Assembly (NCBI RefSeq): GCF_001642085.1
Contig: NZ_CP014699.1
Coordinates: 186,001-250,000 of the forward strand
Reading direction: 5' to 3'
DNA: 64,000 nucleotides
Source: Streptococcus pantholopis
Lineage (GTDB): Bacteria; Bacillota; Bacilli; Lactobacillales; Streptococcaceae
Both the position numbers and the translations under genes were made by a program. The number at the start of each line of letters is the position of its first letter. The stretch's first letter is position 1. Shown here piece after piece: positions 1-64,000 of this stretch. The notes under the pieces were generated by a model, which saw nothing but the letters and a program-made list of their open reading frames with translations, was not told the DNA's origin and did not search any database.

Positions 1-1
1 C

Positions 2-760
2 GATACCCGTAAACAGGTTCTGCAGTATGATGATGTGATGCGGGAACAGCGGGAAATTATTTATGCTGAACGCCGTGATGTGATTACCGCTTCCAGAGAT
101 TTAGGTCCGGAAATTAAAGCTATGGTGAAACGGACCATTGAACGAACAGTAGACTCTCACAGCCGTAACACCAACCGAGATGAAGCGCTGGAAGCTATTT
201 TAAACTTTGCCAAAACCAATCTTCTGCCCGAAGATTCTATTAAATTATCTGAATTAGAAAATCAAAAAGACAGTGAACTGAAAGAAGATCTCTATCAGCG
301 GGCTCTGAAGGTCTATGATCAGCAGATTGCCAAGCTCCGCGATAAGGAAGCTGTTATTGAATTTCAAAAGGTTCTGATTTTAATGGTAGTTGATAATAAG
401 TGGACCGATCATATTGATGCACTTGATCAACTGCGCAATGCTGTCGGCCTTCGCGGCTATGCTCAAAATAATCCTGTTGTTGAATATCAGTCTGAAGGTT
501 TCAGAATGTTCCAAGATATGATTGGGGCTATTGAGTTTGATGTAACACGGACGATGATGAAAGCACAGATTCATGAGCAGGAACGTGAACGGGCAGCCCG
601 TCCGTCCAGTACAACTGCTGCCAGAAATATCAGTGCCCGTCAGGTCACAGGTCAGCAAACTGAAGGTCTTGATTTTTCTAAAGTTAAGCGCAATGATCCT
701 TGTCCGTGCGGTTCCGGCAAGAAATTTAAAAACTGTCATGGCCGCAGGCGGCTGTCATAA
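2..760 (+). CDS. secA: Protein translocase subunit SecA, C-terminal part (5' end outside window)
   Basis: C-terminal 252 codons of SecA, the cytoplasmic ATPase that pushes preproteins through SecYEG. The reading frame is open from base 2, so the gene begins upstream of the window. What remains is the end of the helical scaffold ([12 protein letters not shown], then [19 protein letters not shown]), a polar linker, and the terminal zinc-binding tail [14 protein letters not shown] with its three Cys and one His. Only about the last third of the usual 840 or so residues is visible, so the nucleotide-binding domains cannot be inspected. The DAHP synthase gene starts 25 bp downstream after a clear Shine-Dalgarno sequence and no terminator lies between, so read-through is plausible. 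The SecA identification is secure. Confidence 0.97.
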
Positions 761-785
761 GAGCAGTTGAATCTCAGGAGAAAGC

Positions 786-1817
786 ATGTCATTCAAATCA
801 ACGAGCGAAAAAATTAATATTGAAGAAATAAAAAACAGCACTACCTTAGACGGTGCTGCTCTGTCTAAAAAAAGAGAGCGCGACCAACAGCTGACGGCCA
901 TTATCAAGGGTGAAGATGAGCGGCTGTTACTTGTTGTCGGCCCTTGTTCATCTGATGATGAAAAAGCCGTACTAGAATATGCCCGCCGTTTGGCTCAATT
1001 GCAAGAGGCTGTTAAAGATCGGCTCTTTCTTGTCATGCGGGTATATACAGCTAAACCGCGGACAAACGGCGATGGCTATAAAGGCTTGGTTCATCAGCCC
1101 AATGCCAAGGCGACACCTCATTTAATCAATGGGATAAAGGCTGTACGCAGGCTCCACTACCGCGTTATTGAAGAAACTGGCATGACGACCGCAGATGAAA
1201 TGCTTTATCCGGAAAATCTCCCCTTGGTCGACGATCTCGTCTCTTATATTGCTGTCGGGGCGCGGTCGGTTGAAAATCAGCAGCACCGTTTTGTGGCTTC
1301 TGGCATCGATGTGCCGACAGGAATGAAAAATCCGACTTCCGGCAATCTGACCGTCATGTTTAACGGTATTTATGCGGCTCAGGCTCGGCAAAATTTTCTT
1401 TTTAACGGGGAGGAAGTTGAGACATCGGGCAATACATTGGCGCATGTGATTTTGCGAGGGGGGACCAATGAGTATGGCAAAAATATCCCCAATTACTACT
1501 ACGACAATCTTTTAGAAACTATTGATCAATATGAAAAAATGGCACTTGAGAATCCTTTTATCATCATTGACACCAATCATGACAATTCAGGGAAAAATTA
1601 TCTTGAGCAGATTCGTATTGTTCGGCAGACACTTATCAATCGCGACTGGAGTGAAAAGATAAAACAGTATGTCCGCGGCTTCATGATTGAGTCTTATCTG
1701 GAAGACGGCAGGCAGGACAAGCCCGAAGTTTACGGCAAGTCCATTACGGATCCTTGTCTTGGCTGGGAGAAGACCGAGGAGCTGGTTCGCGAAATCTATC
1801 AGACATTAGGAATGTAA
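786..1817 (+). CDS. aroG: 3-deoxy-7-phosphoheptulonate (DAHP) synthase, first of two tandem copies
   Basis: Class I DAHP synthase (AroFGH type), 343 aa. It condenses phosphoenolpyruvate with erythrose 4-phosphate, the first step of the shikimate pathway to aromatic amino acids. Family signatures are VVGPCSSDD near residue 50, [12 protein letters not shown] near 90, the GARSVENQQHRFVASG segment and [11 protein letters not shown] in the middle, and [10 protein letters not shown] near 262. ATG start preceded by AGGAGAAAGC. The second paralogue begins one base after the stop codon, so the two are probably co-translated. The C-terminal 90 or so residues are nearly identical to the second copy while the N-termini differ, suggesting duplication with different allosteric behaviour. 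Which aromatic amino acid inhibits which copy cannot be read from the sequence. Confidence 0.95.
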   Translation: MSFKSTSEKINIEEIKNSTTLDGAALSKKRERDQQLTAIIKGEDERLLLVVGPCSSDDEKAVLEYARRLAQLQEAVKDRLFLVMRVYTAKPRTNGDGYKGLVHQPNAKATPHLINGIKAVRRLHYRVIEETGMTTADEMLYPENLPLVDDLVSYIAVGARSVENQQHRFVASGIDVPTGMKNPTSGNLTVMFNGIYAAQARQNFLFNGEEVETSGNTLAHVILRGGTNEYGKNIPNYYYDNLLETIDQYEKMALENPFIIIDTNHDNSGKNYLEQIRIVRQTLINRDWSEKIKQYVRGFMIESYLEDGRQDKPEVYGKSITDPCLGWEKTEELVREIYQTLGM

Positions 1818-1818
1818 A

Positions 1819-2880
1819 ATGGGAATTCATCAGAAAAGTGCGGCTCTTGATATCGCACAAATCAAAGCGCTGTCTAAGCTGGAAGGTCGCTTTCTTGACC
1901 GTAAACTGGCCAGAGATCAAGAACTGGCTGCTATCATCCGGGGGGAAGACGAGCGTCTGCTTTTAGTTATTGGCCCGTGTTCTTCAGACGATGAGAGGGC
2001 CGTGCTTGATTATGCCCACCGTTTGGCTGAACTTCAGGAAGCGGTTAAGGATAAAATTTTTATGGTCATGCGTGTCTATACGTCCAAACCGCGGACAAAC
2101 GGCGATGGCTATAAAGGGATGATTCATCAGCCTGATACTAGATCGGCGCCCAGCTTGATTGACGGGATAGCTGCTGTGAGGCGGCTGCACAGCCGTATTA
2201 TCACTGAGACCGGGCTGACGACCGCTGATGAAATGCTTTACCCTTCTAATCTGTCATTTTTGGACGATTTAGTTTCTTATCATGCGATTGGCGCCCGTTC
2301 TGTTGAGGACCAAGAACACCGCTTTGTGGCTTCCGGCCTGGATGTACCGACAGGAATGAAGAATCCGACTTCCGGCAATCTGACTGTCATGTTCAATGCC
2401 ATCTATGCAGCACAAAATAGGCAGAGTTTCATCTTTCATGATGCAGAAGTTGAGACAGACGGCAATCCTTTGGCGCATGCTATTCTTCGCGGGGGAGCTG
2501 CTTCTTCGGGTGAAAATCAGCCTAACTATGCTTATGAAGATTTGCTTAAAGCCATCAGTCAGTATGAAAAAATGGGCTTAAAAAATCCTTTTTTGCTGAT
2601 TGATGCTAATCATGACAATTCAGGGAAAAACTACCTTGAACAGATTCGAATTGTTCGGCAGACGCTTATCAACCGCGACTGGAATGAGAAAATCAAACGC
2701 TGTGTCCGTGGCTTCATGATTGAATCTTATTTGGAAGACGGCAGGCAGGATAAGCCCGAAATTTATGGTAAGTCCATCACGGATCCCTGTCTTGGCTGGG
2801 AGAAGACTGAAAAGCTTGTCCGTGAGATTTATACCTTTTTAGGCATTGGTTCTTACGAAGAACTGATTTTCAAATCATAG
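1819..2880 (+). CDS. aroG: DAHP synthase, second tandem copy
   Basis: Second class I DAHP synthase, 353 aa, catalysing the same reaction as its upstream neighbour. It keeps [48 protein letters not shown] and [10 protein letters not shown]. The start ATG lies one base after the preceding stop. No strong Shine-Dalgarno sequence is visible apart from purine-rich bases at the end of the first gene, which points to translational coupling. Differences from copy one concentrate in the first 30 residues and around residues 215-240, and this copy has about ten extra C-terminal residues. These are regions where isoenzymes of the family often differ in feedback control, which is inference here. acpS follows after a 64 bp gap. 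Confidence 0.95.
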
Positions 2881-2944
2881 TGCGGAAAAAGAGAGATTGG
2901 CCTCCTCTTTTTTCTGTCTGCTCTTATCTTTTAAAGGAGAATTC

Positions 2945-3304
2945 ATGATAGTAGGACATGGCATTGATTTACAGGCCATAGATGCGATTGCGGCGGCTTA
3001 TAAGAAAAATAATTCATTTGCCCGGCGAATTTTAACAGATGAAGAATTAGCTGTTTTTCAGTCTTTATCTGCTCCTAAGCGGCAGATGGAATATCTGGCC
3101 GGCCGATGGGCCGCCAAAGAAGCTTTTTCTAAAGCTTTGGGGACCGGTATCGGTCCTGTCGGTTTTCGGGATATAGAAGTCCTGACTAACGACAAGGGAG
3201 CTCCTGTGATTACCCACTCGCCTTTTTCCGGGAAAAGTTTTATTTCCCTGAGTCACAGCGGAAACTTTGTTCAGGCCAGCGTTATTTTGGAGGCAGAAAA
3301 ATGA
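2945..3304 (+). CDS. acpS: Holo-[acyl-carrier-protein] synthase
   Basis: AcpS, 119 aa, the usual size. It transfers 4'-phosphopantetheine from coenzyme A to a serine of acyl carrier protein, activating fatty acid synthesis. The N-terminal [10 protein letters not shown] supplies the metal-binding Asp, and [16 protein letters not shown] is the second signature containing the conserved Glu and Lys. The frame is open further upstream, but the ATG at 2945 is preceded by AAAGGAGAATTC and gives the family's standard MIVGHGID start, so it is chosen. The stop codon overlaps the alr start by four bases (ATGA), the acpS-alr pair typical of streptococci. Confidence 0.96.
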
Positions 3305-4404
3305 TTCCTGGTTTACATCGGCCAACTAAAGCCATTATTAATTTACAGGCTATTGCTGATAATATTAAAACTATCCAAAGCCATATCCCCCAGGGGACGA
3401 AAACCTATGCTGTTGTTAAAGCGGATGCTTACGGCCACGGAGCTGTAAAAGTAGCTCATTTTATCCAGGGGATTGTAGATGCTTTTGCCGTTTCTAATCT
3501 GGATGAAGCGATTGAATTGCGGCAGTCCGGTATTACCAATGATATCCTAGTTTTGGGACCAATCGTTCCGGCTGATATCAAGCTGGCTAAAGCCTTTGCG
3601 CTGACCTTAACGGTAAGCAGTCTAGAATGGCTGGATGTGGCCCGGTCACAGGGATCTGATTTCCGTGATTTGACGGTCCATATCAAAGTGGATTCCGGTA
3701 TGGGGCGCATTGGTATCAGAACCGCCGAAGAAGCTAATTATTTACTATCAGAATTAAAAGAGGCCGGCAGTACAGTTGAGGGAATTTTTACGCATTTTGC
3801 AACGGCTGATGAGGTCGACGATCAAAAACTGCAGGAGCAGCTGGCCTTCTTTAAAAAAATTCTAGCTCAGTTAGACGAACAGCCTGAGCTGGTCCATGCC
3901 AGTAATTCGGCAGCCAGTCTGTGGCATAAGGAAACTATTTTTAGTGCCGTACGGCTGGGACTGGCCATCTATGGTTTAAATCCGAGCGGCAGCACGCTAA
4001 GCCTACCTTATCCCTTGAAACCAGCTCTGTCTCTGGAGTCTGCCCTGATTCAGATGAAAAAAATAGACGAAGGGGATAATGTGGGCTATGGTGCTACTTA
4101 CACTGCCTCTTCAGCACAGTATATCGGGACGGTTCCTATCGGCTACGCTGACGGATGGACACGCGATTTGCAAGGTTTTTCGGTACTTGTTGATGGACAG
4201 GAATGTGAGATTGTCGGCCGGATTTCAATGGACCAGCTGACAGTCCGCCTGCCGCAGGCTTATCCTTTAGGGACAAAAGTGACTTTAATTGGCACAGAAA
4301 AGGGCCAGAGGATTTCGGCAACTGATCTGGCCCGGAAACGCGGGACAATAAACTATGAGATCCTCTGCTTACTCAGCAGCCGTATACCTAGGCAGTACCT
4401 GTAA
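3301..4404 (+). CDS. alr: Alanine racemase
   Basis: PLP-dependent alanine racemase, 367 aa. It interconverts L- and D-alanine for peptidoglycan and teichoic acid D-alanylation in the cytoplasm. The PLP lysine sits in [10 protein letters not shown] near residue 39, and the second catalytic base, a Tyr, in [10 protein letters not shown] near residue 262. The VDSGMGRIG motif is also present. It is translationally coupled to acpS through an ATGA overlap. No strong terminator follows directly; the next 350 bases lead to recG and contain promoter-like sequences, so recG may have its own start of transcription. Confidence 0.97.
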
Positions 4405-4758
4405 GCCTAACTCCCAAGAGACAAGTGAAAGCATCCTGCTTCTACTGACCGGAACCTTAAAATTTCTGAACAATGCAGCCTTGGCGCATTTGGCAAAAAG
4501 AGGGCAGTGCTCGATTCTTCAGTGATATGCTAGCTTTTAGTCCAGTTGCCAAAAGCAATGTTTTTCGGTCAGTCGGAATCTGTCAGAGCCGTTATGGGGG
4601 ATAAGCTTATTTTCCTTTGTTATAATAAGGGTGCTGTGCACTCTTTACATGAGGCGAAACTTTGTATGAAAATGTTAGAGTCCGGTCTTACTGCAAGGCT
4701 GCTATAATGAGTTAAAAAGTTAAATGGTCTTGTCTGTTGATTAGTTGGTGGAGAATAT
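4405..4758. other. Intergenic region between alr and recG
   Basis: No open frame here resembles a known gene. Two extended -10 sequences read towards recG: TGT-TATAAT ending at 4626 and TGC-TATAAT at 4700-4708. The stretch around 4440-4600 is unremarkable and carries no repeat-family sequence. Confidence 0.5.
4700..4708 (+). promoter_or_regulatory. Extended -10 promoter for recG
   Basis: TGC-TATAAT, a perfect -10 hexamer with the TG extension common in streptococcal promoters. No good -35 box is visible 17 bp upstream. A second extended -10 (TGT-TATAAT) lies about 80 bp upstream. The recG start codon is 50 bp downstream. Confidence 0.6.
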
Positions 4759-6774
4759 ATGGATTTACAATCATCTATTGCAGTTTTGAAAGGTTTAGGG
4801 CCCAAATCTGCTGAAAAATTTCAGAAATTAAATATTTACACCATAGAAGATCTCTTGCTTTACTATCCATTTCGTTATGAAGATTTTAAGGATAAGTCGG
4901 TTTTTGAGCTGGCTGATGGCGAAAAGGCCGTTATCAGCGGGACAGTAGTGACGCCTGCCAATGTTCAGTATTATGGACATAAGCGCAATCGTCTTTCCTT
5001 TAAAATGAAACAAGGAGAAGCTGTCATAAGCGTCAGTTTTTTTAATCAGCCTTACTTACAGGAGAAGGTGACAGTCGGCAGCAGGCTGGCCGTATTTGGG
5101 AAGTGGGATGCCCTGAAGTCGGCTGTTACAGGGATGAAAATCCTCGTTCAAGCGAGTGATGATTTGCAGCCTGTTTATCGATTAGGACAGGGTGTGACGC
5201 AAAATGCTTTGGTAAAGGCTGTTAAGGCAGCTTTTGCAGTCGGAGCCCATCAGTGGCTCCCCGAAAATCTTCCTCAGGTTTTGTTGGATAAATACCGGCT
5301 TTTAGGGCGCAGTCAGGCAACTGCAGCTATGCATTTCCCAAAGGATTTATCCCAGTACAGGCAGGCCCTGCGCCGCATTAAATTTGAAGAACTTTTCTAT
5401 TTTCAAATGCAGCTGCAGCTCCTCAAAGCAGCCAATAAAACAGAAAAAAGCGGTCTGGCCGTCAACTATAATCAAGAAGCTGTCCGGCAGAAAATTTCTC
5501 AACTGCCGTTTTCTTTGACAGCTTCTCAAAAAAACAGCCTCAATGATATTTTAACTGATATGCGATCAGGCAGACATATGAACCGGCTCCTGCAGGGAGA
5601 TGTCGGCTCCGGCAAGACGATTATTGCCAGTCTGGCCATGTATGCAACCTATACAGCAGGCTTTCAGTCAGCTTTAATGGTTCCGACAGAAATATTAGCA
5701 GAACAGCACTATGAAAGCTTATCTGCCCTGTTCCCCGATTTATCTATTGCGATTTTGACTTCAGGTATGAAAGCTCCGGTCAGGCGGACGGTTTTATCGG
5801 CTATAGCTTCCGGTTCAGTCAATATGATTGTTGGAACGCATGCCCTGATTCAGGAGGGTGTTGATTATCACCGTTTAGGTTTGGTTATTACAGATGAGCA
5901 GCACCGCTTCGGGGTTAGGCAGCGGAGGCTTTTTCGAGAAAAGGGGAGTAATCCGGATGTGCTCATGATGACCGCTACTCCCATTCCTCGGACGCTGGCG
6001 ATTACGACTTTTGGTGAAATGGATGTTTCAACGATTACTGAACTGCCTGCCGGACGCAGACCTATTCTGACCCGCTGGATAAAGCATGAAGAGCTTGAGA
6101 ACGTTTTTTCCTGGATGAAATCAGAATTAAAAAAAGGCGCTCAGGCTTATGTCATCTCACCGCTGATCGAGGAGTCTGAAAGTCTGGATTTGAAAAACGC
6201 CACAGACTTGTATGAGGAGCTTTCAGCCTATTTTGCAGCGGAAGCCAAGGTGGCTCTTTTGCACGGCCGTCTAAAAAATGAAGAAAAAGAAGCTATTATG
6301 CAGGATTTTAAAAGCAAGCGGCTTCAGATATTGGTTGCTACAACAGTCGTTGAAGTCGGGGTTAATGTGCCTGACGCCACTATTATGCTGATTATGGATG
6401 CTGATCGATTTGGTCTAAGCCAGCTGCACCAGCTGCGCGGACGTGTAGGCCGCGGCAGCAAACAGTCCTATGCTGTCTTGGTAGCTAATCCAAAGACAGA
6501 ATCGGGCAAAGAGCGAATGAAAGCAATGACTCAGACAACCGATGGTTTTCTGCTGGCAGAAGCGGATTTAAAACTGCGAGGGTCAGGTGAAATTTTTGGC
6601 ACGCGCCAGTCAGGCCTGCCTGAGTTTCAAGTAGCAGATGTGATTGAAGATTTTAATATTTTAGAAGAAGCCAGACGGGTCGCTGCCCTGATTGTTTCTG
6701 ACAGCCACTGGCAGCAGGACGAGCGCTGGCAGGTAATTGTGCCCAACTTGAATCAAAATGACAGCTTTGATTAG
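4759..6774 (+). CDS. recG: ATP-dependent DNA helicase RecG
   Basis: RecG, 671 aa, a superfamily 2 helicase that regresses stalled replication forks and processes Holliday junctions. The order of domains is an N-terminal wedge/OB region (residues 1-250), Walker A GDVGSGKT near 280, the DEQH box (ITDEQHRFG) near 378, the TATPIPRTL motif, then the C-terminal helicase lobe with QLRGRVGRG near 560. Length is normal for Firmicutes. The start ATG follows GGTGGAGAATAT. No strong Rho-independent terminator was found after the stop; a GCCTGA/TCAGGC hairpin at 6828-6843 lacks a T-run. Confidence 0.97.
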   Translation: MDLQSSIAVLKGLGPKSAEKFQKLNIYTIEDLLLYYPFRYEDFKDKSVFELADGEKAVISGTVVTPANVQYYGHKRNRLSFKMKQGEAVISVSFFNQPYLQEKVTVGSRLAVFGKWDALKSAVTGMKILVQASDDLQPVYRLGQGVTQNALVKAVKAAFAVGAHQWLPENLPQVLLDKYRLLGRSQATAAMHFPKDLSQYRQALRRIKFEELFYFQMQLQLLKAANKTEKSGLAVNYNQEAVRQKISQLPFSLTASQKNSLNDILTDMRSGRHMNRLLQGDVGSGKTIIASLAMYATYTAGFQSALMVPTEILAEQHYESLSALFPDLSIAILTSGMKAPVRRTVLSAIASGSVNMIVGTHALIQEGVDYHRLGLVITDEQHRFGVRQRRLFREKGSNPDVLMMTATPIPRTLAITTFGEMDVSTITELPAGRRPILTRWIKHEELENVFSWMKSELKKGAQAYVISPLIEESESLDLKNATDLYEELSAYFAAEAKVALLHGRLKNEEKEAIMQDFKSKRLQILVATTVVEVGVNVPDATIMLIMDADRFGLSQLHQLRGRVGRGSKQSYAVLVANPKTESGKERMKAMTQTTDGFLLAEADLKLRGSGEIFGTRQSGLPEFQVADVIEDFNILEEARRVAALIVSDSHWQQDERWQVIVPNLNQNDSFD

Positions 6775-7002
6775 ACTGCTTTTTGATATGAGGCGTCAAA
6801 ACAGCCGCAAATCCCAATAAACTTAAAGCCTGAAAAATCAGGCGGTCTCAGCAATGCTTAAGAAATTTGAAGAAAATAAAAGTCTTTGCCTTACCGTCAG
6901 CTGGCAAGGGCAGTTCTCGTAGCTGAGAGACCTGTCCAAAAATTTTTACTGATAGGCTAAATTTTATAATAATGCTTGCAAACAGGGCTTTTTACTGAAA
7001 TG

Positions 7003-7011
7003 TGTTACAAT
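7003..7011 (+). promoter_or_regulatory. Extended -10 promoter for the aldo/keto reductase
   Basis: TGT-TACAAT about 31 bp before the start codon. A TTGCAA at 6976 is too far upstream (24 bp) to be an ordinary -35 box, so this is proposed as an extended -10 promoter. Confidence 0.5.
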
Positions 7012-7041
7012 AAAGCTACGACAAAAACAAAGGAGTTATCT

Positions 7042-7956
7042 ATGTCACAAAAAATCGGCCCTACTCAAGTTCAGACTGCGCCTATCGCTTTAGGCTGTAT
7101 GCGAATGGGGGCCTTGGAAATCAGCAAAGCAGAGCAGGTCTTGACCGCTGCTTTAGAGCATGGTATCAATTTTTTTGACCATGCTGATATTTATGGTGCC
7201 GGTGAATCCGAGCGCCGTTTTGGACAGGCCGTCCGCAATCTGGGGGTAGAGCGTGAAAAGCTGCTGCTTCAGTCAAAATGCGGTATCCGTCAGGGGTATT
7301 ACGATTTTTCCAAAGACTATATTATTCAGACAGTTGAAGCGAGTCTTGAGAGGCTGGGGACTGATTATCTGGATTTTTTCCTGCTTCATCGTCCTGATGT
7401 TCTGATGGAGCCGGAAGAAATAGCTGAGGCCTTCAGTCAGCTTCATAAAGCAGGGAAAGTGAAGTATTTCGGTGTCAGCAACCAGAATCGCTACCAGATG
7501 GAGCTGCTTCAGGCTTATCTGGAACAGCCGCTTGTCATCAATCAGCTGCAGCTCTCTCCCGCTCATACTGTCCTGTTTGATGCCGGCCTGAACGTTAATA
7601 TGACCAATCAGGCTGCAATTGACCGTGAAAATGGGATTGTGGAGTACTGCCGCTTAAACCATGTAACCATTCAGGTTTGGTCTCCATTTCAAATTGATTT
7701 AGAGCAGGGGCTCTTTATGACTGATAAACGTTATAAAGCTTTAGCTCAGACTATTGAGAAATACGCTGAGCGTTACCATGTCTCAGCAGAGGCTATCATC
7801 ATTGCCTGGATTTTACGCCACCCTGCTCGAATGCAGGCTGTTATCGGTTCGATGAACCCAGACCGGATTGACCGGATTATGCAGGCTCAGCATATTTCCT
7901 TAACGCGTGCTGAATGGTATGATATTTACCAAAGCGCAGGGAACAAACTGCCATAG
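7042..7956 (+). CDS. Aldo/keto reductase family oxidoreductase
   Basis: NADPH-dependent aldo/keto reductase of the YdhF/YcsN type, 304 aa, with a TIM-barrel fold. The catalytic tetrad can be located: Asp and Tyr in FDHADIYGAGESE (Tyr near residue 50), Lys in LLQSKCG near 76, and His in FLLHRPD near 114. The C-terminal GSMNPDRIDRIMQA is the usual cofactor-binding helix. The ATG at 7042 follows AAAGGAGTTATCT and is preferred over an in-frame TTG at 6976 that would precede the promoter. The physiological substrate cannot be predicted. A single-gene unit bounded by its own promoter and terminator. Confidence 0.9.
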   Translation: MSQKIGPTQVQTAPIALGCMRMGALEISKAEQVLTAALEHGINFFDHADIYGAGESERRFGQAVRNLGVEREKLLLQSKCGIRQGYYDFSKDYIIQTVEASLERLGTDYLDFFLLHRPDVLMEPEEIAEAFSQLHKAGKVKYFGVSNQNRYQMELLQAYLEQPLVINQLQLSPAHTVLFDAGLNVNMTNQAAIDRENGIVEYCRLNHVTIQVWSPFQIDLEQGLFMTDKRYKALAQTIEKYAERYHVSAEAIIIAWILRHPARMQAVIGSMNPDRIDRIMQAQHISLTRAEWYDIYQSAGNKLP

Positions 7957-7964
7957 CAATTAAG

Positions 7965-8005
7965 CCTGTTTTTATGAGGGTCTAAAAACAGGTTTTGCTT
8001 TTTTA
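7965..8005 (+). terminator. Rho-independent terminator after the aldo/keto reductase
   Basis: Stem CCTGTTTTT (7965-7973) pairs with AAAAACAGG (7984-7992), followed by a T-rich tract interrupted by GC. Confidence 0.75.
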
Positions 8006-8136
8006 GAAATCTGATGAGCGTGTTTCACATTACTGGCTGACCGCTGCTACCTGTTCTGAATTTGGCAGTCACTCTATTGGATTATTAAAAAGGTACTTGT
8101 AAAAATTTAGAGGACTTTCCTGTGAGTGCAGGGCTG

Positions 8137-8204
8137 TCGGAAAGTCAGAAATTTATGATTTCGCAGGCGTGCCCCTGCCAGGATGACTAGGAGGGTGCGG
8201 TCTG
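8137..8204 (-). repeat. Degenerate fragment of the dispersed modular repeat (cluster 1)
   Basis: In reverse orientation this resembles the middle of the long repeat core: GACCGCACC, then CTAGTC, CTGGCAGGGG, then GCGAAATC/GATTTC. It lacks the AAGATACAAAG end and the flanking stems, so it is an eroded remnant. It sits between the terminator of the upstream gene and the HAD phosphatase gene, whose start is 53 bp further on. Confidence 0.65.
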
Positions 8205-8257
8205 CCTGGATATTTAAAAATGTGTTATTGTCTATTTCAGTATAAAGAGGAGAAAAT

Positions 8258-9640
8258 GTGGTAGTTAAGGCAGTATTTTTTGATATTGACGGGACGCTTT
8301 TAAATGACCGTAAAAATGTCCAACACTCAACCGAAAAAGCCATTCAGAGTCTAAAGGAACAGGGTGTTTTTGTAGGGCTGGCGACTGGCCGCGGTCCTGC
8401 TTTTGTGCAGCCTTATATGGAAAATTTAGGCCTTGATTTTGCGGTTACTTATAATGGTCAGTATATCTATACGCTTGATAAAATCCTGTATCAAAATCAG
8501 CTGCCAAAATCCTTGATCTACAAAGTTATCCGCTACGCAGGCGAAAAACGGCGGGAAATATCGCTGGGATTGGCTTCCGGTTTAGTCGGTTCCAATATTA
8601 TTAATATGGGGACCAGCAGATTTGGCCAGGTTGTCAGCAGCATTGTCCCTAAAAGGATGGCAAAAACCCTTGAGCAAAGTTTTAAACACTTAATCCGCCG
8701 GTTTAAACCGCAAAACATGGAAACCTTAGTAACAATCATGCGGGAACCGGTCTACCAAATTGTTATGGTAGCGACTGCCGGAGAAACGGCAAAGATTCGG
8801 GAAAAATTCCCCCACATTACGATTACCCGCAGCAGTCCTTACTCAGCAGACCTGATTTCGGAAGGACAGTCTAAGATTGAAGGGATTAAACGTGTCGGCC
8901 GTCTATTTGACTTTAGTTTGACTGAAGTAATGGCTTTTGGAGATTCTGAGAATGATATTGAGATGCTTTCAGGTGTAGGGATAGGCGTGGCAATGGGGAA
9001 TGCTTCTGAGACTGTCAAAGCAGAGTCCCATTATACAACAGCAAGTAATAATAATGACGGAATTTCAAAAGCGCTGGCGCATTATGGTCTGATTCATTTT
9101 GACACAGAACAAAGCTTTAAGAGTAAGGATGAGAATTTCAATAAGGTGAAAGATTTTCATCAGCTTATGGATGGAGATACGCTGGAAACGCCAAGGGTTT
9201 ATAGCCTTAAAGAAGCAGGAAACCGCGCAGATTTTAAGGCTGAAGAAATTGTGGAGTTTTTATATGCTGCCAGCCAGGGAGATCAAGATCAGTTTAAAAA
9301 TGCGGTACTAGATTTACATTATGCTATTGATAAGGCCAGAGAAAAAGTTCAGTCTAAAGAACACACAGAGACACCTTTGGTTGGTCAGGCTGATGCCTTG
9401 ACGGATTTATTGTATTTTACTTACGGTTCCTTTGTTTTGATGGGGGTGGATCCCAAACCTTTATTTGACACAGTTCATGAAGCCAATATGGGGAAAATCT
9501 TCCCTGACGGTAAAGCGCACTTTGATCCTGTGACACATAAGATATTAAAACCAGACGACTGGGAGGCACGCTTTGCTCCGGAAACCGCTATAAAAGCAGA
9601 GCTGGATAGGCAAATCCAAAAATCTTTACATAAAAAATAA
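8258..9640 (+). CDS. Cof-type HAD-IIB phosphatase with C-terminal nucleotide-pyrophosphatase-like domain
   Basis: 460 aa. Residues 1 to about 280 are a Cof/HAD-IIB hydrolase: motif I FFDIDGTLLND at the N-terminus, ATGRG near 45, and motif IV FGDSENDIEM near 230 with a following Lys-free cap. Members dephosphorylate sugar phosphates or phosphorylated cofactors. Residues from about 310 on form a separate helical domain (EIVEFLYAASQGDQ, GQADALTDLLYFTYGSF, HEANMGKI) resembling MazG-like or phosphoribosyl-ATP pyrophosphatase folds, so the protein looks like a fusion. GTG start at 8258 after AAAGAGGAG; an ATG two bases earlier is out of frame and meets a stop two codons later. Substrate unknown. 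Confidence 0.85.
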   Translation: MVVKAVFFDIDGTLLNDRKNVQHSTEKAIQSLKEQGVFVGLATGRGPAFVQPYMENLGLDFAVTYNGQYIYTLDKILYQNQLPKSLIYKVIRYAGEKRREISLGLASGLVGSNIINMGTSRFGQVVSSIVPKRMAKTLEQSFKHLIRRFKPQNMETLVTIMREPVYQIVMVATAGETAKIREKFPHITITRSSPYSADLISEGQSKIEGIKRVGRLFDFSLTEVMAFGDSENDIEMLSGVGIGVAMGNASETVKAESHYTTASNNNDGISKALAHYGLIHFDTEQSFKSKDENFNKVKDFHQLMDGDTLETPRVYSLKEAGNRADFKAEEIVEFLYAASQGDQDQFKNAVLDLHYAIDKAREKVQSKEHTETPLVGQADALTDLLYFTYGSFVLMGVDPKPLFDTVHEANMGKIFPDGKAHFDPVTHKILKPDDWEARFAPETAIKAELDRQIQKSLHKK

Positions 9641-9677
9641 AGCCATTTCATTCAAGTCAGAACGAAATGGCTTTTTG
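9641..9677. terminator. Bidirectional terminator between the HAD phosphatase and uspA
   Basis: AGCCATTTC (9641-9649) pairs with GAAATGGCT (9664-9672). TTTTT follows on the plus strand, and the A-rich bases before the stem give a T-rich tail on the minus strand, so it can serve both convergent genes. Confidence 0.85.
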
Positions 9678-9742
9678 AGCTAAGGACTGCTGTAATTAAG
9701 AGAGAAATCTATTGTTTGACAGCTAAGGAAAGGAAGGCATTA

Positions 9743-10195
9743 TCAGAAGACTTTTTGACTATCTCGGACAACCAGCAAATCCACTTTGGCATGGCGAAGG
9801 ATGTATTCAGAAGAGGAGCCGATCAGCAGACGTTCAAAAGTATTGAGACCTGTCGCTCCGACCATAATCAAATCAGCTTTTTCTTTATCAGGAATATCTC
9901 TTGCTAAAAGCGATTTAGGATTACCAAATTCGATAATTTGCTTGACTTTAGTCAGTCCGGCATCGCGAGCTTGTTTTTCATAGTCAGAAAGAACATCCTT
10001 TGCTTCCTGCTCTAGTTTTTCATATATATAAGTATCAAAGGTTGCAACACTTTGAAGTGCCCGCGTGTCAATGACATGTGTCAGGAGGAGTTCGGCATCA
10101 TTACGCAGAGCCACATTCACCCCTTTTTGAAAAGCCAGTTCTGACTCATAAGAGCCATCAATAGCAACTAGAATTCGTTCATATTTTTGTGACAT
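9743..10195 (-). CDS. uspA: Universal stress protein, UspA family
   Basis: 150 aa single-domain universal stress protein. The N-terminal strand ILVAIDGSYESELAF carries the conserved Asp, and the ATP-binding loop GATGLNTFERLLIGSSSEYI fits the G-2x-G-9x-G-S/T pattern, so it is probably an ATP-binding member. ATG at 10195 preceded on the minus strand by AAAGGAGGCGCAGGAT. It is transcribed convergently with the HAD phosphatase and shares a terminator with it. A promoter with a cre-like palindrome lies about 110 bp upstream, hinting at carbon-source control. Biochemical role in streptococci is not established. Confidence 0.93.
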   Translation of the reverse strand: MSQKYERILVAIDGSYESELAFQKGVNVALRNDAELLLTHVIDTRALQSVATFDTYIYEKLEQEAKDVLSDYEKQARDAGLTKVKQIIEFGNPKSLLARDIPDKEKADLIMVGATGLNTFERLLIGSSSEYILRHAKVDLLVVRDSQKVF

Positions 10196-10304
10196 ATCCT
10201 GCGCCTCCTTTAATGAATAATCTCAAAGCAACAAAGGCAATAAGTAGCTTGCACTTAAAGAAAAAATTTGCTATCAGTCAGTTTCCCCTTCTGCCTATAC
10301 CCCT

Positions 10305-10341
10305 ATTATACTCCTTTAGACACGAAAGTGAAAGCGTTTCA
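10305..10341 (-). promoter_or_regulatory. uspA promoter with overlapping cre-like palindrome
   Basis: On the minus strand a TATAAT (10305-10310) is preceded at 17 bp by TTTCAC. That weak -35 lies inside the palindrome TGAAAGCGTTTCA (10329-10341), one base shorter than the usual CcpA cre consensus. CcpA control is inference. Confidence 0.5.
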
Positions 10342-10519
10342 AAAGAATTTTTGGCTATTCTGCCCGAGCAGATTTGCCATCTCAGGGGCTATGACGGCAG
10401 TTCCTATGTCATCGCTGCTACAATTTTATACTTAAGGCAGCAGGGATTTTTATGTATTTTACACCCCAAACTAACAGTTATATATGGCAAAATTTGTGAT
10501 AAGTCGCACTATTTTAGCA

Positions 10520-11273
10520 GAGGGAGGTCTGCGAAATCAGAGATTTCTGGCTTACCGCCAGCCGTAGACGTCTGAAAGACGATTTTAAAAATAGGCCTTA
10601 ATATTTGTTATAGTGCTATGTGCAAGACGCTAGTCGTCTAGTGGCACTTTATTCACTTTTTCAAAGCTTTAAATTGCCTACTAGGATTTGCGGGGGTGGG
10701 ACAAGGAACTTTGTGGTCTGGGGTTCTGTCCCACTCCCTAGTCGTTCTGGCAGGGGTGCGTCTGCGAAATCAGAGATTTCTGGCTTACCGTCATTTTTGC
10801 TTTTGCGTTTTTCACGGGTTTTGTATCTTGGTGAATCAAACACGCCCTAAGAGCTGTGCAAAAAAGACAGGGTTAAGTTGAAAATCGATTTTAAGTTAGC
10901 TAGCCGTAGACGTCTGAAAGCTTTGTCGCCTTAACAGTCGACCGCACCTTTCTAGTCGTCTTGGCAGAGGTGCGCCTACGAAATCAGAGATTTCTGGCTT
11001 ACCGTCATTTTTGCTTTGCTCTTTTGACGGGCTTTGTATCTTGTCAATTGAACACGCCCTAAGAGCTGTGCAAAAAAGATAAAATCTCCTAGAGTCTTAG
11101 CGACTCTTCGTCAATTTTCCTATTTTTGCTTTGCTCTTTTGACGGGCTTTGTATCTTGTCAATTGAACACGCCCTAAGAGCTGTGCAAAAAAGATAAAAT
11201 CTCCTAGAGTCTTAGCGACTCTTCGTCAATTTTCCTATTTTTGCTTTGCTCTTTTGACGGGCTTTGTATCTTG
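10520..11273 (+). repeat. Dispersed modular repeat, cluster 2 (leader of the glycerophosphodiesterase gene)
   Basis: Five parts in one orientation. 10520-10577 is a partial core with the GAAATC/GATTTC hairpin. 10578-10830 is the rare long module with stem GTGGGACA (10696-10703) / TGTCCCAC (10727-10734), ending in TTGTATCTTG. 10831-11043 is a 213 bp long-core unit. 11044-11158 and 11159-11273 are two identical 115 bp short units. Each short unit has GCCC/GGGC, AAGAGC/GCTCTT, GCAAAAA/TTTTTGC and apical AGAGTC/GACTCT complementary pairs. The last unit ends 68 bp before the gene start. The 10342-10519 stretch upstream holds nothing recognisable. Confidence 0.9.
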
Positions 11274-11305
11274 GTGAAAAAAGGATTTTCTAATGTTTGG
11301 TATTT

Positions 11306-11314
11306 TGGTAAAAT
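11306..11314 (+). promoter_or_regulatory. Possible extended -10 promoter for the glycerophosphodiesterase
   Basis: TGG-TAAAAT 28 bp upstream of the start codon and just downstream of the repeat cluster, so this gene may be transcribed without the repeats. The -35 region is poor. Confidence 0.45.
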
Positions 11315-11341
11315 AAAAGGGATAATGATTAAGGAGTTTTT

Positions 11342-13084
11342 ATGTTACAGACAGTCAAAGACGTTTTAAGAGACCTTTATTGGTATAAGTATACTTATAT
11401 TTTGCGCGCTGCGATTTTACAGTTCCTGCTGACTACAGCTGGAGCTTATCTGCTTTCTTTGCTTTTTAGGGTTATTCTGATTAACAGCGGTCTACCCGGA
11501 CTGACGGCTGACAATATTTTTACTTTTTTTACTAATCCCCTGACCTTGATTTTAATGCCTGTCTACCTTCTTATGCTGGCTTTTCTCATCTATGTGGAAT
11601 TTTCTGTGTTAGCTGAGATTATTGCTGTCAAAGGAGGGAAGTTCCGACAGGTTTTTGTCGGGATAAAAGAAAAGGCTCGCTCTTTTTTCCGGATTGTATC
11701 AGGCTGGAATTTTCTGGCTTTTGTGCTGTATTTGCTGCTGTCTCTTCCTATTTTGAGTTTTTTCTATTCGTCGTTTCTGCTGGAGAACCTTTATATTCCC
11801 AAATTTATTTCCGGAGAGCTGTTTAAGACAAGCGGCGGGACTTACCTGTATTATGCAGTCAATACGCTGTTTATTTATTTGTATTTTCGGTTTATTTATA
11901 CCTTGCCATTAACGGTTACGCATAACCATCAAAGCTTCATTCAAAATATGAAAACAAGCTGGCAGCTGACTAAAATCAGTCATATAAAGAATCTGGGCGG
12001 CTTAGTTTTAGTCAATCTTGCCCTGACCGGAAGCTTGATTTTGTTATCACTTCTGGGGATTGGGATGGCTGCCATGCTTGACCGCAGTCAGGGGAATCTC
12101 GTGATTGAAAGCCTGTTTTTGACTTTTGTTTGGGGCTTCTTGTTTACAGGCAGTCTTTTTATGAAAGTAGGCTCACTTGACTATCTTTTAAATAGCCTGA
12201 ATCCGGGGATGACTAGCAATGCCCGTCCTCCTCTAAAAAGACAGTCGCTCTTCCTTTTTCTTTTAATAATTGCTATCGGCTGCCTTGTTTACGTATACAA
12301 TGCTGGCCAAATAGCAGATGCTGATCCTAACAAGATTCAAATTCTGGCTCATAGAGGCTATGTAAGCGAAGGTGTAGAAAATTCGCTGGAAGCTTTGAGA
12401 GCAGCAGCAAAAGCCGGTGCTGATTATGTTGAAATGGATATCATTATGACCAAGGATAAAGAGTTTATAGTCAGTCATGACGATAATCTTAAACGCCTAA
12501 CCGGGGAAAACCTCACTATCAGTGAATCTAAGGCAGCTGATCTTGTCGGCCTGCCAATTAAACAAAATGGCTTTAGCAGTCATTTAGTCACTTTTTCGAC
12601 CTACGTTGAAGAAGCGAAGAAATTAGGCGTCAAACTATTGGTAGAATTAAAGCCTAGCGGAAAAGAACCTGCTGATTATGAAGAAATTTTTCTTGCCCGT
12701 ATGAAGGAATTGGGAGTCAGTCAAGACTATAAAGTGATGTCAATGAGTTTATCAACCATGGAGCGTATTGAGTCTCTAAATCCTGCTGTTGAAACTGGCT
12801 ATGTTATTCCACTGCAACTCGGGCAATTTACTACGCACGCTGTTGACTTTTATGCCTTGGAAGAATTTTCTTACCGTGAGGCTTCCGCCAGAGCGGCTAA
12901 AAAGCAGGGAAAAGAAATCTATGTCTGGACGATTAACAGTGAAAACGAAATTGATAAATATCTGCAGTCCGGTGTTACTGGGATTATCACAGATTATCCT
13001 GAACTCGTCAAGGAAGAAAAAAAGATGATTGCTACTGAAGATTCTTATGTGACTTACTTCTTGCGTCTGCTAAATCTGTCATAG
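11342..13084 (+). CDS. Membrane-anchored glycerophosphodiester phosphodiesterase
   Basis: 580 aa. Residues 1 to about 325 contain several hydrophobic membrane segments, the kind of N-terminal domain found in Firmicute GlpQ2-type proteins. Residues from about 330 are a GDPD domain: ILAHRGYVSEGVENS with the first catalytic His, DYVEMDIIMTKDKEFIVSHDD with the metal-binding Glu and Asp and second His, LLVELKPSG, and a C-terminal YVWTINSENE and GIITDYPEL. It hydrolyses glycerophosphodiesters, probably from lipids or teichoic acid, to glycerol 3-phosphate and an alcohol. ATG follows AAGGAGTTTTT. The gene and the downstream aminotransferase are flanked by repeat clusters 2 and 3 in opposite orientations. 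Confidence 0.92.
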   Translation: MLQTVKDVLRDLYWYKYTYILRAAILQFLLTTAGAYLLSLLFRVILINSGLPGLTADNIFTFFTNPLTLILMPVYLLMLAFLIYVEFSVLAEIIAVKGGKFRQVFVGIKEKARSFFRIVSGWNFLAFVLYLLLSLPILSFFYSSFLLENLYIPKFISGELFKTSGGTYLYYAVNTLFIYLYFRFIYTLPLTVTHNHQSFIQNMKTSWQLTKISHIKNLGGLVLVNLALTGSLILLSLLGIGMAAMLDRSQGNLVIESLFLTFVWGFLFTGSLFMKVGSLDYLLNSLNPGMTSNARPPLKRQSLFLFLLIIAIGCLVYVYNAGQIADADPNKIQILAHRGYVSEGVENSLEALRAAAKAGADYVEMDIIMTKDKEFIVSHDDNLKRLTGENLTISESKAADLVGLPIKQNGFSSHLVTFSTYVEEAKKLGVKLLVELKPSGKEPADYEEIFLARMKELGVSQDYKVMSMSLSTMERIESLNPAVETGYVIPLQLGQFTTHAVDFYALEEFSYREASARAAKKQGKEIYVWTINSENEIDKYLQSGVTGIITDYPELVKEEKKMIATEDSYVTYFLRLLNLS

Positions 13085-13140
13085 GCCTTTTTAAGCATTC
13101 ATTGTTATTAGGATAAATTTGTTACTGAGGGAGAAGAAGA

Positions 13141-14355
13141 ATGAAAACTGTTGAGAAATCATCAAAATTAGAACATGTCGCTTACGATATCCGGGGACCG
13201 GTTTTAGATGAGGCCAACCGCATGATGGCTAATGGTGAACAGATTCTGCGTCTTAATACCGGCAATCCCGCTGAATTTGGTTTTACAGCACCGGATGAAG
13301 TCATTCGTGACCTCATTTTAAATGCCCGCAACAGTGAAGGCTATTCAGACAGCAAAGGGATTTTTTCTGCCCGCAAAGCTATTATGCAGTACTGCCAGAT
13401 TAAGGGATTTCCAAAAGTCGATGTTGATGATATCTATATCGGCAACGGTGTCTCAGAATTAATTACCATGAGTATGCAGGGGCTGCTTGATGATGGCGAT
13501 GAGGTACTGATTCCCATGCCTGATTATCCGCTGTGGACTGCTGCGGTCAGTCTGGCAGGCGGACATGCTGTTCACTATCTTTGTGACGAGAAAGCAGAAT
13601 GGTACCCCGATATTGCTGACATAAAGGCAAAAATAAGCTCTAATACTAAAGCTATCGTTGTTATCAACCCCAATAATCCAACAGGCGCCCTATATCCTAA
13701 GGATATTCTAGAAGAAATTGTTGATATTGCCCGACAGAATGATCTGCTGATTTTTGCCGATGAAATCTATGACCGGCTGGTCATGGACGAACTGCAGCAC
13801 ACAGCTATTGCCAGCCTAGCACCAGATGTCTTTTGTGTTTCGATGAATGGCCTATCGAAGTCTCACCGTATTGCAGGTTTCCGCGTCGGCTGGATGGTCT
13901 TGTCCGGACCGAAAAAACATGTCAAAGACTATATTGAGGGGCTGAACATGCTGGCTAATATGCGTCTGTGCTCCAATGTTTTATCCCAGCAGGTTGTGCA
14001 GACTTCTTTGGGCGGGCATCAGTCAGTAGATGAACTTTTGCTGCCGGGCGGCCGGATTTATGAGCAGCGGAATTTTATCTATCAGGCTATTAACGATATT
14101 CCTGGTCTGTCAGCCGTCAAACCAAAAGCAGGCTTGTATATTTTCCCAAAAATTGATCAAACTATGTACCGCATTGATGATGACGAACAGTTTGTTCTGC
14201 GCCTGCTGCAAAAAGAAAAAGTCATGCTTGTGCATGGCCGCGGCTTTAATTGGAAAGATCCCGACCATTTCCGCATTGTCTATCTGCCGAGAGTAGAAGA
14301 ACTGGCATCCGTTCAAGAAAAAATCTCACGGGTCCTGCACCACTTCCGCCGGTAA
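13141..14355 (+). CDS. Pyridoxal-phosphate aminotransferase, AlaA/AlaT type
   Basis: 404 aa fold-type I aminotransferase. Recognisable parts are LRLNTGNPAEFGF near the N-terminus, IYIGNGVSELITMSMQ for phosphate binding, PDYPLWTA, INPNNPTGALY, FADEIYDRL and the PLP lysine in GLSKSHRIAGFRVGW near residue 239. The overall pattern matches glutamate-pyruvate (alanine) aminotransferases of the AlaA group, which make alanine from pyruvate; the exact amino donor is inferred. ATG after GAGGGAGAAGAAGA. Only 56 bp separate it from the glycerophosphodiesterase. A repeat cluster starts three bases after the stop codon. Confidence 0.9.
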   Translation: MKTVEKSSKLEHVAYDIRGPVLDEANRMMANGEQILRLNTGNPAEFGFTAPDEVIRDLILNARNSEGYSDSKGIFSARKAIMQYCQIKGFPKVDVDDIYIGNGVSELITMSMQGLLDDGDEVLIPMPDYPLWTAAVSLAGGHAVHYLCDEKAEWYPDIADIKAKISSNTKAIVVINPNNPTGALYPKDILEEIVDIARQNDLLIFADEIYDRLVMDELQHTAIASLAPDVFCVSMNGLSKSHRIAGFRVGWMVLSGPKKHVKDYIEGLNMLANMRLCSNVLSQQVVQTSLGGHQSVDELLLPGGRIYEQRNFIYQAINDIPGLSAVKPKAGLYIFPKIDQTMYRIDDDEQFVLRLLQKEKVMLVHGRGFNWKDPDHFRIVYLPRVEELASVQEKISRVLHHFRR

Positions 14356-14358
14356 CAC

Positions 14359-14870
14359 CAAGATACAAAGGCCGTTTAAAAATCCGTATGAAAATAGGGA
14401 AGGACTAGCGATGACCTGCATCACGACGGACTTCATCTTTTTCACTAGGATTTTAGGCTGTGTTCAATTGACAAGATACAAAGGCCGTTTAAAAATCCGT
14501 ATGAAAATGGCGGTAAGCCAGAAATCTTTGATTTCGTAGGCGCACCCCTGCCAGAACGACTAGAAAGGTGCGGTCGACTGTTAAGGCGACAAAGCTTTCA
14601 GATGTTTACGGCTGGCGGTAAGCCAGAAATCTTTGATTTCGTCTGCGCACCCCTGCTAGAACGACTAGGGAGTGGGACAGTACCCCAGACCATAAAGTTC
14701 CTTGTCCCGCCCCCGCAAAGCCTAGTAGGCATTTTAAAGCTTTGAAAAAGCGAATAAAGTGCCACTAGACGACTAGCGTCTTGCACGTAGCACTTTAACA
14801 AATATTAAGGCCTATTTTTAAAATAGTCCTTCAGACGACTACGGCTGACAGATAGTCCGAGAGACTTTTT
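14359..14870 (-). repeat. Dispersed modular repeat, cluster 3 (between the aminotransferase and codY)
   Basis: Read on the minus strand. 14359-14471 is a short unit with AAAATCC/GGATTTT, TGAAAA/TTTTCA and apical GATG/CATC pairs. 14472 to about 14870 is a long unit with two copies of the GAAATC-hairpin core joined to the long module; its stem GTGGGACA (14672-14679) / TGTCCCGC (14703-14710) keeps pairing through one G-U. The AAGATACAAAG end lies three bases after the aminotransferase stop codon. The content mirrors cluster 2, so the two flanking genes sit between inverted copies. The far boundary near 14870 is approximate. Confidence 0.88.
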
Positions 14871-14945
14871 CTTAGAAAAGAAGCTCCGGCTTTATTTTTT
14901 TGAATTTAAGTCAGGAGGTAGTACTAATAGAAGATGGCGCTTACA

Positions 14946-14987
14946 AAATAATTGTCTGAATTGCCCGTAATTTTCAGACAATTATTT
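14946..14987. promoter_or_regulatory. CodY box within a perfect 15-bp inverted repeat upstream of codY
   Basis: AATTTTCAGACAATT (14969-14983) matches the CodY consensus AATTTTCWGAAAATT at 14 of 15 positions. It overlaps an inverted repeat with 15-bp arms (14946-14960 and 14973-14987) that ends at the -35 box. The arrangement predicts CodY autorepression when branched-chain amino acids are plentiful. The inverted repeat could alternatively act as a terminator for upstream transcription, but its T-run is weak. Confidence 0.8.
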
Positions 14988-15014
14988 GCAATTTATATTG
15001 GGCTCTGCTATAAT
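14986..15014 (+). promoter_or_regulatory. codY promoter
   Basis: -35 TTGCAA (14986-14991), 17 bp spacer, -10 TATAAT (15009-15014) with a TG extension. The CodY box ends two bases before the -35 box. Confidence 0.82.
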
Positions 15015-15045
15015 GAAGTTGTAAAATTATAAAAGGAATAGGACA

Positions 15046-15828
15046 ATGGCTAATTTATTACAAAAAACAAGAAAAATCACATCGATTTTACAGCGTTCGG
15101 TGGACAGCCTGGAAACTGATTTGCCTTACAACACGATGGCTGCCCAGCTGGCAGACATTATTGATTGCAATGCCTGTATTATGAATGGCGGCGGTACTCT
15201 TTTGGGCTATGCAATGAAATATAAAACAAATACTGACCGTGTTGAAGAGTTCTTTGCGGCCAAACAGCTTCCGGAGGATTATGTCAAAGCGGCCAGCCGT
15301 GTCTATGATACAGAAGCCAATCTGCCGATAGACAGTGACTTGACAATTTTTCCTGTAGAATCAAAAGATATTTATCCTGACGGACTGACAACAATCGCTC
15401 CGATATACGGAGGGGGGATGCGCTTAGGATCCTTGGTTATCTGGCGGAATGACAAAGAATTCTCTGAAGATGACTTAATTTTGGCAGAGATTGCTTCAAC
15501 AGTAGTGGGAATCCAGCTGCTCAATCTTCAGACTGAAAATCTGGAAGAGACGATCCGCAGGCAGACAGCGGTTAATATGGCAATCAATACCCTTTCTTAT
15601 TCTGAGATGAAGGCTGTGGCTGCTATTCTCGGTGAATTAGATGGCAGTGAGGGCCGGCTGACAGCTTCTGTTATTGCCGACCGCATCGGTATCACGCGCT
15701 CTGTTATCGTCAATGCTCTTCGTAAATTAGAAAGTGCGGGCATTATAGAAAGCCGTTCGCTGGGAATGAAGGGAACCTATCTCAAGGTGATTAATGAAGG
15801 TATTTTTGATAAATTAAAGGATTTTTAA
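15046..15828 (+). CDS. codY: GTP- and branched-chain-amino-acid-sensing transcriptional repressor CodY
   Basis: 260 aa, standard length. CodY represses amino acid biosynthesis, uptake and peptidase genes when isoleucine/valine (and in some species GTP) are high. The N-terminal GAF domain spans roughly residues 1-155, including [21 protein letters not shown]; the C-terminal winged helix is visible as [20 protein letters not shown] followed by [22 protein letters not shown] at 15046 after AAAAGGAATAGGACA. The promoter carries a CodY box, so negative autoregulation is likely. The hydrolase downstream begins four bases after the codY stop and is probably co-transcribed. Confidence 0.98.
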
Positions 15829-15832
15829 GACG

Positions 15833-16378
15833 ATGAAAGCTTTAATCTCAATTGACTATACCTATGACTTTGTTGCTGACGACGGTAAACTGACTGCCGG
15901 CAAACCGGCTCAGGCTATTGAAGAAGCTGTCGCTGCTAAAACACAGCAGGCTTATGAAGCAGGAGACTATATCTTCTTTGCTATTGACGGTCATGATGAA
16001 GGAGATGCTTTTCACCCTGAAAGCCGCCTCTTTCCGCCGCATAATATCAATGGTACTGCCGGTCGTGCTTTATACGGACGGTTAGGTCAGGTTTATGAGC
16101 AGATAAAGCAGGACGCGAAGGTCTTTTGGCTGGATAAAAGACACTATTCAGCCTTTGCCGGAACGGACCTCGACATTCGTTTGCGTGAACGCCATGTGAC
16201 AAATCTGGTTTTAACGGGTGTGCTGACAGATATCTGCGTTTTACACACAGCTATTGACGCCTATAATCTGGGCTACAGTCTTGAAATACCAAAAGACTGT
16301 GTAGCCAGTCTGACACCGGAAAATAATCAATGGGCGCTTAATCATTTGCAAAATGTTTTAGGGGCGGTCATTAAATAA
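15833..16378 (+). CDS. pncA: Cysteine hydrolase of the isochorismatase/nicotinamidase family
   Basis: 181 aa. The catalytic triad of the family is visible: Asp8 in LISIDYTYDF, Lys near 101 in WLDKRHYSAF, and Cys near 134 in TDICVLHTA. A metal/substrate-binding region follows the first strand (AIDGHDEGDAFHPE). The overall pattern is closest to nicotinamidases, which convert nicotinamide to nicotinate for NAD salvage, so pncA is used, but other amidase substrates cannot be excluded. It starts four bases after codY, an arrangement known in streptococci, and ends at a strong bidirectional terminator. Confidence 0.85.
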   Translation: MKALISIDYTYDFVADDGKLTAGKPAQAIEEAVAAKTQQAYEAGDYIFFAIDGHDEGDAFHPESRLFPPHNINGTAGRALYGRLGQVYEQIKQDAKVFWLDKRHYSAFAGTDLDIRLRERHVTNLVLTGVLTDICVLHTAIDAYNLGYSLEIPKDCVASLTPENNQWALNHLQNVLGAVIK

Positions 16379-16395
16379 AAATCAGCTGATAAAAA

Positions 16396-16447
16396 AGCGG
16401 AGTAAAATCGGTTTTTTATGTTTACCGATTTTATTCTGCTTTTTTTG
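16396..16447. terminator. Bidirectional terminator between pncA and the TraX-like gene
   Basis: A 17-base arm at 16396-16412 pairs with 16424-16440 through two G-U pairs. The stem is flanked by T-runs on both strands, serving the convergent genes. Confidence 0.88.
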
Positions 16448-16449
16448 AT

Positions 16450-17244
16450 TTATCCGGAAAAATGTATGAAAAACGCCAGCAGATGCAGCAGCCAGAACTG
16501 CAGGGGATAAAAAATATAGAAAATCCATTTATGAATCGGTTTTTTACTTCCTTTTTGGCCATTGTATAAAAAGATAAATGGCAAAAAGAGAAAGGTTAGG
16601 CTGTCGCTGTTATAGCAAAAATTAGCAAACCAGGCAGCAAAAGACGGTGCCTGACTGATATTAAAATCAGGCCCCATTAAAGCAAGGAGTAAGAGGTTCC
16701 ACAACAAAAAAACAAACACTTGTTTCTGCCGATTGCCATAAAAGGCCCAAAAAATCAGCATTGTAAAGAGAACTTGAATACCGCCTTCAACACCAAAACT
16801 GTAGCTGCCAATTATGACAGGCAGAACCGAAAAAATTAAGCCGATAATAAACAGGAGCAGCCCCGCCAAATAAAATAGAAAACGATAGGCTGATTTGGAT
16901 TTGCCTGTTTCAAAAAGAAAAATGACACTATAACCTAAAGCCAGTGTTAAGAAGATATTATCAGTAATTTGGTATAGAGGGCCTAATAAAAGATAGGACA
17001 GAAAATTTCCCAGCTGCATGAGGCCGGCAGCCAGCCAAAGCCGCTTTAAATGTTTTTTGCGGTTACTGCTGTGAAAAAAACCTTCAACGGTAAAAAAAGC
17101 AAACAAAGGAGCGACAAAGCGGGTGATCAGGTGTATCCAAGCAGGAAAGACACCCGGAAAACTAAAGAATAACGAATCCAGAAACATAAAAACAAGCGCC
17201 AAATACTTCAGCTGATTAGTATTAAAGCCTTTAAATTTTTTCAT
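16450..17244 (-). CDS. TraX-like integral membrane protein
   Basis: 264 aa with about eight hydrophobic segments. The N-terminus (GFNTNQLKYLALVFMFLDSL) and the FVAPLFAFFTVEGFFHS segment match the TraX/acyltransferase-3-like membrane family, named for the F-pilin acetylase. In Firmicutes its acyl acceptor is unknown and no conjugation genes are nearby. The ATG at 17244 is chosen because GGAGGGG lies six bases before it; an ATG three bases earlier is the alternative. The repeat family ends 12 nt before the start codon, so the 5' leader of this gene must consist of repeat sequence unless a promoter lies within the repeat. Confidence 0.75.
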   Translation of the reverse strand: MKKFKGFNTNQLKYLALVFMFLDSLFFSFPGVFPAWIHLITRFVAPLFAFFTVEGFFHSSNRKKHLKRLWLAAGLMQLGNFLSYLLLGPLYQITDNIFLTLALGYSVIFLFETGKSKSAYRFLFYLAGLLLFIIGLIFSVLPVIIGSYSFGVEGGIQVLFTMLIFWAFYGNRQKQVFVFLLWNLLLLALMGPDFNISQAPSFAAWFANFCYNSDSLTFLFLPFIFLYNGQKGSKKPIHKWIFYIFYPLQFWLLHLLAFFIHFSG

Positions 17245-17256
17245 CATACCCCTCCA

Positions 17257-17770
17257 CAAGATACAAAGGCCGTCTAAAGCTCACAGCAAAAATGATGGTA
17301 AGCCAGAAATCTGTGATTTCGTAGGCGCACCTCTGCCAGAACGACTAGAAAGGTGCGGTCGACTGTTAAGGCGACAAAGCTTTCAGTCGTTTACGGCTGA
17401 CCAATTTGAAATCAAGTCTAAACTTAACCATATTTTTTGCACAGAGCTTAGGCCGTGTTCAATTAACAAGATACAAAGGCTGTTAAGAACGCAAAGTAAA
17501 AATAGGAAAATTGACGAAGAGTCGCTAAAGACTCTAGGAAATTTTATCTTTTTTACGCAGCGTTTAGGCCGTGTTCAATTCAGTAAGATACAAAGCCCGC
17601 TAAAAGAGTAAAGCAAAAATGACGGTAAGTCCGAAATCTTTGATTTCGCAGACGCACCTCTGCCAAGACGACTAGAAGGGTGCGGTCGGCCGCAGGACGA
17701 CAAAGCCTTCAGACGGCTATGGCTGAAGGTAAGCCAAAAATCTATGATTTCGCAGGCGCTCTCTTGCTAG
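17257..17770 (-). repeat. Dispersed modular repeat, cluster 4 (between lysR and the TraX-like gene)
   Basis: Three units read on the minus strand. 17257-17467 is a 211 bp long-core unit. 17468-17583 is a 116 bp short unit with apical AGAGTC/GACTCT. 17584-17770 is a truncated long-core unit. The TATCTT end of the array lies 12 nt from the TraX-like start codon. The truncated end reaches into the lysR 3' end, where the repeat's CTAG supplies the TAG stop codon of lysR. Confidence 0.9.
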
Positions 17771-18639
17771 GTTTTATTTTGTTGATGAAATTGGTTTGCT
17801 ATCATTTCTACCATTTTTGAGGCACTAGGGCTCAAATCGGAAAAATCCGTAGCAACTATTCCGAATTCAATTTCAATCTTAGGGCTAATATCAATTTTAT
17901 GAATACTTTTTTGAGAGATAGAAGATAGAACAAACTCAGAAATAATTCCTATGCCATAGTTTTCTTCAACAAACTTTACTGCAGTTTCTGGTTGCTTGAC
18001 AATAAAACTTCTGTCGAAGCTAATATTATATGAATGAAGAATTTCCATGGCAGTCTCTTGACCGGCTTGGCAAAAAATCAAATTTTCAGCAGCCTGATTA
18101 TAAAGATTAATTTCATTTGATAATTTTTGGCTGCTAATGGCGCACATTTTATCAGTTAGTAGAAACTTTGTTTCTAAATCTTGAAAAGGTGATGTTGAAA
18201 GTCCAAAGTCAACATGGTGGTTTAATACAGCCTCTCTAACTTCGAATGCAGTACCTTCGATTAATTCAATGTTGACTAAAGGATATTTTTCTTTAAAAAT
18301 TTTGAAAATGGGAACCAATATCATAGTTGTGATGATTGGAAGAGCAGCGACCCTTATTTGCCCACTTAATAGATTATTTTCTAAATAGGTTGCCTGATAG
18401 ATTTTATTTTCAAGATTTTCCATTTGTCGGGCATAGAGCAAAATTTCTTTACCTACATTGGTTAAGTTCAGTCCTTTTCTTTTGTCGCGCTGAAATAACT
18501 TAACTTGTAACTCTTCTTCAAGATTTTTTATGGCCTTACTGACGGCGGGCTGAGAGACAAAAAGTTCTTTAGCGGTTTTTGTAAAACTTTTATTTTTAGC
18601 GACTGTAATAAAAGTTTTTAAATTATCGTGTATAACCAT
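17767..18639 (-). CDS. LysR-family transcriptional regulator
   Basis: 290 aa. The N-terminal winged helix-turn-helix reads FITVAKNKSFTKTAKELFVSQPAVSKAIKNLE, split across residues 9-42, followed by a linker helix and an effector-binding domain (GQIRVAALPIITTMILVPIF and onwards). ATG at 18639 after GAGGTGATAACCAA. Transcribed divergently from the isomerase-like, hydrolase and nitroreductase genes, the usual layout for a LysR regulator and its targets. Composition is visibly more AT-rich (many AAA, ATA, TTT codons) than the surrounding housekeeping genes. The TAG stop lies in repeat sequence, so the native C-terminus may have been altered. Effector unknown. Confidence 0.88.
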   Translation of the reverse strand: MVIHDNLKTFITVAKNKSFTKTAKELFVSQPAVSKAIKNLEEELQVKLFQRDKRKGLNLTNVGKEILLYARQMENLENKIYQATYLENNLLSGQIRVAALPIITTMILVPIFKIFKEKYPLVNIELIEGTAFEVREAVLNHHVDFGLSTSPFQDLETKFLLTDKMCAISSQKLSNEINLYNQAAENLIFCQAGQETAMEILHSYNISFDRSFIVKQPETAVKFVEENYGIGIISEFVLSSISQKSIHKIDISPKIEIEFGIVATDFSDLSPSASKMVEMIANQFHQQNKT

Positions 18640-18698
18640 TTGGTTATCACCTCATTCAAAAATATGTATTTGACTTATGATAAATTATAACATATACT
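18632..18698. promoter_or_regulatory. Divergent control region of the lysR cassette
   Basis: For the rightward genes, -35 TTGACT (18670-18675), a 17 bp spacer and -10 TATACT (18693-18698) form a near-consensus promoter. The palindrome ATAACCA-TT-TGGTTAT (18632-18647) spans the lysR start codon and may be an autoregulatory operator. The AT-rich 18660-18692 stretch could hold the LysR T-N11-A site, which is inference. Confidence 0.65.
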
Positions 18699-18741
18699 TC
18701 TTTTAGTGACAAGAAATAAAAAGAGCAAGGGGGCGATAAAA

Positions 18742-19050
18742 ATGAATGATAATGCTAAGAAAATGGCAGAAAAACCAATTGAAACTAATGCTTTTTTAAT
18801 TTCTACACAGTTAAAAAATGTAGAAATAAGTCCAGAAATTTTAGAAAAAGAGTATGAAGTATCAAATAGATGGCATGAGGAAGGATTGATTGAAAATCTA
18901 TTTGCCCGTGTTGAAAATGACGCATTAGGAGGCGGTATATTGGTAATGAGAGTAAAAACACTTGAGGAGGCTGAAGCTAGAATGTCAGAACTACCATTAG
19001 CGCCATATTTTGAAAAAATTGATTATGAAGCGATTGATAAAATTTATTGA
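18742..19050 (+). CDS. Small muconolactone-isomerase-like protein
   Basis: 102 aa. The C-terminal part, with an even alternation of strand and helix and the segment LPLAPYFEKIDYEAI, resembles the ferredoxin-like fold of muconolactone delta-isomerases and YciI-type proteins. In those families LPLxPY precedes the last strand. The frame is open from 18706, but the promoter would start transcription near there and AAGGGGGC lies before the ATG at 18742, so the latter is chosen. First gene of the cassette divergent from lysR. Whether it acts on a lactone is unknown; the neighbouring dienelactone-hydrolase-like protein makes the suggestion reasonable. Confidence 0.65.
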   Translation: MNDNAKKMAEKPIETNAFLISTQLKNVEISPEILEKEYEVSNRWHEEGLIENLFARVENDALGGGILVMRVKTLEEAEARMSELPLAPYFEKIDYEAIDKIY

Positions 19051-19181
19051 TACTGTCAAATAAATTGATAACTGTGAGGATACGAAGCTTTTGAACGATT
19101 TTATCAGATGGTTAATTGTTTTTATCACAGTTCGTTTTACAAAAAAATACAGATAAAGTTAGATAAGGAAAGGGGATAAAT

Positions 19182-20096
19182 ATGAAAAAAGTTAGCTTTT
19201 TCAACTATAACGGTCAAGGAATTACAATGTCTGCAAACCTGTATTTTCCGCCAGAATTTGATGATGCAAAGACCTATCCGGCTATTATTGTTACCCATCC
19301 TGCTGGAGGTGTAAAAGAACAGACTAGCGGTCTTTATGCTCAACATTTAGCGAAAGCTAATTTTATTACGATTGCTTTTGATGCCAGTTATCAAGGTGAG
19401 AGTTCTGGACTTCCAAGGCAGTTAGAAAATCCCTATATTCGTGTTGAAGACATCAGTGGAGTTGCCGATTATTTAACAACACTGCGCTATGTTGATTCTA
19501 ATCGAATTGGTGCACTTGGTATTTGTGCAGGCGGTGGCTATACCGTTAATGCGGCTATAAATGACAGACGACTAAAAGCTGTAGCTACTGTTAGTGCAGC
19601 TAATTTTGGTGCCATGATGCGCAACGGATGGACGAATAACCAAAGTGATGCAGAAGCCTTACCATTATTAGAAGCAGCATCAAATGCACGAACAGAGGAT
19701 TGCTTGAAAAACACTAATCAAACGATTCCTTTGATTCCGTTAAAAGAAGAAGACGCTCCCAGCGAAGAAATGCGCCAATCTTGGGAATACTACTGTACAC
19801 CTCGCGGGGGCCATCCCAATGCAGTTGGATATGCAACGTTTAGGAGCTTTACTCAAGTATTAACCTATGATGCCTTCTTTAAAGCCGATGTGTTTTTAAC
19901 TCAACCATTACTCGCTATTGTTGGAAGTGCAGCCGATAGTAAGTGGGTTAGCGATACATTAATCGAAAAAGCGGCTTCAACTGATAAAAAATTAGTTGTT
20001 ATTGACGGAGCAAATCATATGGAGCTTTACGACATACCGGAATATGTCAGTCAAGCAGTAGAAGCGCTGAGTAAGTTCTTTACTGAAAGACTATGA
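19182..20096 (+). CDS. Alpha/beta hydrolase, dienelactone-hydrolase-like
   Basis: 304 aa alpha/beta-hydrolase. The nucleophile elbow is G-I-C-A-G near residue 115, with Cys in place of the usual Ser, as in dienelactone hydrolases. The acid is probably Asp in GSAADSKW and the base His in GANHMELYD near residue 285. An oxyanion-type loop THPAGG lies near 45. Members of this group open lactones or hydrolyse activated esters. The ATG at 19182 follows GGAAAGGGGATAAAT. It lies 131 bp after the isomerase-like gene and 25 bp before the nitroreductase. The pairing with an isomerase-like protein recalls part of an aromatic-degradation module, but no ring-cleavage enzyme is present. Confidence 0.82.
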   Translation: MKKVSFFNYNGQGITMSANLYFPPEFDDAKTYPAIIVTHPAGGVKEQTSGLYAQHLAKANFITIAFDASYQGESSGLPRQLENPYIRVEDISGVADYLTTLRYVDSNRIGALGICAGGGYTVNAAINDRRLKAVATVSAANFGAMMRNGWTNNQSDAEALPLLEAASNARTEDCLKNTNQTIPLIPLKEEDAPSEEMRQSWEYYCTPRGGHPNAVGYATFRSFTQVLTYDAFFKADVFLTQPLLAIVGSAADSKWVSDTLIEKAASTDKKLVVIDGANHMELYDIPEYVSQAVEALSKFFTERL

Positions 20097-20121
20097 TAGT
20101 CAAGCGATAAGAAGGTTTCCT

Positions 20122-20643
20122 ATGAAAAATGAATTGTTTGAATTAACAAGACGAAGACGAGCAGTAAGAAGGTATCAATCCACTAAAATCGATGATGATA
20201 TTATTGATGAGATTATTAAAGTTGGTCTCACAGCTCCTACAGCATTTAAGAAAAAGACAGTAAAATTTATAGTTGTTAGAGATAAGGCGACAATCTTAAA
20301 AATTGGTGCATGTAAGATATATGGCGGTTCTCAGATTAATGGTGCAGATACTGTTATTGTAGTTATGGTTGATAATTCGTCAGAGTTTTGGATCGAAGAT
20401 GGAGCAATTGCCTCCTCTTATCTTTGGCTAGCGGCAGAGCAGTTTAATATAGGTGCCTGCTGGGTGCATATTCGAAATCGAAATGGTAAAACCAAAACTT
20501 CAGACGAAGAAATACGGGCTCTCCTTAATGTTTCTGGTGACTATACCGTCTTAAATGTGATGGCGTTAGGTGAAAAGGCAGAATTGAAAAAATCATACAC
20601 TGAAAACGATTTAGATTACTCTAAAGTTGAAAAAATCCTATAA
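20122..20643 (+). CDS. Nitroreductase-family FMN oxidoreductase
   Basis: 173 aa, small nitroreductase. The N-terminal RRRRAVRRY is the FMN-phosphate-binding arginine cluster, GLTAPTAFKKK follows, and IEDGAIASSYLWLAAEQFNIGACWV is the dimer/FMN core (written here for context; its Gly-Ala-Cys turn contacts the flavin). It reduces nitro groups or quinones with NAD(P)H. The ATG lies after AAGAAGGTTTCCT, 25 bp after the hydrolase, so the two are probably one transcript from the promoter at 18670. A strong terminator follows. AT-rich like the rest of the cassette. Confidence 0.87.
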   Translation: MKNELFELTRRRRAVRRYQSTKIDDDIIDEIIKVGLTAPTAFKKKTVKFIVVRDKATILKIGACKIYGGSQINGADTVIVVMVDNSSEFWIEDGAIASSYLWLAAEQFNIGACWVHIRNRNGKTKTSDEEIRALLNVSGDYTVLNVMALGEKAELKKSYTENDLDYSKVEKIL

Positions 20644-20691
20644 GTGAACCATGATAATAAACTGCCCTTAAAAAGCCGAACAAAACAACTG

Positions 20692-20735
20692 AAGGATCTA
20701 GTTCTCTGCTGTACAGAACTAGGTCCTTTTAATTT
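20692..20735 (+). terminator. Terminator of the lysR-linked cassette
   Basis: AAGGATCTAGTTCT (20692-20705) pairs with AGAACTAGGTCCTT with one mismatch, followed by TTTTAATTTT. Confidence 0.88.
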
Positions 20736-20813
20736 TATGCCTCGGCTCCTGTTTTTTGCTTAATGACTAAAGCCGTTGAAAATATCAGCTTATCTAAAAG
20801 ATTATCATATCTA

Positions 20814-20840
20814 TTGTTACAGATGAAAATATGGTATAAT
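20814..20840 (+). promoter_or_regulatory. Probable promoter of the gatCAB operon
   Basis: TGG-TATAAT (-10 at 20835-20840) with TTGTTA at 20814-20819 as a close -35 (15 bp spacer). It is the only good promoter seen before gatC and lies about 890 bp from its start codon, so the leader would contain the whole repeat array. Confidence 0.6.
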
Positions 20841-20904
20841 TTTTAGGACTAGGTAAACTAAGAAAAGCCAAGCCTTAAAATAAGAAATATCTGCCAGCCC
20901 TGCT

Positions 20905-21721
20905 GCTTTAACGGGCTGCTTTGTATCTTATTGGAACTGAACACGGGCTCAGCTCTGTGCAAAAAATATGGTTAAGTTTAGACTTGATTTCAAATTGGTC
21001 AGCCGTAAACGTCTGAAGGCTTTGTCGCCTTAACAGTCGACCGCACCCTTCTAGTCGTTCTGGCAGAGGTGCGTCTGCGAAATCACAGATTTCGGACTTA
21101 CCGTCTTTTTGCTGAGAGCTTGAACGGGCTTTGTATCTTGTGTAATTGAACACGCCCTAAGAGCTGTGCAAAAAAGATAAAATCTCCTAGAGTCTTAGGG
21201 ACTCTTCGTCAATTTTCCTATTTTTGCTTTGCTCTTTTAACGGGCTTTGTATCTTGTTAATTGAACACGGGCTAAACGCTGTGGGAAAAAGATAGCCTGA
21301 CCTCGAATCTTTCTGGATTCATCAGTCAGTCTCCTATTTTCCTTTTGCGTTTTTCACGGGCTTTGTATCTTGTTAATTGAACACGCCCTAAGAGCTGTGC
21401 AAAAAAGACAGCCCTCCCTTGAGTCTTTAGTGACTCATCGGTCTGGCTTCTATTTTTGCTTTGCTCTTTTAACGGGCTTTGTATCTTGTTAATTGAACAC
21501 GCCCTAAGAGCTGTGCAAAAAAGACAGCCCTCCCTTGAGTCTTTAGTGACTCATCGGTCTGGCTTCTATTTTTGCTTTGCTCTTTTAACGGGCTTTGTAT
21601 CTTGTTGAATTGAACACGGGCTAAACGCTGTGGGAAAAAGATAGCCTGACCTCGAATCTTTCTGGATTCATCGGTCAGTCTCCTATTTTCCTTTTGCGTT
21701 CTTAACGCCCTTTGTATCTTA
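20905..21721 (+). repeat. Dispersed modular repeat, cluster 5 (leader of gatCAB)
   Basis: A partial end (to 20930) and six units: 20931-21140 (210 bp, long core), 21141-21256, 21257-21372, 21373-21488, 21489-21604 and 21605-21721. The five short units are 116-117 bp. Units 4 and 5 are identical; units 3 and 6 are near copies. Stem sets differ: AAGAGC/GCTCTT with GCAAAAA/TTTTTGC and AGAGTC/GACTCT or GAGTC/GACTC, against AAACGC/GCGTTT with GGAAAA/TTTTCC and GAATC/GATTC. The last unit ends 17 nt before the gatC start codon. This is the largest tandem array in the window. Confidence 0.93.
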
Positions 21722-21738
21722 CATTAAAGGAGAAATGA

Positions 21739-22041
21739 ATGAAAATTTCTGAAGAAGAAGTACGTCATGTGGCTAAGCTGTCCAAATTGTCCTTTTCTGA
21801 AGAAGAGACAGCTGAATTTGCAGATACCCTGACAAAAATTGTTGATATGGTAGAGCTGCTAAACGAAGTAGATACAGACGGTATCCCAGTGACAACAACG
21901 ATGGCAGAAAGTAAGACAGTGATGCGTGAAGATGTGGCTCAGAAGGGAGATGACCGGGATGCTCTCTTTAAAAATGTACCGCAGTCTGACAATTACTACA
22001 TTAAAGTGCCGGCTATTCTGGAAGATGGAGGAGATGCTTAA
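21739..22041 (+). CDS. gatC: Asp-tRNA(Asn)/Glu-tRNA(Gln) amidotransferase subunit C
   Basis: 100 aa GatC, the small subunit that wraps around GatA and GatB. GatCAB converts Glu-tRNA(Gln) to Gln-tRNA(Gln) in Firmicutes lacking GlnRS. The pattern [17 protein letters not shown] at the N-terminus and the C-terminal [18 protein letters not shown] is diagnostic. ATG after AAAGGAGAAATGA. The stop codon shares one base with the gatA start. Upstream is an unusual leader of about 890 nt made mostly of the modular repeat. Confidence 0.97.
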
Positions 22042-23507
22042 TGTCTTTTAATCATAAAACGGCTGATGAGCTGCATCAGCTTCTCGTCAAAAAAGAAATT
22101 TCCGCAACAGAATTAACAAAGGCGACACTGGAAGATATTAAGAAGCGCGAGGAGACGGTTGCCTCTTTTATTACGATTTCAGAAGATGCTGCTCTAGCAC
22201 AGGCTGCTAAGCTTGATAAACAAGGGATTGATGCGGATAAGCCCTTGGCCGGTATTCCTGTAGCCGTTAAGGACAATATTTCAACAAAAGGTATCTTGAC
22301 AACGGCTGCGTCAAAAATGCTTTACAATTATGAGCCCATCTTTGATGCCACAGCCGTTGAAAAGCTTTATAGAAAAGATATGGTTGTCATTGGCAAAACT
22401 AATATGGATGAGTTTGCTATGGGCGGTTCTACCGAAACCTCTTATTTTAAGAAAACAAAGAATGCCTGGAATCAGGCCAAAGTCCCCGGCGGTTCCTCGG
22501 GCGGATCTGCTGCAGCTGTTGCTGCCGGGCAGGTGCGTCTGTCACTAGGGTCAGATACCGGCGGTTCTATTCGCCAGCCGGCTTCATTTAACGGTATTGT
22601 CGGCCTCAAACCCACTTACGGTACCGTCTCACGGTTTGGTCTGATTGCCTTTGGCAGCTCACTGGATCAAATTGGTCCGCTGTCGCAAACAGTTAAAGAA
22701 AATGCACAGCTTCTTAATGTTATCGCAGGATATGATGTTAAAGATTCTACTTCATCTAAGCATCAAGAAGAGGATTTTACTGCTAAGATTGGGCAGGATA
22801 TCAAGGGAATGCGAATGGCTCTGCCTAAAGAATACCTTGGTGAAGGAATTGCGCCGGAGGTAAAAGAAACCATTCTCAACGCTGCTAAGCACTTTGAAAA
22901 ACTGGGGGCAGCAGTAGAGGAAGTGACACTGCCGCACAGTCCATACGGCGTGGCGGTCTACTATATCATTGCTTCGTCAGAAGCTTCTTCGAATTTACAG
23001 CGTTTTGACGGTATTCGCTATGGCTACCGTACTGAAAAAGCGGGCAGTCTTGATGACATTTATGTCAATACGCGCAGCGAAGGCTTTGGCGATGAAGTCA
23101 AGCGCCGTATCATGCTGGGGACCTTCAGCCTGTCATCGGGCTATTATGATGCTTACTTTAAGAAAGCCGGACAGGTTCGGACCCTTATCATTCGCGACTT
23201 TGAAAAAGTGTTTGCGGATTATGACTTAATTTTAGGGCCGACAGCGCCGACAGCTGCTTTTGATTTAGAAACACTCAACCATGACCCTGTTGCTATGTAT
23301 CTGGCTGATATACTGACAATACCTGTGAATTTAGCTGGTCTGCCGGGGATTTCTATCCCTGCCGGCTTTAGCGGCGGCCTTCCGGTCGGTTTGCAGCTGA
23401 TCGGACCTAAATATTCAGAACCGGTCATTTATCAGGCGGCAGCAGCTTTTGAAGCTACGACTGACTACCACCAACAGCAGCCTTTAATTTTTGGAGGTGA
23501 AGCCTAA
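22041..23507 (+). CDS. gatA: Asp-tRNA(Asn)/Glu-tRNA(Gln) amidotransferase subunit A
   Basis: 488 aa amidase-signature enzyme that releases ammonia from glutamine for GatB. The Ser-cisSer-Lys triad is visible: Lys in [10 protein letters not shown] near residue 79, the cis-Ser in [14 protein letters not shown] near 155, and the nucleophile Ser in [12 protein letters not shown] near 178. Length is normal. Its ATG overlaps the gatC stop by one base (TAATG), and the gatB ATG overlaps its own stop in the same way, so the three are translationally coupled. Confidence 0.98.
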
Positions 23508-24946
23508 TGAACTTTGAAACAATTATCGGACTTGAAGTTCACGTTGAATTGAATACCAATTCTAAGATTTTCTCACCGACGCCTGCCCATTTTGGACAAG
23601 AACAGAATGCCAACACCAATGTTATCGACTGGTCCTTTCCAGGCGTGCTTCCTGTAATGAATAAAGGTGTCATTGACGCCGGAATCAAGGCTGCGCTGGC
23701 ACTCAATATGGCCATCCATCAAAACATGCACTTTGACCGCAAGAATTATTTTTACCCCGATAATCCAAAAGCCTATCAAATTTCCCAATTTGATGAGCCT
23801 ATCGGTTATGATGGCTGGATTGCTATTGAACTTGAAGATGGTTCCAGCAAAAAAATCCGCATTGAACGGGCTCACTTGGAGGAAGATGCTGGTAAAAATA
23901 CTCACGGAAGCGATGGTTATTCTTATGTTGACCTCAACCGTCAGGGTGTTCCCTTGATTGAAATTGTCTCCGAAGCAGATATGCGATCGCCTGAAGAAGC
24001 TTACGCTTATCTGACAGCTCTTAAAGAACTTATCCAGTATACCGGCATTTCTGATGTGAAAATGGAAGAAGGTTCTATGCGTGTGGATGCCAATATCTCT
24101 CTGCGTCCTTACGGTCAGGAGGCGTTTGGAACCAAGACTGAACTGAAAAACTTGAATTCTTTCAGCAATGTCCGTAAAGGTTTAGAATTTGAGGCGGAGC
24201 GTCAGGCCAAAATTCTGCGTTCCGGCGGACAAATCCGGCAGGAAACCCGTCGTTATGATGAAGCCAGTAAGACAACTGTCCTGATGCGTGTCAAGGAGGG
24301 ATCGGCAGATTACCGCTATTTCCCGGAACCTGATCTGCCGCTTTTTGAAATTTCTGACAGCTGGATTGCAGACATGCGCAGGAGTCTTCCAGAATTTCCT
24401 AAGGAACGCCGTGCCCGCTATGTTGCAGAACTTGGCTTGACAAGCTATGATGCCGGCCAGCTGACAGCCAGCAAGACAACTTCTGACTTTTTTGAGAAAG
24501 CTGTGGCGCTTGGCGGCGATGCCAAGCAAGTTGCCAACTGGCTGCAAGGGGAAGTTGCCCAGTTCCTAAACAGCGAAAACAAGACACTGGAACAAATTCA
24601 GCTGACACCTGACAATTTAGTTGAGATGCTGACGCTTATTCAAGACGCGACTATCTCGTCGAAAATAGCCAAAAAAGTTTTCACACATTTGGCGAAAAAG
24701 GGCGGTTCAGCGCGTGAATATGTTGAAAAAGCAGGCTTGGTTCAAATTTCAGACCCTGATGCTTTGCTTCCTATTATACATCAAGTTTTTGCAGATAACC
24801 AAGGAGCAGTTGCTGACTTTAAATCGGGCAAACGCAATGCTGATAAGGCTTTCACTGGTTTTCTCATGAAAGCCACCAAAGGCCAGGCCAACCCTCAGGT
24901 TGCTCAAAAACTGCTTAAAGAAGAATTAGCCAAACTGCTGGAGTGA
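23507..24946 (+). CDS. gatB: Asp-tRNA(Asn)/Glu-tRNA(Gln) amidotransferase subunit B
   Basis: 479 aa GatB, which phosphorylates the misacylated Glu-tRNA(Gln) and amidates it with ammonia channelled from GatA. The N-terminal [19 protein letters not shown], the [14 protein letters not shown] and LEEDAGK segments belong to the kinase/cradle domain; the C-terminal helical and YqeY-like tail ([33 protein letters not shown]) contacts tRNA. Overlaps gatA by one base. Last gene of the operon; a terminator follows about 85 bp downstream. Confidence 0.98.
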
Positions 24947-25031
24947 GAAGAAAGAGGCAAAAAGTCTCTGCCTGTCGTAAAAAGATAGCTGAGATACTGG
25001 AACGGTCCGGCTGTCTCTTTGAATTTCTAAA

Positions 25032-25057
25032 CTGTCAACTTTTGTTGGCGGTTTTTT
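25032..25057 (+). terminator. Terminator after gatB
   Basis: CTGTCAAC and GTTGGCGG form an 8-bp stem with two G-U pairs and a TTTT loop, followed by TTTTTT. Confidence 0.75.
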
Positions 25058-25121
25058 GTTTTATGAAAGCCGCCAGATATTATTTTCTATAAATGAAGAC
25101 TTATCTTTTAAGGCTAAAATA

Positions 25122-25266
25122 TGTTACAATGATAAAATGGAGTCTGGGCAGGCAGAGGAGAGAATCAAAGGCAGAGTGCTGTTTCTGAAAGTGATTTCAT
25201 CATTTGCTCTGCGGAGGCTCATCTGCTGTGGAGAAGCAAGGCGAAAGGCCTCTTTTTTACAGCAGA
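25122..25266 (+). promoter_or_regulatory. Promoter and structured leader upstream of the MFS gene
   Basis: Extended -10 TGT-TACAAT (25122-25130) is followed by GCAGAG (25171) / CTCTGC (25207) and a terminator-like hairpin GAGGC (25214) / GCCTC (25248) with six Ts. TCTGCTGT (25222-25229), inside that hairpin's loop, is complementary to ACAGCAGA (25259-25266) after the T-run, so an alternative pairing exists. No known riboswitch or T-box motif was recognised. Confidence 0.45.
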
Positions 25267-25280
25267 ATCTAATCATAAAC

Positions 25281-25817
25281 AAAAAAGATATGCTTAAGTT
25301 TAGAATTGATTTCAAATTAGCTAGCCGTAGCCGTCTGAAGGCAGACAAAAATCCTAGCCTCCTAATTCATTGCTTGTAGTATAAACAAGACGCTAGTCGT
25401 CTAGCGGTATTTTAGTCGCTTTTTCAAAGCTTTAAAATGTCTGCTAGGCTTTGCGGGGGCGAGACATCGAACTTTACGGTCTGGGGTTCTGTCTCGCTCC
25501 CTAGTCGTCTTGGCAGAGGTGCGTCTGCGAAATCGCAGATTTCGGACTTACCGTCATTTTTGCTTTGCTCTTTTAACGGGCTTTGTATCTTGTTGAATTG
25601 AATACGCCTAAACGCTGGGGAAAAAGATGTCCGGACTTAGAATCTGGCGATTCGTCAGTCAGTCCCCTATTTTCCTATTGCTCTTTTAACGGGCTTTGTA
25701 TCTTGTTGAATTGAACACGGCCTAAAATCCTAGTGAAAAAGATGCCTGCCTCGTGATGCCAGCATCACTTGTCAGTCCCTATTTTCATACGGATTTTTAT
25801 ACGGCCTTTGTATCTTA
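25281..25817 (+). repeat. Dispersed modular repeat, cluster 6 (leader of the MFS gene)
   Basis: 25281-25592 is a long unit containing the rare long module, with stem GCGAGACA (25459-25466) / TGTCTCGC (25490-25497), a double-sided change relative to cluster 2. 25593-25705 is a short unit with apical GAATC/GATTC. 25706-25817 is a short unit with AAAATCC/GGATTTT, TGAAAA/TTTTCA, GGCC/GGCC and apical GTGATG/CATCAC. The array ends 17 nt before the start codon of the MFS gene. Confidence 0.9.
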
Positions 25818-25834
25818 ATATAAGGGGGTTTTTG

Positions 25835-27220
25835 ATGTCACAGAGTGGGTTATCAAAGAAGCTGATTGCTGCTATTTTGGCAACAGGTTTGCTGTCATTT
25901 AGCGGTGTTTTGGTTGAGACGGCAATGAATATTACTTTTCCGACTTTGATGAGAGAATTTGGCATCGGGACAGCAACTGTTCAGTGGATGACAACGGTTT
26001 ATCTTTTGGTTGTTGCTATTATTGTTCCGATTTCGGCCTATCTTAAGCGCTCTTTTAAAATGAAGCCGCTGTTTCTGACAGCCAATCTTCTCTTTTTGGC
26101 GGGTCTTTTAATTGATATTTTGGCTCCAACGTTTGGCCTGCTTTTGTTGGGGCGTGTAGTCCAGGGGATAGGTGTCGGAATTGCCCTGCCCTTGATGTTT
26201 AATATTATTTTAGAGCAGGTGCCGATGAATAAAATCGGTCTGATGATGGGGGTCGGAACCCTGATTACCGCTGTGGCACCGGCTATCGGCCCCACATTTG
26301 GCGGTTTGACCGCTTCTGTGTTGGGCTGGCGTTATATTTTTGTCCTTTTAGTGCCTCTGCTGCTCTTATCGCTTTTTTTAGGAATGACCAGTATTGAGCA
26401 AAAGTCAGAAGTAGCAGCGGAGCGGTTTGACTTTCTAAGTTTTCTGGCCATCATGGTTTTATTTATCGGTCTGATTTTGGGGATTGAAGGGCTCAGTTCT
26501 CACCCTTTTTTCAGTCTTAATGTTTTAGGGACCTTGATTTTAGGCATTTTAGGGCTTGTTTTCCTGCTCATTCGTTTAGGTCGGCTGGAGCAGCCGATTG
26601 TTAATCTTGCTATTTTGAAAAATCCTATCTTTGCTGGTCATGTTGCGGCTTTTTTCCTCTTTCAGATCGTCAACCTAGGCTTGTCTTTTTTGATTCCTAA
26701 TTATGTTCAGCTGGTTAATGGTGCCGATGCAACAGCGGCAGGTTTGATAGTACTTCCGGGGGCCTTGCTGGGGGCGTGCTTTTCTCCGTTCGGCGGCACT
26801 ATTTTAGATAGATTTGGAGCTCGAAAACCGATTTGGCTGGGCGCGGGTCTCGTTCTTGCTGCTTTGCTGCTCTATGCAGTGTTTGGTCTGCATCTGTCTA
26901 ACGGGGCTATCTGCTTAATCTATTTCTTCAACATGGTAGGAACAGGTATGGCTTTTGGCAATATTATGACCAATGGGCAAAAGCAGCTGACCTTTCAAGA
27001 GCGCTCAGATGCCAATGCTATTTTTAACACATTGCAGCAGTTTGCCGGAGCTCTTGGAACAACTGTAGCCGCTTTGATTGTCGCTATGAGCCAGACAAGC
27101 TCTGAATCGGCATACAGCAGAGCCACTGCTGTTGGTTCCCGGCACGCTTTTATCGTCTTTTTGGTTTTAGCTGTGATTCAGCTCGGCCTTCTTGTTTTAG
27201 TTGTCAAAAAAGAAGATTAG
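25835..27220 (+). CDS. MFS drug/proton antiporter (DHA2-like)
   Basis: 461 aa integral membrane protein with at least twelve hydrophobic segments. The N-terminal half has the pattern ETAMNITFPTLMREFGI followed by QWMTTVYLLVVAIIVPIS, then GRVVQGIGVGIALPLMFN, typical of DHA2-type multidrug exporters of the LmrB/EmrB kind. It probably exports a toxic compound using proton motive force; the substrate is unknown. An in-frame ATG at 25769 lies inside the repeat array; the ATG at 25835 follows AAGGGGGTTTTTG and starts the conserved part, so it is chosen. Confidence 0.88.
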   Translation: MSQSGLSKKLIAAILATGLLSFSGVLVETAMNITFPTLMREFGIGTATVQWMTTVYLLVVAIIVPISAYLKRSFKMKPLFLTANLLFLAGLLIDILAPTFGLLLLGRVVQGIGVGIALPLMFNIILEQVPMNKIGLMMGVGTLITAVAPAIGPTFGGLTASVLGWRYIFVLLVPLLLLSLFLGMTSIEQKSEVAAERFDFLSFLAIMVLFIGLILGIEGLSSHPFFSLNVLGTLILGILGLVFLLIRLGRLEQPIVNLAILKNPIFAGHVAAFFLFQIVNLGLSFLIPNYVQLVNGADATAAGLIVLPGALLGACFSPFGGTILDRFGARKPIWLGAGLVLAALLLYAVFGLHLSNGAICLIYFFNMVGTGMAFGNIMTNGQKQLTFQERSDANAIFNTLQQFAGALGTTVAALIVAMSQTSSESAYSRATAVGSRHAFIVFLVLAVIQLGLLVLVVKKED

Positions 27221-27268
27221 CCCTTTTTATGGCCTTTATGTTTTGGTTTTTTCAATTCCTAAATTTTA

Positions 27269-27277
27269 TGCTATAAT
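27269..27277 (+). promoter_or_regulatory. Extended -10 promoter for yqeG
   Basis: TGC-TATAAT, 30 bp before the chosen yqeG start codon. A weak -35 (TTTTCA) lies 17 bp upstream. Likely start of a ribosome-biogenesis operon. Confidence 0.65.
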
Positions 27278-27306
27278 GAGGGGAAAATATAATTGTGGAG
27301 AGAAGC

Positions 27307-27834
27307 TTGAGTATAGATGATTATCGTCCGACCTTTGCGGTTGGAGCAGTTTATGATCTAAAGGCTGAAGACCTGCTGCGTCAGGGGATTCATGCGATAT
27401 TGGTTGACTTAGATAATACGCTGATTGCCTGGAATAATCCGGATGGCACTCAAGAAGTGAGAGCCTGGCTGGATGAGATGACGATGGCGGACATTTCAGT
27501 TGTTGTGATTTCCAATAACAGCCATTCACGTGTTGAGCGTGCCGTGGCTCATTTTGGTGTGGATTTTGTCAGCAGGGCTATGAAGCCCTTTGCCCGCGGG
27601 ATTAACGCTGCTATTGAGCGTTACGGTTTTAACCGCGATGAGGTGGTGATGGTCGGCGATCAGCTGATGACAGATATCAGAGCCAGCCATCGGGCTGGTA
27701 TCCGATCTGTTTTGGTTAAACCTTTAGTCAGGACAGATGCCTGGAATACCCAATTTAACCGCTGGCGGGAACGGCGGGTTTGGGCCAAACTGGAAGAAAA
27801 ATACGGAAAGATTGAATACCAAAAAGGAATTTAA
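27307..27834 (+). CDS. yqeG: YqeG family HAD-IIIA phosphatase
   Basis: 175 aa HAD-superfamily IIIA phosphatase. Motif I is LVDLDNTLIAW, followed by VVISNNSHSR, and motif IV is MVGDQLMTDIRAS. Substrate unknown; the gene travels with yqeH, yhbY, nadD and yqeK in Firmicutes. The TTG at 27307 gives the conserved start MSIDDYRPTF with GGAG eight bases upstream; a GTG at 27295 is in frame but would place the ribosome-binding site inside the coding region. yqeH begins immediately after the stop codon. Confidence 0.92.
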   Translation: MSIDDYRPTFAVGAVYDLKAEDLLRQGIHAILVDLDNTLIAWNNPDGTQEVRAWLDEMTMADISVVVISNNSHSRVERAVAHFGVDFVSRAMKPFARGINAAIERYGFNRDEVVMVGDQLMTDIRASHRAGIRSVLVKPLVRTDAWNTQFNRWRERRVWAKLEEKYGKIEYQKGI

Positions 27835-28953
27835 GTGGAAAAAATATTTTGCATAGGCTGCGGAGCTGAAATTCAAACAGAAGATAAAAACCGAGCGGGC
27901 TATACGCCAGCTGCAGCTTTGAAAAAAAGTCTTGAGACAGAGACTGTTTACTGTCAGCGCTGTTTTCGCTTACGCCATTATAATGAGATTGAAGATGTCA
28001 GCATATCAGATGATGATTTTCTGAAGCTTTTGCATGAGGTTGGTGACAGTAAAGCTTTAGTTGTTAATGTAGTGGATATTTTTGATTTTAATGGGTCAGT
28101 TATTCCGGGCCTGCAGCGCTTTGTCGCAGGCAATGATATTCTGCTGGTGGGCAACAAAAAAGATGTTCTGCCCAAGTCCGTCAAAGAAAGCAAGGTTCGC
28201 CACTGGCTGAGAGAACGTGCCTATGAAGAGGGCCTGCGTCCGCTTGATGTTATCCTGACTAGTGCACAGAAACATCAGTCGATTAAAGAGCTGATAGCTG
28301 CAATTGAGCGTCTGCGCCAGGGGCGTGATGTTTATGTTGTAGGTGTAACCAATGTTGGCAAGTCAACACTAATCAATGCTATTATCCAAGAGCTGACCGG
28401 TGAAAAGTCACTCATTACCACCAGTCGTTTTCCGGGGACAACCTTGGATAAAATTGAAATTCCTTTGGAAGATGGTTCTTATATTTTTGACAGCCCAGGC
28501 ATTGTTCACCGCCAGCAAATGGCGCACTATTTAACTGCTAAAAGTCTGAAATATGTCAGTCCGAAAAAGGAAATAAAACCTAAAACCTATCAGCTTCTTC
28601 CAAAACAGACCCTGTTTTTGGGCGGCTTAGCACGGTTTGATTTTATATCCGGTCCTAAGCAAGGGATGACGGCTTATTTTGACAATAATTTATCGCTCCA
28701 CAGGACGAAGCTGGCAGGAGCAGATGACTTTTATAAAAAACATTTGGGAGGTCTTCTGCAGCCCCCAGCAGCCCAAGAAGCAGAAAGCTTTCCGGAGCTG
28801 GTCCGTCACGAGTGGTCTGTCACGGATCGTCTGGATATTGTCTATTCTGGTTTGGGCTGGATTCGCGTGCAAGGCAGCGAGGGAACCCCTCTTCAGATTG
28901 CAGCCTGGGCTCCTAAAGGAGTTGCCGTATTGCTGCGTCAGGCCTTAATTTAA
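27835..28953 (+). CDS. yqeH: Ribosome biogenesis GTPase YqeH
   Basis: 372 aa circularly permuted GTPase needed for 30S subunit assembly. An N-terminal zinc finger (CIGCG and CQRC) precedes the permuted G motifs: G4 LVGNKKD and G5 TSAQ come before G1 VGVTNVGKST, G2 TTSRFPGTT and G3 DSPG. GTG start at 27835, abutting the yqeG stop, with AAGGA eight bases upstream. Length normal. It belongs to the yqeG-yqeH-yhbY-nadD-yqeK-rsfS group, although a promoter for nadD breaks the run here. Confidence 0.97.
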   Translation: MEKIFCIGCGAEIQTEDKNRAGYTPAAALKKSLETETVYCQRCFRLRHYNEIEDVSISDDDFLKLLHEVGDSKALVVNVVDIFDFNGSVIPGLQRFVAGNDILLVGNKKDVLPKSVKESKVRHWLRERAYEEGLRPLDVILTSAQKHQSIKELIAAIERLRQGRDVYVVGVTNVGKSTLINAIIQELTGEKSLITTSRFPGTTLDKIEIPLEDGSYIFDSPGIVHRQQMAHYLTAKSLKYVSPKKEIKPKTYQLLPKQTLFLGGLARFDFISGPKQGMTAYFDNNLSLHRTKLAGADDFYKKHLGGLLQPPAAQEAESFPELVRHEWSVTDRLDIVYSGLGWIRVQGSEGTPLQIAAWAPKGVAVLLRQALI

Positions 28954-29049
28954 GGTGAATGCTGAGTGATATTGAAAGAAAGGAAGCAAAAATACAAATA
29001 AAAACAGCTATGCTCTTGTTTTTAGTCAGGAATTTTTGCGCAGGAAATA

Positions 29050-29358
29050 ATGTTAACAAGCAAACAGCGTGCTTTTCTTAAAGGACAGGCACAGCCAATG
29101 AAGGCCATCATTCAGATTGGGAAAAATGGCCTCAATAGTCATATCAAGACCAGTATCCGTCAGGCTTTAGATGCCAGAGAGCTAATCAAGGTCTCTCTTT
29201 TGCAGAATACAGATGAAGACCTTCATGAGGTTGCCGAAATTTTAGAAAATGAAATCGGCTGCGAGACTGTTCTGAAAATCGGTCGGACACTGATCTTATA
29301 TAAGGAATCGGCTAAGAAAGAGAACCGCAAATTATCCCCTAAAGTAAAAATGATTTGA
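29050..29358 (+). CDS. yhbY: YhbY family RNA-binding protein
   Basis: 102 aa CRS1-YhbY domain protein. The KH-like fold is shown by AQPMKAIIQIGKNGLNSHI, then IKVSLLQNTDEDLHEVAE and the C-terminal IGRTLILYKES. It associates with pre-50S ribosomal particles. ATG at 29050 after CAGGAAATA. Basic extension at the C-terminus. Located 96 bp after yqeH. Confidence 0.95.
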   Translation: MLTSKQRAFLKGQAQPMKAIIQIGKNGLNSHIKTSIRQALDARELIKVSLLQNTDEDLHEVAEILENEIGCETVLKIGRTLILYKESAKKENRKLSPKVKMI

Positions 29359-29724
29359 TTCTGTAAAGCGACAGCTTTTTAGACCGATATAAACAGTAAA
29401 GCTGTCTAAAGAAGCAGGCAGGGGGACTGACAGATAAGCGGGCTTTTGAACTGGGCAGTAGGTCGTCAAGCTGTAGGAATCTTGCTTTTATTGAATAGTC
29501 AATAATCGGAGGCTGGGATTTTTATCCCAGCCTTCTCTGCTGCCAAAGTTAAATCGGCAGTTCCGGTCCGATAGCAGCAGGCAGGCAGTTCTCCTATGTG
29601 GCAAAAATGAGAAGATTCTATGTTCCCATCAGGCTGGGACCTGCCTTTTTGTCCACTGGCCCAGCTTTTTCTTTCCCAGCTTTTGTGTTATAATGAAGGA
29701 CGACTACAGACGAGGAGACTGACT
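29359..29724. other. Intergenic region between yhbY and nadD
   Basis: No gene is recognisable. It contains the inverted repeat TTATTGA/TCAATAA (29488-29505), then the hairpin GGCTGGGAT/ATCCCAGCC (29511-29532) with a weak T-run, probably the yhbY terminator. A second GGCTGGGAC occurs near 29632, and the nadD promoter lies at the right end. Confidence 0.55.
29686..29694 (+). promoter_or_regulatory. Extended -10 promoter for nadD
   Basis: TGT-TATAAT, 30 bp before the nadD start codon. The -35 region is only T-rich. Confidence 0.65.
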
Positions 29725-30357
29725 ATGGCTTTAGAGCTATTAACTCCGTTCACGAAAGTTGAACTTGAAACTGAAGTAAAAGATAAGAACCGTAAACAAA
29801 TCGGTATTTTAGGCGGAAATTTCAACCCAGTTCACAATGCGCATTTGCTTATTGCTGATCAGGTCCGCCAGCGTCTGGGGCTGGATCAGGTTTTGCTCAT
29901 GCCGGAGTACCAACCGCCCCATGTTGACCGAAAAACAACGATTTCAGAAAAACACCGGCTGAAAATGCTGGAATTAGCCATTGAAGGTGTTGCAGGCTTA
30001 GCGATTGAAACGATTGAATTGGACCGTAAAGGCGTCAGCTACACTTACGATACCATGAAACTTTTAATAGAACAGCATCCTGAAGTGGATTATTATTTTA
30101 TTATCGGCGCTGACATGGTTGATTACCTGCCCAAGTGGTACAGAATTGCAGAACTGGTTCAAATGGTTCAGTTTGTCGGGATTCAGCGGCCCAAATATAA
30201 AGCAGGGACGTCTTATCCTCTCATTTGGGTAGATGTTCCGCTTATGGATATCTCTTCCAGTATGATTCGCGATTTTATTAAAAATGGCTGCCGGCCTAAT
30301 TATCTTTTACCTCAGTCTGTTCTTGACTATATTGAAGAAAAAGGACTTTACAGATGA
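29725..30357 (+). CDS. nadD: Nicotinate-nucleotide adenylyltransferase
   Basis: 210 aa NadD, which joins ATP and nicotinate mononucleotide to give deamido-[22 protein letters not shown] is the nucleotidyltransferase HxGH-type motif (here HNAH), and [10 protein letters not shown] is the C-terminal ISSTxIR-type motif. About 25 residues precede the core, typical of streptococcal NadD. The ATG at 29725 follows CGAGGAGACTGACT and is preferred over an upstream in-frame ATG that would precede the promoter. The yqeK start overlaps the stop (ATGA). Confidence 0.96.
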
Positions 30358-30938
30358 CTTATGAGCACTATATCGGATTAGAGCGTTCGGAGCTTTTGCC
30401 AAAAATACAAGCGAAGATGAGTGCAAAACGTTTCCGCCATGTTCTCGGTGTCGAGCAGGCAGCGAGGTCTTTGGCTGAGCGTTATCATTATGACACAGAA
30501 AAAGCCGGACTGGCCGGCCTCCTTCATGATTATGCTAAGGAACTACCTGATGTCGATTTTTTAGCTCTTATTGACAGCTACCAATTAGACCCCGAGCTAA
30601 AAAAATGGGGGAATAATGTTTGGCATGGTATGGTTGGTATTTATAAAATTCAAGAAGACTTAGGCCTGAGAGATCAGGAAATCCTGCGCAGTATTGAAAT
30701 CCATACGGTAGGGGCAGCCCAAATGTCCCTTTTAGATAAAATCATTTATGTTGCCGATTATATTGAGCCTAACCGTACCCTGACCTTAACTGAGGAGGCG
30801 CGCAGGATAGCAGAGCAGTCACTGGATAAGGCGGTGGCTTTTGAGACTGTTCACACGGTTGCTCATCTCGCTCAGCGGGCGCAGCCGATTTATCCTCAAA
30901 CCATTGCAACCTACAATGCTTTTGTAAAGTACTTTTGA
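30354..30938 (+). CDS. yqeK: YqeK family HD-domain hydrolase (Ap4A hydrolase type)
   Basis: 194 aa HD-domain metalloenzyme. Metal ligands are in [20 protein letters not shown] (the HD pair) and [10 protein letters not shown], with [20 protein letters not shown] as the second half. Characterised YqeK proteins cleave diadenosine tetraphosphate symmetrically to ADP. It overlaps nadD by four bases and is followed by rsfS after 33 bp, so the three are one transcription unit. Confidence 0.94.
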
Positions 30939-30971
30939 AGCGGAAATCCCAAACAGAGGAGAAATAAGAAT

Positions 30972-31325
30972 TTGAACGATAAAGAATTATTAAAACTGAT
31001 TGTTAAGGCAGCTGATGCCAAACGGGCTGAAGATATTGTTGTTTTGGATGTCAGCGGTCTGACCAGCGTGACCGATTATTTTGTGATTGCCAGTTCAGTC
31101 AATACTAGACAGCTGACAGCTGTCACAGACAATATTCGCGAAAAAATAAAAGAAGCCGGAGGAGATGCCAGCCGTGTGGAAGGCACAGGTGAGACAGGCT
31201 GGGTCCTCTTGGACTTTGGTGATGTTGTTGTCCATATCTTTTCAGAAGATGAACGGCAGCGCTATAATCTTGAAAAACTGTGGCATGAGGCGCCGCTCGT
31301 AGATACAGCAGAACTCTTAGCTTAA
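30972..31325 (+). CDS. rsfS: Ribosomal silencing factor RsfS
   Basis: 117 aa RsfS (Iojap family), which binds ribosomal protein uL14 and blocks subunit joining when nutrients are short. Diagnostic segments are [39 protein letters not shown] and FYNLEKLW-like [14 protein letters not shown] start with AGGAGAAATAAGAA upstream; no ATG is available before the conserved region. Last gene of the nadD unit. Confidence 0.95.
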
Positions 31326-31361
31326 TATCGGATGGATCTTATGTTCCGGTGTTTTCGTTAA

Positions 31362-31610
31362 TGGAAGGACAAAGTTTTAGCGGGGCGACTGCTGCCTATT
31401 TTTACTGCAGGGACTTCCCTATCTCTGGCGGCTCTTCCTGTTCTGGAGCCAGATTTTTTGTTGACTGGCCAGCAAGTTTTTGGGATATCGGTCAAGGCTG
31501 AACGAGTTTTTCTTTTATCATGACTGGTTTTTATGTTGCAGAAATTTAAAGTATTTGCGATGGTATTGACCTTTTTGTTTTTATGCTGGCTCTTTATTAT
31601 ATTTTATTAG
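31362..31610 (+). pseudogene. Remnant of a small membrane protein gene
   Basis: An 82-codon frame interrupted by a single TGA at 31521-31523. Upstream it is closed by a TAA at 31359 and it has no start codon. Before the stop it reads LLPIFTAGTSLSLAALPVL and PDFLLTGQQVFGISVKAE; after it MLQKFKVFAMVLTFLF and CWLFIIFY, both hydrophobic and in the same frame, ending at TAG 31608. The consistent hydrophobic character on both sides of the stop suggests a decayed membrane protein gene that has lost its N-terminus. The parent family was not recognised. The rest of the rsfS to methyltransferase gap holds a terminator-type repeat. Confidence 0.4.
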
Positions 31611-31677
31611 ATTCTGGCGTCAAAGTTGGTTGCTGATAGCTTGCCGGCCTGCTTCTGATTATGACATCAGAAAGATA

Positions 31678-31750
31678 GATGAGGCTGGAACCAAAGTCCT
31701 GCCTCATTTCACTTTTTTAGACATATGCGTTTGACGCAGCCGCTAATGGA
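31678..31750 (+). repeat. Second repeat family (terminator-like), copy 1
   Basis: GAGGC/GCCTC stem starting at 31681, then TTTCACTTTTTTAGACATATG and a second small stem TGCG-TTTGA-CGCA. Homologous, in opposite orientation, to 63038-63105, where the second stem reads TGCA-CTTGA-TGCA. On the plus strand the first hairpin is followed by a T-run after six bases and may terminate transcription. Confidence 0.75.
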
Positions 31751-31864
31751 AGTTCTTATCCCTTGTTAAAAGGGATAGCGGCCAACTGAACAAAATAAAA
31801 AACGTCATTTTATGACGATTTACCAATTTTTATCCCACTCTCTAGGTGACATTAAGGAGAAAAG

Positions 31865-32605
31865 ATGGCAGCTTATGAAATGTTTGCTAAGGTCTATGAT
31901 AGTATCATGGATCAAACACTGTATGATAAATGGACAGACTTCTCGCTCCGCCATTTGCCCAAAACGGCAGAGCGCAGAAAGTTATTAGAACTGGCCTGCG
32001 GGACAGGCATTCAGTCACTGCGTTTTGCAGAAGCCGGTTTTGATGTGACCGGCCTAGATTTGAGCGCCGAAATGCTCAAAGTTGCTGAAAAACGCGCTGC
32101 AGCTGCAAAAGCAGATCTTGTCTTCAAACAAGGAGATATGCTGGATTTATCCCAGCTAGGGAAGTATGATTTTGTAACCTGCTATGCCGATTCTATCTGC
32201 TATATGCAGGATGAGGCAGAGGTGGGAGATGTTTTCAGTGAGGTTTACAAGGTGCTTTGTGAGGACGGTGTTTTTATATTTGATGTGCATTCGACCTATC
32301 AGACTGATAAGCATTATCCGGGTTTTTCCTATCATGAAAATGCAGACGATTTTGCTATGGTCTGGGATACTTATGCCGATCAAGCTCCGCATTCTATTGT
32401 CCATGAGCTGACTTTTTTTATGCAGGACAGCGATGGACGCTTTACGCGCTATGACGAAGTTCATGAGGAGCGCACCTACGATATCCTGACCTACGATATT
32501 TTATTAGAGCAGGCTGGTTTCCGCTCTTTCCGCCTTTACGCTGATTTCAAAGACCAAAAACCAAAAGCAGACAGTCTGCGCTGGTTTTTTGTAGCAAAGA
32601 AATAA
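31865..32605 (+). CDS. Class I SAM-dependent methyltransferase
   Basis: 246 aa. Motif I ELACGTGIQSLRFAEAGFDVTG near residue 40 (the Gly-rich SAM loop is LACGTG), LDLSAEMLKVAEKRA, motif II-like GDMLDLSQLGKYDFVTC, then a variable C-terminal half with EVHEERTYDILTYD. The pattern matches the small-molecule or tRNA-type methyltransferases of Firmicutes but gives no substrate. ATG after AAGGAGAAAAG. It stands between rsfS and tmcAL, as in related streptococci; a tRNA-modification role is only a guess from the neighbour. Confidence 0.88.
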   Translation: MAAYEMFAKVYDSIMDQTLYDKWTDFSLRHLPKTAERRKLLELACGTGIQSLRFAEAGFDVTGLDLSAEMLKVAEKRAAAAKADLVFKQGDMLDLSQLGKYDFVTCYADSICYMQDEAEVGDVFSEVYKVLCEDGVFIFDVHSTYQTDKHYPGFSYHENADDFAMVWDTYADQAPHSIVHELTFFMQDSDGRFTRYDEVHEERTYDILTYDILLEQAGFRSFRLYADFKDQKPKADSLRWFFVAKK

Positions 32606-32724
32606 GACTGCTTGCTTGAGGAGGCTGTTTGAAGCTGACAGTTTATCCTTGGTTTTGCACTTACTGGTAATCTGCCTTAACCTTTTGTTTAGCTGTAGAT
32701 TATCAGCAGTCCAAAGGAGTTTGT

Positions 32725-33813
32725 ATGACAGTGACAGGTATTATCGCAGAATTTAATCCTTTTCATAACGGTCACCGCTACCTGCTTTCGCAGGCAGACG
32801 GCATCAAAATCATTGCTATGTCAGGGAACTTTGTTCAGCGCGGAGAACCGGCGCTCATTGATAAATGGACAAGAGCGCAGCTGGCACTTGAAAATGGGGC
32901 AGACCTTGTGGTTGAGCTCCCTTTTCTTGTTGCAGTTCAGTCTGCTGATTATTTTGCAGAGGGTGCCGTATCCATCCTGAAGCGGCTAGGCGTAGACACC
33001 TTGACTTTCGGAACAGAAGAACCGCTTGATTATCAAAAACTCTCGGCACTTTACGGTAAGCATAAGGCGGAGATGGAGACCTTTCTCGCAGAGCTTCCTG
33101 AGGAACTCAGCTATCCCCAAAAAACTCAGAAAATGTGGGAGCGTTTTGCGGGCATAGCTTTTTCAGGCAGCACTCCCAACCATATTTTGGGTTTATCCTA
33201 TGCAAAGGCCAGTGCGGGAAAAGAGTTATGTTTACAGCCTATTAAGCGTTTGGGAGCCGGTTTTCACTCAAAGGATAAGGATCAGACAATTGCTTCTGCA
33301 ACAGCTATTCGCAGCCACATTGCAGACAGTAATTTTATCACTCAGTCGGTGCCAAATCCAGCCCTCCTTTTGTCAGCTCCACAGGTGACTTGGGACGATT
33401 ATTTCAGCTTGCTGAAATATCAGATTTTGACCAACTCCAGCCTGCCCTCTGTTTTTCAGCTTAATGAAGAGTTAGCCAGCCGTATCCGCACAGCTGTTCG
33501 GACTGCAGAGACAGCAGAAGAGCTGGTTGAAAAAGTTGCGACCAAACGCTATACTAAGGCGCGTGTACGAAGGATTCTCACTTATATTCTTGTCAATGCA
33601 CGCGACAGTAATCTGCCGCAGGCCGTTCATGTTCTGGGCTTTACTGCAAAAGGCAGGGCTCACCTCAAAGCTGTTAAAAGCTCTGTCCGACTGATTACAC
33701 GAATCGGAAGCCAGCCTTGGGATCAAATGACCCAGCAGGCTGACACTGTCTACCAACTGGGAAAGGCCAGCATTGCTGAGCAGACTTGGGGACGTGTGCC
33801 GCTTAAGATTTGA
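32725..33813 (+). CDS. tmcAL: tRNA(Met) cytidine acetate ligase
   Basis: 362 aa TmcAL (formerly YlbM), which activates acetate with ATP and forms N4-acetylcytidine at the wobble position of elongator tRNA(Met). The N-terminal nucleotidyltransferase-like site is [16 protein letters not shown], followed by [37 protein letters not shown] and GTEE. The C-terminal half contains ATAIRSHI and [20 protein letters not shown] after CAAAGGAGTTTGT. Length slightly shorter than the Bacillus protein. Confidence 0.95.
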
Positions 33814-33891
33814 GATGTTTTAAAAACAGCAGATGACAAAAGGTTCATTAAATTCCTCAGACACCAAAAATCTGCATCAATAAAAAGACCA

Positions 33892-33900
33892 TGTTATAAT
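33892..33900 (+). promoter_or_regulatory. Extended -10 promoter for the NmrA-like gene
   Basis: TGT-TATAAT, 33 bp before the chosen start codon; no clear -35. Confidence 0.6.
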
Positions 33901-33933
33901 AAACCTATCAAATAAATGACAATGGGGGGAATG

Positions 33934-34785
33934 ATGACAACAATTGCAATTACAGGAGTAACAGGACAGTTAGGCGGTTTTGTTGCCCGCCGGATTTCTG
34001 AGGCCGGTTTGCCGGCCCGTCATCTAGCACGGCGCCCTGAAAGGGCTCCTAAACTGGCTGGAGCCAGTCTTTTTAAAGCTAGCTATGAACATTCACAGGA
34101 GGCCGTAGCCGCATTATCCGGAGTTGATGTTCTCTTTATGGTATCTGCTAGAGAACATCCGGAACGTCTACGGCAGCATAAAGAGTTTATAGCAGCTGCT
34201 CGAGAGGCGGGAGTCAGACATATCGTCTATACTTCCTTTTATAATGCCAGCCCGGATTCGACCTTTACTTTGGCGCGTGATCATGCTGCGACTGAAAAAT
34301 ATATCAAGCAGCAAGGACTGACCTATACCTTTTTGAGAGATAATTTTTATTTGGATTTCTTTGTAGATTTGGCAAAGGAATACGGAGAAATCAAGGGGCC
34401 GGCTGGTCAAGGGACAGTATCCGCTGTTTTACGAAGCGATGTTGCTGAAGTAGCTGCAGCGGTTTTGAAAAATCCGCAAAAATGGGAAAATCAAATCTTA
34501 GACATGACCGGACCGGAAGATTTGAGTCTGGCTGCTATTGCCCAACAGTGCAGTCACGTGCTGGGAAAGCAAGTCGTTTACACAGAAGAAACGGTTTCGG
34601 ATGCTTATGCCTCCCGCAAAGCTTGGCCGGCTCAGCAGTGGGAATATGATTCGTGGGTATCAACCTACACCGCTATCGCAGCAGGGGAGCAGTCCGGCCT
34701 TTCTAAAGACATCGAACATGTTCTGGGCAGACGACCAACCAGTTTGAAAGAGTATTTGCAGACACTTGCTGCTGAGAATCAGTGA
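33934..34785 (+). CDS. NmrA/QorB-like NAD(P)-binding protein
   Basis: 283 aa atypical short-chain dehydrogenase. ITGVTGQLGG at the N-terminus is the Rossmann dinucleotide loop, LARRPERAPKL follows the second strand, and VDVLFMVSAREHPERL the fourth. There is no SDR Tyr-x-x-x-Lys catalytic pair, so it may be an NADPH-dependent quinone reductase of the QorB type or a redox sensor. The start region reads GGGGGG-A-ATGATG; the second ATG (33934) gives the family-like MTTIAITGVTG and the better spacing. Its own promoter precedes it. Confidence 0.82.
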   Translation: MTTIAITGVTGQLGGFVARRISEAGLPARHLARRPERAPKLAGASLFKASYEHSQEAVAALSGVDVLFMVSAREHPERLRQHKEFIAAAREAGVRHIVYTSFYNASPDSTFTLARDHAATEKYIKQQGLTYTFLRDNFYLDFFVDLAKEYGEIKGPAGQGTVSAVLRSDVAEVAAAVLKNPQKWENQILDMTGPEDLSLAAIAQQCSHVLGKQVVYTEETVSDAYASRKAWPAQQWEYDSWVSTYTAIAAGEQSGLSKDIEHVLGRRPTSLKEYLQTLAAENQ

Positions 34786-34850
34786 TATGTAAATGACAAT
34801 TTAAAATCAGCTTGTAATAAGTGTTGAAAAAACGAGGGGAGGGAACATTT

Positions 34851-35405
34851 ATGCCTGACTTTCGCTATCGCTACCGCAAAACAGCTATGATTTGGCAAGC
34901 TGTTATCGGTTTCTTCTTTTTAGGCTTTGTTCTATTTTGGCTGAGAGCAGCTCCTTTTATCTTAGACAGTATGACGACTATTCCTGGGCGTTCTGACAGT
35001 TCTCTTTTTGCTACCGTCGGGCTTAATATCTTTGTCCTTATGACTATGATTGCCGCCGGTTTATGTCTCGTTATTTCGGCTTTGCTTAAGCTGTTTATTC
35101 CCATAAAGGTGATTTCCGGAGACGAACAAGGGCTTACTGTCAGAGGCCCTTGGCTGAGGAGCTATCATCTGTCATGGGGTGAGATTGATTATTTGAGATA
35201 TGAGCAGCGTCTGATCTATCATCGTCCATCAAAAAAGCTGCGTACGAATTTTGAAACCTCTACGAGTGAGATTCTTCTGATTAAACCTTTGCAGGGGAAA
35301 ACGGTTCAAGTTAATATCACTCATCTGGATGGCCGTATTGATGACATTGTCGCTGACATTCGATCTTATCTTCCAAATGTCAAAATAATCGGTTTAGAGA
35401 TTTAA
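34851..35405 (+). CDS. Predicted membrane protein with PH-like C-terminal domain
   Basis: 184 aa. Two hydrophobic segments (about residues 15-35 and 65-85) are followed by a cytoplasmic domain of beta strands (VISGDEQGLTVRGPWL, YHLSWGEIDYLRYEQ, EILLIKPLQGKTVQVNI) ending in a helix, a pattern seen in bacterial PH-like membrane proteins. No function is recognised. The ATG at 34851 follows GGGGAGGGAACATTT; the frame is open upstream, but the earlier start lacks a ribosome-binding site. It lies 65 bp after the NmrA-like gene and may be co-transcribed. Confidence 0.7.
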   Translation: MPDFRYRYRKTAMIWQAVIGFFFLGFVLFWLRAAPFILDSMTTIPGRSDSSLFATVGLNIFVLMTMIAAGLCLVISALLKLFIPIKVISGDEQGLTVRGPWLRSYHLSWGEIDYLRYEQRLIYHRPSKKLRTNFETSTSEILLIKPLQGKTVQVNITHLDGRIDDIVADIRSYLPNVKIIGLEI

Positions 35406-35433
35406 TCAGCGGTTTTACTAACCTCTTTCAAAG

Positions 35434-35458
35434 TGTTATAATACTAGCAGACTAGTAT
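35434..35458 (+). promoter_or_regulatory. yebC promoter with palindrome at the start site
   Basis: Extended -10 TGT-TATAAT (35434-35442) overlaps the inverted repeat ATACTAG-CAGA-CTAGTAT (35441-35458). The repeat covers the expected transcription start, so it could be an operator or a 5'-terminal RNA hairpin. Confidence 0.6.
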
Positions 35459-35486
35459 ACTTAAATTAAATAAAGGAGAATAACCA

Positions 35487-36209
35487 GTGGGACGTAAATG
35501 GGCTAATATTGTTGCCAAAAAAACAGCTAAAGACGGAGCTAACTCAAAAATTTATGCTAAATTCGGTGTTGAAATTTATGTAGCGGCTAAGCAAGGCGAG
35601 CCGGATCCAGAATCGAATTCGGCCCTTAAATTTGTACTGGAACGTGCTAAGCAGGCACAGGTTCCCAAACATGTCATCGATAAAGCAATCGATAAAGCAA
35701 AGGGCAATACCGATGAAACCTTTGTTGAAGGGCGTTATGAAGGGTTTGGTCCTAATGGGTCCATGATTATTGTGGACACACTGACTTCAAATGTCAATCG
35801 AACTGCTGCCAATGTCCGCAGTGCATATGGCAAAAACGGTGGGAATATGGGTGCTGCCGGTTCAGTATCTTATCTGTTTGACAACAAAGGGGTCATTGTT
35901 TTTGCTGGTCAAGATGCAGACAGCATTTTTGAACTGCTTTTGGAAGAAGATGTTGATGTTGATGATGTTGAAGCTGAGGAAGGGACTATTACGGTCTACA
36001 CAGCTCCTTCAGATTTGCATAAAGCAATCGAAGTCCTGCGAGCTAATGGTGTTGAAGACTTTCAAGTCACTGAGCTGGAAATGATTCCTCAGTCAGAAGT
36101 TGAGCTGACAGGTGAAGACCTTGCAACTTTTACAAAATTAATCGATGCGCTTGAAGCGGACGATGATGTCCAAAAGGTTTATCACAATGTCGCCGACTTC
36201 GAAGCCTAA
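35487..36209 (+). CDS. yebC: YebC/PmpR family protein
   Basis: 240 aa. The N-terminal [19 protein letters not shown] is the family signature, and the three-domain layout runs through [31 protein letters not shown] and the acidic C-terminus. Family members act as transcriptional regulators or, in recent work, relieve ribosome stalling at polyproline. GTG start with AAAGGAGAATAACCA upstream. Followed by a strong terminator and then repeat cluster 7. Confidence 0.95.
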
Positions 36210-36237
36210 TACAGGCTCTTATCTGCAAAAAAAGATG

Positions 36238-36276
36238 CTGCCGTTTCGGCTGTTAACCGAAACGGCAGGTCTTTTT
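36238..36276 (+). terminator. Terminator after yebC
   Basis: CTGCCGTTTCGG (36238-36249) pairs perfectly with CCGAAACGGCAG (36257-36268), followed by GTCTTTTT. Confidence 0.93.
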
Positions 36277-36280
36277 CATT

Positions 36281-36704
36281 AAGACACAAAGCCCGTTTAA
36301 AACACAAAAGGAAAATGACGGTAAGTCCGAAATCTTTGATTTCGCAGACGCGCCCCTGCCAGAACGACTAGAAGGGTGCTGTCGACCGCTAGGACGATAA
36401 AGCCTTCAGACGTTTACGGCTGACGGTAAGTCCGAAATCTCTGATTTCGCAGACGCACCCCTGCCAGAACGACTAGAAGGGTGCTGTCGACCGCTAGGAC
36501 GATAAAGCCTTCAGACGTTTACGGCTGACGGTAAGTCCGAAATCTTTGATTTCGCAGACGCCTCTCTGCCAGAACGACTAGAAGGGTGCGGTCGACCGCT
36601 AGGACGACAAAGCCTTCAGACGTTTACGGCTGCCTAACTGTGAAATCAGTTCTATATTTGATCATGCTTTTTCCCGCAGCGTTTAGGGCGTGTTCAATTC
36701 ATTA
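36281..36704 (-). repeat. Dispersed modular repeat, cluster 7 (triplicated core)
   Basis: One outer frame read on the minus strand, from AAGACACAAAG near 36281 to GTGTTCAATTC near 36700, enclosing three tandem copies of the long core with a period of exactly 105 bp (starting 36317, 36422 and 36527). Each copy holds the GAAATC/GATTTC hairpin with a variable 3-nt loop. Outer segments GCCC/GGGC and GGAAAA/TTTTCC keep pairing. The remaining 36705-36976 holds a CTGTTT/AAACAG hairpin with six Ts (36710-36735) and otherwise AT-rich sequence before the next gene. Confidence 0.9.
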
Positions 36705-36976
36705 GAAAACTGTTTTTAAACAAACAGCGTTTTTTAGCTGAGAGATCTGACTGTGAACAGATTTTGTCCGATTTCTCATTAAGCTTTCATCTGTAGCCAA
36801 TATCATGCTTTGGCAGAAAAGCATTTTCCGTTCCCCCTGTCAGCTGCGGCTGTCTCGATAGTTTGTTTCTATAGCTGTGATAAAAAATATATATTAGCCA
36901 TTCCGGCAGATTTAGGATAAACTAATTTTATTAAAAACAGCTAATTTTTTTAGCAAATGAAAAGGAGGGAAGGCTA

Positions 36977-37663
36977 ATGGGAACAGTTATTGTCGGAATT
37001 ACGGGGAATGAAAAGGAAATGCCGGCAATGTCCGGACTGCGGTTTGATGCGGTATCACGGCATCTGTCAGACGGTGTAAAGGCTGCCGGCGGCCTTCCTG
37101 TCATAATTCCAATCGGAACAGCAGCGCTTGCCAAAAGCTATGTCGCTATGATTGATAAATTGGTTTTGTCCGGCGGACAAAATGTTGATCCCCGTTTTTA
37201 TGGTGAAGAGCGAACAGGTGATAGTGATGATTATTCGCTAGCCCGTGATGAGTTTGAATTTGCCTTGGTTAAAGAAGCTATCCGTCAAAAAAAGCCGATT
37301 TTTGCAGTCTGTCGCGGGATGCAGCTGCTAAATGTCGCCTTAGGCGGTACGCTTAATCAAAGTGTTGCTCATCATTGGCAGGAGAGCTATTTTGGGACAT
37401 CACACGAAGTTGATGTCTTGCCTAACAGCCGTGTGAGCCATTTACTTGAGCCGGGAAGCTGGATTAATTCTATCCACCGCCAAAGTGTCAGAGAACTGGC
37501 TCCAGGCTTGATAGCAACAGCGCGGGATCCAAGGGATGGGACCATTGAAGCTTATGAAAGTAAGCATGGTTTCCCGATTTTAGGCCTTCAGTGGCATCCC
37601 GAACTTCTTACAGAAGAAAGCCACCGTCAGCTGGTCTTTGACTATTTGGTGCAGACATTATAG
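36977..37663 (+). CDS. Class I glutamine amidotransferase, gamma-glutamyl-GABA hydrolase (PuuD) type
   Basis: 228 aa. The nucleophile elbow is FAVCRGMQLLNVALGG with Cys near residue 111, and the His-Glu pair is in GLQWHPELL near residue 200. LVLSGGQNVDPRFYGE is typical of the gamma-glutamyl-gamma-aminobutyrate hydrolase group, peptidases that cleave gamma-glutamyl amides. No polyamine pathway genes are nearby, so the true substrate is uncertain. ATG after AAAGGAGGGAAGGCTA. Stands alone. Confidence 0.88.
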   Translation: MGTVIVGITGNEKEMPAMSGLRFDAVSRHLSDGVKAAGGLPVIIPIGTAALAKSYVAMIDKLVLSGGQNVDPRFYGEERTGDSDDYSLARDEFEFALVKEAIRQKKPIFAVCRGMQLLNVALGGTLNQSVAHHWQESYFGTSHEVDVLPNSRVSHLLEPGSWINSIHRQSVRELAPGLIATARDPRDGTIEAYESKHGFPILGLQWHPELLTEESHRQLVFDYLVQTL

Positions 37664-37726
37664 GAGCTGTCGACTAGAAGGACCTTGCTGCTGTAGTTTT
37701 GACTGCTTTGGGTGATAAAAAATAGT

Positions 37727-37739
37727 TATCACGGTGATA
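37727..37739. promoter_or_regulatory. Inverted repeat upstream of the solute-binding lipoprotein
   Basis: TATCAC-G-GTGATA, surrounded by A- and T-runs, about 36 bp before a weak extended -10 (TGG-TAAGAT, 37772-37780). Possible operator; no regulator recognised. Confidence 0.35.
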
Positions 37740-37930
37740 GTTTTTAAATATTAGTTCAGAACAAATGAAGATGGTAAGATATTATCATGAGGCTTAAAAT
37801 GAGGATAGCCAAGGCTTCCTTCTTAAATTTTTAGGCCTGAATAGAATAATGGTGAAAAGGCCTGACTTGAAGATTTATCTATTAATTATATAGGGCAGGT
37901 TTTTTTAGTTCAAAATAAGGAGAGTAAAAA

Positions 37931-38776
37931 ATGAAATTGAGAAAATTTCTCGGAATCGCTGGTTTGACTTTGGCTTCAGGACTTGTTCTGGCTGCCTGCA
38001 GTTCAAACTCTGATTCCGATGCTGCAGACAGCACAGGCAAAGAAAAAGTGGTCTTTGCGACAGTCGGAACGACAGCACCGTTTTCCTATGAAGAAGATGG
38101 CGAATTGACAGGTTTTGATGTTGAGCTCGCCAGAGCTGTCTTTGAAGATTCGGATCAATATGAAGTCAGCTTTAAGAAAACAGCATGGTCCTCTGTCTTT
38201 ACCGGTTTGGATTCTGATAAGTACCAAATGGCCGGCAATAACCTGTCCTTTACAGAAGAACGTGCAGCTAAGTATCTGTATTCCTATCCTTTAGGAGCAA
38301 CACCGTCTGTTTTGACAGTAACAAAAGACAGTGACATTAAATCTTATGAAGATATTGGCGGACATTCTACTCAAGTTGTTCAGGGCAATACAACAGTTAC
38401 TCAGTTGGAAGAATATAATGAAGAACACCCTAACAACGAAGTGGAGCTCAATTACACAGATGAAAACATTACTCAGATTCTGACTAATCTCAATGAGGGG
38501 AAGTATGACTTCAAAATTTTTGATGCCCCAACTGTAAATGCCATCATCAAAAATCAGAATTTGGATAAGCTGAAAACGATTGAACTGGATTCATCAGAAC
38601 AGCCTTTTATCTATTTTATTTTCGGTCAAGACCAGGAAGAACTGCAGGAATTTGTCAATGGCCGGATTGAAGAGCTGTTAGAAGACGGTACGATAGCACA
38701 GTTGGCAGAAGAATATCTCGGCAGTGCTGATTATGTTCCAGCTGCTTCTGATTTAGAAGTGCCATCTCTTGACTAA
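37931..38776 (+). CDS. Amino-acid ABC transporter substrate-binding lipoprotein (family 3)
   Basis: 281 aa. A lipoprotein signal peptide ends in LVLAACSS, with lipidation at Cys near residue 23 and a Ser/Asp-rich linker after it. The mature part has VVFATVGTTAPFSYEEDGE, GFDVELARAVFE and YQMAGNNLSFTEERAAKYLYS, the type-II periplasmic-binding fold used for polar amino acids or cystine. ATG after AAGGAGAGTAAAAA. No permease or ATPase gene of the matching family is adjacent, so it must work with subunits encoded elsewhere. A strong terminator follows, then the MET-box of metQ. Confidence 0.88.
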   Translation: MKLRKFLGIAGLTLASGLVLAACSSNSDSDAADSTGKEKVVFATVGTTAPFSYEEDGELTGFDVELARAVFEDSDQYEVSFKKTAWSSVFTGLDSDKYQMAGNNLSFTEERAAKYLYSYPLGATPSVLTVTKDSDIKSYEDIGGHSTQVVQGNTTVTQLEEYNEEHPNNEVELNYTDENITQILTNLNEGKYDFKIFDAPTVNAIIKNQNLDKLKTIELDSSEQPFIYFIFGQDQEELQEFVNGRIEELLEDGTIAQLAEEYLGSADYVPAASDLEVPSLD

Positions 38777-38794
38777 AAAATATGGGAAAAACAA

Positions 38795-38857
38795 GCTGCT
38801 TGCCTGTTAGTTTGTCTTGTGAACTTGTGGGCAGCAGGCTGTGTTTTTCTTTTTTTA
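38795..38857 (+). terminator. Terminator between the binding protein gene and metQ
   Basis: CTGCTTGCC (from 38796) pairs with GGCAGCAG (38830-38837) with one bulged base; inner AGTT/AACT also pairs. A long T-rich tract follows. Confidence 0.8.
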
Positions 38858-38866
38858 TTACAGAGC

Positions 38867-38883
38867 TATAGTTTTAAACTATA
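38867..38883. promoter_or_regulatory. MET-box (MetR/MtaR operator) upstream of metQ
   Basis: TATAGTTTTAAACTATA is a perfect palindromic match to the published Streptococcaceae MET-box consensus TATAGTTTnaAACTATA, bound by the LysR-type activator MetR/MtaR. It lies 86 bp before the metQ start codon and predicts control by methionine supply. Confidence 0.88.
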
Positions 38884-38968
38884 TAAAAACCCTAAAAATA
38901 ACAATTTGCTAGCTATAGTGATGTATGAGAGAATAAAAACATTAGAAAAAAGAAAAGAGGATACCAAT

Positions 38969-39814
38969 ATGACATTTAAAAAAATTCTTGGGCTTGCAGG
39001 CCTTGTTTTAGCGTCAGCTTTGTTTTTAACAGCTTGCGGCAGTACAAATGATGACAGCAATACTCTGACAGTCGGTGTCATGACTATGTCTGATTCAGAT
39101 AAGGCTCGCTGGGATAAGATTGAAGACTTATTGGAAGAAGAAGACATTGACTTGGAATTTAAAGAGTTTACTGACTACTCACAGCCTAATAAAGCACTGG
39201 CTAACGGTGAAGTTGATATCAATGCGTTCCAGCACTACAATTTTTTGGATAATTGGAACAAAGAAAACAAGGAAGATTTAGCCGTTGTGGCTGAGACCTA
39301 TATCAGCCCGATTCATCTTTTCTCAGGAACAGAAAACGGTAAGGCTAAGTACACAGATTTGAAGGAACTGCCAGACGGTGCCCAAATCGCTGTTCCTAAT
39401 GATGCAACCAATGAAAGCCGGGCACTTTATGTGCTTCAGGATGCTGGATTGATTAAACTGGATGTTTCCGGTCAAGAACTAGCAACGATTGCCAACATTT
39501 CAGAAAACAAGAAAAACTTAGATATTAAAGAATTGGATGCCAGCCAAACGGCCCGTGCTCTGTCTTCAGCAGATGCTGCTATCGTTAACAACAGTTATGC
39601 TGTAGAAGCCGGTGTAGACTATGATACCTCACTTTATACTGAGGAAGTCAATGATGCCTCAGAACAATGGATCAATGTCATTGCAGCACAGTCTGACTGG
39701 AAAGATTCTGATAAGGCTGAGATTATCAATAAATTAATAAAGGTTTATCACACTGATGAAGTCAAAAAAGTGATTGATGAAACATCCGAAGGTATTGATC
39801 AGCCAGTTTGGTAA
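38969..39814 (+). CDS. metQ: Methionine ABC transporter substrate-binding lipoprotein MetQ
   Basis: 281 aa NlpA/MetQ family lipoprotein. Signal peptide FLTACGS with Cys near residue 23, then LTVGVMTMSDSDKARWDKI, VDINAFQHYNFLDNWNKE and ISPIHLFS, the family core. It delivers methionine to MetN-MetI. The ATG at 38969 follows AAAGAGGATACCAAT; the frame extends upstream but would begin before the MET-box. In this genome 815 bp, mostly repeat sequence, separate metQ from the M20 peptidase and metN-metI that complete the locus. Confidence 0.94.
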   Translation: MTFKKILGLAGLVLASALFLTACGSTNDDSNTLTVGVMTMSDSDKARWDKIEDLLEEEDIDLEFKEFTDYSQPNKALANGEVDINAFQHYNFLDNWNKENKEDLAVVAETYISPIHLFSGTENGKAKYTDLKELPDGAQIAVPNDATNESRALYVLQDAGLIKLDVSGQELATIANISENKKNLDIKELDASQTARALSSADAAIVNNSYAVEAGVDYDTSLYTEEVNDASEQWINVIAAQSDWKDSDKAEIINKLIKVYHTDEVKKVIDETSEGIDQPVW

Positions 39815-40040
39815 AATAGCTCTCAGCCTATGGCGGAAAAGACAATAGGGAGAATCAGGCAGGTTATGCGGTAGCTTACCCTTGTTCTCCGATTTTCTTG
39901 GCGGCTTTAGTTTTTTGAGCCACTGTTTTTCTGCCTCTGTGCAGCTGCCTGCAGCTTTTAAAATTTAGTCAAGCAAAGAAGTCTGGAACATTTGTCCCAG
40001 ACTCTTCGGCTGTCTGTAAAAACACCAGCTGCTCAGATTT
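39815..40040. other. Region after metQ
   Basis: No gene. GGAGAA (39850) and TTCTCC (39895) could pair as a weak terminator, and GTCTGG/CCAGAC near 39981-40002 forms a hairpin without a T-run. Repeat cluster 8 begins right after. Confidence 0.4.
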
Positions 40041-40615
40041 GATAAGGCCTTTGTATCTTGTTAATTGAACACGGCCTAAACGCTGCGGGAAAAAGATGGC
40101 CTGACTTAGAATCTGGCGATCCGTCAGTCAGTCCCCTATTTTCCTTTTGCGTTTTTAACGGCCTTTGTATCTTGTTAATTGAACACGGCCTAAACGCTGT
40201 GTAAAAAAGATAGACTTCCCTTGAGTTTTTGATGACTCAGCGGTCAGTCTCCTATTTTTACTTTGCGTTCTAAACGGCCTTTGTATCTTGTTAATTGAAC
40301 ACGGCCTAAACGCTGCGGGAAAAAGATGGCCTGACTTAGAATCTGGCGATCCGTCAGTCAGTCCCCTATTTTCCTTTTGCGTTTTTAACGGCCTTTGTAT
40401 CTTATGAATTGAACACGGGCTAAGCTCTGTGCAAAAAAGACATGGTTAAGTTTAGCATTGATTTCAAGTTAGCTAGCCGTAAACGTCTGAAGGCTTTATC
40501 GTCCTAGCGGTCGACCGCACCCTTCTAGTCGTCTTGGCAGGGGTGCGTCTGCGAAATCAGAGCTTTCGGACTTACGCCATTTTTACTTTGCGTTTTAAAC
40601 GGGCTTTATATCTTG
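40041..40615 (+). repeat. Dispersed modular repeat, cluster 8 (leader of the M20 peptidase)
   Basis: A partial end (to 40060), then units 40061-40174, 40175-40290, 40291-40404 (short, 114-116 bp) and 40405-40615 (long core, 211 bp). Units 1 and 3 are identical except for the final base. Unit 2 has GTAAAAA/TTTTTAC where units 1 and 3 have GGGAAAA/TTTTCC, and all three share GGCC/GGCC and AACGC/GCGTT. In the long unit the second stem is not complementary, so it looks chimeric. The array ends 14 nt before the peptidase start codon. Confidence 0.92.
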
Positions 40616-40629
40616 TGTGAGGAGAGGGA

Positions 40630-42006
40630 ATGATTTTTTCTAGATCTGAAGAACAAGTGGAAAAATTTAGGCAGGATGAGGTTGCTCAGCACTATTTTGA
40701 GGTGCTCAGAACGTTGATTGCCAAGAAATCTATTTTTGCTCAGCAGATTGGTCTGCAGGATGTTGCCGCTTATCTGGGAGAAGTTTTCTCCAGTGTCGGC
40801 GCTGAGGTTACGATTGATGAAACCTACCCTGCACCATTTATTATTGCTGAATTTAAGAGTCCGCGGCCTGATGCTGCCACCATCATTTTTTACAATCATT
40901 ATGATACTGTACCGGCAGATGATGATCAGGTCTGGACGGATGATCCTTTTAAGCTGACTGTTCGCAAAGGCTACATGTACGGCCGGGGTGTAGACGATGA
41001 CAAGGGGCATATCACAGCACGGCTGACGGCAGTCAGAAAATACGTCCGGCAGTTTGGTTCTCTGCCTGTTAATATCATTTTTATGATGGAGGGAGCGGAA
41101 GAGTCTGCTTCAAAAGATTTAGAAAAATACTTGGAAAAATACCGCGACCGCCTGCTGCCAGCCGATCTTTTGATTTGGGAGCAGGGCAGCAAAAATGTTT
41201 TGGGGCAGCTGGAAATCACTGGCGGCAACAAAGGTATTGTGACCTTTGACTTATCAGTGACCAGTGCTGAAGTGGATATTCATTCTAGGTACGGAGCTGT
41301 CCTTGAGTCGTCTGCTTGGTACTTGCTGCGGGCCATTTCCAGTATGCGGGATAACGACGGCCGGATTCTTATCGAAGGTCTGTATGACCATGTGCTTGAG
41401 CCCAGTGAACGAGAGTTGGACTTGGTTGATCGCTATGCTATTGAAAACAGTGAAGATCTGCGCAAGCTGTACGGTTTGCGTCTCCCTGCTTTACAGCCGG
41501 AACGGCGGGCGTTCTTAAAGACCTACTATTTTGAACCATCACTCAGCATTGAGGGCTTGTCATCCGGTTATCAGGGGCAGGGGGTCAAAACCATACTGCC
41601 AGCAGAGGCCAGCGCAAAAATGGAGATACGGCTGGTTCCGGGCTTATCTCCTAAACTGGTTTTTGATTTACTGCAGAAACATTTATGGCGGCATGGTTTT
41701 GATCGTGTCAAATTGACTTATACGCTTGGGGAAGAAAGTTACCGCAGTGATATGAGCCATCCGGCTGTTCTAAAGGTTATTGACTTAGCCAAGGGGTTGT
41801 ATAAAGAAGGCGTTTCTATCCTGCCAACGACTGCCGGAACAGGGCCTATGCATACTGTATATGATATTTTGGCTCTTCCTATGCTGGCTTTTGGCATCGG
41901 TAATGCAAACAGCCGCGATCACGGCGGTGATGAAAATGTTGCTATCGCTGATTATTATACCCATATTGAATTAATTGAGGAGCTGATTAAGACTTATGAG
42001 CCATGA
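40630..42006 (+). CDS. M20 family metallopeptidase (dipeptidase-like)
   Basis: 458 aa. Metal-site motifs of M20 enzymes are visible: [12 protein letters not shown] with the first His and Asp near residue 100, [10 protein letters not shown] with the bridging Asp near 122, [10 protein letters not shown] with the catalytic Glu-Glu pair near 156, and the late His in [10 protein letters not shown] near 435. The dimerisation insert lies between ([12 protein letters not shown]). It probably releases amino acids from short peptides. ATG after GAGGAGAGGGA. It overlaps metN by 11 bases; an M20 gene between metQ and metN also occurs in other streptococci, suggesting methionine-containing peptides as substrates. 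Confidence 0.9.
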
Positions 42007-43060
42007 GATGATAAAATTAGACCATATTTCGATTGCTTTCCGTCAGAAAAAGCAGACAGTCGAAGCTGTAAAAGAAGTTACTATCGGTATCAATCAGGGT
42101 GATATTTATGGGGTTGTCGGCTATTCGGGTGCTGGGAAATCGACCCTTGTCCGGACAATCAATCTTTTGCAGAAACCTTCTTCAGGAACTGTAACGGTTG
42201 ATGGCGATCTGCTTTTTGCAGATGGGAAGAATCAGTTGTCTGCTGCTGAGCTGCGTGAAAAACGGCGGGATATCGGCATGATTTTTCAGCATTTTAATTT
42301 AATGGCCCGTATGACAGCCCGCGAAAATGTCGCTTTTGCTCTGAAGCACTCTAAACTGACTAAGGCCGAAAAAAAAGCCAAGGTTGATAAGCTTTTAGAA
42401 CTTGTGGGCCTGTCTGACCGGGCAGATAATTATCCAGCGCAGCTATCCGGCGGTCAGAAGCAGCGAGTGGCTATTGCCAGAGCTTTAGCAAATGATCCTA
42501 AGATTTTGATTTCAGATGAAGCGACTTCAGCCTTGGACCCTAAAACGACCAAGCAGATTTTAAACCTTTTGCAGGAATTAAATCAGACTCTGGGTTTAAC
42601 GATTGTACTGATTACGCATGAAATGCAGATTGTTAAAGATATTGCCAACCGTGTGGCTGTTATGCAAAACGGCCGTTTGATAGAAGAAGGATCGGTTCTG
42701 GCTATTTTTTCCAATCCTAAAGAAGAGCTGACACGCGACTTTATTGAAACGGCGACCGGCAGCCAGGAAGCCTTAGCTAAAATCGAGCGGCAGGATATTG
42801 TTGCTAATCTTCCGCATAATGCCCTGCTGGTACAGCTGAAATATGCTGGAACATCAACAGATGAGCCGATTTTAAATGATATCTATAAGCGTTACGGTGT
42901 ATCGGCCAATATCCTCTATGCCAATATTGAGATACTGGCTGATACGCCTGTCGGTGAGCTTATTGTGGTGCTGACCGGTTCGAAAGACAAACTCGAACAG
43001 GCTCAGGCAGCGCTGACTGCTTCTGATATCACTGTGAAAATTTTAAAAAGAGGTGCTTAG
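41996..43060 (+). CDS. metN: Methionine ABC transporter ATP-binding protein MetN
   Basis: 354 aa. Walker [10 protein letters not shown] near residue 44, signature [15 protein letters not shown] near 148, Walker [15 protein letters not shown] near 165, and the switch His in LITHEMQ near 203. The C-terminal NIL domain, which binds methionine to inhibit transport, spans about residues 265-354. ATG at 41996 overlaps the M20 gene; an ATG at 42008 is a possible alternative. metI follows directly. Confidence 0.95.
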
Positions 43061-43753
43061 ATGGCTGATTTGATACAAACCTATTTACCAAATGTTTATG
43101 ATATGGGCTGGACGGGTGATGCAGGCTGGTGGACTGCGATTGTTAACACCCTCTTTATGACTTTCGTTTCTTTTGCCATCGGCGGTTTTTTAGGATTGAT
43201 CGGCGGTCTTTTCTTAGTTCTGACAGCTCCTGGCGGAGTGATTGAAAACGCTTTTGTTTTTCAGGTTTTAGACAAAGTTGTCTCTGTTTTTCGGGCGATT
43301 CCCTTTATCATTCTTTTGGCTGTTCTCAGTCCTTTAACTTATCTGATTGTCGGTACAAACTTAGGGGCAACAGCAGCGCTTGTACCGCTGTCGGCGGCTA
43401 CTTTTCCTTTCTTTGCCCGGCAGGTTCAAGTGGTTCTGTCAGAATTAGACAGAGGTGTTATTGAAGCCGCTCAGGCTTCCGGAGCAACTTTTTGGGATAT
43501 TGTCAGTATTTATCTTAATGAAGGCCTGCCTGATATCATTCGGGTGATGACAGTGACGCTCATTTCCTTAGTCAGTGAAACAGCTATGGCTGGCGCTATT
43601 GGTGCCGGCGGCCTGGGCTATGTGGCGATTTACTACGGCTATAACCGCTATAACCAAGATATTGTCTGGCTGGCAACGGTTTTGATTGTTGTTTTGATTT
43701 TCGCCCTGCAGTTTTTGGGTGATTTTGTCACGCGAAAATTAGGCCGTAAGTAA
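43061..43753 (+). CDS. metI: Methionine ABC transporter permease MetI
   Basis: 230 aa with five to six membrane segments. The conserved EAA loop is LDRGVIEAAQASGATFWDI, near residue 130-150, contacting MetN. MetI-type FRAIPFIILLAVLSPLTYLIVGT and GAIGAGGLGYVAIYYGYNRY are also present. It starts one base after the metN stop with AAAAGAGGTGCTTAG upstream, so the two are coupled. End of the methionine uptake locus. Confidence 0.95.
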   Translation: MADLIQTYLPNVYDMGWTGDAGWWTAIVNTLFMTFVSFAIGGFLGLIGGLFLVLTAPGGVIENAFVFQVLDKVVSVFRAIPFIILLAVLSPLTYLIVGTNLGATAALVPLSAATFPFFARQVQVVLSELDRGVIEAAQASGATFWDIVSIYLNEGLPDIIRVMTVTLISLVSETAMAGAIGAGGLGYVAIYYGYNRYNQDIVWLATVLIVVLIFALQFLGDFVTRKLGRK

Positions 43754-43813
43754 GTTTTTCTGACCAGTAAAAAAGTTATTTTTTAGAAATGAAAGACAGG
43801 ACTTGAGCCTTGT

Positions 43814-43918
43814 GATACAATAAAGGCAAAAGCTAAAAAGTGACTGTGAAAAGCTATACAGGCATAGATTTGGTTTGTGGTTTGTTTCTGCTGCTTTTTT
43901 AGGTTGAAACAGCAGAGA
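43814..43918 (+). promoter_or_regulatory. Promoter and leader hairpin of the SAM-hydrolase-type gene
   Basis: Extended -10 TGA-TACAAT (43814-43821 region). Just before the ribosome-binding site, CTGCTG near 43890 can pair with CAGCAG near 43911, or GTTTC with GAAAC; the two pairings compete. Confidence 0.4.
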
Positions 43919-43933
43919 AGAAAGGTATCATGT

Positions 43934-44779
43934 ATGACTAATCATTTATTGGTGTTACAGTCTGATTTTGGTTTGGTGGATGGAGCAGTGTCTGCTATGG
44001 TTGGTGTTGCGCTGCAAGAGGAGGCCACTCTGGGAGTTCATCACCTGACGCACGACATTACGCCCTACAATATTTTTGAAGCTTCTTACCGTCTTTTTCA
44101 GACGATTGAGTATTGGCCGCAGGGGACAACCTTTGTATCAGTCGTTGACCCCGGTGTAGGGTCTAAACGAAAAAGCGTTGTAGCTTTGACAGAGTCAAAT
44201 CAGTATATTGTAACACCTGATAACGGGACGCTGTCCTATATTAAAAAACATGTCGGTATTAAAGCCGTCCGTGAGATATCTGAGCTGTCCAACCGGCGCA
44301 GGAATACAGAGCTGTCTTATACCTTTCATGGTCGCGATGTTTACGCTTATACTGGCGCTAAGCTGGCCAGCGGGCACATCTCTTTTGCCGAGGTGGGACC
44401 AGAACTGCCTGTTGACGCCATTATTGAGCTGCCGGTTGTTGAGACAGTATTCACCGAAAACAGTGTCAGCGGTGCAGTTGATATTCTGGATGTGCGCTTT
44501 GGATCGCTGTGGACATCGATTACTTATGATGAATTTCATCGTTTGGCACCTGAATTCGGCGACCGTTTCGAAGTAACGATTTACAATAATGATATGCTGG
44601 TTTATCAAAATCAAGTGACTTACGGCAAATCTTTTGCTGATGTTCGAATCGGTCAGCCGCTGATTTACATCAATTCGCTCTACCGTGTCGGCTTGGCCAT
44701 TAACCAAGGCTCCTTTGCCAAGGCTTATAATGTCGGTGTTGGTTCAAACTGGCGCCTGGAAATTAAAACCATTGCTTAA
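43934..44779 (+). CDS. SAM hydroxide adenosyltransferase family protein (DUF62)
   Basis: 281 aa. The N-terminal LQSDFGLVDGAVSAMVGV and the VVDPGVGSKRKSVV segment are the SAM-binding motifs of the DUF62 / fluorinase-like family; non-halogenating members hydrolyse S-adenosylmethionine to adenosine and methionine. The C-terminal beta-rich domain begins near residue 165. ATG at 43934 after GAAAGGTATCATGT. It heads a run of genes with an ECF transporter, suggesting that the transported vitamin-like molecule is connected with SAM, adenosine or methionine metabolism; that link is inference. Confidence 0.88.
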   Translation: MTNHLLVLQSDFGLVDGAVSAMVGVALQEEATLGVHHLTHDITPYNIFEASYRLFQTIEYWPQGTTFVSVVDPGVGSKRKSVVALTESNQYIVTPDNGTLSYIKKHVGIKAVREISELSNRRRNTELSYTFHGRDVYAYTGAKLASGHISFAEVGPELPVDAIIELPVVETVFTENSVSGAVDILDVRFGSLWTSITYDEFHRLAPEFGDRFEVTIYNNDMLVYQNQVTYGKSFADVRIGQPLIYINSLYRVGLAINQGSFAKAYNVGVGSNWRLEIKTIA

Positions 44780-44868
44780 AAAAAGCAGAGCCTGCAGTGA
44801 AATTTTACGGAGAGAATGGGACAACACAATTGATTGGGAAATATAAAAACATAATTTGAGGAAACAAG

Positions 44869-45414
44869 ATGAAAAATAATTCTATAAAAACAGTTGTAGC
44901 AACAGGAATCGGAGCAGCACTTTTTGTTATCATCGGACTGTTTGTCAACATTCCGCTGTTTTCAAATACCAGCATTTCCTTGCAGTATGCTGTTCAGGCG
45001 CTTTTTGCTGTCATTTTTGGACCGATTGCCGGTTTCTTTATCGGTTTTATCGGTCATATGGTTAAGGACATGTTTGCCGGCTACGGTATCTGGTGGTCCT
45101 GGGTTCTGCCAAGTGCCCTTGTCGGCTTTGGCATCGGTCTTTTAAAGAATCGCCTGCAGGTTGAAAAAGGTATTTTCGGGAAAAAAGATATTATCATTTT
45201 TAATGTCTTTCAAGTATTGGTCAATATCCTTGCTTGGGCTCTTGTAGCTCCAATCGGTGACATTTTAATTTACAGTGAGCCGGCAAATAAAGTGTTTACG
45301 CAGGGTTTTATCGCTGCGCTGTCAAATTCTTTGACAATAGGTGTCGGCGCTACAATTCTTCTAGCTGTTTATGCTAAAACGAGAACGCAGTCTGGCAGTC
45401 TTACTAAAGATTAA
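44869..45414 (+). CDS. ECF transporter S component, UPF0397 family
   Basis: 181 aa with about five membrane segments. [19 protein letters not shown] and [19 protein letters not shown] are UPF0397 signatures. S components bind the substrate and dock on the EcfA-EcfT module encoded next door. ATG after TTGAGGAAACAAG, 89 bp after the DUF62 gene and 33 bp before the ATPase gene. The substrate of UPF0397 transporters is not established. Confidence 0.88.
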
Positions 45415-45447
45415 AAACGGCGGCTGAGTTTTAAGGAGTTGCTTGTG

Positions 45448-47127
45448 ATGCGTCCATTTATTGAATTCAAGGATTTTACCTTTAAATACGATGTTCAGGC
45501 AGAGCCGACCTTAAGAGGTGTTGATTTAGCCATTGAAAAAGGCGAGAAGGTTCTCATTTTGGGGCCTTCAGGGAGCGGGAAGTCGACTTTGGGCCACTGT
45601 CTCAATGGGATTATTCCCAATATTCATCATGGCGAGCGAAGCGGATCCCTCTTAATTGACGGCCAGGATGTCTTTGATTTGTCGATTTATGAGAAATCCC
45701 ATCTGATTTCAACTGTTTTGCAGGATCCTGACGGCCAGTTCATCGGTTTAAGCGTAGCAGAAGATATTGCTTTTGCTCTGGAAAATGACTGTCTTGATCA
45801 GCAGTCTATGAATGAAAAAATTGCTGTCTGGGCAGAAAGGCTGAACTTACAGGATCTGCTTGAGAAAAGACCGCAGGATTTATCAGGCGGTCAAAAACAG
45901 CGTGTCAGTTTAGCGGGGGTCCTGATTGATGAGAGCCCTATTTTGCTTTTTGATGAGCCTCTAGCCAATCTTGACCCAAAATCTGGCCAGGACACCATTG
46001 CCTTGATCGATCGGATTCACAAAGAAGAAGAAGGAACCACAACTATTATTATTGAACATCGTCTGGAGGATGTTCTCTATGCTCCCGTTGACAGAGTTGT
46101 CTTGATAAATGACGGTCAGATTTTATTTAACGGCCGGGCAGATGACTTGCTTAAGACAGAGCTGCTGAGAGAAAATGGGATTCGTGAGCCGCTTTATGTG
46201 ACGGTCTTGCGGGATTTAGGGCTGGATTTGCAAAAGACAGAGCATCTGGCACACCTAGCTGACTTGGACCTTTCTGGGATTCGTTTTGCCCAGCCTTCAG
46301 AAACCGTTTCTGATGTCAAAAGAGAAGAGCTGCTTGAGCTCACGGATCTTCATTTTGCCTATGACCATCAGGATTTACTTTTAAAAGATATTAACCTGAC
46401 TGTTCGAAAAGGAGAACGCATTTCTCTTGTGGGCAGAAATGGTGCCGGTAAATCAACTCTGGCCAAGGTTCTCTGCCGGTTTGTACCGACAGACAGTCCG
46501 GTTTTCTATCAAGGCCGTGATATTTCAGATGATTCTATCAAGGAGAGGGCGGACCGAATAGGCTATGTGCTGCAGAATCCCAATCAGATGATCAGCCAAA
46601 CTATGATTTTTGATGAGGTCGCTCAAGGCCTGCGATTGCGAGGCAAGCCTGAAGAGGAGGTCGAACAGGAAGTCCTGTCTACCCTAAAGATTTGCGGCTT
46701 GTATGAATTTCGCAATTGGCCGATTTCTGCCCTTTCCTTCGGCCAGAAGAAGAGAGTAACCATCGCTTCTATTTTGGTGCTCAATCCAGAGGTGATTCTT
46801 CTGGATGAACCGACTGCGGGCCAAGATAAGAGAAATTATACAGAGATTATGAATTTTCTCAATGAGCTCAACGCCTTAGGGCATACGATTATCATGATTA
46901 CCCATGACATGCAGCTGATGCTGGAGTACTCTGATCGGACTCTGGTTATTCATGACGGGCGCATTGTAGCTGACTGCCGGCCGGTGGAAATTTTTACCGA
47001 TACAGATTTGCTGGCAAGAGCCAGTCTTAAGAAAACAAGCCTATTTGATTTAGCCCTGAAACTGCAGGCAGATCCTATTGCTTTAACCAATTTTTATATC
47101 GCCAATCAAGGAGGCCGTCATGACTAA
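45448..47127 (+). CDS. ECF transporter ATPase with two fused ABC domains
   Basis: 559 aa with two complete nucleotide-binding domains. First: Walker [10 protein letters not shown] near 37, signature LSGGQKQR near 145, Walker [13 protein letters not shown]. Second: Walker [10 protein letters not shown] near 330, signature LSFGQKKR near 430, Walker [12 protein letters not shown]. This single chain replaces the usual EcfA1/EcfA2 pair, as in YkoD-type proteins. The ATG at 45448 follows AAGGAG by nine bases; the adjacent in-frame GTG at 45445 has better spacing and cannot be excluded. It overlaps the EcfT gene by eight bases. Confidence 0.92.
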
Positions 47128-47950
47128 TCGTTTAATTGGCTATTACGGCGGTGATGGCTTTCTCTACCGCCTTTCAGGAGCCAGCAAACTGCTTTTTCTT
47201 CTTCTGGCTTCTATTGCCTGTATGACCACCTATGATACACGCTTGATTCTTTTTATCGGCATTTTATCGCTCATTCTTTTTAGAATGGCCCATGTACGCT
47301 GGCAGGATATCTCTTTTGTGATTAAATTTATCAGCTTTTTTGCTCTGCTCAATGTCATTGTCGTTTATCTTTTTGCTCCTGCCTACGGTGAGCAGATTTA
47401 CGGAGCCAAGACGGTTTTATTTGAGGGCTGGGGACGATTTTATCTGACCAGTCAGGAACTGTTCTACCTTTTCAATTTATCGCTGAAATACTTTTCAACT
47501 GTCCCTTTGGCTCTGCTTTTTTTACTGACAACCCATCCCAGCCAGTTTGCCTCAAGTCTCAATCAGATTGGGGTGCCCTATAAAGTGGCCTATGCAGTCA
47601 GTCTGACACTGCGCTATATTCCCGACGTGCAGGAAGAATTTTATATGATTCGCATGTCGCAGGAGGCCCGCGGCCTAGAACTGTCAGCTAAGGCTAAGCT
47701 CCTCGATCGGATCAAAGGCAATCTGCAGATTGTTTTGCCCTTGATTTTCAGTTCACTTGAACGGATTGACACAGTATCGACAGCTATGGAGCTGCGGCGT
47801 TTTGGAAAAAATAAAAAGCGCACTTGGTATACCTACAAGAAATTCTCGACTTACGACTTGTTGGCTATTGCCCTAGCCTGCCTGCTTTTTACAGCCAGTC
47901 TGCTGCTCTTTCTTTTGAATCATGGCAGATTTTATAATCCTTGGGCATAA
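47120..47950 (+). CDS. ECF transporter transmembrane component (EcfT type)
   Basis: 276 aa with about five membrane segments. The two Ala-Arg-Gly coupling motifs are represented by [14 protein letters not shown] (first ARG) and the [12 protein letters not shown] region. [20 protein letters not shown] is typical of EcfT. It links the S component to the fused ATPase. ATG inside the end of the ATPase gene, with AAGGAGGCCGTC upstream. Last gene of the operon. Confidence 0.9.
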
Positions 47951-48016
47951 GAAGATAAAATCTTCATCAGTTTATGGCTGCTGAGCTGACTTTGTATACA
48001 AAATAGGGTGTTGTTT

Positions 48017-48103
48017 TTGCGTACAATTTTTGAAGGTGGGAAACTCAAAAAACAAGACGGGAACCCAACATTAGCTACCGTCTTAAAAATAATTGACATC
48101 TAA
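48017..48103 (+). pseudogene. Possible remnant of an addiction-module antitoxin
   Basis: A 28-codon stretch ending at TAA 48101 reads FEGGKLKKQDGNPTLATVL followed by KIIDI. This resembles the second half of the helix-turn-helix in HigA-type addiction-module antidote proteins, where GNPTLATLLKV is common. There is no N-terminal half, a stop codon lies upstream in frame, and no toxin gene is adjacent, so at most it is a fragment. The similarity is from memory of the motif only. Confidence 0.35.
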
Positions 48104-48136
48104 AGTCTTGATATACTTGATAAATGGTAGAAAAAA

Positions 48137-48172
48137 GTCCCTATTCAGAATCAAAGAATAAGGACATTTTTA
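48137..48172 (+). terminator. Terminator after the ECF operon
   Basis: GTCCCTATTC and GAATAAGGAC (48156-48165) pair with one mismatch, followed by ATTTTTATTT. Confidence 0.7.
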
Positions 48173-48231
48173 TTTCTATCAGATGAGTCATCTCCTCAGT
48201 GAAAATCCAAGACAAAAGAGAGCCTTAGATA

Positions 48232-48256
48232 CAGCCTGACTTTGTCCGACAGGCTG
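48232..48256 (-). terminator. Hairpin at the end of the rsmG-ktrB-ktrA unit
   Basis: CAGCCTG (48232-48238) pairs perfectly with CAGGCTG (48250-48256), five bases after the ktrA stop on the minus strand. The T-run is weak, so termination efficiency is uncertain. Confidence 0.6.
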
Positions 48257-48260
48257 AAGT

Positions 48261-48932
48261 TTATTTTAGATAACCTAAGTAGTCAAATTTTTCAAAGGTT
48301 CGTTTGCTGGCTACAGCCTCAACAATCAGTTCCTTTGTCAGAATATGATCTGGATTAAAGTCCGTATCTAAAGGGGCCGTTTTGGACGTTCGAAAACCAA
48401 TAACATTCAAATCATATTTTTTACGGACATCTAACTGCGTCAGTGATTTTCCCAACCATGATTCAGGCAGAGTGAATTCGATAAAGGAAATATCGTCTTC
48501 GATGTGGATAATATTGGCAATAGAGTGGCGCAGAAGACGTGACGTTAAATTCTTTGCCGTACTGCGTTCAGGTGAAATCACATGCTTGGCACCGAGTCCA
48601 TACAGAACATCTTCATAATTTTCACCTCGGGCTTTAGCAATAATATTTGTCACCCCCAGCTTTTGACAATGGATAAGTGCAAGGGCAGAGGCTTCCAAGT
48701 TGTTGCCGGTTGCGATTATGACAATATCGCACTGGTCGATGCCGGCGGCTTTTAAAAACTCAAAATCAGTAATATCACCAACAGCGCCTTTAGTAACATA
48801 GTCGGCGACATCCTGCACATGCTTTTCCTGATTGTCCAGAGCGATAACCTCCTGTTCAAAACTAGACAATTCGCAAGCAAGGGTTTTGCCGAAAATACCT
48901 AAACCAAGGATGCCAAAAATTTTACGAGTCAT
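48261..48932 (-). CDS. ktrA: Potassium uptake regulatory subunit KtrA/TrkA type
   Basis: 223 aa. An RCK domain with the Rossmann loop GILGLGIFGKTLACEL at the N-terminus and the acidic ALDNQ after strand two binds ATP/ADP or NAD(H). A C-terminal TrkA-C domain (about residues 135-223, LPESWLGKSLTQLDVRKKYD) binds c-di-AMP in related proteins. It gates the KtrB channel encoded immediately upstream on the same strand, 19 bp apart. ATG at 48932 after AAAGGAAACATT. Confidence 0.93.
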   Translation of the reverse strand: MTRKIFGILGLGIFGKTLACELSSFEQEVIALDNQEKHVQDVADYVTKGAVGDITDFEFLKAAGIDQCDIVIIATGNNLEASALALIHCQKLGVTNIIAKARGENYEDVLYGLGAKHVISPERSTAKNLTSRLLRHSIANIIHIEDDISFIEFTLPESWLGKSLTQLDVRKKYDLNVIGFRTSKTAPLDTDFNPDHILTKELIVEAVASKRTFEKFDYLGYLK

Positions 48933-48951
48933 AATGTTTCCTTTCTATAAA

Positions 48952-50331
48952 TTAACCAAGAGAAATATCAGTCGGGGTATAGTGGACAGCTTTTTCTTTT
49001 TTCTGCAGAAAGCTCAATAAAACAGTAATCGGGCCAACACGGCCTGTAAACATAAGCAGTATAATGATACAGCGCCCGACTGATGACAGGGCCGGTGTCA
49101 CATCCATTGAAACACCGACTGTAGCTATTGCTGATATGACTTCAAAAAGAAGAGCGGTTGGCGATAAATGTCTTTCAGACAGGAGCAACAGAAAATAGCC
49201 GCTGGCTGCTAAAACAAAGAAAAAAATCAGAATGGTTAAGGTTTGCTTAATTGTTTTATTGTGGATCACACGATGCCTGAAGGTGACATCTGACTGGCCG
49301 GCTAATTCAGATTTAAACAGTAAAAAAATGATAGCGGCAGTTGTTACCTTAATACCGCCAGCTGTCCCTCCCGGAGCTCCTCCGACAGCCATCTGCAGCA
49401 TATAAAGAAAATTGGTTGCTGCTTCAGTGTCCAAAAAACTCAAAGTTGAGAAGCCAGCCGTCCGCATAGTTACAGTCTGAAAAAAACTGATCATAAACTG
49501 CTGAAAAGCATTATAGCCAGCTAATGTATTAGGATTCCTTAATTCTGTCAGCCAGGACAGGAGCGTTCCTGCGGAAAGAAAGATAGCTGTTGTATAGAGA
49601 ATCAGCCGGCTTTGATTGCTCAACAGGCGAAAAGAGGCTTTTAAGCGTCGGGGCTTCTCTTTTACAAAATCGTTAAAAATTTGAAAGAGATCAAACCAGA
49701 CAGAAAAACCCAAGCCGCCAGAAATAATAGCAAAGGCTACAGTGAAATTAATCAGCGGATTCAGCATAAAGTCTTTAAGGCTACTGGTGCCAAGATTATC
49801 AAAACCAGCATTACAAAAAGCAGAGACGGCCAGAAAAAGGCTGTTGAAAATACCAGACTGAACTCCAAACCTTGGAATGAAGTCAAACATCAAAATAAGG
49901 GCGGTCATTCCCTCAATAACCAGTGAAATTTTATAGACATTAAACAAGTATTGCTGTAAGTCTGTATTGTCCGGCCGGCTCAGCGCAGACTGCAGCAAGC
50001 TTCGTGCTGACAGGCCGAGTCTTTGATGCAGCACGAACATGCTGATAGCGATTAAGGTCACAATACCCAGACCGCCAATCTGCATTAAGATCATAGCGAT
50101 AAACTGCCCCAGACTGTTATAGACCTCACTTATTGGAAATACTGATAAACCAGTAACACAGACCATAGAAACAGTTGTAAAAAGATGGTCAAAATAAGTG
50201 GTTGTCGGTGCATTTGCGGAATGAGAGAAAGGAAGCGATAAGAGCAGGCTGCCAACTAAAATGACAGTTAAAAAACTAACTGTCAGTTTTTGTGTCACTG
50301 ATCCTGCTGAGAACTTATTAAAAGGAAACAT
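48952..50331 (-). CDS. ktrB: Potassium uptake membrane subunit KtrB/TrkH type
   Basis: 459 aa with the four-fold membrane-pore-membrane repeat of the Trk/Ktr/HKT superfamily. Filter-type glycines are seen in VTGLSVF, NAGFDNLG, TAGFSTL and VGVSMDV. It forms the K+ (and Na+) translocating pore. ATG at 50331 after GGAGAAATCATATC. It lies 15 bp after rsmG and 19 bp before ktrA, so the three probably form one operon, a grouping known in streptococci. Confidence 0.93.
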   Translation of the reverse strand: MFPFNKFSAGSVTQKLTVSFLTVILVGSLLLSLPFSHSANAPTTTYFDHLFTTVSMVCVTGLSVFPISEVYNSLGQFIAMILMQIGGLGIVTLIAISMFVLHQRLGLSARSLLQSALSRPDNTDLQQYLFNVYKISLVIEGMTALILMFDFIPRFGVQSGIFNSLFLAVSAFCNAGFDNLGTSSLKDFMLNPLINFTVAFAIISGGLGFSVWFDLFQIFNDFVKEKPRRLKASFRLLSNQSRLILYTTAIFLSAGTLLSWLTELRNPNTLAGYNAFQQFMISFFQTVTMRTAGFSTLSFLDTEAATNFLYMLQMAVGGAPGGTAGGIKVTTAAIIFLLFKSELAGQSDVTFRHRVIHNKTIKQTLTILIFFFVLAASGYFLLLLSERHLSPTALLFEVISAIATVGVSMDVTPALSSVGRCIIILLMFTGRVGPITVLLSFLQKKEKAVHYTPTDISLG

Positions 50332-50346
50332 GATATGATTTCTCCA

Positions 50347-51060
50347 TTATAAAGGTTTCTTATTGGGAATGCCAGCCTTGCGGGGGTATTTCTTAGGAGT
50401 CTCTTTTTTCTTTTCAAGACTAATTAAAGTTCGGCCGTCCCCGTTAGGAAGCTTATAGCTGTCACTTTGCAGGAGCTGTGTAAACAGCAAGTGTAGAGCG
50501 TTTTGAGACTGGGCAATCTCTTTTTCTGCTGCCGATGCCTTAAGAGCAAGAAGGCGGCCCTTAATTTTTAAAAAGGGCAGGGTCAGTTCTGCCAAGACCG
50601 GCAGAACTGCAACAGCTCTGGCGGTTACTATATCAAATTGTTCCCGAAACTCTTTGCGGCGGGCAAAATCTTCGGCTCTGCCATGGTAAAAATGGACGTT
50701 TTCAAGTTTCAAAGTTTCAGCCAGTAAATTTAAAAAGTGAATCCGTTTATTGAGGGAGTCAATAATGGTGACATCAATTTTTGGATAAATAATTTTTATA
50801 GGAAGACTGGGAAAGCCCGCTCCGGCCCCGACATCCAAGAGTCTGATTCTGTCATCCTTGATGGCCCCACGCAAAATAGGTGCCAGTGAATCGTAGAAAT
50901 GTTTGAGATAGACGTCCCTTTCTTCTGTGATAGCAGTAAGATTGACCTTTTGATTCCATTGAGTAAGCAGTTTAAAATAGAGATCAAACTGCTGTTTCTG
51001 CCAATCGGATAGTGTGATGCCGGCCTGTGACAGCTCTGCATAGAATTCTTCTGGTGTCAT
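50347..51060 (-). CDS. rsmG: 16S rRNA (guanine-N7) methyltransferase RsmG
   Basis: 237 aa. It methylates G527 of 16S rRNA in the streptomycin-site loop; loss gives low-level streptomycin resistance in other bacteria. SAM motif [17 protein letters not shown] near residue 73, and [19 protein letters not shown] near 140. ATG at 51060 after AAGGGAGAAGAT. First gene of the unit with ktrB and ktrA. The C-terminal tail is basic ([19 protein letters not shown]). Confidence 0.96.
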
Positions 51061-51087
51061 ATCTTCTCCCTTAGAGTGTTTTCTCTT

Positions 51088-51096
51088 ATTCTACCA
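51088..51096 (-). promoter_or_regulatory. Extended -10 promoter for rsmG
   Basis: Minus-strand TGG-TAGAAT, about 28 bp before the rsmG start codon. Confidence 0.6.
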
Positions 51097-51163
51097 TAAA
51101 ACAGATAAGGAAATCATGAAAAAAATGGAAAGAAGGTATTTGCTTTCCTAAAATTAGGGAAAT

Positions 51164-51172
51164 TGCTATAAT
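51164..51172 (+). promoter_or_regulatory. Extended -10 promoter for lemA
   Basis: TGC-TATAAT about 175 bp before the lemA start codon, giving a long leader. Weak TTTCCT at the -35 position. Confidence 0.55.
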
Positions 51173-51346
51173 AATAGAATAAGGCAGATAAAAAGAAAAA
51201 GTTAGCAGTTTACTGTTTTGCTTATATTTTTCTGCTTGCTGTTTTTGTAAAGACAGATGACTTATTTTTCAGGGGAGAGAGGATTGCTTGTTTTATAACT
51301 CTAAACAAACTGCCCCTTATTTTTAGATATCAGAGGAGAATGTGAG

Positions 51347-51904
51347 ATGGTACTGGTTCTTGTTTTAATTGCTGTTCTACTTTTGCTTGTTGTTTGGGTA
51401 ACCGCTGCTTACAATGGCTTAGTTAGAGGCCGTATGCATACCAAAGAGGCTTGGAGCCAGATTGATGTGCAGCTGAAACGCCGAAACGATTTAATTCCAA
51501 ATTTGCTGGAAACGGTTAAGGGTTATGCTGCCTACGAAGAAAAAGTTTTTTCACAGGTAACAGAACTGCGTGCTCAAGTTGCAAAGGCCCACACACCAAA
51601 TGAAGCAATGCAGGCGTCCGATGCTCTGTCAAAGCAGCTTTCCGGCATTTTTGCTGTAGCGGAGAATTATCCTGATTTGCAGGCTAATAAGAGTTTCGTT
51701 AAACTGCAGGAAGAATTGGCTAATACGGAAAATAAAATTTCTTATTCCCGTCAGCTGTTCAATTCGACCACTGCTAATTATAATACCAAATTGGAAGTCT
51801 TTCCGACCAATCTTGTTGGGTCACTGTTTGGCTTTAAGCCAAGTCAGTTCTTAGAAGTTCCTGAGGAAGAAAAAGAGACGCCGCAAGTCAAGTTTGACTT
51901 TTAA
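51347..51904 (+). CDS. lemA: LemA family protein
   Basis: 185 aa. One N-terminal membrane segment (residues 1-22), then a coiled, mostly helical domain with the signature [27 protein letters not shown], split across residues 36-62, and [21 protein letters not shown]. The function is unknown; in streptococci it is regularly next to htpX, suggesting a role in membrane-protein quality control. ATG after GAGGAGAATGTGAG. htpX follows after a repeat cluster. Confidence 0.94.
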
Positions 51905-51996
51905 CTTTTATCCGAATAAGAAAAAACGGATAAGTCCTAAAAGTTCGAAAAAGATGTCCTTTCCTTGTGTTTTGCAACTCATGGACTAGGCTCAGT

Positions 51997-52357
51997 TTTT
52001 TGGCTACTCTTTTAACGGGCTTTGTGGCTTGGTATCTTGTTTGAATTGAACACGCCCTAAACGCTGCGGGAAAAAGACATGGTTAAGTTTAGAATTGATT
52101 TCAAGTTAGCTAGCCGTAAACGTCTGAAAGCTTTGTCGCCTTAACAGTCGACCGCACCTTTCTAGTCGTTCTGGCAGGGGTGCGTCTGCGAAATCAGAGA
52201 TTTCGGACTTACCGTCAGCCGTAGACGTCTGAAGGCTTTGTCGTCCTGCGGCCGACCGCACCCTTCTAGTCGTCTTGGCAGAGGTGCGTCTGCGAAATCG
52301 AAGATTTCGGACTTACCGTCATTTTTGCTTTGCTTTTTTTACGGGCTTTGTATCTTG
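51997..52357 (+). repeat. Dispersed modular repeat, cluster 9 (leader of htpX)
   Basis: A partial end (to 52039) followed by one 318 bp unit, 52040-52357, in which the long core is duplicated. The two GAAATC/GATTTC hairpins have different loops (AGA and GAA). The unit ends 14 nt before the htpX start codon. Just upstream, TTATCCG/CGGATAA (51908-51932) forms a hairpin after lemA without a T-run. Confidence 0.9.
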
Positions 52358-52371
52358 TTGGAGGAGGGATT

Positions 52372-53265
52372 ATGCTTTATCAGCAAATTTCCAGTAATAA
52401 GAGACGGACAGTTGTTTTGCTGCTGGTCTTTTTTGTGCTCCTTGCTTCTATTGGGGGAGCTGCTGGCTTTTTATTATTGGACAGCTTGGAATTAGGCGTC
52501 ACTCTGGCTCTGATTATCGGTGCTATCTATGCTGTCAGTATGATTTTTCAGTCAACTAATGTTGTTATGTCTATGAATAATGCGCGTGAAGTAACAGAGG
52601 AAGAGGCGCCTGAATATTATCATATTGTTGAGGATATGGCGATGGTTGCGCAAGTTCCCATGCCGCGGGTCTTTATTATTGAAGATAACTCATTAAATGC
52701 CTTTGCGACAGGTTCCAGTCCGGAGAATGCAGCTGTAGCGGCTACAACAGGTCTTTTAGCGGTTATGAACCGAGAAGAGTTAGAAGGTGTTATCGGGCAT
52801 GAAATCAGCCATATCAGAAATTATGATATTCGAATCTCTACAATAGCTGTTGCTTTGGCCAGTGCTGTTACACTGATTTCAAGCCTTGGCGGACGGATGA
52901 TGTGGTTTGGCGGCGGACGCCGACGCAGCAACAGCCGAGACAGTGGCGGTTTGGGTATTTTGCTGCTTATTTTTTCCTTGATTGCATTGATTCTTGCTCC
53001 TTTGGCGGCCAGTTTAGTGCAATTGGCTATTTCCCGTCAGCGGGAGTATTTGGCTGATGCGAGCTCAGTGGAGCTGACCCGCAATCCGCAGGGGATGATT
53101 AATGCTCTGCAAAAACTGGAACAGTCTCAGCCTATGGCTCACCATGTTGATGAGGCCAGCAGCGCTCTTTATATCAATGATCCGCAGAAAAGAGAAGGTG
53201 TTAGGTCTCTCTTTTATACTCATCCTTCTATTGCTGACAGGATTGAGCGCTTGCGTCAGATGTAA
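52372..53265 (+). CDS. htpX: Membrane-bound zinc metalloprotease HtpX
   Basis: 297 aa M48B peptidase. Two N-terminal membrane segments (about residues 15-35 and 40-60), zinc motif [11 protein letters not shown] near residue 140-150 with the catalytic Glu, two further hydrophobic segments (residues 155-175 and 195-220), and the third ligand Glu in [19 protein letters not shown]. It degrades misfolded membrane proteins. The ATG at 52372 follows GGAGGAGGGATT; an upstream in-frame start would lie within the repeat. A terminator follows. Confidence 0.95.
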
Positions 53266-53270
53266 ACCAG

Positions 53271-53291
53271 CAGGAAAGTGTCCTGTTTTTT
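53271..53291 (+). terminator. Terminator after htpX
   Basis: CAGGA-AAGTG-TCCTG followed by TTTTTT. A second hairpin AAAAAGTTC/GAACTTTTT (53305-53326) lies just downstream. Confidence 0.85.
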
Positions 53292-53478
53292 AATAAAAAA
53301 TAAGAAAAAGTTCTGAGGAACTTTTTAATTTTCTCCTTTTAGGACTAAAGGAAGAAGCAGGAGAAAAGCCGTAACAATAGCGTTTGTAATAAAGTTGACA
53401 TCTATCTTCTAAAGAGATGACATTTTATTATTGTATAATATAGAAATTAAGAGTGATTTATTAGAAGGGTAAAAGCTG

Positions 53479-54012
53479 ATGTTTTCCATAGCTGAGCTGA
53501 AAAAAAGACCGGAAGGAATCGATTTTGACCAGAGTTTATCTGTTAGTGATGAGCTGATTGCACGTAATCCTGATATTTTAGATGTCAAGGATGTTCGGGC
53601 AAAGGGGAATGTCTCTTACGATGATGGGCTGTTTTTATTAAACTATGAACTGACTTATCTCTTGGAACTTCCTTCAAGCCGTTCGCTTCAGCCGGTTGTT
53701 TTGAAGCAAAAGCAGACGGTAGCTGAGGTTTTTGCTGAACAGTCGGAACTGACTTCTAAAAGAGAGTTTGCTGATCAGGACTTGCTGCTGCTTGTTGATG
53801 GGCCGAATATTGATTTAGCAGAAAGTGTTATTGACAATATTCTGCTGTCAGTCCCTCTGCAGGTGCTGACCGACGATGAGCAAACTGCCGCTGATTTACC
53901 GGCTGGGGAGAGCTGGGCAGTATTGACCGAAGAGCAGTATCAGTCCCTGAAAGCAGAAAAGAGAGAAGCTTCAAGTCCTTTTGCTGCTCTGGACGGTTTA
54001 CTTGATGAGTGA
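53479..54012 (+). CDS. DUF177 (YceD) family protein
   Basis: 177 aa. The N-terminal half and VRAKGNVSYDDGLFLLNYEL and LLLVDGPNIDLAESVIDNILLSVPL are typical of YceD/DUF177, which in many bacteria precedes rpmF and is implicated in 23S rRNA accumulation. Here rpmF does not follow. The lack of the Cys pairs seen in some members is normal for streptococci. ATG after AGAAGGGTAAAAGCTG; a -10 sequence TATAAT lies at 53434-53439. Confidence 0.85.
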   Translation: MFSIAELKKRPEGIDFDQSLSVSDELIARNPDILDVKDVRAKGNVSYDDGLFLLNYELTYLLELPSSRSLQPVVLKQKQTVAEVFAEQSELTSKREFADQDLLLLVDGPNIDLAESVIDNILLSVPLQVLTDDEQTAADLPAGESWAVLTEEQYQSLKAEKREASSPFAALDGLLDE

Positions 54013-54045
54013 AGCCGTTTTCTTTAAAAATTATGAGAATTCCAG

Positions 54046-54074
54046 TTGTGAAAGCTGAAATTCTTTGCTATAAT
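54046..54074 (+). promoter_or_regulatory. Promoter of the orphan response regulator gene
   Basis: -35 TTGTGA (54046-54051), 17 bp spacer, extended -10 TGC-TATAAT (54069-54074). The start codon is 174 bp further on, leaving a leader of about 165 nt. Confidence 0.72.
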
Positions 54075-54247
54075 TTTTTTACCAAATGCTCATACGTGCA
54101 TTAAATCATTGAGAAGTGAGGATTTTGTTCACTCTTCTTTTCTGGCGGGTATAACATGAAAAAGATTTAAGTTTGTAGGGGTTTGTTTTTCAATTTGGAC
54201 TTAGCACCTATTAACTCAAAATCACAAAGAAAAAGGGAAGGTGTAAA

Positions 54248-54937
54248 GTGATTAAGAAAATTTTGATTATTGAAGATGAAAAAAATTTGGCGCGATTTGT
54301 TTCCTTGGAACTGCAGCATGAAGGCTATGAAGTTCAGATTGAATCAAATGGGAGAAAAGGGCTGGATTTAGCTCTCGAAAAAGATTTTGATTTGGTTCTT
54401 TTGGATTTGATGCTGCCGGAGATGGATGGATTTGAAATTACACGCAGACTTCAGGCTGAGAAAAATACCTATATCATGATGATGACAGCCAGAGATTCTG
54501 TTTTGGACATTGTGGCGGGCTTGGACCGCGGTGCTGACGACTATATTGTTAAACCGTTTGCTATTGAAGAATTGCTGGCACGGGTTCGTGCTATTTTCCG
54601 CCGGCAAAATATGGAATCCAATAAAAAGGCACATGCAGCGCAAGGTTCTTATCGGGACTTGACAATGAATCCTCAGAACCGTTCTGTTCTTAGAGGGGAT
54701 GATGAAATTTCACTGACCAAACGTGAATATGACCTGCTGAATATTTTGATGATAAATATGAATCGCGTTATGACACGGGAAGAGCTGCTGGCAAATGTGT
54801 GGAAGTATGAAGAAGCAGCCGAAACAAATGTTGTTGATGTTTATATTCGTTATTTGCGCGGGAAAATTGATGTTCCCGGCAAGGAGTCATATATTCAGAC
54901 CGTCCGCGGTATGGGCTATATGATTCGTGAAAAGTAA
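54248..54937 (+). CDS. covR: OmpR-family response regulator CovR (orphan)
   Basis: 229 aa. The receiver domain starts KKILIIEDEKNLARFVSLEL, with phosphorylation Asp53 in LVLLDLMLPEMDGFE, Thr and Lys in MMMTARDS and DDYIVKPF. The winged-helix DNA-binding domain ends in TNVVDVYIRYLRGKIDVPG and VRGMGYMIRE. Sequence and length fit CovR (GcrR), which in mutans streptococci represses glucosyltransferase and biofilm genes. GTG start after GGGAAGGTGTAAA. No sensor kinase follows: a terminator lies 14 bp downstream, then nrdR. The cognate phosphodonor is therefore not encoded here. Confidence 0.93.
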   Translation: MIKKILIIEDEKNLARFVSLELQHEGYEVQIESNGRKGLDLALEKDFDLVLLDLMLPEMDGFEITRRLQAEKNTYIMMMTARDSVLDIVAGLDRGADDYIVKPFAIEELLARVRAIFRRQNMESNKKAHAAQGSYRDLTMNPQNRSVLRGDDEISLTKREYDLLNILMINMNRVMTREELLANVWKYEEAAETNVVDVYIRYLRGKIDVPGKESYIQTVRGMGYMIREK

Positions 54938-54950
54938 GAATGCTCAAAAA

Positions 54951-54982
54951 AACAGCCAATGACTTTATGGCTGTTGTTTTTT
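54951..54982 (+). terminator. Terminator after covR
   Basis: AACAGCCA (54951-54958) pairs with TGGCTGTT (54968-54975), followed by GTTTTTTC. Confidence 0.88.
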
Positions 54983-55186
54983 CTCTATCTAAACGGCAGA
55001 AACAGTGAAGTACTTTTTGAGATTTAGGGAATAACATGTCTGTTCTTTAGTAGATGAGCCCGGGCGCCCTCAGACTCTAAGCTTTAAAATATGAGGGCTT
55101 TTTCTATGCTGTCTGCTGGCTTTTGTTAATAAAGAAAATATGATAAAATAAGGGTTAAACAATACTAATAGAAATGAGGTGTCTGT

Positions 55187-55681
55187 ATGCGTTGTCCAAA
55201 ATGTCATTATAATAAATCCAGTGTTGTTGACAGCCGTCAGGCTGAGGACGGCAATACCATCAGACGCCGGCGGGAATGCGAAAATTGCCGGACACGGTTT
55301 ACAACTTTTGAGCGTGTTGAAGAGCTCCCGCTTTTGGTAGTCAAGAAAGATGGGACACGGGAACAGTTTTCCCGTGATAAAATTTTAAACGGTATTATTC
55401 AAAGTGCGCAAAAACGGCCGGTATCCAGCAGCGATATTGAAGCAGTCATTTCACGCATTGAACAAAAGGTTCGCAGTGAATACGAAAATGAAGTGTCCAG
55501 TGTCGTGATTGGCAACCTTGTTATGGATGAATTGGCAGAACTGGATGAAATTACCTACGTTCGCTTTGCCAGTGTTTATAAAAGTTTTAAAGATGTCGAT
55601 GAGATAGAAAAACTTCTGCAGGAAATAACAAGCCGTGTGCCCAATAAAAAGAAAAGCAGTGAAAAAAATGAAACCGATTGA
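55187..55681 (+). CDS. nrdR: Transcriptional repressor NrdR
   Basis: 164 aa. N-terminal zinc ribbon MRCPKCHYN and CENCRTRF, then an ATP-cone ([18 protein letters not shown]). It senses ATP/dATP and represses ribonucleotide reductase genes. ATG after GAGGTGTCTGT. The stop codon lies 14 bp inside the start of dnaB, so the two overlap and are coupled, the usual nrdR-dnaB-dnaI order in streptococci. Confidence 0.97.
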
Positions 55682-56849
55682 TGATTTTTTCTATATCAAG
55701 GGGAATGCCGTTTCTTATGATTCACTGAATCTTATTCAGCTCTATCTTCCCATTATTGGGCAAGACGCCATGTCGCTCTACGACTATTTAGCCCATTTTT
55801 TTGATGAGGGTCAGAAGCGGCACAAATTATCAGAAATTCTTAATCACCTGCAATTTGGAATGAAACGTTTGGAAGAAGCGGCGTCAGTTCTGGAAGCAAT
55901 GGAGCTGCTCGAGCTGTATGAAAGCAGCGGAGTCTATTATTTCAGGCTTAAGCAGCCTTTAACAAGGGATTTCTTCTTAGCTCATCCGGCTTACCGCCGT
56001 CTGCTGGCCAATAGAATCGGAGATGTTGCCGTGCAGGAATTAGCTTTGCAGCTTCCAAAAAACGCCCGCAATATCTCGAAAAAGTTCTCTGATGTTTTTG
56101 ATCATCTGGAGACAGACAAAGCTTCTGTTCAGACCAGACCTGCTCCGCGTCTTGATTTGGATAATTTCCAGCGCCTGATGCAGCGGGACGGCCTTCAGTT
56201 TAAGGATGAAAAAAAGGACATTATTGCTCTTTACAGTTTGGCTGAAAAATATGACTTAAACTGGTTTGCGCTTTATAATTTAGCTAAAGAGACAGCTATT
56301 AACCATTTTATTTCGCCCCAGCGTATGACGGTTAAAAAACAGCAGATGGCAAAAGCGCAGCGGCAGAAACAGCAAGATGAGATTTTTAGCAAAGAAGAGC
56401 AAGTGATTTTACGGGAGACTAAGTCGGCAGAAGCAGAGCTTTTTTTGGCTAAAATTAAGAAGGTTAGACGGGCGCGGGTCACTTCAGATGAGAAAAAAAT
56501 ATTGGAAGACCTGGCTCAGATGTCTTTTCTGGATGAAGTGATTAATGTTATGGTGCTCTATACCTTCAGTAAAACGAAATCGGCCAATTTGAACAAGGCC
56601 TATATTATGAAAATTGCCAATGATTTTTCCTATCAGCGGATTGTCAGTGCTGAAGAAGCTGTTCTAAAAATGCGCAGCTTTTCGGAACGTAAAACTGATG
56701 TCAAATCAAAACAATCAAAAGCAGCCAAAACGAATGTTCCTGAATGGAGCAATCCTGATTACAAAAATGAAACAACGGCAGAAGAACTGGAGGAACTGGC
56801 AGAGTTCAAGAAAAGAACTTTGGCACAATTGCGAAAGGATGGTGAATAG
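55668..56849 (+). CDS. dnaB: Replication initiation and membrane attachment protein DnaB (helicase loader)
   Basis: 393 aa Firmicute DnaB, not the helicase of the same name in Gram-negatives. Together with DnaD and DnaI it loads the replicative helicase at oriC and restart sites. The DnaB/DnaD-type domains are visible ([19 protein letters not shown] at the N-terminus and the helical [19 protein letters not shown] near residue 280-300, followed by the YxxxIxxxW-like segment). The ATG at 55668 gives the conserved start [10 protein letters not shown]; a GTG at 55635 is in frame. It overlaps nrdR, and dnaI begins directly after its stop. Confidence 0.93.
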
Positions 56850-57761
56850 ATGGAAAAAGTTGCTCAGGCTATAAAGCACAGCAATAAAGCTCATTTATCA
56901 CAAATCAACACTGATGAACTTAAGCAAGCTATTTTAGCTGATACAAAAGTTGCGGATTTCATTGCAACTCACCGGCTGTCAAACCGGGAAATCGAACTCA
57001 GTCTCTCAAAGTTTAATCAGTTTCGTATAGAACGAGAGAAATTTTTAGCCGGCGATGAAACTTATCTCGCTAAAGGCTACGAACCGATTTTGGTGATGAA
57101 TGAAGGCTATGCAGATGTTACTTACCGTGAAACAAAGGCCTTGAAGCTTGCTCAGGCTAAACAGGCTATTACCGAACGTGTCAGCCTTGTCAATCTGCCT
57201 AAGTCTTATAAAAATCTTACTTTTGATGATATCAGTCTGGATGATAAACGCAGACAGCCTCTGTTTACAGAGTTGGCTAAGTTTGTTGCTGATTATCCCA
57301 GTGCTGACCAAAAAGGTCTGTACTTATATGGCGATATGGGGGTTGGGAAATCCTTTATGCTGGCTGCCATGGCCCATGAATTATCCAAAGCAAAAGGGGC
57401 CTCAACAGTACTGCTTCATTTTCCTAGTTTTGCTATAGATGTCAAAAATGCTATCAATACCGGAACTGTCAAAGATGAAATCGATGCTGTTAAAAAAGCT
57501 GAGATTCTGATTCTTGACGATATCGGTGCCGAGCAGGCTACTTCCTGGGTGCGCGATGAAGTGCTGCAAGTCATTCTACAGTACCGTATGCTGGAGGATT
57601 TGCCAACTTTTTTCACCTCCAATTACAGTTTTAAAGATTTGGAGAAAAAGCTGGCCAATATTAAAGGGACAGATGAGACTTGGCAGGCCAAACGTGTTAT
57701 GGAGCGTATCCGCTATCTTGCTAAAGAATTCTACTTGGCAGGAGATAATCGCAGGAACTGA
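56850..57761 (+). CDS. dnaI: Primosomal protein DnaI (helicase loader ATPase)
   Basis: 303 aa AAA+ ATPase. Walker A YGDMGVGKSFML near residue 165 and Walker B ILILDDIGAEQATSW near 223, followed by sensor-1 TFFTSNYSF. The N-terminal 130 residues form the zinc-containing helicase-binding domain in relatives, though no Cys cluster is evident here. ATG immediately after the dnaB stop, with AAGGATGGTGAATAG upstream. Confidence 0.95.
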   Translation: MEKVAQAIKHSNKAHLSQINTDELKQAILADTKVADFIATHRLSNREIELSLSKFNQFRIEREKFLAGDETYLAKGYEPILVMNEGYADVTYRETKALKLAQAKQAITERVSLVNLPKSYKNLTFDDISLDDKRRQPLFTELAKFVADYPSADQKGLYLYGDMGVGKSFMLAAMAHELSKAKGASTVLLHFPSFAIDVKNAINTGTVKDEIDAVKKAEILILDDIGAEQATSWVRDEVLQVILQYRMLEDLPTFFTSNYSFKDLEKKLANIKGTDETWQAKRVMERIRYLAKEFYLAGDNRRN

Positions 57762-57946
57762 CTTTGGATAAAAAGATTATTTGTGCAGTTTGGATTTAAT
57801 AGCCGGCTTGCTTATGGCAGCTGGTGACAGATATAAGCTGTTTCAGTCAGGCTTCTGCCCTGATTGTTGAAATCTTTTTGTCTTGCTGGATGTTCAGTCT
57901 GATGCTAGCGTTTTTCAAGGACTAAACTATTTAATGAGGAGGAAAG

Positions 57947-59257
57947 ATGGCTCTACCTACAGTTGCAATTGTCGGCCGGCCCAATGTTGGGAAATCGACA
58001 TTATTTAACCGTATCGCCGGAGAACGCATTTCTATTGTTGAAGATGTAGAAGGCGTGACACGTGATCGGATTTATGCCGTTGGAGGGTGGCTTAACCGCA
58101 GGTTCTCTCTGATAGACACCGGCGGTATTGATGACATTGAAGCGCCCTTTATGGAGCAAATCAAGCACCAAGCTGAGATTGCTATTGCTGAGGCTGATGT
58201 CATCGTTCTGGTTGTTTCCGGAAAAGAAGGGATAACAAATGCCGATGAATATGTTGCTAAGATACTCTATCGGGCGCAAAAGCCAGTCATTTTAGCTGTT
58301 AATAAAGTTGATAATCCGGAAATGCGAAGCACTGTCTATGACTTTTATGCTCTTGGTTTGGGGGATCCTTATCCGGTGTCATCTGTTCATGGGCTTGGGA
58401 CAGGAGACCTTCTGGATGCTGTTATTTCTGAGCTTCCGTCCGAGGCAGAAGAGGAAGAGGCAGATGTTATTAAATTCAGTCTCATCGGCCGCCCTAATGT
58501 AGGGAAGTCCAGCATTATTAATGCTCTCCTTGGTGAAGAACGTGTCATTGCCAGCCCAGTATCCGGAACAACTCGTGATGCTGTCGATACACCGTTCACT
58601 GATTCAGCTGGTCAGCAGTACATCATGATTGATACGGCAGGTATGCGTAAATCGGGCAAGGTCTATGAAAAGACCGAAAAATATTCGGTCATGCGGGCCA
58701 TGCGGGCCATTGACCGTTCCGATATTGTTTTGATGGTTATCAATGCTGAAGAAGGCATCCGAGAGTACGACAAACGGATTGCCGGTTTTGCGCATGATGC
58801 AGGAAAAGGTCTGATTATAGTTGTCAATAAATGGGATAGGCTAGAAAAGGATAACCACACCATGCATCAGTGGGAAAGGGATATTCGTGATCATTTTCAG
58901 TATATTCCCTATGCTCCGATTGTTTTTGTGTCGGCACTGACTAAGCAGCGTCTGCACAAGCTGCCGGAGATGATTAAAGAAATCAGTCAAAATCAGAATA
59001 AGCGTATTGCTTCAGCGGTGCTTAATGACCTTATTATGGACGCTGCTGCTCTTAATCCGACACCGACCGATAAAGGAAAACGCCTGAAAATCTTTTATGC
59101 TTCTCAGGTTGCTGTCAAACCGCCGACCTTTGTCATTTTTGTTAATGAGGAAGAACTGATGCATTTCTCTTATCTCCGTTTTCTGGAAAATCAGATTCGT
59201 GAGGCCTTTGCTTTCAAAGGAACGCCGATCAAGCTGTTAACCCGGAAACGCAAATAA
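57947..59257 (+). CDS. der: Ribosome biogenesis GTPase Der (EngA)
   Basis: 436 aa with two tandem GTPase domains and a C-terminal KH-like domain. First G1 GRPNVGKST near residue 9, G3 DTGG, G4 NKVD; second G1 GRPNVGKSS near 183, G3 DTAG, G4 NKWD. Needed for 50S assembly. ATG after GAGGAGGAAAG. Intergenic distance of 185 bp from dnaI; a terminator follows. Confidence 0.98.
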
Positions 59258-59286
59258 AATCACCCTATCATAAGTAAAAAAAGCAA

Positions 59287-59322
59287 ACCGCCCTGGCAGT
59301 ATTTTAGTCAGAGCGGTTTTTT
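59287..59322 (+). terminator. Terminator after der
   Basis: ACCGCCCTG and CAGAGCGGT pair with a small internal mismatch, followed by TTTTTT. The first repeat unit begins directly after the T-run. Confidence 0.82.
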
Positions 59323-59323
59323 A

Positions 59324-59762
59324 CTAAGATACAAAGCCCGTTTAAAGCTCATAGCAAAAATAGGAAAACTGACGAAGAAACTCCGGTTTCTAGGAAGTTT
59401 TATCTTTTTTGCAAAGAGCTTAGGGCGTGTTCAATTAAAACAAGATACAAAACCCGTGAAAAAATCCGTATGAAAATGACGGTAAGTCCGAAATCTTTGA
59501 TTTCGCAGACGCACCTCTGCCAGGACGACTAGAAAGCTGCGGTCGGCTATTAAGACGACAAAGCTTTCAGACGGCTACGGCTAGCTAACTTGAAATCGAT
59601 TCTCAACTTAGCCATCTTTTTCACTAGGATTTGAGGGCGTGTTCAATTACTAAGATACAAAGCCCGTGAAAAACGCAAAAGGAAAATAGGGGACTGACTG
59701 ACGAATCGATAGATTCTAAGTCAGGCCATCTTTTTCCCGCAGCGTTTAGGGCGTGTTCAATT
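59324..59762 (-). repeat. Dispersed modular repeat, cluster 10 (between der and the SNF2 gene)
   Basis: Three units read on the minus strand: 59324-59440 (short, AAGCTC/GAGCTT, GCAAAAA/TTTTTTGC, apical AGAAAC/GTTTCT), 59441-59650 (210 bp, long core, AAATCC/GGATTT and TGAAAA/TTTTCA), and 59651-59762 (short, apical GAATC-GATA-GATTC). The AAGATACAAAG end abuts the der terminator. The other end lies 107 bp before the SNF2 start codon. Confidence 0.92.
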
Positions 59763-59832
59763 TATTTTTTGTTGCAATATGTTAACAAAACAATGAAAAT
59801 CCCCGTTTTTTTCAGAAAAAAGCTGATTGTTT

Positions 59833-59841
59833 TGCTATAAT
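59833..59841 (+). promoter_or_regulatory. Extended -10 promoter for the SNF2 gene
   Basis: TGC-TATAAT, 28 bp before the start codon and downstream of the repeat cluster. Confidence 0.7.
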
Positions 59842-59868
59842 AAGGAGATAAGGTAAAGGTGGTATAGT

Positions 59869-62800
59869 ATGAGTAGAATGATTCCGGGCCGTGTCCGCAA
59901 TCAAGGTATCGCATTATATGAACAGGGGCTCCTTAAGATTATCAGCCATCGTGATCGGCTTTTGCAGGCTGATGTCGATGGCTATTCTGTCCAGTATGCT
60001 CTTGAGGATGAAGACATCTCCTGCCAGTGCAGTTTATTTGCCCAAAAGCAGTATTGTGAGCATTTGGCCGCTTTAGAATATTATTTAAAAAATGATTCAG
60101 AAGGAAAGGAAGCCGCAGAGCTCCTGTCTTTCCGAAACGATGATTATCAAAAAAAGCAAAAAAGGCTGTCTTTTGGCAGTGTTTTTCTTGATGGTTTATC
60201 TGTTAATGAAGATAGGGCAACCCAGTACCGTTTGGCTGTTTCTGCCGACCAAAATCCTTATTCATCTGACTTTTGGTGGACTTTGAAAATTAACCGTCTG
60301 CCGGACGCACGTGCCTATGTGATACGCGACATTAGAGCTTTCTTGCAAATTATCAAAAAAGAGGATTATTACCAGATTGGCAAGAATTACTATGAACCGC
60401 TTTCGTTTCTGCAGTTTGATACAGCCAGCCAAGAGCTTATTCGTTTTTTGTGGCGAATTATTCCCGACAAGGCCTCTGACGGCACCTACATTCTTCCAAA
60501 CCATGGACGGCATCTCACTTTGCCCGGCGGATTTTTTGAAGAAGGGCTCAGCTTGTTCAAAAACCTTTACGATTTTTCCTTTACTGTAAATCAGCAGCAT
60601 TATGCTGATATTGTTTTTAAAGATCTCGATGGTTCAGAAGGACTTTATCAGTTTGAAGTACTGGTACACCGCCAATTAATTGAACTGATTGTCAAAGAAA
60701 AAGATATCCAGTCTTTCTTTGATGATACTTATCTTTTTTACCAAGGGACCTTCTATCGGCTTAATCTTAAACAAAGTAAAATTGCAGCAGCCTTGAAAAC
60801 CCTGCCTTTAGAATCTGATTTGGCTAAGCATGTCCACTTTGATTTAGACGATCAGGCTAAGCTGGCTGCCAGCCTGCTGGATTTTCGCTGTTTAGGTACA
60901 GTTCAGGCTCCGAAGAGTTTCGAAATCAGGGATTTTTCTCCGCTTTTTTATTTTGATTTGGAAGAGAATAAAGCAATCCGCCTATCCTTGGTTTTTGATT
61001 ACGGAACAGTTAAGGTGAGGAGTAAAAAAGAACTGGGGGAGCTTTCCTTTGCCAGTCATTTTAAACATGAACAGCGTGTTTTTAAACTGCTGGAAACCGC
61101 CGGTTTCAGTAAATCTTTCTCCAGTTATCATGAACCTCTACAGGCAGAAGAACTGTATTCTTTCTTCAGCCAAACCCTGCCTGACTTTTCCAGTCTGGGG
61201 AAGGTCTTTCTATCTGCAGAAATGGAAGCTCTGCGTTTTACAGAGAAACCGCAGCTTGCCATTAGTTCTTCCGGCAGTCTGCTGGATATTTCCTTTGATT
61301 TTTCTACGATACTCGAAAATGATATTGATGAAGCCTTGGCAGCGCTTTTTACTAATCAGCCTTACTTTGTCAATCAGTCAGGCCAATTAGTTGTTTTTGA
61401 TGAGCAAACGCAAAAAATAGGCAGTGAGCTTAAGAAATTTCAGCCTAAGCGCTTAGGAAATGGCCATTTACAGCTTTCAGCCCTGTCTGCCTTTCAACTA
61501 TCAGATGTTTTACAGGATAAGGACAGTATCCATCTGACGCGCTCTTTTGTAGAACTGGTGCAGGACCTCCAGCAGCCTGAGCAGTTTGAACTGCCTGATT
61601 TTAAGGTTAAAGCCGATTTGCGTGATTATCAGCTGACAGGAGTCCGCTGGCTGTCGATGCTTGATAAATACGGTTTTGGCGGTATTTTAGCAGATGATAT
61701 GGGCTTAGGGAAAACCCTGCAGACAATTGCTTTTTTGACCGGCAAACTCAAACAAGAGAAGAGGGTTTTAGTTTTATCGCCATCAAGCCTTATTTATAAC
61801 TGGCAGGATGAATTTAAAAAATTTGCTCCGGAATTGGATTTTACTGTTGTTTATGGCTCCAAATCTGTTAGGGATGACCTGATTAAAGAGGATCATCAGA
61901 TTGTCATTACCAGCTACAGCTCCTTTCGTCAGGATTTTGCCAATTATAATCAGCTTCATTTTGATTACTTAATTTTGGATGAAGCTCAGGTTATGAAAAA
62001 TACGCAGACAAAGATTGCACAGTACTTACGGTCCTTTGAAGTCGATAATTGTTTTGCTTTGACTGGGACACCGATAGAAAATAGGCTGCTGGAAATCTGG
62101 TCTATTTTTCAGATTGTTCTGCCAGGCCTTCTGCCGGAAAAGAAGGTCTTTGCGAAAATGTCAGCAGAGCAGGTTGCCCGCTATATCAAGCCCTTCATTA
62201 TGCGGCGCAAAAAAGAAGACGTTCTGCCGGAACTGCCGGAACTGCTGGAAATCAATTATCACAATGAGCTTGCCGACAGTCAAAAAGCGATTTACTTAGC
62301 ACAGCTCCGACAAATGCAAGACAGTATCCGCGGTTCATCAGATGCGGTGATTAATCGAAAAAAAATTGAAATCCTCTCAGGCATTACCCGCCTGCGGCAG
62401 ATTTGCGACAGCCCCAGTCTGTTTATGGATTATAAAGGCGGCAGTGGGAAGTTAGACAGTCTGCGGGACCTCCTTTATCAAATTAAAGAAAGTGGACACC
62501 GCGCCTTAGTTTTTTCCCAGTTTCGCGGGATGTTGGATATTGCGGAAGAAGAACTGCATCATCTTGGACTGACGGCATATAAGATGACCGGTTCAACCCC
62601 AGCTGCTGAGCGGCAGGAAATGACACGGGCTTTTAACAGCGGTGCAAAGGATATTTTCCTGATTTCGCTGAAAGCCGGAGGAGTCGGTCTCAATTTAACC
62701 GGCGCCGATACCGTTGTTTTGATTGACTTATGGTGGAATCCGGCAGTAGAACTGCAGGCTATCAGCCGGGCACACCGAATCGGTCAGGAGAAGAGTGTTG

Positions 62801-62958
62801 ATGTTTACCGTCTGATAACAAGGGGGACTATCGAAGAAAAGATTTTAGATTTGCAGGAAACCAAACGCCATTTAGTGACAACTGTTCTAGACGGCAACGA
62901 AACACGAGCCAGCATGTCAGTTGAAGAAATTAAAGAAATCTTGGGACTTGCAGACTGA
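59869..62958 (+). CDS. SNF2-family DNA-dependent ATPase with SWIM zinc finger
   Basis: 1029 aa. N-terminal SWIM finger CQCSLFAQKQYCEHLAAL (residues 51-68, ligands C-x-C ... C-x-H), a long middle region without recognisable motifs, then the SNF2 core: motif I DDMGLGKTLQT near 610, motif II LDEAQVMKN near 705, motif III LTGTPIENRL, and the second lobe with KAGGVGLNLTGAD and QAISRAHRIGQ near 965-975. Likely a DNA translocase that remodels protein-DNA complexes. ATG after AAAGGTGGTATAGT. Its own extended -10 promoter precedes it. In other streptococci this gene precedes the small conserved protein found next and then murC. Confidence 0.93.
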   Translation: MSRMIPGRVRNQGIALYEQGLLKIISHRDRLLQADVDGYSVQYALEDEDISCQCSLFAQKQYCEHLAALEYYLKNDSEGKEAAELLSFRNDDYQKKQKRLSFGSVFLDGLSVNEDRATQYRLAVSADQNPYSSDFWWTLKINRLPDARAYVIRDIRAFLQIIKKEDYYQIGKNYYEPLSFLQFDTASQELIRFLWRIIPDKASDGTYILPNHGRHLTLPGGFFEEGLSLFKNLYDFSFTVNQQHYADIVFKDLDGSEGLYQFEVLVHRQLIELIVKEKDIQSFFDDTYLFYQGTFYRLNLKQSKIAAALKTLPLESDLAKHVHFDLDDQAKLAASLLDFRCLGTVQAPKSFEIRDFSPLFYFDLEENKAIRLSLVFDYGTVKVRSKKELGELSFASHFKHEQRVFKLLETAGFSKSFSSYHEPLQAEELYSFFSQTLPDFSSLGKVFLSAEMEALRFTEKPQLAISSSGSLLDISFDFSTILENDIDEALAALFTNQPYFVNQSGQLVVFDEQTQKIGSELKKFQPKRLGNGHLQLSALSAFQLSDVLQDKDSIHLTRSFVELVQDLQQPEQFELPDFKVKADLRDYQLTGVRWLSMLDKYGFGGILADDMGLGKTLQTIAFLTGKLKQEKRVLVLSPSSLIYNWQDEFKKFAPELDFTVVYGSKSVRDDLIKEDHQIVITSYSSFRQDFANYNQLHFDYLILDEAQVMKNTQTKIAQYLRSFEVDNCFALTGTPIENRLLEIWSIFQIVLPGLLPEKKVFAKMSAEQVARYIKPFIMRRKKEDVLPELPELLEINYHNELADSQKAIYLAQLRQMQDSIRGSSDAVINRKKIEILSGITRLRQICDSPSLFMDYKGGSGKLDSLRDLLYQIKESGHRALVFSQFRGMLDIAEEELHHLGLTAYKMTGSTPAAERQEMTRAFNSGAKDIFLISLKAGGVGLNLTGADTVVLIDLWWNPAVELQAISRAHRIGQEKSVDVYRLITRGTIEEKILDLQETKRHLVTTVLDGNETRASMSVEEIKEILGLAD

Positions 62959-63037
62959 CAACAACAAAAGCTATTTTGTCCCCCTCTGCACAGTTGATGA
63001 GGGGGCCTACAATCCCTTGCTTGCTAAGTGATAAAAA

Positions 63038-63105
63038 CTTTCAATCACTGCATCAAGTGCATATGTCTAAAAAAATGAAATGAGGCAGACTTTTGTTCAA
63101 GCCTC
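63038..63105 (-). repeat. Second repeat family, copy 2 (also the SNF2 terminator)
   Basis: Homologue of 31678-31750 in opposite orientation, sharing CATATGTCTAAAAAA and the GAGGC/GCCTC stem. On the plus strand GAGGC (63082) / GCCTC (63101-63105) is followed by TTTTTCTT, a good terminator. Upstream, CCCCCTC/GAGGGGG (62980-63005) forms another stem without a T-run. Confidence 0.75.
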
Positions 63106-63153
63106 TTTTTCTTATACCGATTTCGCTCTTTTCAGATTTAATTTAAGAACATT

Positions 63154-63182
63154 TTGAAAAAATAGTAGTTTTAGTTTATAAT
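63154..63182 (+). promoter_or_regulatory. Promoter of the conserved hypothetical gene
   Basis: -35 TTGAAA (63154-63159), 17 bp spacer, -10 TATAAT (63177-63182), 110 bp before the start codon. Confidence 0.78.
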
Positions 63183-63292
63183 AGGAGTACTGTATAAAGG
63201 CTGCTGGCAGTTTTTTGATATCAGAAAATCGGCTGCTGCTTTCACCGCAGGTAATAGTTATAGTTCAAGATTAAAAGGAAGCGAGTCTTGAT

Positions 63293-63898
63293 ATGATGAG
63301 AAAAAAATTCCCTCTGGTTGCAGATGGGGAGCAAATTATGCAAGAGCCGATAAACATGCGGCTTTACAATAATGAAGACCTGATTAATAATATTCACGGG
63401 CCCTATCAAGATAAAGATTTCAGCGATGTTACTCAAGACTTCAATTTTGTTGACCAAACACCTGATGTTAAAAATAAAGCCCCTGAGCGTCTTCAGACCC
63501 TAAATGAAGGGAAGTCTTATGCACAAAAAGCCAGAGAAGAGGCAAGACGGGATATTAGGGAAAAGCGTCAGGCTTTTCTGGCCAATGAAGTTAAAATGCA
63601 GGCAAAGCCGTCTTTTCAGCGCCAGCCTTCTCAGCCGGCCTCAGCTCAATCCAAATCGAGCAGTCAGGGCAGTGAGCTGAGCCGTTTTTCGAAAAAACTT
63701 CATCAGGAATCCTATATTTTGGCAGAAATACCGCAGGTTTATACGGAACCTAGGAATTCTGTGCGGCCCAAACCTAAAAAAAATAATTACGATTTTCTTA
63801 AACGCAGTCAGATATACAATAATCAGGAGTTTGAAACACAAAAAGAACACCGTCTTACTCAAGAGCTGAATCTGACCCGTTTTGCAGAAACTGATTAA
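63293..63898 (+). CDS. Conserved streptococcal protein of unknown function, largely disordered
   Basis: 201 aa, highly charged and rich in Lys, Arg, Gln and Ser, with no membrane segment or signal peptide. Residues 70-110 (AQKAREEARRDIREKRQAF) look like a basic helix, then a Ser/Gln-rich linker (SQPASAQSKSSSQGSEL), and a C-terminal RPKPKKNNYDFLKRS segment. The gene between an SNF2 helicase and murC in other streptococci has this appearance, so it is probably a real, conserved gene; I do not recognise a function. ATG at 63293, with AAAGGAAGCGAG upstream; the adjacent ATG at 63296 is equally possible. Confidence 0.75.
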   Translation: MMRKKFPLVADGEQIMQEPINMRLYNNEDLINNIHGPYQDKDFSDVTQDFNFVDQTPDVKNKAPERLQTLNEGKSYAQKAREEARRDIREKRQAFLANEVKMQAKPSFQRQPSQPASAQSKSSSQGSELSRFSKKLHQESYILAEIPQVYTEPRNSVRPKPKKNNYDFLKRSQIYNNQEFETQKEHRLTQELNLTRFAETD

Positions 63899-63908
63899 AA
63901 AATTGAGA

Positions 63909-63965
63909 GTGGGGCAAAAATCGGCAAATTGTCGTAAAATAACGATTTCGATTTTGTTGCCCCAC
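63909..63965. terminator. Long inverted repeat after the hypothetical gene
   Basis: GTGGGGCA (63909-63916) pairs with TGCCCCAC (63958-63965), and the adjacent AAATCG/CGATTT continue the stem. There is no T-run, so terminator function is uncertain. Confidence 0.55.
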
Positions 63966-63971
63966 CTCCTC

Positions 63972-64000
63972 TGTCTAAACAAGTGAGCTGAGGCAGGACT
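63972..64000 (-). repeat. Second repeat family, copy 3 (cut by the window end)
   Basis: TGTCTAAACAAGTGAGCTG then AGGCAGGACT matches the corresponding part of the copies at 31.7 and 63.05 kb with a few changes. Confidence 0.6.

Follow-up and report, generated by a model that had tools for sequence, protein, structure and literature searches.

Ahead of gatC in Streptococcus pantholopis, a series of similar units of little more than 100 nt follow one upon another and stop a few nucleotides short of the Shine–Dalgarno (SD) sequence. What are these units, how widely do they occur, and does their position beside a translation start mean anything? The starting point was a stretch of 64,000 nt (positions 186,001 to 250,000 of contig NZ_CP014699.1, hereafter the window), in which an earlier note had described tandem units as a probable structured RNA family. 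Copies of the element were classed by placement: in class I, one or more elements are followed by the SD and the AUG; in class II, the order is GAAAGGA, element, a few nucleotides, AUG; in class III, the element is antisense, with its right end at a stop codon. Bit scores refer to R1, a covariance model of the element.

Repeat units in the window

All units listed in the earlier note are present with the ends that it gave. They measure 108 to 113 nt, from AATTGAACAC (or a one-base variant) through to TTTGTATCTT, and the unit joint GGGCTTTGTATCTTGTTAATTGAACACG, allowing up to three mismatches, has 12 matches in the window as against 0 in 100 shuffles. Beyond that list there are seven longer relatives, which carry one to three copies of a 105-bp module in place of the apical part. 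The layout is modular: between an A half and a C half lie 0 to 3 copies of the 105-bp B module.

The gatC-leader array, on the plus strand, opens with one of the longer relatives, an A-B-C unit with a single B module (20935–21139; 47.9 bits), and continues with five A-C units at 21144–21255 (121.0 bits), 21259–21371 (99.2 bits), 21375–21487 (109.6 bits; fold −41.4 kcal/mol, z −6.3), 21491–21603 (109.6 bits, identical to the unit before it) and 21608–21720 (108.4 bits). The right end of the last unit lies 5 nt upstream of the gatC SD, AAAGGAG (21726–21732), and the ATG is at 21739. In the second A-C unit P1 is unpaired, with GGGC on both sides, and the exception that had been described for 21257–21372 is confirmed.

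Elsewhere on the plus strand, an A-B-C unit (10834–11042) precedes two identical tandem A-C units (11046–11272, beginning at 11046 and 11161; 120.4 bits each), and two A-C units (25596–25816, comprising 25596–25704 and 25709–25816; 80.9 and 88 bits) stand ahead of an SD and a start codon. Three A-C units (40063–40403; 110.3, 111.6, and 110.3 bits) are followed by an A-B-C unit (40407–40614; 47.7 bits), GAGGAG, and the ATG at 40630; here 40063–40173 and 40293–40403 are identical, and this repeated unit has the apical mismatch GAATC/GATCC, again as previously described. A diverged unit (51924–52030; 46.9 bits) heads the 52-kb array, which goes on with an A-B-B-C unit (52044–52356), GGAGGAGG, and an ATG.

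On the minus strand, A-C units occur at 14.4, 17.5, 59.3, and 59.7 kb. That at 14360–14469 (85 bits) is antisense, and some 5 nt separate its right end from the point where the ORF 13141–14355 ends. The unit at 17468–17580 (111.1 bits) neighbors an A-B-C unit (17258–17464; 75.7 bits) whose right end is followed by GTGGAGG and a minus-strand gene start. At the far end of the window, the antisense A-C unit 59326–59436 (120.6 bits), an A-B-C unit (59442–59648), and the A-C unit 59652–59762 (113.1 bits) succeed each other, and an A-B-B-B-C unit (36281–36699) is likewise antisense on this strand.

The B module measures 105 bp (35 codons) at 36.3 kb and 104 bp at 52.1 kb (36316–36632 and 52112–52321); its copies stand head to tail and have internal inverted repeats, and look-alikes occur in loci L117, L132, and L295. 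At 786–2880, the window also contains two adjacent ORFs that repeat each other at a spacing of 1033 bp and are 71 to 80% alike over 300-nt pieces.

Copy number and distribution

In the 2.24-Mb single-contig genome there are 530 instances of the right end CGNNCTTTGTATCTT with at most one mismatch (2 for the reversed control), a density of about one per 4.2 kb, and 368 of the left end AATTGAACACGNNCT (reversed control, 2). The exact right end is present in 165 of 197 Streptococcus genomes; counts reach 433 in the window's genome, 378 in G130, 170 in G059, and 64 in G021, and most genomes have 0 to 15. R1 matches were obtained in at least 96 of 98 Streptococcus genomes (E ≤ 1e-4), up to 39 candidates being scored in each genome. 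In an order-wide sample of 158 genomes, 35 had matches at E ≤ 1e-6, namely 21 Streptococcus genomes and 14 of one other family. Matches outside Streptococcus are weak (best 1.8e-9) and all fall in that one family of the order; they represent a distant relative or a look-alike. The genomes concerned are G197, G205, G218, G234, and ten more, with up to 21 matches in G205. For orientation, GatC encoded in the window is 87 to 89% identical to that of S. alactolyticus, S. gallolyticus BI02, and S. caballi, and 75% identical to that of S. suis.

Searches against Rfam found nothing in the window, and nothing at the element in 18 class II loci; a search of eight further loci (E ≤ 1) gave a single match, outside the element. 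A known Rfam RNA family was rejected on this ground, nothing at the element lying above a gathering threshold. Positions 950–1049 of locus L135 match the S10-Clostridia ribosomal leader (RF03136) with 33.7 bits, the gathering score being 35.1.

Hairpin structure and covariation

The RNAalifold consensus is a single long hairpin with helices P0 to P5, of which P5 is apical; P0 has the form GA.ACA/TGT.A.TC and P1 the form GNNC/GNNC. The ends are imperfect inverted repeats (GA-ACA..GNNC versus GNNC..TGT-A-TC) that pair as P0/P1. When 38 units were aligned with MAFFT (28 belonging to other species and 10 to the window's genome), double-sided changes were found in 25 of 31 pairs.

Covariation was assessed against an R-scape-like null (not R-scape itself), in which substitutions inferred by parsimony on a FastTree tree are reassigned to random columns. 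Of the 31 pairs, those covarying at E < 0.05 number 18 in the 38-sequence cross-species alignment, 12 among the dnaJ-leader copies (77 distinct), and 11 among copies from the window's genome (96 distinct), with 0 non-helix pairs in each of the three alignments. The dnaJ and window-genome alignments were fitted to R1, whereas the cross-species alignment was not; the dnaJ set comprises the 95 of 135 R1 matches that end at most 12 nt from the dnaJ ATG, 77 of them distinct. The proposal of a structured family with covarying stems is thus borne out for P1 to P5 under this tree-based null. When the dnaJ set was aligned by sequence only and folded with RNAalifold, just 8 pairs were recovered, 2 of them significant, plus 1 non-helix pair, presumably owing to excessive divergence of the stems.

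It is a different matter whether the pairing is maintained at the level of RNA. Both strands fold about equally well (five units). On the dnaJ tree, we inferred approximately 60 double changes from one Watson–Crick pair to another, 24 one-sided changes to G·U, 21 to A·C, and 21 to other mismatches. Over all cells, G·U and A·C number 29 and 39 of 2324 in the dnaJ copies, and 87 and 46 of 2812 in the window's genome, where 43 of the 87 fall in one pair. Constraint on a single RNA strand should favor G·U over A·C, and the near parity means that covariation alone is no proof of selection on RNA. Double changes form runs of up to four adjacent pairs on single branches, and most of those on short branches are single isolated pairs; between nearest neighbors, one-sided changes outnumber double ones. 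Template switching during replication can yield compensatory patterns of this kind, as described in PMC8794818. The earlier note had taken the double-sided substitutions as pointing to selection on an RNA (or single-stranded DNA) fold; given 21 changes to A·C against 24 to G·U, and with template switching possible, they do not prove selection on RNA. Nor does its choice between an RNA fold and a mobile element hold up: the element is an interspersed, tandem, modular repeat, amplified to hundreds of copies, and its pairing is kept all the same.

Placement relative to genes

The evidence that bears on function is the position of the element at SDs and start codons, which the earlier note did not mention. 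In the window's genome, placement was analyzed in 464 kb (the window plus 20 evenly spaced stretches), which contain 106 R1 units in 54 clusters. With genes taken as simple ORF calls, 43 of 51 non-edge clusters are oriented like the gene behind them and 8 are not. An SD and a start codon come next after 40 of 49 outer exact right ends, compared with 8% of random positions; 36 of these 40 lead into an ORF of at least 50 aa, and in 30 there are 3 to 6 nt to the SD core. A test of left ends for a nearby upstream stop codon gave 1 positive among only 8 usable ends.

Within the window, six of nine clusters are in sense ahead of a gene (class I) and three are antisense (14.4, 36.3, and 59.3–59.8 kb). 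In none of the sense clusters, including gatC, does the element lie between SD and AUG; both stand together behind it. The copies in the window are not split ribosome-binding sites. A class I hairpin just upstream of an intact SD can presumably be tolerated there.

In other species, 102 R1 matches were classified, the counts referring to matches, many of which are orthologous copies of one site. Fourteen are class II (AUG at most 8 nt from the right end, SD before the left end), 7 class I, 11 tandem, and 31 class III (antisense, right end at most 15 nt from a stop codon); 1 has an AUG without an SD, and 38 are placed otherwise. Class III copies occupy the gap between rpsH and rplF, by our reading of the ORFs, in L116, L120, L122, L124, and L131. 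Further antisense copies, in L138 and in L119, L121, and L123, have their right end a few nucleotides behind a stop codon on the opposite strand. Among antisense copies the same operon gap is occupied in several species, with the stems rewritten.

The translation start of dnaJ

Class II is best documented at dnaJ, which was found in 118 of 118 genomes searched and provided a set of 110 leaders. In 98 of these there is no SD core near the AUG, only a distal GAAAGGA with the hairpin in between; 7 have a proximal SD and 5 have neither. An SD core within 20 nt of the AUG is thus seen in 7 of 110 dnaJ leaders as against 857 of 1084 background ORFs (at least 150 aa, in 80 other loci). The seven proximal SDs have a spacer of 7 to 8 nt, and these leaders have no R1 match, whereas 95 of the 97 distal leaders searched have an R1 match ending at the AUG. 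In L262 and L264 the SD is distal, yet there is no R1 match at the AUG. Among the five unclassed leaders, L202 is masked, L184 and L215 have other upstream sequence, and L261 and L263 have no R1 match and a weak AAGG only.

The gap from SD core to AUG has a median of 125 nt (range, 87–180) and measures 107 to 133 nt in 89 of 97 leaders. Folded alone, it leaves a median of 8 nt. Exactly 8 nt are unpaired in 42 of 85 distinct gaps (49%; shuffles, 4.9%), and a single stem with 7 to 11 nt left is predicted for 61 of the 85 (72%; shuffles, 10%); 24 leave at least 12 nt. Shortened class II gaps of 70 to 94 nt, in L273 (dnaJ), L316, L326, and L302, are still predicted to close.

Two other readings of the distal SD layout were considered and rejected. 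One is that the distal SD generally starts an upstream ORF: a start codon lies 4 to 12 nt behind it in 32 of 85 distinct leaders and is missing there in 53, so that a short upstream ORF is possible in the 32. The other is that a weak SD (GGT in CTTGGTATCTT) lies within the right end of the element; many class II copies carry CTTA or CTTT instead.

Class II at other genes

The pattern CTTNGTATCTT-N2-6-ATG occurs in 56 of 59 genomes, with 227 matches as against 19 for the reversed pattern. Among 30 loci listed for it, 19 have ORFs of at least 200 aa, and all 19 are without a near SD and with a distal one; the other 11 have ORFs of at most 48 aa and were not counted. Eleven of the 19 ORFs are dnaJ, and the rest are deoD, dTDP-glucose 4,6-dehydratase (rfbB), purD, parC, prmA, carB, and argB, parC having been identified by NCBIfam in L294 (L310 starts with the same residues). 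R1 matches at the non-dnaJ genes of this pattern score from 109 down to 23 bits. At 20 further places, which we picked ourselves, 18 have a distal core, GAAAGG in 16 of these, and folding leaves 7 to 19 nt (median, 15) at the 18; one also has a core 18 nt away. The class II layout was also seen at dnaK, in L028 and L045.

At gatC, class II gaps of 111, 44, and 37 nt (L014, L013, and L042) fold to 18, 18, and 14 nt, and sister species without the element have, for example, GGAGAAATACAATG (L016). The copies in L014 and L013 keep a GGAG core ahead of AAAGGA, whereas that in L042 does not; the retention of GGAG beside AAAGGA in two of three copies suggests that AAAGGA arrived with the element. Internally deleted forms, reduced to SD and closing stem, are rare. 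A single strict pattern run on 284 genomes yielded 2 matches, of which the S. caballi gatC sequence (L013) is the 1 clear case and the other is an ordinary full-length copy; the S. sobrinus gatC form (L042) falls outside that pattern. A comparison of gatC sisters and G130 reveals presence and absence of the element with no clear duplication; G130 lacks the element at gatC but differs over several kb. No clean empty site with a target duplication was found, the junction between L061 and L052 being ambiguous.

Longer class II leaders (L171, L188, L296, L315, and others) have an arm, GTGTTC or GGTTCAGTT, beside the distal SD. This arm is complementary to the left end (GAACAC, AACTGAACC), which would have two possible partners, a possible switch.

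Folding in sequence context

Class II leaders were also folded with flanks of 25 nt upstream and 35 nt downstream, and sampled structures were compared with those of 150 ordinary genes. The SD was free at a frequency of 17% in class II leaders and 30% in ordinary genes, and SD and AUG were both free at 9% versus 13%, the test being poor for ordinary genes too. SD and AUG stood 4 to 12 nt apart in one loop at a frequency of 1% with flanks (0% when both had to be free) and 11% when the SD-to-AUG segment was folded without flanks. Pairings with the flanks, and between the SD and the right end, compete with the bridging fold. In addition, P0 is weak, and the 8-nt spacing depends on it; P1 to P5 alone leave approximately 20 nt. 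What speaks for a bridge is where the element lies, how SD and AUG are spaced, and how far this is conserved; thermodynamics in context does not.

Interpretation

We favor, with reasonable confidence, the view that the units are copies of a BOX-type repeat that is genus-wide in Streptococcus and probably mobile, and that the class II hairpin would bridge SD and AUG. A bolder version, to which we would give somewhat less than an even chance, is that of a genus-wide transposable hairpin with its own SD at one edge, which on insertion between any native SD and its AUG would restore a working translation start by folding; dnaJ and dozens of further genes in streptococci would by now be translated across it. 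The repeat probably spreads as a non-autonomous mobile element and is predicted to form a hairpin within the leader of the gene that follows. In class II, by analogy with genes 25 and 38 of phage T4, the hairpin would be looped out, bringing an SD that is mostly 107 to 133 nt off to within some 8 to 20 nt of the AUG. This SD may have travelled with the element. We read class II as a probably mobile element that has turned into a split ribosome-binding site. Terminal stems are kept equally well in class I and class II, which means that bridging alone does not explain their conservation.

A rival reading is a purely parasitic BOX-type MITE, in which the hairpin serves transposition (single-stranded DNA or transposase recognition) and lies close to SDs and stop codons because short operon gaps are chosen as targets, without a translational role. 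Such an element would account for hundreds of copies, tandem arrays, and identical neighbors, for two strands that fold alike, for A·C being about as frequent as G·U among one-sided changes, and for antisense copies (31 of 102 matches); Croucher 2011 (PMC3049150) makes the case that repeats of the pneumococcus, BOX among them, are parasitic. It accounts poorly for the persistence of distal SD, element, and close AUG in 98 of 110 dnaJ leaders while the stems change yet remain paired, for the lack of the element in the seven dnaJ leaders with a proximal SD, and for the failure to find a target duplication, no parent element having come to light either. We regard it as unlikely, though deserving of serious attention. 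The compensatory changes themselves might arise when replication switches templates within a hairpin of DNA (quasi-palindrome correction), in which case the covariation would be mutational. To this reading, which is compatible with the others and to which we assign a small probability, belong the roughly 60 simultaneous Watson–Crick to Watson–Crick changes against 24 to G·U and 21 to A·C, and the up to four adjacent pairs changed on single branches, the mechanism being described in PMC8794818; the mostly isolated single pairs among double changes on short branches and the excess of one-sided changes between nearest neighbors run counter to it, and it leaves the placement unexplained.

A switchable leader would make the element a repressor or regulator of translation, for example of heat-shock genes, either through pairing of the right end (UAUCUU) with the distal SD (AAGG) or through pairing of the left end with the upstream arm (GTGTTC..GAACAC). 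Pairing with the SD is predicted in some folds, the extra arm occurs in longer dnaJ, prmA, and deoD variants, and dnaK and dnaJ are both targets; the SD pairing, however, is about 4 bp and inconsistent, and the targets are otherwise unrelated (parC, purD, gatC), which leaves this idea a slim chance. An independent small RNA some 115 nt long, to which length and stable fold would be suited, is hardly credible in view of the position of the element against SDs, start codons, and stop codons.

Should the predicted bridging in class II be true, a repeat thought to be parasitic would provide the site at which dnaJ translation begins across most of a genus, and many natural cases of initiation at an SD, hairpin, and AUG would be added beyond phage T4. 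It would explain why class II helices must stay paired, and it would matter for the prediction of start sites. The same gene with and without the hairpin, and stems repeatedly rewritten, form a natural series for testing the passage of ribosomes over structure.

Comparison with known systems

The earlier note knew of no described family with this sequence, a statement that does not stand, since the BOX-type A-C elements of S. suis have the same layout (Croucher 2011). As described in PMC3049150, their A and C modules are of about 50 nt each with B modules between, A1C1 corresponds to RepSU1, and the smallest elements are of about 100 nt; BOX repeats are said there to be strongly folded, and such repeats to be likely parasitic. 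The present element resembles RepSU1 in its minimal unit of two halves of about 50 nt (here 108–113 nt in all) and the S. suis BOX-type in its variable number of B modules (here one, two, or three of 105 bp). In the same paper, the S. suis BOX-type is reported for S. suis, and pneumococcal-type BOX for S. pneumoniae and S. mitis. The present element, by comparison, occurs in almost every Streptococcus genome that was sampled and reaches about 500 copies in a single one; neither this spread nor the tandem A-C arrays, the tested covariation, the close SD/AUG placement, or the class II layout figures in the passages on BOX-type elements of that paper. The match to the S. suis BOX-type is one of layout. 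Of two S. suis loci, R1 matched one (L082, 69.3 bits; not L068).

Pneumococcal BOX has the ends TACTC..GAGTA, a motif present at 14.8 kb of L087. Despite this pneumococcal-type BOX, R1 found no match on L087 at E ≤ 0.05; with ends that differ as well, identity with pneumococcal BOX by sequence was rejected. The boxA-boxB-boxC plan is shared, and the right part of BOX, TTCCTAGTTTGCTC, resembles TTCCTATTTTTGC of the present element. ERIC, REP/BIME, and Correia repeats are palindromic and found in transcripts, and have other sequences, hosts, and placement. They are also named in PMC3049150 and are alike in being short intergenic repeats. Pneumococcal BOX is said to raise expression of the downstream gene (Croucher 2011, citing others).

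The class II layout was not reported among the literature matches listed for element ends, RepSU1, BOX mobilization, SD–hairpin spacing, template switching, and dnaJ, most subscription papers being outside that scope, and passages that deal with BOX and with leaderless genes in PMC6212727, a paper on pneumococcal annotation, do not mention it. The closest parallel is found in T4 genes 25 and 38, where, according to PMC3014915, an intervening hairpin lowers the distance from SD to AUG (27 to 11 nt and 22 to 5 nt), and mutations that destabilize it reduce initiation. As in these split sites, the class II SD is too far from the AUG and no other SD is nearby (one of the 20 picked places also has a core 18 nt away), and T4-type bridging is predicted to bring the SD to a working distance when the gaps are folded alone, though not with flanks. 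The T4 cases are single phage genes with short hairpins, whereas here a repeated element of about 110 nt stands at many chromosomal genes and the bridging is predicted. The kind of repeat, BOX-type, is known; its extent, the tested covariation and, above all, its placement at SDs and start codons appear to be new, being absent from the literature matches listed.
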